Virus record (IMG/VR): IMGVR_UViG_3300037245_004337
Span: 1 to 40,838 of that record
Length of the DNA stretch: 40,838 nt
Strand: one strand, 5' to 3'
From: a virus
Made by a program: the position numbers and the translations under genes. The notes beneath the pieces are model-generated. The model saw nothing but the letters and a program-made list of their open reading frames with translations, had not been told where the DNA came from and ran no database searches. Below, one piece after another: positions 1 to 40,838 of this stretch. Numbering within the stretch: position 1 is the first letter of the stretch; the number at the start of each line of letters is the position of its first letter.

Positions 1-127
1 ACCTGGAATCTCAATAGAAGGGATCGTCGGGGGTACCATTGAGCCTGAGAAGTTCGCTCTTTTTGCTGATGCTTCTGGCACAGCCAATTTTATAAATACT
101 GTTAACACCGCAAGCCTACAGATAGTC
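1..127. repeat. Terminal direct repeat, left copy (circle overlap)
   Basis: The first 127 bases are identical to 40712-40838. The coding frame that enters at base 2 continues the gene that starts at 40686. An exact 127-base overlap is the pattern left when an assembler with k=127 closes a circular graph, so I read it as proof of circular or circularly permuted DNA, not as a physical phage terminal repeat. Confidence 0.95.
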
Positions 128-697
128 GGTGACATTGAAGTGCATTTTGACGTGGCCTATGCCATCTGGAATGGAGGTGAGTCATTTATAATGACAAAAG
201 GGCCGACGTTCGGCACCCCTCGTGATTACTACTTTCGTGTAGGTGTTTTTGGTGGGGATTTTCTGGATACTCATATTGTTCCGTCCCCTGGTACTGGTAA
301 TGGCAACAGCAATGATTCAAACGTGGCTACTGGATTCGCCGATAACAGTCGGCATCATCTCCGTTATGTCTGGGACGATTCGGCCAGTGAAGCTACTTGG
401 TATACCGGAGATGATGGGATTAATTGGATACAACTAGGCGCAGCAGAACCACTCAGTAGTATTGGCCAGAATACATCTACAGGCGATCTCAATATAGGTT
501 CTACTTTGGCAGGGAATGGCGTGATAGTTGGCCGTATGTATAGAGCTAAGTTGTATTCAGGTTTAACGGATGAGAGCGGCACTTTGGTTGCTGATATGAA
601 TCCGTCTGAATATGAATCAGGGAATAGCTGGAATAGTAAGGCATTCCCCAGTCAGACATGGACGCTCAATGGTGCTGTGACAATAGAAGAGGAATAA
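2..697 (+). CDS. Lectin-like (concanavalin A/LamG-fold) structural protein, 5' part missing here
   Basis: This is the downstream part of a gene whose start (ATG 40686) lies at the right edge; joined across the circle it encodes 240 residues. The middle shows alternating beta-strand patterns with short motifs such as DGINW, GRMYRAKLYSG and GTLVADMNPSEY. That order (a strand, then 'LYxG...G.LVAD.NP') is typical of phage LamG-like concanavalin A folds, which bind sugars or cap fibres. There is no signal peptide or membrane segment. It follows two long fibre genes and the 216-residue protein, so a role in the tail tip or host adhesion is likely. The fold call is by pattern only; the sugar-binding role is inferred. 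Confidence 0.75.
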   Translation, partial: PGISIEGIVGGTIEPEKFALFADASGTANFINTVNTASLQIVGDIEVHFDVAYAIWNGGESFIMTKGPTFGTPRDYYFRVGVFGGDFLDTHIVPSPGTGNGNSNDSNVATGFADNSRHHLRYVWDDSASEATWYTGDDGINWIQLGAAEPLSSIGQNTSTGDLNIGSTLAGNGVIVGRMYRAKLYSGLTDESGTLVADMNPSEYESGNSWNSKAFPSQTWTLNGAVTIEEE

Positions 698-699
698 TC

Positions 700-885
700 A
701 TGCCTAATGGTGGTGGTGGAGCAGGCGGCGCTGGTGCAGGCGGTAACGGTGGTAATGGCGCAAAGAAAAGTCAGTCCGGTCTTCGCAGAACGAGAACACA
801 GAAGAAAGGGAAGCAGATTAAAAGTACCGCCAAAAAAGGGTATTATGGTGCTAAGACAACCCGAAAAAAGAGGAAGAAATCATGA
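700..885 (+). CDS. Small glycine-then-lysine/arginine-rich basic protein
   Basis: The ATG at 700 follows an AGAGG ribosome site seven bases upstream. The 61-residue product has a glycine/alanine/asparagine run (residues 4-20) and then a strongly basic tail with many Lys and Arg, ending KKRKKS. It is the first of three tiny basic genes joined by ATGA and TAATG overlaps, so they are translationally coupled. The composition suggests binding to DNA or RNA, perhaps packaged DNA, but I do not recognise a family. The in-frame upstream start at 658 would overlap the preceding gene by 40 bases and has no good ribosome site. Confidence 0.7.
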   Translation: MPNGGGGAGGAGAGGNGGNGAKKSQSGLRRTRTQKKGKQIKSTAKKGYYGAKTTRKKRKKS

Positions 886-1037
886 AAGGTTTGCATAAGA
901 TCAATCAGCAACTGGCGGGCAAGCAGGCTGAGGGTACGACGCAGGAAAGCCACTATGGTATGAAGGCGTCCAAAAAACCAAATAAGGCTAAGGCCAAAAA
1001 ATCGGCTAAAGCAGGTTACGCCAAGCGAGGACGCTAA
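882..1037 (+). CDS. Small lysine-rich basic protein (51 aa)
   Basis: Starts at ATG 882 inside the stop of the previous gene (ATGA) and ends in a TAATG overlap with the next one, so it sits in a tight coupled cassette. The product begins MKGLHKINQQLAGKQ and becomes very Lys-rich from about residue 28 (KASKKPNKAKAKKSAKAGY), ending AKRGR. It has no hydrophobic segment. The charge suggests nucleic-acid binding or a virion-packaged basic peptide; no family is recognised. The frame is supported by the two overlaps and by continuous coding spacing. Confidence 0.65.
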   Translation: MKGLHKINQQLAGKQAEGTTQESHYGMKASKKPNKAKAKKSAKAGYAKRGR

Positions 1038-1195
1038 TGCCTTTAGCCAAGGGGTCCTCAAAAAAGACAATCAGCAAGAATATTGGCACTGAAGTCCGCG
1101 CCGGTAAGTCGCAGAAGCAGGCGATTGCCATTGCGATGGCCAAGGCGGGTAAGGCGCGTAAAAAACCCAAGAAATCAAAGCGGCGCAAGAAATGA
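1037..1195 (+). CDS. DUF6496-like small basic phage protein
   Basis: This 52-residue protein begins MPLAKGSSKKTISKNIGTEV and continues with a QKQAIAIAMAKAG segment. That matches a short protein widespread in tailed phages (pattern 'KGSSKKTISKNI..e...G..qkQAiAIAl.kAgk', DUF6496-like, named from memory). The last 15 residues are almost all Lys and Arg. The ATG lies in the TAATG overlap with the previous gene, and its own stop overlaps the next ATG (ATGA). The function is unknown; in related phages it lies near tail-accessory genes, as here. Confidence 0.75.
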   Translation: MPLAKGSSKKTISKNIGTEVRAGKSQKQAIAIAMAKAGKARKKPKKSKRRKK

Positions 1196-1455
1196 AAACG
1201 CGATATAAATCCGGTGATTACAACGTAATTTCTGATCAAAGCGGTCAGAAATACAAGCGCAGTGAATGCCGTTTGGGTGTGCCAGGTTCGATCCAGGCTG
1301 GATTGCTGGTAGGCAAAGATGAATGGTCGCCTCGCCATCCCCAGTTGGATATCCGGCCACGTCCGGAGCATATAGCGGTAGAGCAGGGACGGCCGCGTCA
1401 AGAAACTCGGTGGGCCGATGGACAAGGCCCCAATGATCAGAAGATACCCTTCTAA
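1192..1455 (+). CDS. Conserved small phage protein, apparent zinc-ligand-less variant
   Basis: An 87-residue protein starting MKTRYKSGDYNVISDQSGQKYK and containing the hallmark DEWSPRHPQLDIRPRPE. I recall a common phage family with 'Y.sGdwnviCd.CG.k.k.se...W.gl.VC..dwEpRHPqd..R.rpd'. Here the expected CxxC reads SDQS and the later Cys reads VGKD, so the presumed metal site is lost while the surrounding frame remains. It is coupled to both neighbours (ATGA upstream, TAATG downstream) and sits directly before the gp4-like adaptor. Function unknown. The family assignment is from memory. Confidence 0.7.
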   Translation: MKTRYKSGDYNVISDQSGQKYKRSECRLGVPGSIQAGLLVGKDEWSPRHPQLDIRPRPEHIAVEQGRPRQETRWADGQGPNDQKIPF

Positions 1456-3857
1456 TGGCTGCTGTACTCGAATCTACCGCGAATGAAATCATTCTGGCAG
1501 CATTGCTGGATTCCGGCATTATTCGCCCTGATGAAATCCCTACATCTGAAGATACGGCGACTGCGCTTTCGCGCCTGAACACCATGACCAAGCGCTGGCA
1601 AGCCCAGGGGCATCATCTGTGGGCGCAGACAGAAGGTATTGCCTTTATGGACCAGGGCAAGGAATCGTATTTTCTAGGCCCTTCAGGTGATGAAGCTACA
1701 ACGGTGGATGACTTTATTGGCACTACCACCACGGCTGATCTAGCGGCTGATGCTGTCACGATCTCTGTTGACTCAACAGAGGGCATGCTCGGTGCGTCGG
1801 AACAAATCAGCATTGACCCTATCTCCACACAATTTTGGGCGGCGGGCAACGGCGGTATTCTTTCGGCTATTTCAGGAAATCTATCAGTGGCTAATGGCTC
1901 GGATGGAGCCAGTTTCGCCGACTTCACTTTGGACGTTGAAGTTGGTAAAACCTATCGCGTCACCGCCGTTTATTCAGGGGGCACATCCCCTAGCGTTATA
2001 GAGCCCGCCACGATTTTTGGGACTGGGGCAAATATTGAGGGCGGATTGGGTACTGGTAATACGGATTCAACCTTTGTTTTCACGGCGGCAGACACCACCG
2101 ATTTTGACTGGATTGCTGTCAGCGTGGGCGAAGAACATTCATGTGCTATTAACGCTGATGGGGAAATATTTAGCTCAGGTTTAAATTTTTCAGGCCAACT
2201 TGGCCTCGGCAATGAAATTGACAAGCTGTTTTTTACCCAGGAAAGCTCAGGTGCAACAAATTGGGATTCTATTTCAGCAGGCTTAAATTTTACGTCGGCG
2301 ATGGCAGGGGGAAAAATATTTGGCACAGGCTTAAACGAGGAGGGTGAGCTAGGTCTGGGAACTACCTCCAATGTGGATGTTTTCACGCAAGAAACACTCG
2401 GGGCTACCAATTGGACGGCAGCAGTTTCTGGCGAGACTCATCAAATCGCGTTGAACGCTAATGGGGAAATCTATACTGTTGGTGAGAATTTTTCAGGCCA
2501 ACTCGGCCAGGGCGGCACGTCGAATCTAAGTACTTTTACAAAAGTTGGAAGTGCTACGGATTGGGTGGCAATAGGAGCGGGTTTTGATACCTCGTTTGCC
2601 ATCAAGTCTGACGGGACATTACATGCGGCAGGCCTAAATGGCTCCGGCCAACTTGGCTTAGGCGATTTGACGGATAGGGACGTCTTCACGCAGGTCGGCA
2701 CAGATACAAATTGGGTCGCTGTTGAAGCAAGCGAATTTTCTGCTTACGCCCAAAAAGTTGATGGCAGTTGGTATGCTACTGGTCTCAATGTAAGAGGGCA
2801 ATTGGGCATTGGCTCAACAATCGATAAAGATGTATTCACCCTCGTCTTGGGCGGAAATGATTGGACTACTTTTTCAGCCGCGTCCTTTTCTGCCTTAGCC
2901 CTAAAATCGGATGGTAGTTTCTGGGGCGTGGGGTGGAATTTTGATGGCCAGCTCGGCCAGGGAGATAACGATGATAGATTCGAGACATTCATTTCGCTGT
3001 CGGATTCGATTGGCTGGTCAGCTATAGCAGAGGGGCTTAATGACAGTTTAGGAATTTTTTCAACGCCATCAACAAAACTATCCATTATCGATCCGGTCAC
3101 GGGGGAGGACTTACAGTCTGAGACAACGGATACTCTCGGCGATGTGGTGCTGGAATTTACCGCGACACAAACCGAGATGAGTTTTCGGTTATCTAACGTA
3201 CTTTCAGCAGCGACGGCATCAGTGGCCATCTCATCGCTGAATTTTATATGCCTCAGTGATGGTGATTTCATTGGCATCAAGCAAGACGACAATACGCGCC
3301 ATTGGACCACTATCGTAGAGGTCGTCGATGACACGACCTTAGAGATTGATACCGGCATGGTGTCAGCCGTCACCTCTGGCGCGCAAGTGTTTACGTTTAC
3401 CGATCTAATCGAACGCCCCATGCGAATTTATAATGAGCGCACAGAGACGATTGGTCAGAATAATGAAATTCCCTCGTATAAATGGTCGCGCCAGGAGTAC
3501 ATGCAGCAGACGATTAAGGATAGCCAGGGCACTGTTATCCAAATGTATTACAATCCCGAGTTAGGCAACGGTCGCTTGTATGTCTGGCAGACGGCAGCCG
3601 ATTGCAATCAGGTCGTCAATTTTACGTTTGATCGCCCCTTACAGGTTTCAGACGATCAATTAGACAGCCCCGATTTTCCCAGTGAATGGTTTGAGGCGTT
3701 GAAGTGGAATCTGGCGGTGCAGTTATTATCGGGCTATGCTGTTGATCAAAACACGGCGCAACTGGTGATGGCGAACGCACAAAGCTCGTTGGAAGAGGCG
3801 TTAGATTTTGATGAAGAAACAGGCTCACTTTATGTGCAGCCTAGATATGATAGATGA
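1455..3857 (+). CDS. P22 gp4-like head-to-tail adaptor with an inserted seven-repeat RCC1 beta-propeller
   Basis: The 800-residue protein is a mosaic. Residues 1-120 (LNTMTKRWQAQG, then VTISVDSTEG) and 603-800 (NTRHWTTIVEVVDD, RPMRIYN, SRQEYM, GRLYVWQT, FPSEWFEALKWNLAVQL) are the two halves of a gp4-type tail accessory factor, the ring that joins portal and tail. Usual homologues are about 160-220 residues. Between the halves lies a 480-residue insertion. Residues 187-538 are seven repeats of about 50 residues with the RCC1 signature (xGxNxxGQLGLG ... F ... W ... GxxHSxAI.xDG). They are flanked by beta-sandwich-like strands (about 121-186 and 539-600). The fold calls come from motifs. The insertion presumably projects from the tail ring and may bind a host surface. 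The start is ATG in a TAATG overlap. Confidence 0.85.
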   Translation: MAAVLESTANEIILAALLDSGIIRPDEIPTSEDTATALSRLNTMTKRWQAQGHHLWAQTEGIAFMDQGKESYFLGPSGDEATTVDDFIGTTTTADLAADAVTISVDSTEGMLGASEQISIDPISTQFWAAGNGGILSAISGNLSVANGSDGASFADFTLDVEVGKTYRVTAVYSGGTSPSVIEPATIFGTGANIEGGLGTGNTDSTFVFTAADTTDFDWIAVSVGEEHSCAINADGEIFSSGLNFSGQLGLGNEIDKLFFTQESSGATNWDSISAGLNFTSAMAGGKIFGTGLNEEGELGLGTTSNVDVFTQETLGATNWTAAVSGETHQIALNANGEIYTVGENFSGQLGQGGTSNLSTFTKVGSATDWVAIGAGFDTSFAIKSDGTLHAAGLNGSGQLGLGDLTDRDVFTQVGTDTNWVAVEASEFSAYAQKVDGSWYATGLNVRGQLGIGSTIDKDVFTLVLGGNDWTTFSAASFSALALKSDGSFWGVGWNFDGQLGQGDNDDRFETFISLSDSIGWSAIAEGLNDSLGIFSTPSTKLSIIDPVTGEDLQSETTDTLGDVVLEFTATQTEMSFRLSNVLSAATASVAISSLNFICLSDGDFIGIKQDDNTRHWTTIVEVVDDTTLEIDTGMVSAVTSGAQVFTFTDLIERPMRIYNERTETIGQNNEIPSYKWSRQEYMQQTIKDSQGTVIQMYYNPELGNGRLYVWQTAADCNQVVNFTFDRPLQVSDDQLDSPDFPSEWFEALKWNLAVQLLSGYAVDQNTAQLVMANAQSSLEEALDFDEETGSLYVQPRYDR

Positions 3858-3868
3858 GGTAAATTGTT

Positions 3869-4420
3869 ATGCCATTCGGTATAGGTGGTTCTTATTCGAA
3901 AAGTAAAAGCAAAAGTGAAAGTTCGTCGGGTGCTCTACCAATGGATATAGCGAAGGCGCTGGGCGTTACTGTTGAGGGCTATGAAAAAATCAATGAGCAG
4001 TATAATAAAATTTTTCCGATGTCGATTGAAAATAGACTGAAGGGGTCTCAGGGTGCTTTTGATTTAACACAGAAAAATACTCCAGCAATGATGCAGGCTA
4101 TCTCAGATACAGGCGGCCTGGCTGGAAACATATTAACAGCAGGATTAAGACAGGGGCAGAATCAAGCACTGGGACTGCCGGTAGATTATTCTGCAATAAA
4201 ATATACGCCTCAAGAATTTGATACCTCTGCATTAACAGAGGCAAGAATGCCTGAATTTAACACAGAGGTAGAGCCTACTAATATGAATGTTTACAGGCAA
4301 AACGTTCTAAAAGCGGGAAGAGATTTTGCCAAGCAAACAAAGCGCGAAGGACAAAATCAAAGAATGGGCAGGGAGTCTTACCGTCAGTTTGGTCGAGAAT
4401 CTTTGAGAGCCAAGCGCTAA
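3869..4420 (+). CDS. Putative small ejection/internal virion protein
   Basis: This 183-residue protein starts MPFGIGGSYSKSKSKSESSSG, a low-complexity Ser/Lys head typical of the first protein of podovirus ejection cassettes. A mostly helical, Gln-rich body follows, with a basic C-terminus (RESYRQFGRESLRAKR). It has no membrane segment or enzyme motif. It lies directly after the gp4-like adaptor and before three large ejection-type proteins, all in one direction with short gaps. From position, I infer a virion-internal protein released with the DNA. I cannot assign it to gp7, gp20 or gp16 of P22. Confidence 0.6.
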   Translation: MPFGIGGSYSKSKSKSESSSGALPMDIAKALGVTVEGYEKINEQYNKIFPMSIENRLKGSQGAFDLTQKNTPAMMQAISDTGGLAGNILTAGLRQGQNQALGLPVDYSAIKYTPQEFDTSALTEARMPEFNTEVEPTNMNVYRQNVLKAGRDFAKQTKREGQNQRMGRESYRQFGRESLRAKR

Positions 4421-4445
4421 AATTATTTAAACGAGAATATTGATT

Positions 4446-6356
4446 ATGCCTTATCAAAATGCGGCTCAACCGGCTCAAGCGGTTCAGGGATTAAACATGG
4501 ACCAGTTTGGCAACAATGCGAATCCTTCTGCGATGGCGCTTCAAACTTTTGTGCAAGGCAGACCACAAGGTCAACTTTCTCGTGGCGGTGCTTCGAGTAG
4601 CCTTCCCTCTAGCCAATTCGCTGGGATATCCGCAAGGGGCGGTCCCTCTGGCCAGTTCGCCAGGAACACTGGGATGGCCGGTTCTATTGATGTAGGTCAA
4701 TCTAACGGATTGGCTTTTCCTGCTTCCCAGGCACAGTATGCTAGCGACACTGGCGGCTATCCCGATATCGGGTCTCTTGCTGGTTTTGACCAAAACCTGA
4801 TGGCCTTTGCTTCGCCACAAGGTGCTGGCCAAAATATGATGGCTTTTGCTTCGCCACAAGGTGCTGAGCAGACAGGGCTTTCTATGCCAGGCGCCCCCCA
4901 ACAACTGCCTGATGACATTCAAAATATGGCTATGCAGAAGCTGGGTCGTAATCTTCCTCCAGATGCGATAAAGAATCTTCAAGATAGGAATATGACTTCA
5001 CAGCAAATACTCGATCATCTCAGTCAATCGCCTGAAGGTACGCGTTTTGCCACTAGAAATAAGGAGAAGCTTCAATCCCTGGGCATGGAGTTATATGGAC
5101 GAAATCTTCGGCCAGGAGAGTTGTCACGTTATCAGAACATGCCTCTAGATCAAGCTCGCGCCGCGATTCTAGAATCAGAGGAAGGCCAGGGATTTGCTCG
5201 TAGAAATCCTGCTAGGATGAAAGACAGGGAAAATAAAATACAGGCGATCTCTCAAAAAATACATGGGCGTCAGCTTTCGCCAAAAGCGATAGCATTTGAA
5301 GTGGCTAGTGGAGCGTCTTTAGATGAGATTCAAGCAAAGTTTAGCAGTGGACCAGAGGGAGAAAAGGTTTATCAGAAAAAGATAAGCTCTGCGCCACCGA
5401 CAGGCCTTATTGGATTTGAAGAGGCTTCAGAGGAGGGGCTCGGATTAAGCACTGATGCAATTACTGGCTCCACGGAGGCTGCTATTACGGCTCTTCGCGA
5501 AGGACAGACGGGAGGCTTGGGTAGTATTGATGAAGGAGGAGTTCTGACCGGAGAGTATATTGAGCGAGGAGCTGAGGGCTTTACGCCTTATACGGAAGGA
5601 GGAGCTCAATCCCAGCAGGTTCAGTTGGCACTATCGGGTGCTTTGGGGCCAGAGGCTCAAGCTGAAGCGTATGCAAACTTTCAGTCATCACCTGGGCAGG
5701 ATTTCTTAAGAGATCAAGCAGAGCAGGCCTTGTTGCGCGGCGCTTCGGCGACCGGCGGTTTGGGTGGGGGTGCAATACAAAGTGCCTTACAACAACAGGC
5801 AATGGGTATGGCCCAGCAGGACTTTGGCAATTATTATGATCGGTTGGGCGGCCTTTCTGACAGAGGACTGCAGGCATCGACAAGCCGTGGTCAATTGCTG
5901 GGGATGGGCGCGGACTTTGCAAACACGCGAGGTGGTCAAAAAGCTGATATTTATGGAAATACCGCTCAAAATATAGCAGCGACGGAAACCGCTCTAGGGG
6001 GTGCTGCTTCTGGCCTTTATGAGAGAGCCTATAGAGATAAGGCGGCTAGTCGATATGATACCGGTGCTAGAATGCAGGATAGGCTTGATAGAACCACAAG
6101 CGCGCTTGCTAATTTACAGACAACTCAGGGCGCTCAGGGATTACAAGCATTACAGACTCAGGCTGATAAGATTGGCGGTCTCATGGAATCCATGGGTATG
6201 AATCTTGCTGCTGATTATCAGACAATGGTCGACCAGTTAACGTCAATAGGAATATCTGAAAACAGTCAGCTAGGGAAAATCATACTTTCACGAGGCGCAA
6301 AAAGCGACGCATCATCGAGCTCTATGAGCGTAGGCGCAAAGGTTGGCATAGGCTAG
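4446..6356 (+). CDS. DNA-ejection (DNA transfer) protein with DUF4214-like repeats
   Basis: Of 636 residues, the N-terminal 150 are Gln/Ala/Gly-rich with a tandem MAFASPQGA motif. About residues 155-310 hold three copies of a helical unit: LGRNLPPDAIKNL...SPEG, YGRNLRPGELSRY...SEEG and HGRQLSPKAIAFE...GPEG. These resemble DUF4214 repeats. The C-terminal half carries SSPGQDFLRDQAEQALLRGA and GGLGGGAIQSALQQQAMG, a signature of P22-like DNA transfer proteins. Such proteins sit inside the capsid and form a conduit across the cell envelope at infection. I chose ATG 4446 over the TTG six bases upstream. The role is inferred from family memory and position. Confidence 0.75.
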   Translation: MPYQNAAQPAQAVQGLNMDQFGNNANPSAMALQTFVQGRPQGQLSRGGASSSLPSSQFAGISARGGPSGQFARNTGMAGSIDVGQSNGLAFPASQAQYASDTGGYPDIGSLAGFDQNLMAFASPQGAGQNMMAFASPQGAEQTGLSMPGAPQQLPDDIQNMAMQKLGRNLPPDAIKNLQDRNMTSQQILDHLSQSPEGTRFATRNKEKLQSLGMELYGRNLRPGELSRYQNMPLDQARAAILESEEGQGFARRNPARMKDRENKIQAISQKIHGRQLSPKAIAFEVASGASLDEIQAKFSSGPEGEKVYQKKISSAPPTGLIGFEEASEEGLGLSTDAITGSTEAAITALREGQTGGLGSIDEGGVLTGEYIERGAEGFTPYTEGGAQSQQVQLALSGALGPEAQAEAYANFQSSPGQDFLRDQAEQALLRGASATGGLGGGAIQSALQQQAMGMAQQDFGNYYDRLGGLSDRGLQASTSRGQLLGMGADFANTRGGQKADIYGNTAQNIAATETALGGAASGLYERAYRDKAASRYDTGARMQDRLDRTTSALANLQTTQGAQGLQALQTQADKIGGLMESMGMNLAADYQTMVDQLTSIGISENSQLGKIILSRGAKSDASSSSMSVGAKVGIG

Positions 6357-6374
6357 CAATTATTGGAGATTAGA

Positions 6375-7787
6375 ATGGCAAGAATTGGGTTGAGAAGTGA
6401 TTATTCTGGGCGCGGCTTTGGCGGGGAGGACCTGCTTAGCCTTGATGACCCCAGCAGAAATTATGATATGCCTGCTCTTGATGTTTCGGCAGGGCTGAGT
6501 GCTGCAGGATTAGATACTTCTCTTTTGGATGACGTGGGAGTAGCTCCTGACGAGGGATTAGGTCAGCCACCTCCTGGTGGATCAGGGCAGCCAGAGTCTC
6601 CAGAAGGGTATGGCGGTTTTGGCGACTTTATAATGGAGGCCGCTGGCCCCCGTTATGTCGCGAAGAAAGAAAGGGCTGAGAAGGAAGAGATTAAGAAGCG
6701 CGAGAAAATAATGGCTGATGACTCGCTTACAATGCTGCAGTTCATGGACAAAGGGGATTACGAAAAAGCGGCTGCATTTGCTAGCGATCGTGAAGCCAGA
6801 GTTATTGATCTTGGCGGGAACCCAATTACAACGCAGGCATGGCAGATCGGTATAGAAAACAAAAGATATGACGCCGTTGAAACGGTTCTAAGAAAAGATG
6901 TTTTGCGCGGGCAGGAAAAAGGCTATATCCCCAAGGATCAGCCTGATATCAATAAATTGAGCGGCTATGAAAGTTATGCCACTCAGGAAAAAGAACAAAA
7001 AGCTGAAAAAAGGCAGCTTGAAATTGATCGATTAAAAAGCCCGAAAGGACCGTCAGCTCTATTATTAAAAGATTTGCCCGCCGGAATCCGCCAACAAGCT
7101 ACGGAAGCGTTTAAAGCAGCAGGTGGTGGAAAAGAAGGCCTTAAAGCCATGAACGCTCAAGTAGCGCTATCACAAACGAGGGCGGATATAGCTTCTGTGC
7201 CTAATACTCTGAGAAAAATTTATCCTAATGCGACGCCAGAGAACATGGAAGAATTACTGGCTATTACAGAAGGCTCAACATCTACACAAATGGCGCTCAC
7301 GCGGGCTGAAAAGTTGAGGACAAACCAAAGAGCTGTAGACCTTAAGGCGGCCACTGGAGAGGATGTGGTTAGATTAACACAATCTATTTTAGACGATGTT
7401 AATTTACCTGACGTTATAGGGTCGATGGAAGGTAAGGAGGGCGGCCTTATTGATTGGTTCAGAGTAGATGATGATGAATATGGTGTGATAGCACAGATTG
7501 ATCAATTGGCTGCTTTATTAACAAAAGAAAATTTAGGCCTTCTTAAAGGCGTAATTAGTGATAGAGATATCATATTCCTACAAAAAATTGTTGCTGGTGG
7601 AATTAATAGGCAGCGTGATTTGGCTGGTTTTACAGCAGAAATGCAAAGACTGCAGGGTGTTTTTAAACCAGAACCAGAACCAGAACCAGAATCTGGTGCT
7701 TCATTGGGTGCATTGCCGCCTGGAACAACAGCGAACGAAGATGGTACCTATACGCTTTCTGACGGACGCCGAGTGAGGGCTAAATAA
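6375..7787 (+). CDS. Putative ejection protein (470 aa)
   Basis: ATG 6375 follows TTGGAG at a seven-base gap, better than the in-frame TTG at 6363. The protein is soluble and mostly helical, with a Gly/Pro-rich stretch (about residues 58-80) and a charged coiled-coil stretch KKERAEKEEIKKREKIM. A PEPEPEP linker near residue 433 precedes a short C-terminal module (GTTANEDGTYTLSDGRRVRAK). It lies between two other large ejection-type proteins; the length is close to P22 gp20 (471), but I see no sequence proof of homology. The stop overlaps the next start (TAATG). Likely a virion-internal protein released during infection. Confidence 0.6.
   Translation: MARIGLRSDYSGRGFGGEDLLSLDDPSRNYDMPALDVSAGLSAAGLDTSLLDDVGVAPDEGLGQPPPGGSGQPESPEGYGGFGDFIMEAAGPRYVAKKERAEKEEIKKREKIMADDSLTMLQFMDKGDYEKAAAFASDREARVIDLGGNPITTQAWQIGIENKRYDAVETVLRKDVLRGQEKGYIPKDQPDINKLSGYESYATQEKEQKAEKRQLEIDRLKSPKGPSALLLKDLPAGIRQQATEAFKAAGGGKEGLKAMNAQVALSQTRADIASVPNTLRKIYPNATPENMEELLAITEGSTSTQMALTRAEKLRTNQRAVDLKAATGEDVVRLTQSILDDVNLPDVIGSMEGKEGGLIDWFRVDDDEYGVIAQIDQLAALLTKENLGLLKGVISDRDIIFLQKIVAGGINRQRDLAGFTAEMQRLQGVFKPEPEPEPESGASLGALPPGTTANEDGTYTLSDGRRVRAK
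7667..7691 (+). repeat. Six-base microsatellite coding for Pro-Glu repeats
   Basis: About four copies of the unit ACCAGA encode the PEPEPEP linker of the 470-residue ejection protein. A short in-frame repeat like this can change copy number by slippage without breaking the gene and probably forms a rigid linker. Confidence 0.7.
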
Positions 7788-9793
7788 TGGCACTTCCACT
7801 CCCTGCAGGATATGTTTTGGTTGAAGATGATTTTGTGCCAGATAATACATTGGCCCCCATTCCTACGGGTTATGTTTTGGTCGATGAGGAGCCCACTGCT
7901 TTAGATTATGGAAAAGGACTGCTTGATGTAGGTGCGACTTTGGGTTCTGGTGTTCTTCATGCGGCATCGGGGGCTACAGCAGGTCTTATAGGGCTTGCTG
8001 AGGCGGCCATATCGGATGAAATTTCAATAGAAGACCTGGATGAAGCAAAAAAAAGGTATGACGTTGTTACCAGTAAAGCCTATGCTCCGCAAACTAAGGA
8101 AGGGAAAGAACTTCTTCAGGCATTAGGGGGTCTTGCAGAAAATGTTGTAGATGGAGCTAATTTTGTGGCGGCTCCTTATGCGGCACTGACTGAACTCATA
8201 GCGGGCCAGGGTTTCGATCAGGCGGTAAAGACATTAGATATGGTTTTAAATGAGGGCATGGGTGCCACATTAGAAAAACGGATTGGAGAAGAATCTGGGA
8301 GTGAAGTGGCAGGTAGATTTGCCTCTTATCTTCCGGCGGCGGCTGAATTAATTTTTGGCGCAAAGGGAGCAACAAAAGCGGCTTCCTCTGCCAAAAAGGG
8401 TGCTGAAGCTGTATCTGATATAGCATCTGACGTTGCTTCTGAAGTGGGTGATGTGGTTTCTGATGTCGGCAATGTGGTTTCTGATGTGGCTTCTAATGTC
8501 GGTGATGTTGTCAGTGATATATCAAAAATACGTCCGCGTCAGAGCCCTCTTCAGCAAGAAACAGCAACCGCTATTGAAGGCGGCCTTACCGATACAGTTT
8601 CCGCCCCTTTCAAAGTTGCTGAAGCGCCCACGGCAAAAACAAGATTCGGCGAAAAATTATTCGAAAGGACGGGGGCTAATATCCCGCGATTAGCGGCTGA
8701 TCCAAAAGCGGTTGCTGTTATTGATCAGGGTTTTGACCCTGCAGTCGTTGCTTTAACCAAGCATGCGGATAAAGCTGACAATACAGCTTTTAGAAAAATG
8801 GTAGATATTCGATCAAAGGGAATTCAGAGTGCGCGTTATGCCGCCTTAAATCGATCGACTGATGTAGTGGGCGATACTGTAATGAACCGCTACAGGATCG
8901 TCGACAGAACGAACAGAGAGGCGGGAAAAAGATTAGACGTTGTAGCAAGAAATGAATTAAAGGGTCAGCGCGTTGACTTTAAGCCTGCCATATCAAGCTT
9001 TGTTGATGACCTAAAAGATATGGGTGTAAATTTGGGGCGAGGAGAAGGCGGTTCTTTGAGGCCCTATTACAAAGGATCGGACATTGAAGGCCTGCAAGAT
9101 GTTCAAAAAATAATCGACAATGTAGTAACAAGATTAAGAAGCCCCTCTTCTTTGGACGCGTATCAACTGCATCAAACAAAACGGTATTTGGATGCCAATC
9201 TGGATTACGCGAAACAGACGGGCGGATTAGCTGGCCGAGTAGGCATGACGATTAAAAATTTAAGGCATAATATTGATCAAATATTAGATGAGAATTTTCC
9301 TCTCTATGATCAGGTTAATACGCGTTATGCGGACACTATTAACGCGAAGAATAATTTCCAGCTCGCTATGGGTAGAAAGATGGACCTTGGTGGAGAAAAG
9401 GCTAGTCAGGCTGTGGGCACTGCTTTGCGGCGAGCCCTGGGGAATGCCCAGTCACGTATATCGCTTCAAGATGCGTTTGAAGAGCTAGAAAAAATTGCAA
9501 AAAAATATGGCGATATAGATGATCCTGCGTTAAAAGGTAACTTGATCGATCAACTAATATTTTCAGACGAGCTGGATACTGTGCTGGGTCCTTCCGCCAG
9601 GACATCATTTCAATCTGAGACGAGCAAGGCGGTTAAAGCGGCAACGCGGGGTGCTCGGGATTCCAAAGGAATGATTATGGCTGCAGTTGAAGAAATAGTA
9701 GAGGGCATGGGCACCTCAAAGAACCGAACAGAAGCAGTTAAAGCAATGCGTAAATTATTAGCTGAAAGCAATAATCTCAAAGGAGGTAAATAA
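7787..9793 (+). CDS. Putative ejection protein, gp16-position (668 aa)
   Basis: The protein opens with two copies of a GYVLV(E/D)(D/E) motif (residues 8-14 and 28-34). A glycine/alanine-rich hydrophobic stretch (about 45-80) follows that could cross or contact a membrane. Residues about 205-250 are a run of 'SDVxxxVxDV' units likely to form an amphipathic helix. The rest is charged and helical. The last and largest protein of a podovirus ejection cassette often contacts the inner membrane, as P22 gp16 (609 residues) does; that parallel rests on position and length. Starts in a TAATG overlap. Its end provides a perfect AGGAGG ribosome site for the next gene. Confidence 0.65.
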   Translation: MALPLPAGYVLVEDDFVPDNTLAPIPTGYVLVDEEPTALDYGKGLLDVGATLGSGVLHAASGATAGLIGLAEAAISDEISIEDLDEAKKRYDVVTSKAYAPQTKEGKELLQALGGLAENVVDGANFVAAPYAALTELIAGQGFDQAVKTLDMVLNEGMGATLEKRIGEESGSEVAGRFASYLPAAAELIFGAKGATKAASSAKKGAEAVSDIASDVASEVGDVVSDVGNVVSDVASNVGDVVSDISKIRPRQSPLQQETATAIEGGLTDTVSAPFKVAEAPTAKTRFGEKLFERTGANIPRLAADPKAVAVIDQGFDPAVVALTKHADKADNTAFRKMVDIRSKGIQSARYAALNRSTDVVGDTVMNRYRIVDRTNREAGKRLDVVARNELKGQRVDFKPAISSFVDDLKDMGVNLGRGEGGSLRPYYKGSDIEGLQDVQKIIDNVVTRLRSPSSLDAYQLHQTKRYLDANLDYAKQTGGLAGRVGMTIKNLRHNIDQILDENFPLYDQVNTRYADTINAKNNFQLAMGRKMDLGGEKASQAVGTALRRALGNAQSRISLQDAFEELEKIAKKYGDIDDPALKGNLIDQLIFSDELDTVLGPSARTSFQSETSKAVKAATRGARDSKGMIMAAVEEIVEGMGTSKNRTEAVKAMRKLLAESNNLKGGK

Positions 9794-10878
9794 TGGGCCG
9801 TTTTGTTAATGCTGCACCTCAATATATTGATACTGATGGAAGTCCTTTAAGCGGGGGTCAGTTGTTTTTTTATGTTACGGATACCTCTGGGCTAAATGAC
9901 ACCTATACGGATTCATCATTAGGCACCGCAAACTCAAATCCTGTTATTCTTGATACTTCAGGTACCATCCCTGATGTTTATTTAGACCCAGGGGTTATTT
10001 ATCGTGTGCAGATTCTGCGGGCAAACGGGACACTTTTTGACGATAAAAACGATATTGTCGGGCTCAATGATTCGGGCATTGATGTGCTAGGTGGCCTACC
10101 AGAGTGGAATAGTACTGTTAACTATACCATCCCTGATGTGGTCATTCGCAATTCATCGCTGTATGAGTCGATTTCAGCGGGCACGAATTTCGATCCTTTA
10201 ACAAATCCCTCCCATTGGTCACAATTTACTCATCTCAAAATATGGAATACCGCCGAAACTTATGCGTTGAACGACATTGTCCAGCAGGACGGAATTATTT
10301 ATCGCAGCCGAACAGGGACGAGTAATCAGGGGAAAAGCCCAGACGCCAATACGGATTTTTGGGCGAATACTTCGGGTATTGGTGAGCAAACAATTTATCT
10401 TCCGGCGCGTGCGATGGTGCCAACATTGTCTGATGGCGCACTTCAAGGAAGCTCAGCGACCCTAACGGGTATTACACTTTCGACACTCGATTTTGATCCA
10501 GATTTAAAAGAATTTGCGCAGTTTGATATTGAATTTCCTGATAGTTGGGACGGAGGCACTGTTGAGCTACATATCGACTGGTCAACCACTTCCTCAAGTA
10601 CCCTTAATGTTATTTGGGATTTTCAGACGACTTTTGTCACGGCTGATGCCTCTTTTGAGCAGACTTTTGGCGCGGTGTCTTCTGTAACTCAGGCCAACAT
10701 AGGCGCAAAAGTCAGGAATGAGTCAGCAGCCGTGTCTTTAACAACTAACGCAGCAGCAGGCGATCTCATATTTTTCCAAATTTCTCGGGATGCGGCGAAT
10801 GTTCTTGATACTTTACCTGCTGACGCTCGAATACATTCCGCTTTTATTAGATATAACACAGTGAGTTCAACAGACTAA
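9793..10878 (+). CDS. Tail fibre/spike with P22-tailspike-like head-binding domain and sugar-binding modules
   Basis: Residues 1-95 (FVNAAPQYIDTDGSPLSGGQ, TANSNPVILDTSG, DVYLDPGVIYRVQ) match the head-binding domain of P22 tailspike, which anchors the spike to the gp4/gp10 tail hub. Residues 103-145 and 149-190 are two repeats with the pattern W...TY...DIV...G..Y.S...N...P......W, as in type 3 chitin/carbohydrate-binding modules. Residues 200-361 form a beta-sandwich domain common in phage fibres (LDFDPDLKEFAQFDI, SWDGGTVE, GDLIFFQISRD). There is no beta-helix enzyme body, so it looks like an anchor that binds rather than cleaves. AGGAGG lies five bases upstream of the TAATG start. Confidence 0.8.
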   Translation: MGRFVNAAPQYIDTDGSPLSGGQLFFYVTDTSGLNDTYTDSSLGTANSNPVILDTSGTIPDVYLDPGVIYRVQILRANGTLFDDKNDIVGLNDSGIDVLGGLPEWNSTVNYTIPDVVIRNSSLYESISAGTNFDPLTNPSHWSQFTHLKIWNTAETYALNDIVQQDGIIYRSRTGTSNQGKSPDANTDFWANTSGIGEQTIYLPARAMVPTLSDGALQGSSATLTGITLSTLDFDPDLKEFAQFDIEFPDSWDGGTVELHIDWSTTSSSTLNVIWDFQTTFVTADASFEQTFGAVSSVTQANIGAKVRNESAAVSLTTNAAAGDLIFFQISRDAANVLDTLPADARIHSAFIRYNTVSSTD

Positions 10879-12002
10879 TGTTATCACTAACGAATTTAAT
10901 AGGGTTTGGAGCGGTCCAATTCCCCGTTAGCCCTCCTGGAGAATTATGGAGTACAGGAAATAATAGTTCCGGCCAATTAGGTTTGGGTGATGATATAGCT
11001 GAAGTTGTATTAACTCAAACTAGCCCCGTTGCAACATGGGAGGATGTTACTTGTGGACAAAGTTTTGCTATAGCCCTAATGAGTAACGCCACAATATGGA
11101 GCACTGGACATAATAATTCTGGTCAATTAGGCCAAGGTAATAGTGGTGCTGGTACCGATCTGGATGTTTTTACTAAAATCGGCTCAGCATCGGACTGGGC
11201 AAGCATTTCAGCCGGAACAGAACATGCGCTTGCTGTCACCACGGGGGGCACATTATGGAGCACCGGATTAAATGGAGATGGTCAATTAGGTCAGGGTAAT
11301 TTCGGTACCGATGCAGATACTTTTACCCTAGTCACCGGTTCTACGATCTGGGAAAGTGTTGCAGCTGGGGGTGCCTTTTCTTTAGCCATAAGAACGAATG
11401 GCACATTATGGAGTTGTGGAGATAATGATAACGGCCAATTGGGTCAGGGGGATTTTGATGACATAAACACTTTTGCCCAAGTCGGAAGTGCTACGGATTG
11501 GGATAAAATTGCGGCTGGCAATGAGCATTCTTTAGCGATAAACGACGACGGTGAATTATTTGCTTGCGGGGATAATAATTCTGGTGAGTTGGGACTGGGG
11601 CCAGGGGTGCTTGATCAAAATAGTTTTGTCCAGGTGGGCGTTGAGACTGATTGGGCTGATGTAGCTGCTGGCCTCTTTTTTTCTTTAGCCCTAAAATCGA
11701 CAGGCACATTATGGGCTTGTGGATTAAATAGTAGCGGGCAATTAGGTCTGGGTGATGCAACTTCCCGAAATGTCTTTACCCAAGTTGGCGAAGAAACAAA
11801 TTGGGCAAAGATTTCAGCAGGCACATTTTTTTCTTTAGCCATAAAAGAGGACGGCACATTATGGGCCACCGGAAGTAATGGTTCTGGCCAATTAGGTTTG
11901 GGTGAGAAAGGGAGTCAGGTTTCGTTTACGAATGTAGAGAGTAGAAATACCTGGGACGTTATTGCCGCAGGCGCAGATTTTACCCAGGCTATATCACTAT
12001 GA
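10878..12002 (+). CDS. Free-standing seven-repeat RCC1 beta-propeller protein
   Basis: After about 22 N-terminal residues (MLSLTNLIGFGAV), residues 23-374 are seven near-regular repeats of about 50 residues. Each starts LWSTGxNxSGQLGLG, carries F(T/A)QVG and a conserved W, and ends AAGxxFSLAIxxDGT. Seven such units give a complete RCC1-type propeller. RCC1 is best known as a eukaryotic Ran exchange factor, but bacterial and phage members act mainly as binding surfaces; no nucleotide-exchange role is implied. The gene is coupled to the head-binding fibre upstream (TAATG) and the gp10-like gene downstream (ATGA), so the product is probably on the tail tip. It may bind the receptor or block co-infection; both ideas are inference. 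Confidence 0.85.
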   Translation: MLSLTNLIGFGAVQFPVSPPGELWSTGNNSSGQLGLGDDIAEVVLTQTSPVATWEDVTCGQSFAIALMSNATIWSTGHNNSGQLGQGNSGAGTDLDVFTKIGSASDWASISAGTEHALAVTTGGTLWSTGLNGDGQLGQGNFGTDADTFTLVTGSTIWESVAAGGAFSLAIRTNGTLWSCGDNDNGQLGQGDFDDINTFAQVGSATDWDKIAAGNEHSLAINDDGELFACGDNNSGELGLGPGVLDQNSFVQVGVETDWADVAAGLFFSLALKSTGTLWACGLNSSGQLGLGDATSRNVFTQVGEETNWAKISAGTFFSLAIKEDGTLWATGSNGSGQLGLGEKGSQVSFTNVESRNTWDVIAAGADFTQAISL

Positions 12003-13444
12003 CGCAAATACCTCTAGGTAGCGGTTTTTATCAGTCTGTATCGCCCATAATTTCTAATCAGCTCTGCACAAATTGGTACCCCAATTATCCGCAATCAACT
12101 GCGCTTGCCAGCCAGTCCTTGATTCCTACACCAGGTATTGAACTATTAACAACAACGACAACGGCGAACGCGCCTTCCCGAGGCGGTATTGTTTTTAATG
12201 GTCAGCCTTATCAGGTCAATGGAAATATTCTTTACCGTATAGATGAAATCATCAATAAGAACGTTAAAACCTATGAGGCTATTGAGTTAGGCACAATAGT
12301 CGGTGAAGGGCGCGTATCGTTGTCTAAAAACAATACGCAAATATGTATTGTTGTCCCTAATTCGGTAGCCTATATCTTTAGTGAAAAGACAGGTCTGGTG
12401 GAAATTACAGACACGGGTTTTTTAGGCCCTGCGAATGTTGTGGTTTATTTGGGCGGTTATTTTATCTTTGCGACTGAAACCCTCTTATTTGCCTCTAACC
12501 TGAATGATGGATTAAATTTTAATGCTCTGGATAATACTGGTGCAGAGGTTGACCCAGATAATATTGTCACCTTGCATGTTTATAAAAATCAGCTTTATGT
12601 CTTAGGTGTCGATACCACAGAAGTCTTTGAGAATGTGGGAAATCCAACGGGTTTTCCTCTTCAGAGGGTCGAGGGTTTTATCATTGATAAAGGCGTTGTG
12701 GGTGCCTTTGCGGTGGCTGACTTTCAAGACTCCTTTGTCTTTGTAGGCAGTGGAGTGAACGAGCAGCCTGCGGTCTGGAGGGTGCGTGGTAGTGAGCCTG
12801 AAAAAATATCCTCTACTGCCGTGGATACCGCGATTGATCAGCTTACAGCGACGCAGTTAGCTAGCACGATAGCATTGAGTTATGCCCAGGAGGGTGCTTA
12901 TTTTGCCATTTTTTCTTTTATCGAAGACACATTTGCCTTTGATTCTACGGCCTCAACAATGGCTGAACGACCCATTTGGCATAAACGTGAAAGCATTATC
13001 GGTACCAATACCCAAAAATGGCGCGTGATTAGTGTGTTAGAAGCCTATGGTCGTCTGATTGTGGGTGATACGATCAGTGCTGATATTGGTGCTCTTAATT
13101 TGGATTTGAACCAGGAATATGGTGTCAGGGTAAGTAGAGAATGGTCGTCACCACCCATTGCCAAAGAAGATTTAAGGCGCATATTTCTGAAGCAATTGAT
13201 GGTAACAGTTGATCCTGGCTTGGCGTCTTCGGGCGATGATCCGATCTTGAGGATGTCTATCTCAGATGATGGAGGAAAAACTTACAGTAATGAGGTGGGA
13301 CGCTCTATGGGGCTTACCGGCGAGCGCGATACTCTGATGATATGGAACCGCCTGGGCAGCTATACCCGTTATTTCAATGTACGCTTACGCTTTAGCGGTG
13401 ACAATCGTTGTGTGATGAGTCGTATTGATGCGATGTGGGCATAA
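11999..13444 (+). CDS. P22 gp10-like packaged-DNA stabilisation / tail hub protein
   Basis: The 481-residue protein (P22 gp10 is 472) begins MTQIPLGSGFYQSVSPI and carries NWYPNYPQ and LIPTPGIELL. It continues with six-bladed-propeller-like strand patterns (GGIVFNGQPYQVNGNILYRI, DKGVVGAFAVADFQDSFVFVG) and ends with the typical DDGGKTYSNEVGR, RLGSYTRYFNVRLR and SRIDAMWA. Proteins of this family form the tail hub that closes the portal channel after gp4 has bound. Overlaps the RCC1 gene by ATGA and the following small gene by TAATG. Homology is recognised from motifs; the function comes from P22. Confidence 0.85.
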   Translation: MTQIPLGSGFYQSVSPIISNQLCTNWYPNYPQSTALASQSLIPTPGIELLTTTTTANAPSRGGIVFNGQPYQVNGNILYRIDEIINKNVKTYEAIELGTIVGEGRVSLSKNNTQICIVVPNSVAYIFSEKTGLVEITDTGFLGPANVVVYLGGYFIFATETLLFASNLNDGLNFNALDNTGAEVDPDNIVTLHVYKNQLYVLGVDTTEVFENVGNPTGFPLQRVEGFIIDKGVVGAFAVADFQDSFVFVGSGVNEQPAVWRVRGSEPEKISSTAVDTAIDQLTATQLASTIALSYAQEGAYFAIFSFIEDTFAFDSTASTMAERPIWHKRESIIGTNTQKWRVISVLEAYGRLIVGDTISADIGALNLDLNQEYGVRVSREWSSPPIAKEDLRRIFLKQLMVTVDPGLASSGDDPILRMSISDDGGKTYSNEVGRSMGLTGERDTLMIWNRLGSYTRYFNVRLRFSGDNRCVMSRIDAMWA

Positions 13445-13689
13445 TGGCTAAGATTATTTCACCTGGACGTAACCGTGCGATCATCGATGATGTCGACAAG
13501 CCCACTCAGCAAGTTACAACTTGGATGCAGGCTGTTTCACGAGGAGCACAGCTCCTGGAGGGTGAAGGCTCCCCTGAGAATATTCAGGAGGGTTTTCTAG
13601 GTTGGGATTATTTTGATAAGACCAATCTTATCTTTTATAAGAAATCCACAGCCGGTGGTAAAAACGGTTGGATACAGATGAATACCTAG
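13444..13689 (+). CDS. Small conserved tail-associated protein (81 aa)
   Basis: I start it at ATG 13444 in the TAATG overlap with the gp10-like gene. The product has the pattern GxGSPENIQ..F.G..Y.D......L.FYKK...GGKNGW, common in short phage virion proteins that sit after gp10-like genes. It occupies the slot of the P22 tail needle gp26, but it is far shorter (gp26 is 233 residues) and has no long coiled coil, so I do not call it a needle. It is the last gene of the late region, and its stop overlaps the stop of the convergent HNH gene. Confidence 0.65.
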   Translation: MAKIISPGRNRAIIDDVDKPTQQVTTWMQAVSRGAQLLEGEGSPENIQEGFLGWDYFDKTNLIFYKKSTAGGKNGWIQMNT

Positions 13690-14138
13690 TGTTCCACGTT
13701 CAACATTTTATCGTAACCCTTTGATTTGGTATAATATATTGTTTTCCTGGCACACTTATATTTCTTAGCCAAAAGTGGAGCAGACAAATTTGAGAGCTGT
13801 ATTTCTCTTTTTTGCATGGAGGATAAATGCTTAAATGTCTTTGCTGTTCGTCCTTTTTTAGCCATGTCTAGCATGTTCTCTGCATGGGTTCCTAGAAATA
13901 GGTGATCCGGGTTCACGCAACCGGGGTTGTCGCAGGTATGACAGACACATAATCCCTCTGGAATAGGGTCCTTATAAAGTTCATAAGCCTTTCGGTTGGC
14001 GCGCCCCATATAGTGACCATTCCATATTTGACCATAGCCATCTGACCCTGTAGCACCAATCCACCACCAGCATGCAGTTTCAGGAATGGTAATCCATTTT
14101 TTATCAAACCGTTCTATATATTCTTTAGTAGAAATCAT
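13686..14138 (-). CDS. HNH endonuclease (free-standing, homing-type) with C-terminal HTH
   Basis: From ATG 14138 (in an ATGA overlap) the protein is 150 residues. It has W24-W26 and RANRKAYELY upstream of the nuclease core CHTCDNPGCVNPDHLFLGTHAENM. C66, C69 and C74 form a zinc knuckle, and H67, N76 and H79/H85 are the HNH catalytic and metal residues. The last 50 residues (QLSNLSAPLLAKKYKCARKTIYYT) read as a helix-turn-helix that would give DNA specificity. It is the last gene of the minus operon and converges on the late region with overlapping stops. It may be a selfish homing enzyme or may aid packaging. Confidence 0.88.
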   Translation of the reverse strand: MISTKEYIERFDKKWITIPETACWWWIGATGSDGYGQIWNGHYMGRANRKAYELYKDPIPEGLCVCHTCDNPGCVNPDHLFLGTHAENMLDMAKKGRTAKTFKHLSSMQKREIQLSNLSAPLLAKKYKCARKTIYYTKSKGYDKMLNVEH

Positions 14139-14554
14139 TTTATTTCCAGCCACCTAACCGCGCCATCCTTTTGGAGTGTAAGAATCAATCCTTCTAAAAA
14201 GTTTTTCTTGGCTTCTTCGATCGTCATGCCACAACCGGCGTAATCTATCTCTATCGCCTGTGCAAAATACCCGTCGCCATCTTTTTCTATCGATACATTA
14301 AGCGTTCCGAAAAAAGGCTTGTTAGGGCGTTTTCCGAGATCCGCGCAATCCGCCAGGTATTCATCAACCGCTTCTATGAACGCATCTTTTAGAGCTCCCA
14401 AGGTGTCAGCCTCGTAACTAATCATGTCTCTGATAAACAGTATTTTCCCGTGAAGGACGCCGTCTACGACGGAGGCTTCTATTGATCCGCGATAGTTTGC
14501 GTGGCTCATCATGCCAAACGTGTGGCTCTCCCGAATTTCATTATCGTTCTTCAT
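14135..14554 (-). CDS. HicB-like protein with two tandem HicB-type folds, no toxin partner
   Basis: Starts at ATG 14554 inside the stop of the upstream gene. Residues about 20-90 (YRGSIEASVVDGVLHGKILFI, ADTLGALKDAFIEAVDEYLADC, KRPNKPFFGTLNV) match the HicB antitoxin N-terminal fold. Residues 90-139 (SIEKDGDGYFAQAIEIDYAGCG, TIEEAKKNFLEGL) look like a second, differently related HicB fold. The ribbon-helix-helix DNA-binding tail usual in HicB is absent, and no HicA-like gene is adjacent. It could neutralise a host HicA toxin, giving the phage an anti-defence or anti-abortive-infection role, but that is inference. Confidence 0.7.
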   Translation of the reverse strand: MKNDNEIRESHTFGMMSHANYRGSIEASVVDGVLHGKILFIRDMISYEADTLGALKDAFIEAVDEYLADCADLGKRPNKPFFGTLNVSIEKDGDGYFAQAIEIDYAGCGMTIEEAKKNFLEGLILTLQKDGAVRWLEIK

Positions 14555-15225
14555 GAGTCTATCTTCCCACAAGGATTGCCCTGTGAATCTTTCATGGTGC
14601 CATTGGGGGTCATCTCAGGAATGTTGGTAAGCACGGGGTCTCTCAAGTCGCCACCATTGTCCATGCTGCCTGTTAATTTGACATAAAGCCGACACCCTGG
14701 GGTTACATAGTACGTTCTGTGCTTTGTGTTCCCCATTTTTATGTGAAGCCTATAGGCTGCAGGGGCGGGCACCACAAAATCCACAGCGTCATTGCCGACC
14801 ATCTTGTAGTCGGTTTTTTGATCTGTGCTGGTTGAGATAGGAGGAGCGTCTGGGCCTACACCCTCCTCGGTACCCCCTGTGGCGTAGTTTATAGGATAGC
14901 CCGCCGGTTGTGAGTCTTCATCCAAGCCAGTCAGCTCTGATGTAACCTTAAGGTCTGTTCCATCTTCTACGGTGAAGTGGAGAATTCCGCATTTACTTGG
15001 GTGATTTATGCAATATGGATCAACTGTGTAGAGTCCATTGTCTGGTGTAGGCGCATCCCCGCCATAGGGGTAGATGTAATCAGACTCTCCATCGTCGTCA
15101 CTGCCTAACTGTCCACTGCCATAAATATCAATTAAAAAGCCAATAGCCATACCACCAGCCACACCAATAGTAGCGCAAAAAGCCACTCTTCTTGCGAAGT
15201 CCAGTATCGTTTTACGTTTAATCAT
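14551..15225 (-). CDS. Membrane-anchored hypothetical protein (224 aa)
   Basis: ATG 15225 has GGAGAA eight bases upstream. Residues 1-10 are basic (MIKRKTILDF), and residues 12-36 form one hydrophobic segment (RVAFCATIGVAGGMAIGFLI). A long polar, Asp/Gly/Pro-rich part with four or five cysteines follows, so the likely topology is one anchor with an outside domain. There is no lipobox or enzyme motif. It is coupled to the HicB-like gene (ATGA). I do not recognise the family. The position next to the lipoprotein and the 29-residue membrane peptide suggests envelope work, such as lysis or superinfection control. Confidence 0.65.
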   Translation of the reverse strand: MIKRKTILDFARRVAFCATIGVAGGMAIGFLIDIYGSGQLGSDDDGESDYIYPYGGDAPTPDNGLYTVDPYCINHPSKCGILHFTVEDGTDLKVTSELTGLDEDSQPAGYPINYATGGTEEGVGPDAPPISTSTDQKTDYKMVGNDAVDFVVPAPAAYRLHIKMGNTKHRTYYVTPGCRLYVKLTGSMDNGGDLRDPVLTNIPEMTPNGTMKDSQGNPCGKIDS

Positions 15226-15247
15226 TTTCTTTTCTCCAAAAAAAACA

Positions 15248-15523
15248 TTAATGGCAGGTAAATATCACTACGCCTGCAGTCCGAGTGCGGCTTGATGGCA
15301 CCTTCATATGCCCTTCTGAGATGAGCACAAATTCGCTTGTCTCGTTTTTAGCCTGACAGATTTTCCGTGCTTCGGCGACGCAGACAAGCTGGTTATAGGG
15401 CTTTTTACAGGTCAGCCTGTTAATGACGCCGTCACGCGTGTGGATCATTGGACCCAAGGTGCTCCGGTCTATCGTTCCGCAGGCGGCGACAAGCATAAAA
15501 ATTAACGCTGTGAATATTTTCAC
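15248..15523 (-). CDS. Small phage lipoprotein (91 aa)
   Basis: I place the start at GTG 15523, behind GGAG with a six-base gap. The product then opens MKIFTALIFMLVAAC, a textbook lipoprotein signal with lipobox LVAAC. The longer reading from 15574 has no ribosome site. The mature part (about 75 residues) has several Cys and ends with VVIFTCH. Its GTG overlaps the stop of an upstream 29-residue membrane peptide (GTGA). A membrane peptide plus an outer-membrane lipoprotein is the shape of a two-component spanin, but the partner is far too short and this protein is not proline-rich, so the lysis role is only a possibility. Confidence 0.7.
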   Translation of the reverse strand: MKIFTALIFMLVAACGTIDRSTLGPMIHTRDGVINRLTCKKPYNQLVCVAEARKICQAKNETSEFVLISEGHMKVPSSRTRTAGVVIFTCH

Positions 15524-15609
15524 GATTGACTCCAGAAGTAATAGGCGATGCCAGCATAAAAAGTGATCAAGCACAGGACAACTATTTTATCTCTGTCATA
15601 ATTCTTCAT
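15520..15609 (-). CDS. 29-residue single-pass membrane peptide
   Basis: ATG 15609 with GGATG seven bases upstream. The product has a charged head (KNYDRDK), one hydrophobic segment of about 18 residues (IVVLCLITFYAGIAYYFW) and a short polar tail. Its TGA overlaps the GTG of the lipoprotein gene, so translation of the two is linked. It might be a holin-like, pinholin-like or spanin-linked peptide; too little sequence exists to decide. It is supported by the ribosome site, the overlap and the clean membrane-segment pattern. Confidence 0.5.
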   Translation of the reverse strand: MKNYDRDKIVVLCLITFYAGIAYYFWSQS

Positions 15610-15644
15610 GATATTCATCCTGTATTAAATTAAATTTAATCTTC

Positions 15645-15677
15645 ATACCCTAACCTGGTATCGGCAGGTTAGGGTAT
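15645..15677. promoter_or_regulatory. Intercistronic RNA hairpin A (13-bp perfect stem, 7-nt loop)
   Basis: ATACCCTAACCTG and CAGGTTAGGGTAT pair perfectly around loop GTATCGG. It lies between the SPFH gene and the 29-residue peptide gene of the minus operon. It lacks a clear T-run on either side. Its core (CCTG, loop GTATCRG, CAGG) is shared with the hairpin at 17753-17779 while the outer stem bases differ and still pair. Confidence 0.75.
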
Positions 15678-15688
15678 TCTTCTATCTC

Positions 15689-16621
15689 CTATTTCCCGCG
15701 CATATCCAGTATCGGTGTGGCACCAGACCCACCCAGCATGGTGACCGGTAATTTGCCGTCCCACTGCTGCGCTTCGGTGAGCTCAACCAATAATGGATTA
15801 TTTTTAAGCGCACCGCCCTTCGCTTTAATCGCGGTGGCTTCAGCCTGACCCTTCACCTGGATAGCTTCAGCTTCTGCCTTGGCCGCCTCTCGCACTGCAT
15901 AGGCCTTACCATCAGCTTTGGCCTTAGTGGCATCCCGCGTCGCCTTGGCGGTGTTTACGGCCTGCTCTGCAGTCAGTGCCTGACGGGCCAGTTTGTGCTC
16001 TTCAGCCGCAGCCAGGTTCTTTTCTGTCTGCTTGATTTCAATTGAGGTCAGGTACTTTGCGGGCAGATTAATATTCTCAATCTGAACACTATCAATGGTC
16101 ACTGGGAACTCAGTCATTTCTTCAATGAACAGTTCCTCGATGGCGGTAATGGCTGAAGCACGATCGCGGATTAGCTGCTCCGCCGTGTAATGCGGGATGA
16201 CTGATTTTGTCGCAGACCTAAACCGTGGGTCTAGTATGCGCTGCTCAAACTGCGTGAGGCCGCCGTACTTTTTGTAAAGGTCTAGCGCGGCTGTTTTGTC
16301 CACTGTCCAGTTTGCTGAGACTTCTACTGTCACCGGCATCTGTTCGCTGGTGGATGACGCCATTTTCTCTACGTTTTTACGCGTGCGTATTTCCAGTGGC
16401 TCCACGACTTCTATGAACGGCACCTTAAAGTGCAGTCCAGGAATCACCTGTTCAATCGCTTCACTGAATCGCTTCTTTATACCGATATGGCCTTCTTCAA
16501 CGGTGTAGATTGCGCCGTTTAAAAGCACTACGACTAAAAGAAAAAGAAATAAATCGATAACAATTCTTTTAATGTTGGGTTCTTGCGCACCTGATTCGCG
16601 TGTTTCTATATATCTTTTCAT
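15689..16621 (-). CDS. SPFH/band 7 (prohibitin/HflK-HflC-like) membrane protein
   Basis: Of 310 residues, 19-39 form one membrane segment (IVIDLFLFLLVVVLLNGAIY). An SPFH domain follows at about 40-205 (EEGHIGIKKRFSEAIEQVIPGLHFKVPFIE, QMPVTVEVSANW, FRSATKSVIPHYTAEQLIRDR). Residues 205-280 are an Ala/Glu/Lys-rich helix (EEHKLARQALTAEQAV, AVREAAKAEAEAIQVKG), as in stomatin, prohibitin and HflK. Such proteins form large membrane rings and modulate proteases such as FtsH. Phage-encoded members are known, but their role is not settled; candidates are superinfection exclusion or protecting early proteins from FtsH. Its leader is nearly identical to that of the 112-residue membrane gene. Confidence 0.9.
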   Translation of the reverse strand: MKRYIETRESGAQEPNIKRIVIDLFLFLLVVVLLNGAIYTVEEGHIGIKKRFSEAIEQVIPGLHFKVPFIEVVEPLEIRTRKNVEKMASSTSEQMPVTVEVSANWTVDKTAALDLYKKYGGLTQFEQRILDPRFRSATKSVIPHYTAEQLIRDRASAITAIEELFIEEMTEFPVTIDSVQIENINLPAKYLTSIEIKQTEKNLAAAEEHKLARQALTAEQAVNTAKATRDATKAKADGKAYAVREAAKAEAEAIQVKGQAEATAIKAKGGALKNNPLLVELTEAQQWDGKLPVTMLGGSGATPILDMRGK

Positions 16622-16651
16622 GATAATTTCCTCGTGGAAAGTTAGTGGTTA
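16619..16651 (-). promoter_or_regulatory. Duplicated translation leader, copy 1 (before the SPFH gene)
   Basis: These 33 bases match 17714-17746 at 31 positions. On the transcribed strand they hold an ACGAGGAA ribosome site that can pair with an upstream TTCC to form a small hairpin, then TTATC and the ATG. Two membrane-protein genes share this leader, which suggests common translational control or a local duplication. Confidence 0.7.
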
Positions 16652-16960
16652 TATTTTAGGTTGGTTTCGATTTTCGGGCTTGATTCTGACCTGCTTCAAA
16701 TGAACTTCTGCGCCGAAATAGCGGTATATCCGCTCTATCGTATCCGCTTTCGGGGAATAGGTGTCGTCGCCACCTTCATCCATCATCCGCAGAACAGTCG
16801 CCTTCGCCAAGAAGCAGCCTTCGGCCATGCGCCCAGCTTGATTGCGCCCCAGGGAGTTCAGCAAATCTGAAGCAACTTTAGCCAGATTCTTTTTGGTGTT
16901 TCCCAGAGCCGCCGCGTGCTCCAACAGAAGGTTTTCAGCCGCTTTCAGATTAGCACCCAT
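16649..16960 (-). CDS. Small HTH-type regulatory protein (103 aa)
   Basis: ATG 16960 has GAGGAG five bases upstream, within the end of the previous gene. Residues about 42-62 (AGRMAEGCFLAKATVLRMMDE) fit a Cro/CI-type helix-turn-helix. They are followed by YSPKADTIERIYRYFGAEV, the usual fourth and fifth helices of XRE-like folds, and a basic tail. The N-terminal 35 residues are helical. It is adjacent to a second HTH protein (16966-17364), so the pair may set the switch between the two divergent promoters. The specific role is unknown. Confidence 0.6.
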   Translation of the reverse strand: MGANLKAAENLLLEHAAALGNTKKNLAKVASDLLNSLGRNQAGRMAEGCFLAKATVLRMMDEGGDDTYSPKADTIERIYRYFGAEVHLKQVRIKPENRNQPKI

Positions 16961-16965
16961 GCAAT

Positions 16966-17364
16966 CTACTCCTCTGGTTTTTCGTTACTTGCGTAATTAA
17001 TTTTCAGAATGCCAAGGGACATTATTTTACCTTTAAAAGATAAGTCCTTTATTTCCACAGAGGATACTCCTGGCATGGCAGACAGCGTCGAATACAGCAT
17101 CTTATAGAGATCAGAAGCATCGATAGGGCTTTCTTGCGCGGATTCTTCGCCGCTAATAATCCACCCTATTTTATCTTCGACTCCAAAATGTTTTGCAATC
17201 ATATATACATGAATAGCCTTGGGGACTGCTTGATTTGCATCGTACCATTGGTGTACGGCCTGTGGTCTAATATCACAAACGTCTGCCAGCGTGGAGTTGA
17301 TTGACCTTTCTTCCAGGCGATTGTTATAGGCAATTAAACGTATACGATCTGCAATTGTTTCCAT
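16966..17364 (-). CDS. XRE-family repressor-like protein without protease domain
   Basis: I start it at ATG 17364, with AGGATAATTATC just before it; the longer frame from 17466 lies in the neighbouring gene. The product is 132 residues. Residues 4-48 (IADRIRLIAYNNRLEE, STLADVCDIRPQAVHQW) are a clear XRE helix-turn-helix. The C-terminal part (about 85-132) is beta-rich and has no Ser-Lys LexA/CI autoprotease motifs. If it represses the divergent promoters at 20528-20636, release would not go through RecA-stimulated self-cleavage. No integrase is present, so true lysogeny is uncertain. Confidence 0.75.
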   Translation of the reverse strand: METIADRIRLIAYNNRLEERSINSTLADVCDIRPQAVHQWYDANQAVPKAIHVYMIAKHFGVEDKIGWIISGEESAQESPIDASDLYKMLYSTLSAMPGVSSVEIKDLSFKGKIMSLGILKINYASNEKPEE

Positions 17365-17377
17365 GATAATTATCCTT

Positions 17378-17716
17378 TTAGATTTGAGAAAGTGAAGAAA
17401 GCGTACCGACATAACCGAGTGTGATAGCCAGGGTCCACCAAAATAAAGCGAAGAAATAATTTTCACGATAAGCTTTTCTGTCTTCTTTTTTCTGCAGCCA
17501 GGAGAACAGTGATTTATGCAGTCCTGCCATGCAAAGTCCTACAAGCCACGTGCCTGCAATCTTGACGGCACAGAAGACCAGTAGATAGGGTCCAAAGTTC
17601 GTATCAGCCGGAAAGGCAGAGGTATCTGTTACCACTGGATAGAGGCCCGCAAACATAAAAAACTGGATCGCTATGAGCAGGGTGGTGAAGCTTAATTTTT
17701 TTGCTATACTAGTCAT
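17378..17716 (-). CDS. Small membrane protein with three predicted transmembrane segments
   Basis: The 112-residue protein has hydrophobic stretches at about residues 9-28 (FTTLLIAIQFFMFAGLYPVV), 43-66 (YLLVFCAVKIAGTWLVGLCM) and 87-106 (NYFFALFWWTLAITLGYVG). A basic loop (KKEDRKAYREN) precedes the last. The ATG at 17716 lies behind the AGGAAATTATC leader shared with the SPFH gene. No family is recognised. It sits just upstream of the two HTH genes. Possible jobs are superinfection exclusion or a holin-like function; nothing in the sequence decides this. Confidence 0.7.
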   Translation of the reverse strand: MTSIAKKLSFTTLLIAIQFFMFAGLYPVVTDTSAFPADTNFGPYLLVFCAVKIAGTWLVGLCMAGLHKSLFSWLQKKEDRKAYRENYFFALFWWTLAITLGYVGTLSSLSQI

Positions 17717-17746
17717 GATAATTTCCTCGTAGGAAGTTAGTGGTTA
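17714..17746 (-). promoter_or_regulatory. Duplicated translation leader, copy 2 (before the 112-residue membrane gene)
   Basis: Partner of 16619-16651 with two differences in 33 bases, both near the TTCC-to-GGAA mini-hairpin that contains the ribosome site. On the transcribed strand this copy reads TTCCTACGAGGAA, where the outer TTCC and GGAA can pair. It starts about 10 bases after the intercistronic hairpin B. Confidence 0.7.
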
Positions 17747-17752
17747 AATATT

Positions 17753-17792
17753 CCTCGGCCTGGTATCAGCAGGCTGGGGGTTTTTATTTTTA
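17753..17792. promoter_or_regulatory. Intercistronic hairpin B, terminator-like on the plus strand
   Basis: CCTCGGCCTG pairs with CAGGCTGGGG (10 pairs, two of them G-U) around loop GTATCAG. Read on the plus strand it is followed by GTTTTTATTTTT, so it could end plus-strand transcripts that read through from the late region into the minus operon. On the minus strand it lies between the alanine-rich gene and the membrane gene. The loop and inner stem match hairpin A at 15645-15677. Confidence 0.7.
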
Positions 17793-18347
17793 GAGATTAT
17801 TCGTGGGTATTTTACCTTCAGATACCATCTGATCGCGTAGGCGCATATAGTTATCAAATAGTTTCGTCTTTGCTTTTTCGCGGTGATCTTGGATGCGCAA
17901 CCCTCGCTCATCATGCTTTCCACCTAAACTGGCAGGAATGCCAATGATAGAAAAAGTGTCAGTGTCTTCGTGGAATGTAGTTGTTATTGCATTACCTATT
18001 TCCTTCACCAGCTCGTCATAGAGTCTAACCCAATATTTCACTTCAGCATAAGCCGCTTCAGCACCAGCAACCTGATCAGCAGCATCAGCAAGATCAGCAG
18101 CATTCTCAGCTTCAGCAACATGCCGAGCAGCATCATCAGCAAGCGTAGCAGCATCATTAGCAGCCTCAGCAGCCTTCTTAACCAGAGTATAAATATACGC
18201 AGCTTTCACGTTATCGGCTTCAGTATTATGAATATAAAGATTAGTGGAATCACTATCAGCATCCTGCATGTTTATCCACAACTCTTCCTGAGTAACAGAA
18301 GCTGGATCAGCTAGCCATTTTCTTACAGGTTCAAGATTTTCATTCAT
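17790..18347 (-). CDS. Alanine-rich helical hypothetical protein (185 aa)
   Basis: The product starts MNENLEPVRKWLADPASVTQ. Residues about 58-100 are a strongly Ala-rich helix with a loose heptad (AAEAANDAATLADDAARHVAEAENAADLADAADQ split into similar units), likely a coiled coil. The DNA shows matching AGCATCAGC-type repeats on the plus strand at about 18050-18190. The C-terminal 80 residues are charged and end SEGKIPTNNL. No known family. It follows the exonuclease gene after a 38-base gap containing GGTTGGTTGGTTGG on the plus strand. The ribosome site (AGAG) is weak. Confidence 0.65.
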   Translation of the reverse strand: MNENLEPVRKWLADPASVTQEELWINMQDADSDSTNLYIHNTEADNVKAAYIYTLVKKAAEAANDAATLADDAARHVAEAENAADLADAADQVAGAEAAYAEVKYWVRLYDELVKEIGNAITTTFHEDTDTFSIIGIPASLGGKHDERGLRIQDHREKAKTKLFDNYMRLRDQMVSEGKIPTNNL

Positions 18348-18385
18348 GATATTTACTCTTTGGTTGGTTGGTTGGGTGTTTTTAG

Positions 18386-19120
18386 TTATGCAGTAAAGGT
18401 CAATCGCTTGTGAATCTCGCGTACTTTTCTTACATCATCCTCGTTGTATTCCGATACTCGGATTACCTCGCCCGCCTTTACAAAATCCCAAACTTTGGAA
18501 CCGTCAATGTCATCGGGTTTTCCTGCAATGTTGAGTGCCTTGCAGAGATTGTCCTGGCTGAAGTACTTGCCGTAGTCGCACCACTCTTTCATCGTGCAGA
18601 AATAGTCAGTGCGGTGTCTTCCGTGAATGGGTAGCTTAAAGGGGGGTTTGACACCCAGTATCACAGCGCGTCGCCAGATGAATTTGAGGTCGAATGTAAT
18701 ATTGTGGCCTATAAAGTAGGGCGGTCTTCCTTTCAGATCGGCATCTAGACTAAGAAAGAAGCTGTTCAATAATTCTTTTTCGCTTTCATCGAGCCTTCGA
18801 AATATCGTGATCGGTTCCGGCTCTTTGTCGACCCAATAGCACATTGAGATCAGTTCGCCGTGAGTACCGTCCAGAGCTGTCTTGCGCCAGGCCTCCTCGG
18901 CCACCTCTTCCACTTTAGATTCTTTGAAGGCATCCACCCACAGTGCGAGGACATCATCCTTGCTTGTGAATTTAGCATCCTTGTCATCCATCCCAAGGTC
19001 TTTAGCCGCCCCTGCTTTGGACAGAGCTGAGGGTGCTTTAAAGTTGTCGGTGGCATCCTCAAGAAAAGATTCATACAATTTTTGCCCAGGGATTGATTCA
19101 ATATCCGTGTAAGTATTCAT
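18386..19120 (-). CDS. Predicted 3'-5' exonuclease (DEDDy, PolB-like)
   Basis: The 244-residue protein carries all three exonuclease motifs of the DEDDy RNase H-like family: Exo I D6-I-E8 (YTDIES), Exo II with D144 (FIGHNITFDLKFI), and Exo III Y225-x3-D229 (YNEDDVRKV). This resembles stand-alone 3'-5' exonucleases of phages ('PolB-like' predicted exonuclease), which act in replication proofreading or recombination. The ribosome site is AAAGGAG. It lies directly after the SSB gene, a common pairing. There is no polymerase domain and no DNA polymerase elsewhere in the genome, so the phage must use the host enzyme. Confidence 0.85.
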   Translation of the reverse strand: MNTYTDIESIPGQKLYESFLEDATDNFKAPSALSKAGAAKDLGMDDKDAKFTSKDDVLALWVDAFKESKVEEVAEEAWRKTALDGTHGELISMCYWVDKEPEPITIFRRLDESEKELLNSFFLSLDADLKGRPPYFIGHNITFDLKFIWRRAVILGVKPPFKLPIHGRHRTDYFCTMKEWCDYGKYFSQDNLCKALNIAGKPDDIDGSKVWDFVKAGEVIRVSEYNEDDVRKVREIHKRLTFTA

Positions 19121-19152
19121 TCCAGTTACTCCTTTCGGTTAATTATGAAAGA

Positions 19153-19183
19153 TGGCTCCCCAGCGTCTATCCCTGAGGAGCCA
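19153..19183. promoter_or_regulatory. Intercistronic hairpin between SSB and exonuclease genes
   Basis: TGGCTCC (19153-19159) pairs perfectly with GGAGCCA (19177-19183) around a 17-base loop. On the transcribed minus strand it is followed by ATCTTTC, a weak U-rich tail, so it could attenuate or protect the mRNA between the SSB stop and the exonuclease start. Confidence 0.5.
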
Positions 19184-19191
19184 GGTAACTG

Positions 19192-19908
19192 TCAGAAGGG
19201 GATATCATCGTCAAAGTCGTCAAAGTTATTGGCAGGCGCTTGAGTCACTGGTTGTGGCTGCCCCTGTGTACCCTGAGTTTGAGCCTGAGCTGGAGCCGGT
19301 GATGCTACAGGGCTCGCGGCTTGATGCTGATAGACCGCGTGAGGAGTTGCCTGAGCAGGCTGTGTTGGAGGAGCTTCTATGTTGATCTTATTGCGCAGCC
19401 ACTCGGGAAGTGCGGCAAACTGCTCGGGGGTGTGATTGCTGATCTCAAAAGAGGTCAGCGGATTGACCGCAGGAGGGCATGTCATGCCGTCCATTTTCGG
19501 AGAAATCGAGGCGATGTTGGCATAAAGGCGGTCACCGCTTTCATTGTGGATAATGTTCAGAGTACAGACTCTTCCCAGAAACTTTAGGATATCCAGTGTA
19601 GCGACGGTTTCTTCAGTCAGCTTTTTGTTAGCCCAACCTTCGATGTCTCGCCGCAGCATCGACCGCTTGTGCAGCGAGAAGGTGTAATTGTTGCTGACCG
19701 TAAAGGGTTGACCGGCCATCTCACCATCGGTCATAAGGCAGTTCGGTAATTCGAATGTGAAGCGAACCTTGTGCTTCCAGCTAACCTCATTGTTGAAGGT
19801 AACTTTTTGTAGGCCCATGTCGACAATACCAATACATCTGGCGATGTGGGTACCTGTCGGTGCTGGGGTGAATTCAAAATCAGTTGTTTGGGGAGCTATT
19901 AAAGCCAT
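19192..19908 (-). CDS. Single-stranded DNA-binding protein (phage type)
   Basis: The 238-residue protein starts MALIAPQTTDFEFTPAPTGTHIARC, the opening of a phage replication/ssDNA-binding family. A beta-rich core follows up to about residue 165 (KHKVRFTFELPN, DILKFLGRVCTLNIIHNESGDRLYANI). It then has a Pro/Gln/Ala-rich linker and ends FDDFDDDIPF, almost the same acidic tip as bacterial SSB (DDDIPF). That tip is the docking site for host RecO, primase, helicase and exonuclease partners. It binds unwound DNA during phage replication. AAAAGG precedes ATG 19908. Confidence 0.88.
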   Translation of the reverse strand: MALIAPQTTDFEFTPAPTGTHIARCIGIVDMGLQKVTFNNEVSWKHKVRFTFELPNCLMTDGEMAGQPFTVSNNYTFSLHKRSMLRRDIEGWANKKLTEETVATLDILKFLGRVCTLNIIHNESGDRLYANIASISPKMDGMTCPPAVNPLTSFEISNHTPEQFAALPEWLRNKINIEAPPTQPAQATPHAVYQHQAASPVASPAPAQAQTQGTQGQPQPVTQAPANNFDDFDDDIPF

Positions 19909-19913
19909 GATGT

Positions 19914-20144
19914 CTACCTTTTCGTTGTGTCCATAACGGACGTTTTTTGCACCAATCGGTGCGGTTTATTGATCAGTAATCTATCGGCCATTTCAGCCAA
20001 TCCTGTTTGATTTTCGATCGACGCATAGGTGTTGGCGAAACTTTCGTCATAGTCGACCGACCTATTCGGTTGATGGGTAGCGAACAGTGCGTCCAGGTAC
20101 CCGTCATATTCATCGCAAACACTCGCGATCTGAAATTCTTTCAC
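19914..20144 (-). CDS. Small early hypothetical protein (76 aa)
   Basis: The GTG at 20144 overlaps the stop of the first early gene (GTGA) and has GGAGG upstream within that gene. The product starts MKEFQIASVCDEYDGYLDALF and is acidic in its first half and basic at the end (KPHRLVQKTSVMDTTKR). There is no membrane segment or recognised motif. Its place between the promoter and the SSB gene fits an early host-takeover or replication accessory role, but nothing more can be said. Confidence 0.6.
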   Translation of the reverse strand: MKEFQIASVCDEYDGYLDALFATHQPNRSVDYDESFANTYASIENQTGLAEMADRLLINKPHRLVQKTSVMDTTKR

Positions 20145-20494
20145 AAAGCCTCCATTATTTTAGTGCGCTCTGCTTCTTGGGCGTCATCTTCGGCAAAGCC
20201 TTTGGCGATGAAGTGAGCTTCACGCATAAGCATAAGGGCACCATCAAGTGGGTCATTACTGCCCCTGCGCAGAAAAGTATTAACGAACCCCTCTTCATAC
20301 AGTCGCTGATCAAGGTCTCTCTCATCAGGATGAGTCAGATGGTAGGCAGTTCTTTCAATAATAAATTTATCATAGGCTTGATCGTAGGTCGTTTCATCAG
20401 CTTCATCGTGCTGATAGCTCTCTATGGCGCTATCAAGTAAACCGCCATGGGCTGCACTGTTGGGCTCTGCAAATACGTGATCAAAATCGCTCAT
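20141..20494 (-). CDS. First gene of the minus early operon, acidic hypothetical protein (117 aa)
   Basis: ATG 20494 has GGAGAG eight bases upstream and lies about 34 bases after a strong promoter (TTGACA, 17 bases, TAAAGT). The product (MSDFDHVFAEPNSAAHGG) is acidic, with a DEADETTYDQAYDKFI stretch and a helical C-terminus. No family is recognised. Small acidic proteins made first by phages often bind and inhibit host enzymes, which makes it a reasonable candidate for an anti-host factor; that is inference only. Confidence 0.65.
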   Translation of the reverse strand: MSDFDHVFAEPNSAAHGGLLDSAIESYQHDEADETTYDQAYDKFIIERTAYHLTHPDERDLDQRLYEEGFVNTFLRRGSNDPLDGALMLMREAHFIAKGFAEDDAQEAERTKIMEAL

Positions 20495-20527
20495 GTTTCT
20501 CTCCAGGTGTGCATTGATCTTGGACTA

Positions 20528-20556
20528 ACTTTAATCCAGTGCAGGGAGACTGTCAA
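20528..20556 (-). promoter_or_regulatory. Early leftward promoter (PL-like)
   Basis: On the minus strand there is a consensus -35 TTGACA (complement of 20551-20556), a 17-base spacer, and -10 TAAAGT (complement of 20528-20533). It drives the operon starting at 20494. It lies back to back with the rightward promoter at 20608-20636. Confidence 0.75.
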
Positions 20557-20563
20557 CGTTTTG

Positions 20564-20600
20564 TTGAATCTTTTTACATGAATAGTGTAATTAAATTCAA
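20564..20600. promoter_or_regulatory. Candidate operator: 15-bp imperfect inverted repeat between divergent promoters
   Basis: TTGAATCTTTTTACA (20564-20578) and TGTAATTAAATTCAA (20586-20600) are inverted copies matching at 12 of 15 positions, separated by TGAATAG. The dyad fills the space between the two -35 elements, the expected place for a regulator that controls both promoters at once. Candidate binders are the three HTH proteins of this genome. Confidence 0.6.
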
Positions 20601-20607
20601 TAGAATG

Positions 20608-20636
20608 TTGAAAGCCGGACGGCATAGGGTTATTAT
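20608..20636 (+). promoter_or_regulatory. Early rightward promoter (PR-like)
   Basis: -35 TTGAAA (20608-20613), a 17-base spacer and -10 TATTAT (20631-20636). The expected transcript starts near 20643, leaving a short leader with the AAGGAGA ribosome site before ATG 20661. It drives the HTH, RusA, primase and helicase genes. Confidence 0.7.
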
Positions 20637-20660
20637 TTACCTCCCTTAAGGAGAGTAAAC

Positions 20661-20852
20661 ATGCAGTTATTAAAAGATTATATCGCTGAAACGCGTGAAA
20701 CAACGCTTGAAGTCGCGCAAAGGTTTAATGTCTCGCGCACCGTCATATACAACTGGATAGAAAAGGGAGCCTTTATTTCTGGCGAAGAAGGTGACCAAAA
20801 GATAACGATTAACCGTCAGGCCGCAAAGGAGCGTTCAGATGATGACCTTTGA
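20661..20852 (+). CDS. Small HTH DNA-binding protein (Cro/excisionase-like, 63 aa)
   Basis: First gene of the rightward operon, with a strong AAGGAGA ribosome site. Residues 14-39 (TTLEVAQRFNVSRTVIYNWIEKGAFI) form a helix-turn-helix. The rest is short and charged (GDQKITINRQAAKERSDDDL). Size and place right after the rightward promoter fit a Cro-like regulator acting on the dyad at 20564-20600. Without an integrase in the genome an excisionase role is unlikely. The ORF overlaps the RusA gene by 14 bases. Confidence 0.8.
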   Translation: MQLLKDYIAETRETTLEVAQRFNVSRTVIYNWIEKGAFISGEEGDQKITINRQAAKERSDDDL

Positions 20853-21213
20853 TCTGCCGTATCCGCCAACTTTAAACACGCTGTATGCCACTGTCAGAGG
20901 CAAGCGGGTACTTAGCAAAGCGGGTCGGCTGTATCGCAACGAGGTTTATGGTCGCGTGCTAGAGCAGCATGGTCTGTTTAAGCCTATGACCGGCCCGATT
21001 AAAGCGATTATCCGTTTATGGGTGCCCGATAAGCGAAAACGGGATTTGGATAACTGTCTAAAGGCCGTCTTTGATTCACTGAAGGCGGCGAATGTTTTTC
21101 TTGATGACGATCAGATCGTGACGATTCACGCTTACCGGCTTGAGAAAGAAGAGGGCGGTCGTTGTTGTGTTGAGATCATACCGGAGCAGATGGCTGATGA
21201 CGTTAAACAATAA
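20839..21213 (+). CDS. rusA: RusA-family Holliday junction resolvase
   Basis: The 124-residue protein has the family opening PYPPTLNTLY and the catalytic block PDKRKRDLDNCLKAVFDSLK. D69, D71, K75 and D90 align with the E. coli RusA active-site residues D70, D72, K76 and D91. It cuts four-way junctions as a dimer, resolving recombination or replication structures before packaging. AAAGGAG precedes the ATG at 20839, and a second ATG follows directly. It overlaps the HTH gene upstream and the primase-like gene downstream, so all are co-translated. Confidence 0.92.
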   Translation: MMTFDLPYPPTLNTLYATVRGKRVLSKAGRLYRNEVYGRVLEQHGLFKPMTGPIKAIIRLWVPDKRKRDLDNCLKAVFDSLKAANVFLDDDQIVTIHAYRLEKEEGGRCCVEIIPEQMADDVKQ

Positions 21214-21658
21214 TGGCTTAATCAGGCACCCCCGCGACGACTTTTTAAACATTGTAAACAATCTTAAGAAAGCACGGCGGGTGAAGACTGATAGTTATAC
21301 CGCGTGTTGTCCCGCTCATGATGATAACAGCCCGTCATTATCGATCGACCTGAAGAATGGTGATCAGATTTTATTTCACTGCCATTCTGGCTGTACTCAA
21401 TATGAAGTGATGATGGCCCTGGAATCGATGGGATTGTGGCAACCGAAGAAAAAAGAGCGGTATTTTTCGAGAAATACCCGCCGTCATTCAAAAGATGAGC
21501 TCGAATATTATTGTTATTTTATCGCTATTTACCAAGCTGATAAAAAAGCTGGCCGCTCGGTCAGTGCCAAAGATGAAACCATTTATCAAGACGCTCTGAT
21601 CATTTTGCGCTCGGAGCATCCCAAATTTCCTTTCCTGCCGGAGAATTCCCATGAATGA
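21197..21658 (+). CDS. Primase-type zinc-finger (CHC2-like) protein
   Basis: I start it at ATG 21197, which overlaps the RusA end. The product of 153 residues has ACCPAHDDNSPSLSI and, after a short beta hairpin, ILFHCHSGCTQYEVMMAL. The ligands C38, H41, C62 and C66 form the CHC2 zinc ribbon that reads template DNA in DnaG-type primases. There is no Toprim domain: the C-terminal half is only helical. The next gene is a RecA-fold helicase, so primase and helicase functions are split over two overlapping genes, with either the catalytic part divergent or the host primase recruited. Confidence 0.8.
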   Translation: MTLNNNGLIRHPRDDFLNIVNNLKKARRVKTDSYTACCPAHDDNSPSLSIDLKNGDQILFHCHSGCTQYEVMMALESMGLWQPKKKERYFSRNTRRHSKDELEYYCYFIAIYQADKKAGRSVSAKDETIYQDALIILRSEHPKFPFLPENSHE

Positions 21659-22880
21659 TAATGCCCCCCCTGATACAGGCCCGCTTGATTATATCGATAG
21701 TCCTCAACATGAAGCCGAGATGAAAGTGCGGCGCGAGGAACAGAAATTAGAGGATATTAGGGCGAATAGACGCCCCGCTTTTGATAGTTTTGCCTGGGAT
21801 CAGGCATTTACAGACAAGAGTCTGCCGCCAAAGAAGTTGGTGCAGGGTTTATTGCTTTACCGCGACGTGTCATTGGTGGCGGCCCAACCTAATGTGGGCA
21901 AGTCAGCGTTAGCGGTTGATCTGGGGCTCTGTATAGCGGCGGGGGTGCCCTGGCATGGCCGAGAGGTTGATCAGCGATCGGTCTTATATGTAGCGGCTGA
22001 ATCGCCTGAATCGATTAAATTGCGCATGATGGCGGCGTATCACAGCCATAGTGAATTTAAGGGCCTGGAGGGATTGCCTTTCTATACAACGCAGGAAGAT
22101 GTTTGTTTGATGGGTCTATTGGGGATGCCGACTTTCAAAATGAAGATAGAGGCTTGGCAGCGTGCTCATCCCGACCTGGGACTGGTGGTGGTTGATACGC
22201 TTCGCTCGGCGTGTCCTGGCTTGCAAGAAAATGATGCGAACGGTGTGTCACCAATCATGCAGGGGCTGAATGAACTGGCGAGGTCTTTGAATATACACAT
22301 TATGTTGGTGCATCACACGACCAAGTCGGGCGAAGATTACTCAGGATCGGGCGTTATAGGCGCGATCGTGGATGCGATTATCTTTGTGCGCAATGAACTT
22401 GAAGAGCGGGGCTGTATTGTGGCCAAGGTCGACAAGCAACGACAGCTTCCTTGCGACAAAAAAGAGGAGTTCTTCTATATCATTGAGAGTGCCGAGACAG
22501 GCCGTGGAGAGGATAACTTTGGGGATGTAGAGACGGCAGCCATGGTACGACAACTCACCCTGGAAGAGCTTGAGGAGATCGCCACTGAGGCTAAAAAGCA
22601 TGCGAATGAAAGTTCTGTCATTGAAGGGAAGGCGTTCACGGAAAGTTCGAAGACAACGATGATGAACAAACTGGTTATCTTTTTGCAGATGAAGGGAGGC
22701 GCAGGGCATTTAAAGCAGGACATTTTAGATTTTCCAGCGCAGATCGGCGTAGAAGCTTCGGCGCACAGTAGGCTGATGATTAAGAGTGTTGTCAAAGAAA
22801 GCTGCAAGAAAGGGGGTGCGGTTATGGAGCACGGTAAAGGTGAAGACATCATATTGAAAGTAAAAATACACTCAGTTTAA
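21651..22880 (+). CDS. RepA/AAA_25-type replicative helicase (RecA-fold ATPase)
   Basis: The 409-residue protein has Walker A at 78-85 (AQPNVGKS) and Walker B at 178-182 (LVVVD). A RepA-type block LNIHIMLVHHTTKSGEDYSGSGVI serves as sensor, and an N-terminal extension of 60 residues precedes the core. This fits the hexameric RepA/AAA_25 helicase group used by plasmids and phages. The C-terminal 100 residues may be a winged helix (KLVIFLQMKGGAGHLKQD). It overlaps the primase-like gene by eight bases, so the two probably act together at the origin, which may lie in the repeat-rich region downstream. Confidence 0.85.
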   Translation: MNDNAPPDTGPLDYIDSPQHEAEMKVRREEQKLEDIRANRRPAFDSFAWDQAFTDKSLPPKKLVQGLLLYRDVSLVAAQPNVGKSALAVDLGLCIAAGVPWHGREVDQRSVLYVAAESPESIKLRMMAAYHSHSEFKGLEGLPFYTTQEDVCLMGLLGMPTFKMKIEAWQRAHPDLGLVVVDTLRSACPGLQENDANGVSPIMQGLNELARSLNIHIMLVHHTTKSGEDYSGSGVIGAIVDAIIFVRNELEERGCIVAKVDKQRQLPCDKKEEFFYIIESAETGRGEDNFGDVETAAMVRQLTLEELEEIATEAKKHANESSVIEGKAFTESSKTTMMNKLVIFLQMKGGAGHLKQDILDFPAQIGVEASAHSRLMIKSVVKESCKKGGAVMEHGKGEDIILKVKIHSV

Positions 22881-23184
22881 TAAACTATGCCAAAAACTTG
22901 ACTTTTCAGTTTTAAAACGGTACGCTCACAACGAGAAACGACTTGTTCGGTACGATAAGACTTGTCTCGCAGGAAGGGAGCTATTAGGGGAGGTCTATTA
23001 TAAATCTAATCAATGGTTCTTTTTAAAAGAAAGGTCAAAAGATAAGATCAAAATCAACAAAGGCAAGAAAAATTCATCCGTTGCGTCCTAGGGGACGGAC
23101 GGTAATTTTCCCGTAGTTCAAGGTCAAAAACAAAAGAAGATCGAGCGTTGCGGTAAGTAGTTGCTAACCTGGAGGGGTGTGAAT
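22881..23184. other. Non-coding, repeat-bearing region after the helicase gene (possible origin)
   Basis: No credible gene is seen in these 304 bases. It holds CGGTACG twice (22918-22924, 22948-22954), GACTTGT twice (22940-22946, 22959-22965) and AAGGTCAAAA twice (23031-23040, 23120-23129), in an A-rich purine-biased stretch. TTGACT (22898) with TACGCT (22921) at 17 bases could be a weak promoter. Short direct repeats beside a RepA-type helicase gene suggest an origin, but no iteron array is proven. Confidence 0.4.
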
Positions 23185-23409
23185 GTGGCGACACCATCTG
23201 AACCTTTAGAAACCACCTGCCCTAGCGGCACTATTGCGACTGTGTCTTCTGCTGAAATCCGTGCTGCTGGCAGAGCTCTTGCGGAATGTATTGGTGATAG
23301 CTTTATTGCGGCTGGTTTTAAGAAGGATAGGTCAACCGGTATTCCGGTACACCCTGATGAACTAATAGGTCTGCGCGTATACGCGTATACCGGTATTCCG
23401 GTGGACTAA
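23185..23409 (+). CDS. Possible small protein (74 aa) with TGIPV repeats
   Basis: I choose GTG 23185, with GGAGG nine bases upstream; other starts are TTG 23161 and GTG 23179. The product (MATPSEPLETTC) has a helical middle (SAEIRAAGRALAECIGDSFIAAG) and two TGIPV copies, each encoded by the palindrome-like ACCGGTATTCCGGT. No family is recognised. A normal amino-acid mix supports a real gene, but the palindromes hint that the DNA element may be what is selected, so the coding status is uncertain. It would be the only gene between helicase and late promoter. Confidence 0.45.
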   Translation: MATPSEPLETTCPSGTIATVSSAEIRAAGRALAECIGDSFIAAGFKKDRSTGIPVHPDELIGLRVYAYTGIPVD

Positions 23410-23505
23410 CCCATTGATTTTAAAGAAATGTTTTAGAAAGAGCTCGTAAGGCCCTGAAAGGTATCGGCTTAATTGATTTAGGGCGGACGCGTCCGCCGGA
23501 ATACC
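23335..23505. repeat. Dispersed ACCGGTATTCCGGT palindromic element, three copies
   Basis: Perfect copies lie at 23335-23348 and 23389-23402. A partial copy in the other orientation (CCGGAATACC) lies at 23496-23505, touching the 16-bp palindrome. The first two are in frame in the small gene. The second is preceded by the palindrome GTATACGCGTATAC at 23377-23390. Confidence 0.65.
23482..23497. repeat. Perfect 16-bp palindrome GGCGGACGCGTCCGCC
   Basis: The sequence reads the same on both strands, with a central ACGCGT. It has no T-run on the plus strand, so it is more likely a protein-binding or cruciform site than a terminator. It touches the inverted CCGGAATACC copy at 23496-23505. Confidence 0.8.
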
Positions 23506-23548
23506 AGCGCACTGGCCGGTCTCTGCATATATTCAGGGACTTGTGACA

Positions 23549-23619
23549 TGGTTAAAATAGTGCAGAAAATCGACACGTTTTATGAACGTGGTTAAAATTC
23601 CAGGATATATCGACACGTT
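23549..23619 (+). repeat. Two 31-base direct repeats, 40-base period
   Basis: Both copies (23549-23579 and 23589-23619) read TGGTTAAAAT, ten variable bases, then ATCGACACGTT. The conserved flanks with a free centre look like paired protein-binding half-sites, such as iterons or terminase/pac recognition boxes. Confidence 0.75.
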
Positions 23620-23839
23620 GCCGCGTCGGGCTGTGTCGGGGAAAAGGGCATAATCAGCCATATGCCGGTGCAGAAACGTAGTCCAAAAAATACAATTCCG
23701 TTACTTATCAATGGCTTGGGAACAGAGGTGCTGGCCCAAAACAGTGGCGGGTAGGCACTGGCGCTGAAACACCCCTTTTTGCCTATCAAAAGCGATTAAA
23801 GCACTGTATATAAAGGGTTTAGGGGTGGCGCTAAGGCTG

Positions 23840-23848
23840 TGGTATAAT
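23840..23848 (+). promoter_or_regulatory. Late promoter with extended -10 (TGGTATAAT)
   Basis: A perfect TATAAT at 23843-23848 is preceded by TG at 23840-23841, an extended -10 that can work with a poor -35 (only TTTAGG/TAGGGG is present near 23818-23825). The predicted transcript starts near 23855 and meets two hairpins within 70 bases, then the packaging genes. Confidence 0.7.
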
Positions 23849-23861
23849 TAAGCCCTTACTG

Positions 23862-23891
23862 AGAGCGTCTGTTCCCTCCTCGCTCTTTTTT
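23862..23891 (+). terminator. Rho-independent terminator 1 in the late leader
   Basis: AGAGCG (23862-23867) pairs with CGCTCT (23881-23886) across a 13-base loop. The last T of the stem belongs to the T-run through 23891. It starts only a few bases after the expected transcription start. Confidence 0.6.
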
Positions 23892-23903
23892 AAGGTCTCG
23901 CCT

Positions 23904-23925
23904 GGCAGCTAACGCTGCCTTTTTT
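23904..23925 (+). terminator. Rho-independent terminator 2 in the late leader
   Basis: GGCAGC, loop TAAC, GCTGCC, then six T. This is a strong classic terminator about 50-70 bases after the promoter, so unmodified polymerase should stop here and make a short RNA. Late genes begin at 24098 (or at the peptide gene 23954). Confidence 0.85.
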
Positions 23926-23953
23926 AATTCCCCCCAATAAGATCGACCCAATC

Positions 23954-24037
23954 ATGGATGAAAATCTAGTGCTGATCCTATTCGCGATCACTATTGCGGC
24001 TGTGATCAACCACCATCTCTTTACCGCTTTTATATAA
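23954..24037 (+). CDS. Possible 27-residue membrane peptide
   Basis: An open frame from ATG 23954 to TAA 24037 codes for an acidic head (MDEN) and one hydrophobic stretch (LVLILFAITIAAVI), then NHHLFTAFI. It lies right after the late terminators and before the first clear late gene. The ribosome site is poor, so coding is uncertain. If real, it would be the first late product and could be holin-like. Confidence 0.3.
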   Translation: MDENLVLILFAITIAAVINHHLFTAFI

Positions 24038-24097
24038 AAGCTTTATCTTTTAATCAAAACTTAATAAACTAATGGGCCTTTATTCAAAAGCTTCACT

Positions 24098-24301
24098 ATG
24101 ACTGATAAAGCCAAAAACTTAATTCAGTACCTCTCGGGGACGATTGTCGACAAGAGCCCAGGGAAAGATAAGGCTATCATTACGATCGATATCAAATCCT
24201 TTAACACCAGCTCAGAGCAGTGGCAGCACATCTATAGCGAGTTAAAAGGCGATAAGATAAAACTCTCCCTGAAAACATCAGCCACAAAGGCTGAAGCATG
24301 A
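24098..24301 (+). CDS. First clear late gene, small hypothetical protein (67 aa)
   Basis: ATG 24098; the product starts MTDKAKNLIQYLSGTIVDKSPGK and has a beta-strand/helix alternation (KAIITIDIKSFNTSSEQW, KLSLKTSATKAEA). No family is recognised. Its last four bases overlap the next ATG (ATGA). The ribosome site is weak, which could indicate translation coupled to the leader. It belongs to a group of three small genes between the late promoter and the terminase genes. Such positions often hold packaging helpers or DNA-binding proteins, but nothing in the sequence tells. Confidence 0.6.
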   Translation: MTDKAKNLIQYLSGTIVDKSPGKDKAIITIDIKSFNTSSEQWQHIYSELKGDKIKLSLKTSATKAEA

Positions 24302-24639
24302 AATCAACTCCAACGCGATTAACCGGCTATCTCTTTCGTTCAGACGAAGGTTGGGATGGTATTGCGCTTGAGTTTGATATTTACGAAACAGGGCCAACAC
24401 TTAAGTCTGTCTGGGAATCTCTTCAAGATCGGGTTATTCAACAGCTGAACTTTGTGGCCGAAAAACATAGCTCTCTTGATAGTGCCTTCTTTCCCGCCGC
24501 CGAGCAGTACCAGAAGTCTGCAGCCAAACTGCCAATGCCGGATGAAACTGCCGTCCGAGGCCAGGCACGCTGGAGCATTCCATTAAAAATCCTGGACGGC
24601 TTGTCTGAAAAAACACGTGAACTTTTGAAAGAGACTTGA
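24298..24639 (+). CDS. Small hypothetical protein (113 aa)
   Basis: The start overlaps the previous gene (ATGA). The sequence MKSTPTRLTGYLFRSDEGWDGIALEFDIYETGPTLKSVWESLQDRV has the shape of a small alpha/beta fold that looks faintly like HicB-type beta-strand/helix units (GWDGIALEFDI...TLKSVWESL), but the match is too weak to claim. The C-terminal part is helical (SIPLKILDGLSEKTRELLKET). No family is assigned. It sits in the late region between an unknown gene and another unknown gene before the small terminase. Confidence 0.55.
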   Translation: MKSTPTRLTGYLFRSDEGWDGIALEFDIYETGPTLKSVWESLQDRVIQQLNFVAEKHSSLDSAFFPAAEQYQKSAAKLPMPDETAVRGQARWSIPLKILDGLSEKTRELLKET

Positions 24640-24642
24640 GAG

Positions 24643-24966
24643 ATGATGTCAGACGATCCATTTGAACTTGATGTGTTTATTGAACCGATGTACTGGAAAA
24701 GCATGATTGCTGACGACAGCGACCAAAGTGTCGCCCTGGCCTATCTCGGCCATCTGGTTCTACGCGGTAAAAAGGAAGTGCTGGATAATATATTGCGGAA
24801 AAAAATGAAGGTGATTCTGCTTAATGACGCTAACGGCGAGCCCGTAGGAGTGTCGGCAGGCTGGGTTGAAGAAGGGGAGGTTGATGACGCGAAGAATGGT
24901 ATATTCATAGAGATTTGGGAAAAAGCACCTCTATTAGCAATGATAGCCAATACAACGGCGCATTAA
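24643..24966 (+). CDS. Small acidic hypothetical protein (107 aa)
   Basis: Two adjacent ATGs (24643, 24646) follow a GAGA-type ribosome site. The product is acidic with strands near ALAYLGHLVLRGKKEVL and KVILLNDANGEPVGVSAGWVEEG. It ends EKAPLLAMIANTTAH. There is no catalytic or membrane motif. The gene precedes the small terminase with a 38-base gap. Late-region small genes of this type often act in DNA packaging or capsid maturation. I cannot assign a function. Confidence 0.55.
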   Translation: MMSDDPFELDVFIEPMYWKSMIADDSDQSVALAYLGHLVLRGKKEVLDNILRKKMKVILLNDANGEPVGVSAGWVEEGEVDDAKNGIFIEIWEKAPLLAMIANTTAH

Positions 24967-25004
24967 CTATCTCCCAGGCAACTCCAACGATTGGAGAAAT
25001 AGAA

Positions 25005-25409
25005 GTGTTTAACCAGTATCGACTCGATCATGGCGATTTACGTTTGCAGGTAGCCTTTAGGGCGGCTTTTCCTAATAGTAAGGCCAGTGATAAAACCGCT
25101 TCAAATAGAGGCTATGAGCTATCTAAGATGGGGGTGATACAAGGGAGATACAAAGAGATGCAGGCGCAGGCACGTTCACTCAATGCTAAATCCTTCATAA
25201 TGGACGTCGCTGAGAGGAAAAGGCTGCTGTCGAACGCAGCTACACGTTGCGGGGAAGTCTGTGACGAGCGAGGAGTTCTGGATGTCCGAGGTATGACAGC
25301 AACGATCGCCGAGCTGAATAAAATGGATGGCGAATATGAGAAGGACAACGCGCAAAAGCAATCGTTGGTTAATATAACGCTAAACCTGGCGGGAAAACCT
25401 GATGAGTAA
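25005..25409 (+). CDS. terS: Terminase small subunit
   Basis: I choose GTG 25005 (GGAG eight bases upstream) rather than the earlier TTG at 24915, because the family begins near FNQYRLDHGDLRLQVAFRAAFP. The product has 134 residues. Residues 7-45 carry a helix-turn-helix with SKASDKTASNRGYELSKM, then a helical hairpin (RYKEMQAQARSLNAKSFIMDVAERKRLLSNAATR) and NKMDGEYEKD near the C-terminus, as in many TerS proteins. It recognises viral DNA and regulates the TerL motor. It is directly upstream of TerL, separated by a small overlapping gene. Confidence 0.85.
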   Translation: MFNQYRLDHGDLRLQVAFRAAFPNSKASDKTASNRGYELSKMGVIQGRYKEMQAQARSLNAKSFIMDVAERKRLLSNAATRCGEVCDERGVLDVRGMTATIAELNKMDGEYEKDNAQKQSLVNITLNLAGKPDE

Positions 25410-25557
25410 AGAAGAATTCTGGCAGCTTACTTACCTCGCTGCACTCTTCGCCACTTACAGCAACGAGGACGCGAGGACGCTCGCGGATCAAGCGGTGAAG
25501 GACTGGGAGATTTTTACCAAGAATGCAGACGTCACACATTATGATGGGGGTCTTTAG
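25402..25557 (+). CDS. Small protein between the terminase subunits (51 aa)
   Basis: ATG 25402 overlaps the end of the small terminase gene by eight bases, and the TAG abuts the TerL start. The product (MSKEEFWQLTYLAALFATYSNED) is acidic and helical with a conserved-looking middle and no cysteines or membrane segment. Its position and coupling suggest a packaging cofactor, but I do not recognise the family. The compact arrangement and good amino-acid mix support a real gene. Confidence 0.6.
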   Translation: MSKEEFWQLTYLAALFATYSNEDARTLADQAVKDWEIFTKNADVTHYDGGL

Positions 25558-27183
25558 TTGGATACCATTTACAACGCTGCACCCACCGCCGTCAAAATGC
25601 ATGCGTCGAAAAAAGTCGTGCGTGGTTACCTGGGGCCAGTGGGCAATGGCAAGAGTGTTTGTTGCATCATGGACGCGTTCAGTATTTGCCTGGATCAATG
25701 GCCTAATAGTGAGGGCGTCCGCAAGTCGCGGTTTGTGCTTGTCCGCAACACCGGCCCCGAATTACGCACCACCACCCTAAAGACTTTCCAACAGTGGATA
25801 CCCCCCAGGATATGTCACATAGCGCTTAACCCTGTGATCCAGGGAACAATGCGCCAAGACTTGGGCGATGGCACGTCGATAGAAATGGAAGTGATCTTTC
25901 TATCTATTGATCGACCCCAGGATGTGAAGAAATTATTAGGCATTGAATCCACGGTGATCTTTCTCAATGAAGCGCGAGAGATGCCATACGCTACCGTTCG
26001 AGCCGCGAGAGAGCGCATAGGCCGCTATCCCAATCGGGCGTCAGGGTATGAAGATGTCTATGATGACTCTGGAAATCTTATTTATGATGCACCCAAAGAG
26101 CGAGACGAAGACGGGCAAATAATCTATGGCAAGAACGGCGATCCTATCTATACGCCGTGTAAACGCAAAGCCATACTGATGGACACTAACCCACCTGACA
26201 CCGATCACTGGTGGTATCAACTGGCGGAAGAGGGCTGCTTTCGAAAAAGCAAAAACAAAGATTTTGACACCAAAGAGACAGAACGTATCTTTGGTTTCTT
26301 TCGGGGTACACCCCCTTTGATAGAGAAAGACGGCATCTATATTGAAAATCCCGACGCGGAAAACATCGAAAACTTACCTGGTGGTTATCAATACTATCTA
26401 GATATGATTGCTGGCAACACACCGGACTATATCAGCGTCATGGTATTGGGTAACTACGGCACCATCATGGAAGGCAAGCCGGTCTATCCACAATACAACG
26501 ATCGATTTCACTGCCCCGAAAAAGCGGTGGGTGCTATACCTGGCATTCCTATTTGTCTGGGTTGGGACTTTGGCCTAACGCCCGCTTGTGTCATTGGTCA
26601 ATTAACCGATATAGGCCAGTGCAGAATCATCTGGGAACTAGTGAGTGACGACATGAGCGCGGCTCAGTTTGCTCGTGATGTGGTCAAGCCATTCTTGCAG
26701 CAGTATTTTGACGGGTGGACGATAGGCTTTTCTTTCGGTGATCCTGCGGGCAATAACCGAGGAGAAGGTGAAGGTAAGTCCGCCATTGGCATCTTGAATG
26801 ATGCTTACGTTATGGACGGTGACACCCCCTTGGACATGGGCTTTACGACTGAGCCTGCCCCGACCAATGACATCACACGTCGAGTGAATGCCGTGCAAAG
26901 CTTTATGAGCAAGATGTGTGGTGCCGGTGAGCCTGGCTATCTGCTCAGTAACAAATGCAAAGAGCTGCGCAAAGGTAAGCTGGGTGGCTATCACTACAAA
27001 ACTATTGGCACGATCGGCAGTGAGTTAACCAAAACTACACCACACAAAAACATGGCATCGCACTCAGCTGATGCCGAACAATACTTATGCCTAGGCTTTC
27101 AGGGTGGCTACGTTGTAGACGTGGCCCATGATGAAGAAGAGAACTATCAGCCTCGGCATGTTAAAAAGACAGGAACAATGTGA
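25558..27183 (+). CDS. terL: Terminase large subunit (packaging ATPase/nuclease)
   Basis: The 541-residue protein has Walker A GPVGNGKS at residues 26-33 and Walker B TVIFLNEA around 132-139 with E138. Coupling motif DTNPPDT comes next. The nuclease domain begins at CLGWDFGLTPACVIGQL (first metal Asp). The final acidic residue of the nuclease site is in HSADAEQYLCLG near the C-terminus. It drives DNA into the head and cuts it. The start is TTG 25558 (GGGGG upstream), right after the small gene's stop. Odd: a low-complexity insertion (about 163-198, GNLIYD, DGQIIYG, GDPIY) sits between Walker B and the coupling motif. Confidence 0.93.
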   Translation: MDTIYNAAPTAVKMHASKKVVRGYLGPVGNGKSVCCIMDAFSICLDQWPNSEGVRKSRFVLVRNTGPELRTTTLKTFQQWIPPRICHIALNPVIQGTMRQDLGDGTSIEMEVIFLSIDRPQDVKKLLGIESTVIFLNEAREMPYATVRAARERIGRYPNRASGYEDVYDDSGNLIYDAPKERDEDGQIIYGKNGDPIYTPCKRKAILMDTNPPDTDHWWYQLAEEGCFRKSKNKDFDTKETERIFGFFRGTPPLIEKDGIYIENPDAENIENLPGGYQYYLDMIAGNTPDYISVMVLGNYGTIMEGKPVYPQYNDRFHCPEKAVGAIPGIPICLGWDFGLTPACVIGQLTDIGQCRIIWELVSDDMSAAQFARDVVKPFLQQYFDGWTIGFSFGDPAGNNRGEGEGKSAIGILNDAYVMDGDTPLDMGFTTEPAPTNDITRRVNAVQSFMSKMCGAGEPGYLLSNKCKELRKGKLGGYHYKTIGTIGSELTKTTPHKNMASHSADAEQYLCLGFQGGYVVDVAHDEEENYQPRHVKKTGTM

Positions 27184-29537
27184 TGAATGATAAACCGAAT
27201 CTTGTCAAACGGTCGCTAATCGACCTGATCGAATTTGCAGAAGAAGAAAACATCGCTGAATTGTTAGAGCCACATGAGCTGGTGACGATAGCGAGTCAGG
27301 TTAAATCGGATTTTGAAGCCGACCAGGACTCAATGGAAGACTGGTTGAAGATGACGGAGAGGGGGTTAGAAGTCGCCGAGCCTGCCACTGAGACTCAAGA
27401 TGAGCCTTGGGAACAAGCGGCTAACTTTAAATCGCCCACCCTCCAAACTGAAGCCTATCGATTTGGTGAGCGCGCCAGTACCGAATTGTTGCGGCCCAAA
27501 GATTTGGTCAAAGCTGAAGTGATCGGGCCAAGTGCACCCAAGGCCCTTCCCCCGCCGCCTCCTCAAGCACCTGCCCAGGGCATGCAGCTACCAGAAGGTC
27601 AGCCACCAGAAGGTCAGCCAGTCATGGAGGCCCCCGCTATTACCGAGCAGGCAGCACCCACAGAGGCTGAAGCTCCGGCGCAAACCGAGAATGAAAAGGA
27701 AGCGCGTGGTGATCGTATCTCAAGCTATATGTCTTATCAGCTCAATCACGAAATTCCCGAATGGCGTGATCAACAACGATCCTTGTTATACCGCTTACCC
27801 AATATGGGCACGGTCTGGAAGAAAACATATTACGACCCTCTTAAAGAACACGTTGTCTCAGACTTGATTCAATACCCGTCCTTTGCCATCGATCAGAGCA
27901 CGACCAGCTTGGAAGAGTTGTCCTGTTTCACTCACGTCTTGGAGATGCGCAGCAACGATGTGGAGTCAATGCAACGCATGGGCTTGTGGCTTGATATTGG
28001 GTTGTCCTTCATCAATGAAAATGATGATGACGATAAATCCGAAAGCCATGACTCGGTCAATAATTTTCTGGAACAGCAAACCTTTTATGACCTGGACGGC
28101 GACGGGTACGAGGAGCCGTATATTGTTACGGTCCATCAAGCGTCCAACAAAGTGGTCAGTATTGTCCCGCGCTTTACTTTAGCCGACATCATGGTCACCG
28201 ACGGTGATAAGCCGGTGACGCTGGACTCGATCTATGGCGAGATGATTGATGAGTTGGGGCCAATCGACAACCCAGACGGCTCTGTGAAAAAGGGCCTTCG
28301 GGTAGAGGTTGGCCGCGATGCTGACAATAAGCCCGTTTATAAAAAAGTCTCCGCAAAGAAATATGAGATCGTTAAAATACGGCCAGAGCGAAACTTAACC
28401 GCGTATCGCTTTATGCCCTCCCCCGATGGCTCCTTTCTTGGCGTCGGTTATTATCAACTGCTATCAGGTTTGGTCGAAGGCATTAACTATCTCGTAAACA
28501 CACTGGTGAACGCGGGCACTTTGAGTACGCAGCAGAGTGGTTATCTCGCCAAAGGTATGCGGGCAAAGCTGGGTAATGATCGATTCAAGCCTGGTGAGCT
28601 GAAATCTACCAATATTGCACCGGCGGAGTTAATGAACGGTATTCTATACCACCAGTTCAAAGACCCCAGTCCGGTGTTGTTTCAGCTTGCCCAGGAAATG
28701 CGCGGCATTGTGAAGGAGATTGTGAGTAGCGCGGATTTAAGTGAGATATTGAGCACCAATACCGCCGCATCGACCGTGCTGATGATGATTGAAGAAGCGC
28801 AAAGCTCAACCACGTCTTTGATGGCTGAACAAGCGCGGTCCATGAGTAAAGAGTTTCAGATTATTTTTGCGCTCAATGCGGTTTTCACTGATCCCAAGCA
28901 CTATCAAGAAGTCTTGGATGATCCAGAGGCCGATTATGAAGCTGACTTTTCCTCTGGTGGCTTTGATATTCTGCCCACCGCTAACCCCGAGATGGCGAGT
29001 AAAGCCCAACGCATCCAACAGGGTCAAATTCTCAATGATAACTTTGAGCGATTACAGCAAGCAGGCGCTGATGTTCGCGCTGTTGAGTATCGCTTCTTAG
29101 AATCCCTGGGTATCGATAATATTGATGAGTTATTGCCACCCCCCAGCCAAGATTTTATGGCCGCTCAAACCCAGGCACAGCAAGCACAGGCCAAGCTCAG
29201 TGAGTCGCAGTCAAACTTGATGGATGCTCAGGCCAAAGCGCTGGAAGCCAACGCGCAATCAATGCTCATGGGTGCTGAAGTCAAGCAGGCCAAGTTACCT
29301 GAAGAGATTGAGAAACTGAAGTCTGAAACAATCAAAAATCTGGAGAAGGCTGAAAGCGAACAGGCTGGAAACCAGATTGATCTATACACATCTCAACTCA
29401 AACAAATCGAGGGCATTCAATCCCTCATCGCCACTCTAGGAGAACAACCCAATGCAAACACTCAAAGCCTTGCAATCAGAGGTCCAGAAACAAGTCCGCA
29501 AATCCCAGGTGGAGCAAATCTCCAAGGAGGAATTTAA
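27183..29537 (+). CDS. Portal protein, P22-type
   Basis: I start it at ATG 27183, which overlaps the TerL stop (TGATG). The product has about 784 residues (P22 portal 725). The core (SYMSYQLNHEIPEWRDQQ, RLPNMGTVWKKTYYD, VVSDLIQYPSFAIDQ, LPTANPEMASKAQR) matches the P22-type portal family. A Pro/Gln-rich insertion at about 116-172 (PKALPPPPPQAPAQG, PEGQPPEGQPV) is unusual in this family. The last 130 residues form a Gln/Ala-rich coiled coil, as in P22, where the C-terminal barrel guides DNA. Forms the 12-mer through which DNA enters and leaves. Confidence 0.9.
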   Translation: MNDKPNLVKRSLIDLIEFAEEENIAELLEPHELVTIASQVKSDFEADQDSMEDWLKMTERGLEVAEPATETQDEPWEQAANFKSPTLQTEAYRFGERASTELLRPKDLVKAEVIGPSAPKALPPPPPQAPAQGMQLPEGQPPEGQPVMEAPAITEQAAPTEAEAPAQTENEKEARGDRISSYMSYQLNHEIPEWRDQQRSLLYRLPNMGTVWKKTYYDPLKEHVVSDLIQYPSFAIDQSTTSLEELSCFTHVLEMRSNDVESMQRMGLWLDIGLSFINENDDDDKSESHDSVNNFLEQQTFYDLDGDGYEEPYIVTVHQASNKVVSIVPRFTLADIMVTDGDKPVTLDSIYGEMIDELGPIDNPDGSVKKGLRVEVGRDADNKPVYKKVSAKKYEIVKIRPERNLTAYRFMPSPDGSFLGVGYYQLLSGLVEGINYLVNTLVNAGTLSTQQSGYLAKGMRAKLGNDRFKPGELKSTNIAPAELMNGILYHQFKDPSPVLFQLAQEMRGIVKEIVSSADLSEILSTNTAASTVLMMIEEAQSSTTSLMAEQARSMSKEFQIIFALNAVFTDPKHYQEVLDDPEADYEADFSSGGFDILPTANPEMASKAQRIQQGQILNDNFERLQQAGADVRAVEYRFLESLGIDNIDELLPPPSQDFMAAQTQAQQAQAKLSESQSNLMDAQAKALEANAQSMLMGAEVKQAKLPEEIEKLKSETIKNLEKAESEQAGNQIDLYTSQLKQIEGIQSLIATLGEQPNANTQSLAIRGPETSPQIPGGANLQGGI

Positions 29538-29808
29538 TGTCTGGAAAAATTTACGGGTTACGCAGCAGTTCTTTTTAGAGTTGGCTGAAATGTATTATGA
29601 CAATGTAACGCGTGAGCCGGTGGTGATTGCGCATGCACAAATCGCTACGCAAAACAAAGCCGGAGACCCTGTCCTGTTTGCACATACCAATCCGGTAGAG
29701 GAAACCGCAATCAATTCCGCTTTAAAGGCGGGGCGCGTACAGGTGATGGAAGTGCTGATGGAATATAAGCCGTCCAATCTAGAAGAGGAAAAAGCGAATG
29801 ACGATTAA
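29452..29808 (+). CDS. Conserved small head-gene protein overlapping the portal gene (118 aa)
   Basis: ATG 29452 with GGAG nine bases upstream; the first 86 bases lie inside the portal gene in another frame. The protein (MQTLKALQSEVQKQVRKSQVEQISKEEFNVWKN) opens with a coiled-coil and continues with a helical Gln/Glu-rich body, ending EYKPSNLEEEKANDD. It has no catalytic or membrane motif. The place between portal and co-chaperonin fits a head-assembly or portal-associated protein; no specific name can be given. Overlaps the next gene by 11 bases. Confidence 0.7.
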   Translation: MQTLKALQSEVQKQVRKSQVEQISKEEFNVWKNLRVTQQFFLELAEMYYDNVTREPVVIAHAQIATQNKAGDPVLFAHTNPVEETAINSALKAGRVQVMEVLMEYKPSNLEEEKANDD

Positions 29809-30148
29809 GCCGACGGGATTTTATGTTTTGGTCGAGCTCGCGTCTGTTGACCAGGAAGTCAAAGAGGGGCCGTTAAAAGGCATGGTGTTGACCAGTAATG
29901 CCGAGCATAACCGCGAGCAAACGGGTCATGACTGTGCCCTCGTCTTGGCTATTGGTCCTACTGCGCATTTGGGGTATGACGGCATTGATGGTGCGTCGCC
30001 CGAAGAACGTGCACAGCAGTGGGGTTATAACGTCGGCGACACCGTGCAAATGGACCGTTATCAGGGCACTGAAATTAAAGTGCCTGGTTATGAAAACCAA
30101 CGATTGGTGCTTGATTGTTCAATCAAAGGTGTTTATCTGGAGGATTAA
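29798..30148 (+). CDS. GroES-like (Cpn10) co-chaperonin
   Basis: The 116-residue protein follows the Cpn10 layout: KPTGFYVLVELASV (first strand), a mobile loop with KGMVLTSN in the position of GroES GGIVLTG, so MVL replaces the GroEL-binding IVL. Then come CALVLAIGPT, an extra 20-residue loop, VGDTVQMDRYQGTEIKV and the final strand IKGVYLED. Phage co-chaperonins such as T4 gp31 replace host GroES to fold their capsid protein. Its place between portal and scaffold genes, shortly before the major capsid gene, fits that role. The fold is called by motif only. Confidence 0.8.
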   Translation: MTIKPTGFYVLVELASVDQEVKEGPLKGMVLTSNAEHNREQTGHDCALVLAIGPTAHLGYDGIDGASPEERAQQWGYNVGDTVQMDRYQGTEIKVPGYENQRLVLDCSIKGVYLED

Positions 30149-30151
30149 ATC

Positions 30152-30991
30152 ATGAATGAAAATGAAGAAGTAGCAGGAGCTCCTGAGTCGACTCACGCAG
30201 AACCGCCGATGTCGGGAGAGGAGGAGCGTGCGCGCCATGATGGTTGGGTGCCCCAAGCAGAATTTAAGGGTAATCCTGATGAGTGGCGTTCTGCCCAGGC
30301 GTATAACGATCGCGGTGTACTGATCGGCTCGGTGCGCGCCGCTCAAAAAACGGCGACGGACGCACAGGCGCGAGCGGATAAAGCGCTGGAGCGGAACAAT
30401 ATATTTCACCAGCAGCAAAATGACATGCAAAAGAAACGCATAGACGATCTTGAGCGTCGGTTAAAAGCGACAGTCGAGGTGGGCGATACCGCCGAGTTCG
30501 AGCGCATTGATGCCGAGATCAAGGCAGAAAAAGCGAATTATGTGCCGGTGGAACCCATTGAGGAGACTCCCCCGCCCCAGGTGGATAGGAGTGAAGCGGT
30601 TAGCCTCGTTGAAGAGTGGAATGCCGAAAACCCGTGGATAAAGGAGCACTCGCCTGAAGCGGCTTTCGCTAAAGCAGAATTTGAGCGTTATATGCAGCAG
30701 AACAATACGCCTGGTAAAGACCCCACGATTCTTATGAAAGGTGCAATAGCGGCGGTCGAGCACGCGATGGACAGAGGAGATCACGACAACCAGAGTATTA
30801 ATGAAAATCGTTCGAGGCCTTCAAAGTTCAGTCGGGGAAGACGGGGCGCGGGTAGAAGTACTGGCACCTTGACCATGGCGGACCTTGATCGCGGCGAAAT
30901 GGGAGTGTGGCGCGCTCAACAAAGCGCCTACGCAAACGAAGAAGAATTTTTAGCTGTTGTCGCCGATGCGCGCAGAGGAGTTAACTCATGA
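30152..30991 (+). CDS. Putative capsid scaffolding protein
   Basis: The 279-residue protein is acidic at the N-terminus (NENEEVAGAPESTHAEPPMSGEEER), has a long coiled coil at about 75-135 (DKALERNNIFHQQQNDMQKKRIDDLERRLKATVEV), a Pro-rich hinge (EPIEETPPPQVD), and a basic patch near the C-terminus (RPSKFSRGRRGAGRS). That layout, with a charged rod and a basic end, is typical of tailed-phage scaffolds, which direct capsid protein into closed shells and leave before DNA fills them. Position between portal and capsid supports it. No protease domain is visible. Confidence 0.75.
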   Translation: MNENEEVAGAPESTHAEPPMSGEEERARHDGWVPQAEFKGNPDEWRSAQAYNDRGVLIGSVRAAQKTATDAQARADKALERNNIFHQQQNDMQKKRIDDLERRLKATVEVGDTAEFERIDAEIKAEKANYVPVEPIEETPPPQVDRSEAVSLVEEWNAENPWIKEHSPEAAFAKAEFERYMQQNNTPGKDPTILMKGAIAAVEHAMDRGDHDNQSINENRSRPSKFSRGRRGAGRSTGTLTMADLDRGEMGVWRAQQSAYANEEEFLAVVADARRGVNS

Positions 30992-31527
30992 ACGGTCCAC
31001 CGATTGAAGCACAAGCAGCCGAGCCTGCGAAGAAAGCACGCGTTTGGACAGACGAGCAGAAAGCCCAAGCGAGGGAAACGCGAGCGCGCAACAAAGAATT
31101 GAAAGCCAAGAATTCCGCGTCGCCCACTGGTATAACGCGAGGGGAGAAGGCCTCAGGTCGACCGGAGAGGATTCCGCTTGATGGTACAGGTCCGCTCGTC
31201 GTGCCCCCGCAGATCGTGCAGGAAATTAAAGACAGGGGCTGTCATGCACGCCTGTGTCTGGACGATGGTGCTGGCAGTATTCAGCGCTACATTAGTGCGT
31301 GGTGGGAGTTTTATGAGGATGCGAACGGTCAGCAATTCAGACGTCCAGGCGGTCGCGGTCAAGACCATGTCTTGATGATGTTGCCGGAAAAACTGTTCCA
31401 AGAAGACCAGGCGTTGCGTCGAGAAAAAAGACGTGGTAAGCTGCAGCGAGAAACAGCTTTGGATCATTCAGGCGGCGTCAAAGAGTACGTCCCAGGTGAT
31501 GCATCAAGCGCTCTAACCCGAGAATAA
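30988..31527 (+). CDS. Head-gene-cluster hypothetical protein (179 aa)
   Basis: Overlaps the scaffold gene by ATGA. The first 45 residues are Ala/Lys/Arg-rich (AKKARVWTDEQKAQARETRARNKELKAKNS). A compact domain follows with DRGCHARLCLDDGAGSIQRYISAWWEFYED and RPGGRGQDHVLMMLPEKLFQEDQALRREKRRGKLQR. Related phages often have such a protein at this place, between scaffold and capsid decoration genes. The basic head could hold DNA or RNA; the role is unknown. It is probably a head-assembly factor. Confidence 0.65.
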   Translation: MNGPPIEAQAAEPAKKARVWTDEQKAQARETRARNKELKAKNSASPTGITRGEKASGRPERIPLDGTGPLVVPPQIVQEIKDRGCHARLCLDDGAGSIQRYISAWWEFYEDANGQQFRRPGGRGQDHVLMMLPEKLFQEDQALRREKRRGKLQRETALDHSGGVKEYVPGDASSALTRE

Positions 31528-31657
31528 GCCCGTAAGAAACGCGGCCTCTCACTAAAGACTTTTACACTTGCGCGGCAAAGACGTCCGTTATAGATAGCGA
31601 GTGAGGTTCCCAGGCAATGCCTGGGGGATTCATTTATTATTTATAACGGAGTTTATT
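31528..31657 (+). promoter_or_regulatory. Leader before the decoration/major capsid genes, with a hairpin
   Basis: Non-coding. It holds CCCAGGC-AAT-GCCTGGG (31609-31625), a strong 7-bp hairpin without a T-run, then AACGGAG and ATG 31658. TTGCGC at about 31568 and TATAGA 15 bases later could be a weak promoter. Since the decoration and capsid genes need high expression, a second promoter or an mRNA-stabilising stem would make sense here. Confidence 0.4.
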
Positions 31658-32227
31658 ATGGCTAATGGCTTTCAAGCTGTGCGAGTCCTAGGTGCATCCG
31701 GTACCTGCGGAATCGTAGAAACTTATTTTTATAATGCTGGCGCAGCAGGTTTGGACGTTGCTATTGGCGATGTCGTGGATAAATCGACCTTGGCTGCGAC
31801 GGATAACGACGGCTTCCCAGGTTGTGTTGCTGCAACGGGTACTCTGGCTGTCGCCTCTTTAGGTGTGGTAGTTGGCTTTGAGGTTGACCCACAAAACCTT
31901 CTGCAGACAGGGCGATTACAAAACGTAGATGCGATTGTGCGCATTGCAATTGATCCTCGTCAGGTCTATGCGGTCGAAGTCCCCACAGGGATATTTACGG
32001 CGGCTAGCTTTGGAGGCGGAGCAAGTACCCTTGCGACCGAAGCCACTGTTTCCAACAATTTCATTACCTCCAATATGACTGTTACCGCACCGGCATCAAT
32101 CGACACGGTGTTGCCCTGGTATGTGGTCGGAGGTGATCCGGAGACATTGCAGTCAGACAATTCTTTTTTGCGTATTTATGTTCGTCCGAACGCTAATTCA
32201 TTCTATCTTGGATCGGGAGTAGGCTAA
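31658..32227 (+). CDS. Capsid decoration-like protein (189 aa)
   Basis: Starts at ATG 31658 (AACGGAG seven bases before), because the longer reading from 31601 runs through the leader hairpin. Beta-rich, small-residue protein (ANGFQAVRVLGASGTCGIVETYFYNAGAAGLDVAIGDVV), ending in RPNANSFYLGSGVG. The pattern 'aGd.V......dg....' followed by GVVVGFEVDP resembles head-decoration or capsid-stabilising proteins that sit immediately before the major capsid gene. The stop overlaps the capsid ATG (TAATG). The fold is inferred from composition and place. Confidence 0.65.
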   Translation: MANGFQAVRVLGASGTCGIVETYFYNAGAAGLDVAIGDVVDKSTLAATDNDGFPGCVAATGTLAVASLGVVVGFEVDPQNLLQTGRLQNVDAIVRIAIDPRQVYAVEVPTGIFTAASFGGGASTLATEATVSNNFITSNMTVTAPASIDTVLPWYVVGGDPETLQSDNSFLRIYVRPNANSFYLGSGVG

Positions 32228-33150
32228 TGGCTGGTGGAACTATAACGACAGGCAGTATACCGCGCCTAGTCCAGGAAGGTTTAGCGAAGATATTTGGCCA
32301 AACCTACGATAATCATCCCGTAGAATGGGATAAGATTTTTGATTTAAACACCTCGCATAAGAATTTTGAGCTTGATCAGCAATATGAAGGTTTCGGTCTA
32401 GCACCGGTTAAGCCTGAAGGTCAGGAAATCGAATTCGACAGCGCCCAACAGGGTTTTACCCCACAGTATCAGCATTTGACGTATGCCAAAGGCTTTATTG
32501 TGACGCAGGAAGCGTTAGAAGATGAGTTGTACGGTGTGTTTAATAAGAAAGCGCGTGCGCTGGCTTATTCGATGCAGCAAACCAAGGAAATTGTGGGCGC
32601 TGATGTCCTCAATGACGGTTTTAGTTCGGCAACACTCATGCCTGGTGGTGATGGCGTGTCATTGTTCAACTCTGATCACCCTAACGGTCCTTCCGGTGGC
32701 ACGTATGAAAATCTATTAACCACCGATACGGACTTGAGTGAAAAGGGGATTGAAACCCTGGTCATTCAAATTAAAAATGCGACTGATCCGCGTGGCTTAA
32801 AGATTGCCCTTCAGCCAGAGCGTTTGGTTGTGCCCACTGCTTTATGTTTTGAAGCGCAACGAATCTTAATGTCTGTTTTGCAGAATGATTCGGCCAACAA
32901 TGCGGTCAACGCATTGCGCGACATGAACATGATCCCTGGTGGTTATGTGGTCAATCATTATCTGGACAGTGATGCGGCCTGGTTTATTAAAACCAACGCA
33001 CCTGAAGGCATGAAGTATTGGACACGACGTACTGTGTCTTTCGCTGAAGATAATGACTTCACCACCTATAACATGCGCATGAAAGCTGATGAGCGGTATT
33101 CTTTCGGCTGGTCTGATGCGCGTGGCATGTACGGGTCTGCTGGACCCTAA
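32227..33150 (+). CDS. Major capsid protein (HK97 fold, Mu gpT-like)
   Basis: The 307-residue protein has the motifs EWDKIFDLNTSHKNFELDQQYEGFG, then YQHLTYAKGFIVTQEALEDELY, LFNSDHPNGPSGG, LALQPERLVVPT-type strand (KIALQPERLVVP), NAVNALRDMNMIPGG and the final domain YTTYNMRMKADERYSFGWSDARGMYGS. These match the Mu-like gpT family of HK97-fold capsid proteins. It builds the icosahedral shell, guided by the scaffold and perhaps folded with help from the GroES-like protein. A strong terminator follows within ten bases of the stop. Confidence 0.9.
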   Translation: MAGGTITTGSIPRLVQEGLAKIFGQTYDNHPVEWDKIFDLNTSHKNFELDQQYEGFGLAPVKPEGQEIEFDSAQQGFTPQYQHLTYAKGFIVTQEALEDELYGVFNKKARALAYSMQQTKEIVGADVLNDGFSSATLMPGGDGVSLFNSDHPNGPSGGTYENLLTTDTDLSEKGIETLVIQIKNATDPRGLKIALQPERLVVPTALCFEAQRILMSVLQNDSANNAVNALRDMNMIPGGYVVNHYLDSDAAWFIKTNAPEGMKYWTRRTVSFAEDNDFTTYNMRMKADERYSFGWSDARGMYGSAGP

Positions 33151-33157
33151 ATGACAG

Positions 33158-33177
33158 GCCCCACAAGGGGCTTTTTT
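33158..33177 (+). terminator. Rho-independent terminator after the major capsid gene
   Basis: GCCCC, loop ACAA, GGGGC, then six T, directly after the capsid stop. It would reduce transcription into the following fibre genes, so capsid is made in excess over fibres. Confidence 0.88.
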
Positions 33178-33216
33178 CCTAACGCCCTTCGGGGCGTATA
33201 GCCAATACGTTAGGAG
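33178..33216 (+). promoter_or_regulatory. UUCG-capped hairpin and possible ribosome-site mask
   Basis: CGCCC-TTCG-GGGCG (33183-33196) is a tetraloop hairpin of very stable type. In addition CCTAACG (33178-33184) is the exact complement of CGTTAGG (33208-33214), which overlaps the AGGAG ribosome site of the GTG-started gene at 33223. Read-through transcripts could thus fold into a form that hides that site. Confidence 0.6.
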
Positions 33217-33222
33217 ATAACA

Positions 33223-34251
33223 GTGGCAACAACAACACGCTTACCTCATGGTCTTACTACGACCGCTAAAAACACCACTTTGGGAGAAACCACTCTTCCT
33301 GATCCCACTAAAAGCCACCAATACTGGGAGGATTTTGATTACTTTGTGGTTGCCAATTGGGCTACATCGGGAACTATAGCGCAAGTCGATGAAGATGGCG
33401 GCATCCTTGGGTTTACAATAGCGACCGGCCCAACTTCCGCCTCATCGATTCTTAAGGATGGTAATTCATTTTCAGTTGAACCGAATAAAAGACTCTGGCT
33501 GAAATCGCGTTTCAAGAGAACACTGATTTCAACAGGTTATCGAGTGGGCTTGGTGACCGATGCAGCAGATACCGACGACGGCATGTTTTTTACCAACATA
33601 GGTGATAGCGATGCACTGGGTTTAATTGATCCTGCTGTGTGGGTTGCTGGGGCTGGCACAACACTTGCTGGTTCTGCTGGCGTTGAAGTTACCCTGCAGA
33701 ATTCCGGTGCTGCTTCTGCCTCTGCCACGACAACTTTTACAACCGTTGTTGGTGCGGCTTATACAGTCGTTATCGATTTTAAATTTACAAATACCGCCGC
33801 CACTTTTTCAGCGCGTGATCCCTCTGATAATGAATTGGGCACTGTAACAACAGGTCTTGGAGATGAGGATGAGTTATTTACCTTCACAGCGGTCTCAACA
33901 ACGACCACGTTAAAGTGGGTGAATGTCGACACAACGAGTTCAGATATCTCTAAAATAGTAAGCGTTGTTACGATTAGCGATCACGATAGTTTGGTCATTG
34001 CAAACTCCGGCACCAGGACAATTCTGGAACTTGGAGTTCTGTCAGCTGCCGATACGTATGGAGACTTCGGTTTCTACTATGACGGCACCAAGGTACACGC
34101 GTATTTCAATGATGTCCCGATTACTTCGGGGAGTGATGACAACATTCCTGAGGGTGTAGCATTGACGCCACTGATGAGGTTTTTACAAGGCGCAGATGCT
34201 GGTGCCCAAACAGCAGCTGTAGATTATTTCTACGCGAGCAAGAGTCGCTAA
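33223..34251 (+). CDS. Head/tail-associated protein A with an inserted beta-sandwich (342 aa)
   Basis: Starts at GTG 33223, behind AGGAG. Residues 1-42 match the next gene closely (shared THQYWEDFDYF-type block: LTTTAKNTTLGE, TKSHQYWEDFDYF). Both end in a matching beta-rich domain (TYGDFGFYYDGTKVHAYFNDV). In this copy about 117 residues (136-252, GSAGVEVTLQNSGAASASATTTF and AAYTVVIDFKFTN) are inserted in the shared domain. The insert has the pattern of a carbohydrate-binding-like beta-sandwich and resembles residues 140-186 of the gp4/RCC1 protein. Likely a virion-surface protein; the exact place is unknown. Confidence 0.7.
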   Translation: MATTTRLPHGLTTTAKNTTLGETTLPDPTKSHQYWEDFDYFVVANWATSGTIAQVDEDGGILGFTIATGPTSASSILKDGNSFSVEPNKRLWLKSRFKRTLISTGYRVGLVTDAADTDDGMFFTNIGDSDALGLIDPAVWVAGAGTTLAGSAGVEVTLQNSGAASASATTTFTTVVGAAYTVVIDFKFTNTAATFSARDPSDNELGTVTTGLGDEDELFTFTAVSTTTTLKWVNVDTTSSDISKIVSVVTISDHDSLVIANSGTRTILELGVLSAADTYGDFGFYYDGTKVHAYFNDVPITSGSDDNIPEGVALTPLMRFLQGADAGAQTAAVDYFYASKSR

Positions 34252-34934
34252 TGGCAACTACCCGTTTTCCCAATGGTCTAACCACCACGGCAAAAAATAC
34301 TACTCTCGGTGAGTTTATTCTTCCCGACGCCACTAAAAGCCACCAGTACTGGGAGGACTTTGACTACTTCGCTGCCACAGATTTTACCGTTGACAGTGTT
34401 AATAGTAGTGCCGCTCTTGCCGACGAAGATGGTGGTGTATTAAATATAGTTACTGGAGGGACTGATAATAATCACTATTTTCTGGAGACAAAGAGTGAAG
34501 GATTTCTTTTCCCCCTGTCTGCAGAAGGTTGGTTTAGAGCTAGATTTAAAGTATCTGAGGTGACTCGGGTAGAGTGGGTTATGGGGTTCCAGATTTCTGC
34601 CTCTAACCCTCTTGCCGTTAGCGATGGTATTTATTTTGTCAAGGTTGATGGCGAAACAGCTATTAATCTAATAACGGTTAAAAATACGAGCACGCTAACG
34701 TCTAACGAAATTCTTTCCACCTATACCGCCGACACTTATCTTGATCTTGGTTTTTATATTGACGGTAAGGGAAAGATTAATGTTTTTATCGATGATGTTT
34801 TTGCTGAAAATTTTGACGTGGATTCTTCTTTCCCCGACGACCAAACTTTAGTGGTTAGTTTTGGCGTTAAAAATGGAGACGGGAATACAAGAACCATGGC
34901 TGTTGATTTTATCATCGCCGCTAAAGAGCGTTAA
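34251..34934 (+). CDS. Head/tail-associated protein B, paralogue without the insert (227 aa)
   Basis: Starts in a TAATG overlap with protein A. Residues 1-41 are nearly the same as in A (MATTRFPNGLTTTAKNTTLGE, DATKSHQYWEDFDYF). The C-terminal part (AVSDGIYFVKVDGETAINL, YLDLGFYIDGKGKINVFIDDV, TMAVDFIIAAKER) aligns with A except for A's insert. The pair looks like a tandem duplication. The shared fold, all beta-strand with SHQYWEDFD near the start, resembles concanavalin-like phage surface proteins. Precedes two long fibre genes. Confidence 0.7.
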   Translation: MATTRFPNGLTTTAKNTTLGEFILPDATKSHQYWEDFDYFAATDFTVDSVNSSAALADEDGGVLNIVTGGTDNNHYFLETKSEGFLFPLSAEGWFRARFKVSEVTRVEWVMGFQISASNPLAVSDGIYFVKVDGETAINLITVKNTSTLTSNEILSTYTADTYLDLGFYIDGKGKINVFIDDVFAENFDVDSSFPDDQTLVVSFGVKNGDGNTRTMAVDFIIAAKER

Positions 34935-34936
34935 TT

Positions 34937-37801
34937 ATGACGATCATTAACGGAAAACAATTTACTACTTTCACTAATGTAAATATTCTCGATGAATTAA
35001 TTGTGGGCGGTAATGCCACCTTCAACGGAGATGTTGCCTACGCTGGCGATGTCGATTTCACGGGTACAGCTCAGTTCGCAGGGCCTGTCGGAATTGGGAC
35101 GAACGATGATATAACTGATGGTTCGATACTGGATGTTCGCGGTCGTATTGTGGTGCCCCTTGCAGACCCTGCGTTTCCTGGGTCTTTTCCTCCTCAGGGT
35201 TCGGCGTTTACAATTGTTGGCGATCAAAATGCCCTAACAGGACCCGATATTACCCTTGAAAGTGTCTCTACTTTAGCGGCACAATCAGCCGTTTTAGGTT
35301 TTAACAGAACGGTTGGTGAGGGTGGGTCTCTTGTGGCCGAGGATAGTATTGGCACTGTTGATTTCAGGGGAAACCAGCAAGGCATTAGTTATGCTTCGGG
35401 TGCCAAGATAGAAGCTATTGCCTCCGGCGCATGGTCTGGAACTAGTTTTCCTACCGATATAGTGCTCTTCACTGTCGCTGATGGTGAATCGTCTTTAACT
35501 GAAAGAGTGCGGATTAATGAAGTATTGTCTATTGGCACCGGCCTTTCTTCAAGTACTGCCGCTGTTGTCGTTACAAGAAGTGGTGGCGAGGCTTTACCCT
35601 CGAAAGCCGTTTTTTATGCGCAGGGAACAGCAGATAATGGTGTTGCCCTGGTTTTAGATGCTACTACTAACAATAACGGTTCACCTGGTGAGCTTCAGTT
35701 ACGTCGTAGGAATTTTGGCGGAGAACTTGTTGTTTCAAATGCAGTGTTGGGCGTCCTTAAATTATTTGCATGGGATGGGCTTTCAACAACGAATTATGTG
35801 ATAACCGCCACCGTTAATGCAGGAGGTAGTGGTTACGCCGTTGATGATGTGCTGACCGTTGACGGGGGCGTGTTTGTTGCCAACAGAACGGCTGCTACCC
35901 TGGTTGTTACCAGTGTTAACGTGGGTGCAATTACAGGCGTCGAGTTAACCTTTGCGGGAGGGTATGAAAATGGTCAACTTCCTCCTACACCTAACGATGT
36001 AACAACCGGTGGGACTGGAGTTAATGCTACCATTGATCTGACGTTTTCATTCGGAGGTGGTACGTATAAGCGAACCGGCAATATCCAGGCTCAAATGTCT
36101 TCTACTAAATTCATTTCACCAACCAGTCTTCCTACCGATTTATTGTTCCATACCGCTTCTGAGGGTAGTACGGCAGTTTCTTTGAGGCAGATCATCACCT
36201 CTGAAGGTTTGGTTGGCATTAATACGGCTGATCCTGAGGTGCTTTTTCATGTTGTTGGTGCCGGTGGCACAGCCGGAGCTGGAACACCTGTGGGTGCAAT
36301 GGCGTATTTTGAAGATGGTGCCAATGATGTCAGTGTAGCGATTTATGCAGGCGACGATTCGAGAGCGAATTTATTCATTGGGGGTAGTCGCGATACGCCT
36401 GGAAAATCCGGTATTGTTTTTAATGACCCAGCACATGCAATCTCTGATGTACTGGGCTTACAAAATAACGGCGTTACTGTTCTATCGATTGACCCAACTG
36501 ATCCATTTGTAGGAATTAATACAACTGAACCCATTGCTCCCTTACATATTAGCACTGGCGCTTCAGGCGTCACTTCTGTTGCAAACAGCAGAGGATTAGT
36601 TGTAGAAGGCGGTGCTGGCGGTAGTGGGATGATACTGCTTGGATTGACTGATTCTGGCACTGAATTATCCTATCGTTTCGGAATTGGCGCGGATAACGAG
36701 GCTGGCTGGTTTTATTCCGGTACGACTAATCCTATTATGCAGCTCAGGATGTCGGGTAACTCCACCAAGATGACCATTCTGAATAATGGAAATATTGGAA
36801 TTGGGACGACTGCGCCTGGTGCTTTGTTGGATGTAACCGGTGGTGATGTCATCATCAATCAAGATTCCGCCGTGACAAAAGATACTTCAGCTAATTCTGC
36901 TCTTAAAATAGTCAGCGAAGAAAATTCTCTTATATATTCTGAAACTGTAAGCGCTAGTCCAGTCGCTGCTGCAAGTCTATCAGGACTTGTCATGCGCAGG
37001 GGGCAAGTCACTAGTTCGCTAGGGGTAGACCTTGAAGTCGGCAAGATTTTGTGGCAAGCGTATAGTCTTGTTTCGGGTAGTTATAAATCATCTGCAGAAT
37101 TCAATTGTATAATAACAAAAACACCTGATGCTAATACTGCTCCTGTGAGATTGGAGCTTAAAGTTTCGAGCCTTACAGGCACTTCTGAATTAGATAAAAC
37201 TGTTTTTACAACTGGAAATCAGGGTGAGTTAATTGGTGGTAAAGCGGGCATACTGACCGGCTCTATAACCTGGAACATCACAGCGACTAGTACGGCAGAT
37301 CAGGGTAAAATGGGGGCCTATAACTATCGCCCAGCAAATGGTGTTAACCAAAATACCACTTTAACGTTGAGTGCTTCTACTCTCGCGGAAACTAGAGATA
37401 GTGACGGCCAATGGTCATTTGTTGTCGCGAACTATGTTAGCCCCACAGGCGGTAGTGGTGGCACGATCACTATACGGCCAGAAGTTGAAACTGTAAATTT
37501 TAGGCAAGGTGCTACTTTAGAAGTAGTTTGGTTAGGCGGGGCAACACATCCTTTTTCCCGAGGTTCTGAAGTTCATGTTGCAGGCACTTCAAATTATAAT
37601 GGAAATCATACCGTGATAGCGGTAATTAGTGACACGCAGGTCGAGCTAAATACAAGCTACAATACAGATGAAGACGGTGGGACGATACAAGCGAATATAA
37701 TCTCAGCAGGCGGTACTAACAACCAAACCGAGACTATTTCAGTTAGATTAAGTGTAAAGACTATGTGGAATGACAAAATTAACTGGAGAAGAAAAGATTG
37801 A
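34937..37801 (+). CDS. Tail fibre protein A (954 aa)
   Basis: Long beta-rich fibre. Residues 9-25 (FTTFTNVNILDELIVGG) match the N-terminal motif of fibre B, so both may attach through the same motif. Repeats such as FNGDVAYAGDVDFTGTAQF and GIGTTAPGALLDVTGGDV are triple-stranded fibre repeats. A GGSGYAVDDVLTV...VELTFAGGY domain (about 295-345) is a common phage fibre insert. Near the C-terminus RGSEVHVAGTSNYNGNHTVIAV is an SH3-like module also seen in fibre B. No S74-peptidase or enzyme domain is seen. It probably binds receptors. Confidence 0.75.
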   Translation: MTIINGKQFTTFTNVNILDELIVGGNATFNGDVAYAGDVDFTGTAQFAGPVGIGTNDDITDGSILDVRGRIVVPLADPAFPGSFPPQGSAFTIVGDQNALTGPDITLESVSTLAAQSAVLGFNRTVGEGGSLVAEDSIGTVDFRGNQQGISYASGAKIEAIASGAWSGTSFPTDIVLFTVADGESSLTERVRINEVLSIGTGLSSSTAAVVVTRSGGEALPSKAVFYAQGTADNGVALVLDATTNNNGSPGELQLRRRNFGGELVVSNAVLGVLKLFAWDGLSTTNYVITATVNAGGSGYAVDDVLTVDGGVFVANRTAATLVVTSVNVGAITGVELTFAGGYENGQLPPTPNDVTTGGTGVNATIDLTFSFGGGTYKRTGNIQAQMSSTKFISPTSLPTDLLFHTASEGSTAVSLRQIITSEGLVGINTADPEVLFHVVGAGGTAGAGTPVGAMAYFEDGANDVSVAIYAGDDSRANLFIGGSRDTPGKSGIVFNDPAHAISDVLGLQNNGVTVLSIDPTDPFVGINTTEPIAPLHISTGASGVTSVANSRGLVVEGGAGGSGMILLGLTDSGTELSYRFGIGADNEAGWFYSGTTNPIMQLRMSGNSTKMTILNNGNIGIGTTAPGALLDVTGGDVIINQDSAVTKDTSANSALKIVSEENSLIYSETVSASPVAAASLSGLVMRRGQVTSSLGVDLEVGKILWQAYSLVSGSYKSSAEFNCIITKTPDANTAPVRLELKVSSLTGTSELDKTVFTTGNQGELIGGKAGILTGSITWNITATSTADQGKMGAYNYRPANGVNQNTTLTLSASTLAETRDSDGQWSFVVANYVSPTGGSGGTITIRPEVETVNFRQGATLEVVWLGGATHPFSRGSEVHVAGTSNYNGNHTVIAVISDTQVELNTSYNTDEDGGTIQANIISAGGTNNQTETISVRLSVKTMWNDKINWRRKD

Positions 37802-37857
37802 AGAAGTTAACTTTAATGCGCGCTGCATTACTGGCGTTCTCGGTGGCTGCTAAATAA
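37798..37857 (+). CDS. Possible 19-residue minicistron between fibre genes
   Basis: From TTG 37798 (overlapping the fibre A stop) to TAA 37857, directly before the fibre B ATG, the frame reads MKKLTLMRAALLAFSVAAK. It looks like a signal-peptide-shaped hydrophobic core, or a re-initiation relay that carries ribosomes from fibre A to fibre B. The sharp fit of both ends supports the coupling idea. There is no own ribosome site, so it may not make a functional peptide. Confidence 0.3.
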   Translation: MKKLTLMRAALLAFSVAAK

Positions 37858-40032
37858 ATGTCTGGTTCTGATTTCTCATTGCTAAATCAAACGCTGACGG
37901 AAGTCGGCGCGACTAATTTTGCGACGCTGGGTTATACGCAGTTCACCAAGGTTAATGTCCTGGATGATCTGCTGGTCCAGGGTTTGCCTGTTCTTTTTGA
38001 AGGCAGTGATGCCACCATTACCGGTCTCTGGGATTTCACGACTACAGACGGTCTGCAATATCTCGGCGAGACAGTGCTAATAGAAACCTCTGATGCCACT
38101 ATTACGGGAGATTGGGATTTTACAGAGGCAGACGGTCTTAAATATCTCGGCAATACTGTGCTGATTGCTACTTCAGATGTAGATATCACAGGTGATTGGG
38201 ATTTCACGGCATTGGACGGTCTTAAATATCTCGGCGAGACTGTGCTGACGCCTACTTCAGATGTAGATATTACTGGAACCTGGGATTTCACGACTGAGGA
38301 TGGACTTCAGTATCTGGGTACACCGGTATCGCGTATTGCGAACGGTGTTGTAGATGTTTTTACTATCAGTGATTTCCCTGATGCTTCGGGCACTGATATT
38401 ACTCTTACCTCTGACTTATTCCGGATGAAAGCTCAGATCATCACTGTTAATGCTTTGATCATTGATGATACGTTGCAGGGTAATCTCGGCGCGATCAATT
38501 TTACTGTGAATAATTATGTGTATTTGGGAGCAGGCACGTGGTTAAGCACGGCTGCCAACTCAGGAACTACAGGTCTATTTGTAGAGACTTTGTTCACTAT
38601 CTTAAATAATGGTGCTGCTACGGTATATGGCGCTGTGGGGACTTCGCCTGAAAACACAACATTTGGTGTTGTCGCTGCCATATTTTCAAATTGTGTTTAT
38701 TTTGGTGCTAATTTAGGAAGCTTAGAGAATTTCACCTTAATCACCTATGAACCCGTAGGATTTATTGGGTACACAACAGGACTTACTTTCACTGATTGTA
38801 TTGAAGTAAGTCTCGTGAGATTTGAGTGTACTTCCAATGGATTCGGGACTGGGCCAACCTTTACGATAGAGGGCAATACTGGCGAAACGTTTATTGGCCC
38901 TGGTGTTTTCAGGATTGCTTCAGGAGAGCAGGGGATAAGAATTGATCCAGGTATTAGTGACGATGCGCGGATACAGGTACAGGGAATAAACACAGAAAAT
39001 GATGCGCCTTTATTTGATACCTCGGCACTCTCTGGCAGGTTGAGCGGTACATTTACTGTTGTAGCGAATGCTTCTTTTTCTGGGACTAGTATTACTAGCG
39101 TTGATACTGGCAGTACGATTTCAGGCGGAAATGCAGCGTTGTTTAACAGTACAGCGACTGTCTATGTAAACCAGCTTGTAACCGTTACAGGATATTCAAC
39201 AAATACAACGTATAACGTCACTGCTAGGGTAACCGTTTCAGTTCCTGGGACTTCCTTTGAGCTTCTCAATGTTTTGGATCATGGTACTGAATCTGGCGGT
39301 TTGCTTGCATCAGATTCAATAACTGTGACTGATACAACGAATGTTCTTGAGGATGGGGATGGTCTTGTTTTAAATACGACAGGGTCAACGGCGTATGATG
39401 GTGGTGGTGTTGTTTATAACCGACAAATCGGTGCTAATACTTTCCAGATCAATCGGGCTCATGCTGGTGCTACGGCTTCAGGCACATGGAGTACAGCAGG
39501 TCTGGATCAAAAAGACCCGCGTGTCCTCGCTTTTAACAATCCTAATTTTGTAGCCAGCAAATACATTGTTTGTGGTGCTGCTAACGGCAATACAGCGTTG
39601 ACCAGCTTTGCCTCAGGTGCAGTAGATACTTACCAGGCTTATGCATTTGATATAGCAGGTGATGGCGAATTTACTCAGAGCAGCACTACTGAGCGCTGGA
39701 AATTAATAGATGCGGCTACAGCAACCTTTGAGTGTACGAGTAATGAACCTGTTGATGGCAGTGTCACTTTCAATATAACGCTCACAAAAAATCTGGCCTC
39801 TACGGAGATTTATGTCTTAACGTTTAGCAAATCCACTGATGGAGGGACTTCATATACTCCGCTTGAAGCTGAGACTGCAATCACTATCGGTAATGGTGAT
39901 ACCAAAGCAACTACGCTGACTATGCCAATGGATGCCGTAAAGGGTGATCTTGTTAGACCTGAAATACAATCACCTTCAATACTCGCGAATGCCAGCATAA
40001 CAGCCACTTATTTCAGCATGTTTGGAGAATAA
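37858..40032 (+). CDS. Tail fibre/spike protein B with 28-residue tandem repeats (724 aa)
   Basis: The N-terminal motif YTQFTKVNVLDDLLVQG (residues 26-42) resembles fibre A. Residues 50-159 are four tandem repeats of 28 residues (SDATITGLWDFTTTDGLQYLG and variants), a spaced coiled or beta-fibre shaft. From about 190 to 400 many short strands (NFTVNNYVYLGAGTWL, LENFTLITYEP) fit a right-handed beta-helix, as in spikes. About 430-540 holds one or two SH3-like modules (VTVTGYSTNTTYNVTARV). The end (about 560-724) is a beta-sandwich cap. It probably recognises the host surface. No catalytic residues are identified. Confidence 0.75.
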   Translation: MSGSDFSLLNQTLTEVGATNFATLGYTQFTKVNVLDDLLVQGLPVLFEGSDATITGLWDFTTTDGLQYLGETVLIETSDATITGDWDFTEADGLKYLGNTVLIATSDVDITGDWDFTALDGLKYLGETVLTPTSDVDITGTWDFTTEDGLQYLGTPVSRIANGVVDVFTISDFPDASGTDITLTSDLFRMKAQIITVNALIIDDTLQGNLGAINFTVNNYVYLGAGTWLSTAANSGTTGLFVETLFTILNNGAATVYGAVGTSPENTTFGVVAAIFSNCVYFGANLGSLENFTLITYEPVGFIGYTTGLTFTDCIEVSLVRFECTSNGFGTGPTFTIEGNTGETFIGPGVFRIASGEQGIRIDPGISDDARIQVQGINTENDAPLFDTSALSGRLSGTFTVVANASFSGTSITSVDTGSTISGGNAALFNSTATVYVNQLVTVTGYSTNTTYNVTARVTVSVPGTSFELLNVLDHGTESGGLLASDSITVTDTTNVLEDGDGLVLNTTGSTAYDGGGVVYNRQIGANTFQINRAHAGATASGTWSTAGLDQKDPRVLAFNNPNFVASKYIVCGAANGNTALTSFASGAVDTYQAYAFDIAGDGEFTQSSTTERWKLIDAATATFECTSNEPVDGSVTFNITLTKNLASTEIYVLTFSKSTDGGTSYTPLEAETAITIGNGDTKATTLTMPMDAVKGDLVRPEIQSPSILANASITATYFSMFGE
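38005..38334 (+). repeat. Four tandem 84-base repeats in fibre gene B
   Basis: Starts at 38005, 38089, 38173 and 38257; each codes for 28 residues with conserved WDF and GL(K/Q)YLG. Copy number could vary by recombination and change shaft length. Confidence 0.9.
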
Positions 40033-40034
40033 AG

Positions 40035-40685
40035 ATGAGTAACTATAAAACGTTTACGCTTGGTCCAGGATTTTTAGCAACAGATGATGATGCTGTCTCT
40101 TTAAACCTTGCCGTTCCCAGTGGTACTGTGGCGTTAACCGCAGGGGCTGGTACAGGCAATCCATTCGCCCAGTTTTTAACTTTCGAAAGTAATGGGGATA
40201 TATCAGGCAGTACCTTTACTATTACAGGAACTGATGATTTTGACCTTGTGATTTCTGAAGAGTTGGTGGGGCCTGCTGATACGACTGCCATATCATCACT
40301 CCGGCTTTATAAGACGGTCACCGGAATTTCTTCATCGGCGGCTGATACAAATACTTTAAAAGTGGGCTGGATTTATTCCGGCACAACCGTGGCTTATCCC
40401 GTTAATTTTCGTCAGTCTCCGTTCAATATATCGGCGAGTACACAGCTTCTTAGCGGTACCGGCACAGCCAGTATCCAATATACGTTTGATGATCCGGCAG
40501 AGAAAGGGCTGGCTCGTAATGCATTTCTCGGCACGGCTCATTGGCGCACATTGCCTGATATTTCTGGTGTAGCTGGAGATGCTGACGCTACGATTATTGG
40601 TCCTGTAACAGCACTGAGGGGTGTTATTGATTCAGGCTCGGACGGTTCCTGGAAGTTTGTCTTTATCCAAGGGCAGAATAGCTAA
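40035..40685 (+). CDS. Tail/fibre-associated hypothetical protein (216 aa)
   Basis: ATG 40035 behind TTTGGAGAATAAAG. Beta-rich with small residues (SNYKTFTLGPGFLATDDDAVSL, SGSTFTITGTDDFDLVISEEL, DSGSDGSWKFVFIQGQNS). The middle LKVGWIYSGTTVAYPVNF and HWRTLPDISGVAGDAD fit a small beta-sandwich. No family is recognised. It lies between fibre B and the lectin-like gene, so a chaperone, adaptor or surface cap of the fibres is plausible. There is no signal peptide or membrane part. Confidence 0.65.
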   Translation: MSNYKTFTLGPGFLATDDDAVSLNLAVPSGTVALTAGAGTGNPFAQFLTFESNGDISGSTFTITGTDDFDLVISEELVGPADTTAISSLRLYKTVTGISSSAADTNTLKVGWIYSGTTVAYPVNFRQSPFNISASTQLLSGTGTASIQYTFDDPAEKGLARNAFLGTAHWRTLPDISGVAGDADATIIGPVTALRGVIDSGSDGSWKFVFIQGQNS

Positions 40686-40838
40686 ATGGCCATTGCCACT
40701 ACATTATCTCAACCTGGAATCTCAATAGAAGGGATCGTCGGGGGTACCATTGAGCCTGAGAAGTTCGCTCTTTTTGCTGATGCTTCTGGCACAGCCAATT
40801 TTATAAATACTGTTAACACCGCAAGCCTACAGATAGTC
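40686..40838 (+). CDS. Start of the lectin-like structural gene (continues at base 2)
   Basis: ATG 40686 directly follows the previous stop (TAA 40683-40685). The frame MAIATTLSQPGISIEGIVGG runs into the terminal overlap, and its continuation is bases 2-697, giving a 240-residue product in total. See the entry at 2-697 for the rest. Confidence 0.85.
   Translation, partial: MAIATTLSQPGISIEGIVGGTIEPEKFALFADASGTANFINTVNTASLQIV
40712..40838. repeat. Terminal direct repeat, right copy (circle overlap)
   Basis: Identical to bases 1-127. One copy should be removed when the circle (40,711 bp) is written out. Confidence 0.95.

Follow-up and report, generated by a model that had tools for sequence, protein, structure and literature searches.

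The window analysed here is the whole virus record, 40,838 nucleotides in length. Because its first and last 127 bases (1-127 and 40712-40838) are identical, the record most probably represents a closed circular genome of ~40.7 kb, the alternative explanation of the identical ends being short direct terminal repeats. The early genes read leftward extend from 20494 to 13686. Those read rightward begin at 20661 with a small helix-turn-helix (HTH) protein; next come a RusA resolvase and two further proteins, one primase-like and one of primase/helicase type. The two longest gaps of the genome (304 and 688 bases) lie 3' of the helicase gene, which ends at 22880, and flank a single 74-residue open reading frame (ORF). 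The second of these gaps contains a promoter-like sequence followed by two putative terminators, beyond which the late genes (terminase, portal, capsid and tail) run rightward from 24098 round to 13689, a total of ~30 kb. The features on which the analysis rests are as follows.

20661..20852, + strand: Cro-like HTH protein of 63 residues, first gene of the rightward early operon
21651..22880, + strand: primase/helicase-type gene, beyond which the early rightward operon has no recognisable gene
23185..23409, + strand: 74-residue orphan ORF with a GTG start and a strong Shine-Dalgarno sequence, lying where Q lies in lambda
23840..23848, + strand: extended -10, TGG TATAAT (TGGTATAAT), assigned from its sequence, its scores, and the class and position of relatives' promoters
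23861..23891, + strand: predicted terminator 1 (7-bp stem, 13-nt loop, T6), expected RNA ~36 nt
23904..23925, + strand: predicted terminator 2 (6-bp stem, 4-nt loop, T6), expected RNA ~71 nt
24098..24301, + strand: first clear late ORF (67 aa), 3' of both terminators
25558..27183, + strand: terminase large subunit, anchor of all comparisons

Elsewhere in the genome, two late proteins, encoded at 1455-3857 and 10878-12002, match PHROG families that bear the name regulator of chromosome condensation (RCC1-like repeats), which is unusual for a virion region, and a GroES-like protein (29798-30148, + strand) is encoded among the head genes. On the - strand, 15689-16621 encodes a phage lipoprotein family protein that reads like the SPFH/HflC type, and 14135-14572 a HicB-like antitoxin without an evident HicA.

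Probable promoter and terminators preceding the late genes

A sequence-only reading of this region had described a perfect TATAAT with an extended TG, two hairpins with T-runs close behind it and a late region of some 30 kb thereafter, all of which we find in place. From the position of the -10, a start site is expected near 23855; no -35 hexamer is present. Hairpin 1 (23861-23887) pairs GAGAGCG with CGCTCTT (23861-23867 with 23881-23887), has its T6 at 23886-23891 and a folding energy of -8.1 kcal/mol, while hairpin 2 (GGCAGC-TAAC-GCTGCC, 23904-23919) has its T6 at 23920-23925 and a folding energy of -11.3 kcal/mol. Both have the form of an intrinsic terminator, a GC-rich hairpin passing directly into a U-run. 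Using a strict definition (stem of at least 6, at least 4 GC pairs, T6), four terminators were observed on both strands of the genome against 0.33 expected per dinucleotide-shuffled genome, and none of 400 such shuffles contained two strict terminators within 60 nt, or one at most 90 nt after TGNTATAAT, compared with the one pair observed. The terminator pair is thus beyond chance. Transcripts are predicted to end at both sites, of which terminator 1 is modest given its energy and 13-nt loop, and both could be leaky. The boxA-like CGCTCTT of terminator 1 (23881-23887) belongs to the hairpin arm, and an N-like gene is not known. When viral contigs were searched for exact copies of TGGTATAATNNNGCCCTTAC, the single match was antisense within a coding gene of an unrelated contig and was set aside as chance.

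A compact promoter-hairpin-hairpin unit might also be a small-RNA gene, producing a stable RNA of 36-71 nt whose regulatory role would be separate from the late genes. The 73-nt transcript does fold better than shuffles (z -3.3), but this score is accounted for by the terminator hairpins, the leader has no Rfam match even at a relaxed threshold, and a search for homologues of its sequence returned none; we therefore consider such a gene unlikely. A DNA-level search of phages with the promoter-terminator region likewise gave no match.

Taken alone, the -10 is unremarkable: a dinucleotide-shuffled genome is expected to contain 1.5 copies of TGNTATAAT, and this genome has two. By a general promoter score, whose matrix frequencies are approximate, the 23840 site ranks only 36th in the genome because it has no -35, and other promoter-like sites, at 22876, 22921 and 23593, roughly match or exceed the score of that at 23843. 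A position matrix built from nine relatives' promoters does not rank the window site first, and the sites behind this matrix have little in common beyond TGNTATAAT. The promoter is probably real, since an extended -10 of the same class, likewise without a -35, is found in close relatives, several of which have it at a like distance from the terminase gene; it is presumed to be active. The best promoter-like site in the interval from terminator 2 to the first late ORF scores 6.8 versus 9.1 for the 23843 site, and since only this weak site is available there, late transcription most likely must pass the terminators.

Several other sequence features surround the unit. At 23546-23621, 250 bp before it, two copies of a GTGGTTAAAAT / TCGACACGTT block lie ~40 bp apart, together with a promoter-like TCGACA-N17-TAAAAT (-10 at 23593) and an inverted CACGTT/AACGTG, and this block looks like a tandem operator. 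Two copies of ACCGGTATTCCGGT are found further upstream, at 23335 and 23389, and a perfect GGCGGACGCGTCCGCC palindrome just behind the 74-residue ORF lies next to a 15-nt inverted repeat (23392-23406/23491-23505). Downstream of terminator 2 and ahead of the first clear late gene, 23954-24037 holds a 27-residue ORF encoding a hydrophobic, possibly membrane-spanning peptide; its codon usage looks coding, and it has a 16-mer (94%) in common with 23229-23244.

Arrangement of the late promoter in related phages

With the terminase gene as query, matches were obtained in 35 viral contigs (mostly 55-73% identity), in named phages and in genome contigs, among them those of Vibrio, Gallibacterium, Arsukibacterium and Colwellia; a search with the capsid gene yielded 80 loci. 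Neither for the second late protein (24298) nor for the helicase did a search recover any relative. Close relatives have a perfect extended -10 without a -35 ahead of their late genes. In the close relatives L016, L017, L019, L027, L035 and L105, a perfect TGNTATAAT lacking a -35 lies 0.7-3.1 kb before the terminase gene and adjoins a terminator; in L016, L017 and L027 the distance is -1.64 to -1.73 kb, compared with ~-1.72 kb in the window, and the promoters of the window and L035 are identical over 16 nt (TGTGGTATAATTAAGC). The order of elements differs, the terminator standing just before the promoter (T-P) in these six relatives, whereas in the window the promoter precedes two terminators (P-T-T). 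Among 76 terminase-anchored contigs of uneven upstream length, terminators after TGNTATAAT were found in the window only, and because no close relative has this P-T-T arrangement, its conservation cannot be shown. A conserved intergenic block in L016 (985-1110) and L017 (4110-4240), which persists despite differing upstream genes, consists of TGCTATGAT, a terminator and then TGATATAAT, and is possibly a promoter-terminator-promoter unit; a similar order occurs in L023 (3120-3260). The promoter-terminator in the late operon of L104 was not counted, its promoter lying inside an ORF.

These relatives bear directly on an explanation without a dedicated antiterminator, in which the two terminators would simply insulate, closing the early rightward operon (Cro-like protein, RusA, primase, helicase and 74-aa ORF), and the late genes would be transcribed through leakage or from a weak promoter past terminator 2, such as the TAAGAT at 23938. 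Close relatives commonly have a terminator between the early genes and a late promoter 3' of it, and transcripts from the promoter-like sites at 22876, 22921 and 23593 would run into the same two terminators; the window furthermore shows neither a Q gene nor a pause element. However, the window's equivalent of the relatives' late promoter is upstream of the terminators rather than downstream, and the site following terminator 2 is much weaker than its counterparts in several T-P relatives, which score 11-13. We regard insulation as quite possible, but not as the favoured explanation.

The same P-T(-T) order as in the window does occur in four distant relatives (terminase identity 31-36%), namely Pasteurella phage Pmp11 and the Gallibacterium, Arsukibacterium and Vibrio litoralis prophages, in which a promoter is followed by one or two terminators. 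The interval from the start of the -10 to the first T-run is 43 nt in the window and 42-46 nt in three of the four (Pmp11, Vibrio litoralis and Gallibacterium), being 60 in the fourth. All four carry a lambdaQ-like phrog_127 gene, which in Gallibacterium lies ~5 kb upstream of the late leader and is not adjacent to it. The order is therefore known to go with antitermination, and the proposal of the sequence-only reading that the layout is of the pR'-tR' type is borne out by these Q-bearing relatives. Unlike the window, three of the four leaders have a clear TTGAC -35 and three have a pause-like element, in addition to the phrog_127 gene, which is absent from the window, from eleven close viral records (several of them fragments), and from BcepC6B and BPP-1.

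Comparison with Q-type and other antitermination systems

In lambda, as in the window, a promoter (pR') directly after the replication genes is followed by intrinsic terminator(s) (tR') and then by all late genes, with Q (lambdaQ, 21Q and 82Q classes) as the antiterminator. The window differs in lacking a Q gene, a -35 and a -10-like pause element, and its leader, at 36-71 nt, is very short and holds two terminators. In agreement with the original remark that no Q-like gene is recognisable, none of the Q families PF03589, PF06530 and phrog_127 was found in six frames of the complete genome, nor was a CxxCxGxG-type zinc-finger protein found in the window.

As controls, phrog_127 loci (Vibrio litoralis family) and PF06530 loci (Gallibacterium family) were combined to give 57 distinct Q loci, 23 of which have a promoter with a terminator downstream by the scan used. 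Their -10 to T-run distances are mostly 80-90 nt (PF06530), or 42-45 nt in two phrog_127 podophages, compared with 43 and 77 in the window. A hexamer resembling a pause element, defined by A at position 2, T at position 6 and at least 3/6 matches and lying shortly after the start, is present in 20 of these 23 control promoters versus 48% of random sequence, and nearly all of them have a -35; the initial transcribed region of the window has no -10-like pause element. The window therefore has the order of a Q switch, in which intrinsic terminator(s) separate the promoter from the late genes, and lacks the defining marks. Of the lambda-Q type control that had been suggested, the layout stands and control by antitermination is plausible, but with no Q family, pause element or -35 this reading is only partly supported. 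A true Q-type switch would call for an unrecognised Q that loads at a sigma-dependent pause on a Q-binding element. Such a protein could be missed, since the Q families have no significant sequence similarity to each other (PMC9371919), and a new, dissimilar Q may be encoded in the window. Q binding sites are specific to each Q. The order and spacing shared with the Q-bearing relatives favour this possibility, while the absence of a pause-like hexamer, of a nearly universal -35 and of any protein matching Q families makes it unlikely.

Phage Q families do not exhaust this kind of regulator, as illustrated by AlpA of Pseudomonas aeruginosa (PMC7969949, PMC9371919). AlpA resembles the proposed arrangement in that promoters are followed by terminators starting at +26 or +54 and one small protein gives read-through; it requires a GGGACG element between -35 and -10 plus a CACGAT pause element at -1 to +5 (PMC7969949, PMC9371919). 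Both an AlpA-type GGGACG N5 GGTA and a CACGAT-like pause element are absent from 23820-23860. In phage Xp10, the small phage protein P7 lets the host polymerase pass intrinsic terminators before the late genes (PMC6624301). No P7 homologue was detected in the window, where the 74-residue ORF was the protein compared, and the likeness is one of function only.

Candidate read-through factors

The HTH protein at 20661 had been put forward as a possible antitermination factor, which we think unlikely. It occupies the position of Cro, and its AlphaFold model (pLDDT 78 from single sequence) has the topology of lambda Cro at moderate confidence; its best PDB matches are likewise lambda Cro, though weak (E ~0.4, TM ~0.56), and it has no sequence match to Cro. 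Its HTH is near the N terminus, while Q and AlpA have theirs at the C terminus (PMC9371919).

The 74-residue ORF, another of the factors suggested earlier, looks truly coding, with a codon score above 99% of non-coding null controls. It has no relatives and no confident fold (low-confidence model), and comparison of its sequence with solved chains gave no relevant match, although for an ORF this short and orphan a distant relation to P7 is possible. We consider it a possible read-through factor.

A strong terminator and a second large hairpin lie directly 3' of the major capsid gene (33155-33220), and several relatives are alike in this respect. As a sign of antitermination this terminator was rejected, because relatives without the P-T layout also have a terminator there.

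Proposed control of the late genes

The explanation that we tentatively favour, at a probability of about 0.4, is that the unit comprises a late promoter and two terminators, and that the late genes are expressed by read-through dependent on an antiterminator protein of a non-Q kind. The host RNA polymerase would start at the late promoter at 23840-23848, transcripts would end at either intrinsic terminator to give RNAs of ~36 and ~71 nt, and the late genes would be expressed only from polymerase reading through. Late in infection, read-through would be brought about by a small polymerase-modifying phage protein outside the known Q families, one probably not loaded at a sigma-dependent pause and with its closest kind of precedent in Xp10 P7. 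If such a factor exists, P7 would be a better model than Q because the cis marks of Q are missing. Read-through caused by a phage factor is preferred, with the same tentativeness, over leakage combined with insulation. In its favour are the terminator pair beyond chance, the promoter class and position common to close relatives, the weakness of the site past terminator 2, the lambdaQ-like genes of relatives with the P-T(-T) order and the precedent of P7. Against it count that the only well-placed candidate factor, the 74-aa ORF, is an orphan and has no confident fold, that close relatives lack the P-T-T order, and that both terminators could be leaky. The more specific proposition, that a new non-Q antiterminator such as this orphan drives polymerase past both terminators from a promoter with neither a -35 nor a sigma pause element, is rather doubtful.

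Known antiterminators resemble each other in sequence little or not at all, which makes it difficult to detect new ones by homology. In a complete phage genome that lacks a recognised Q, a leader of the P-T-T type leads to a short candidate list. Were the favoured explanation true, it would add an antiterminator independent of a sigma-dependent pause; were it false, the terminators would be an ordinary insulator, and related phages would still have been shown to differ in how late promoter and terminator are ordered.
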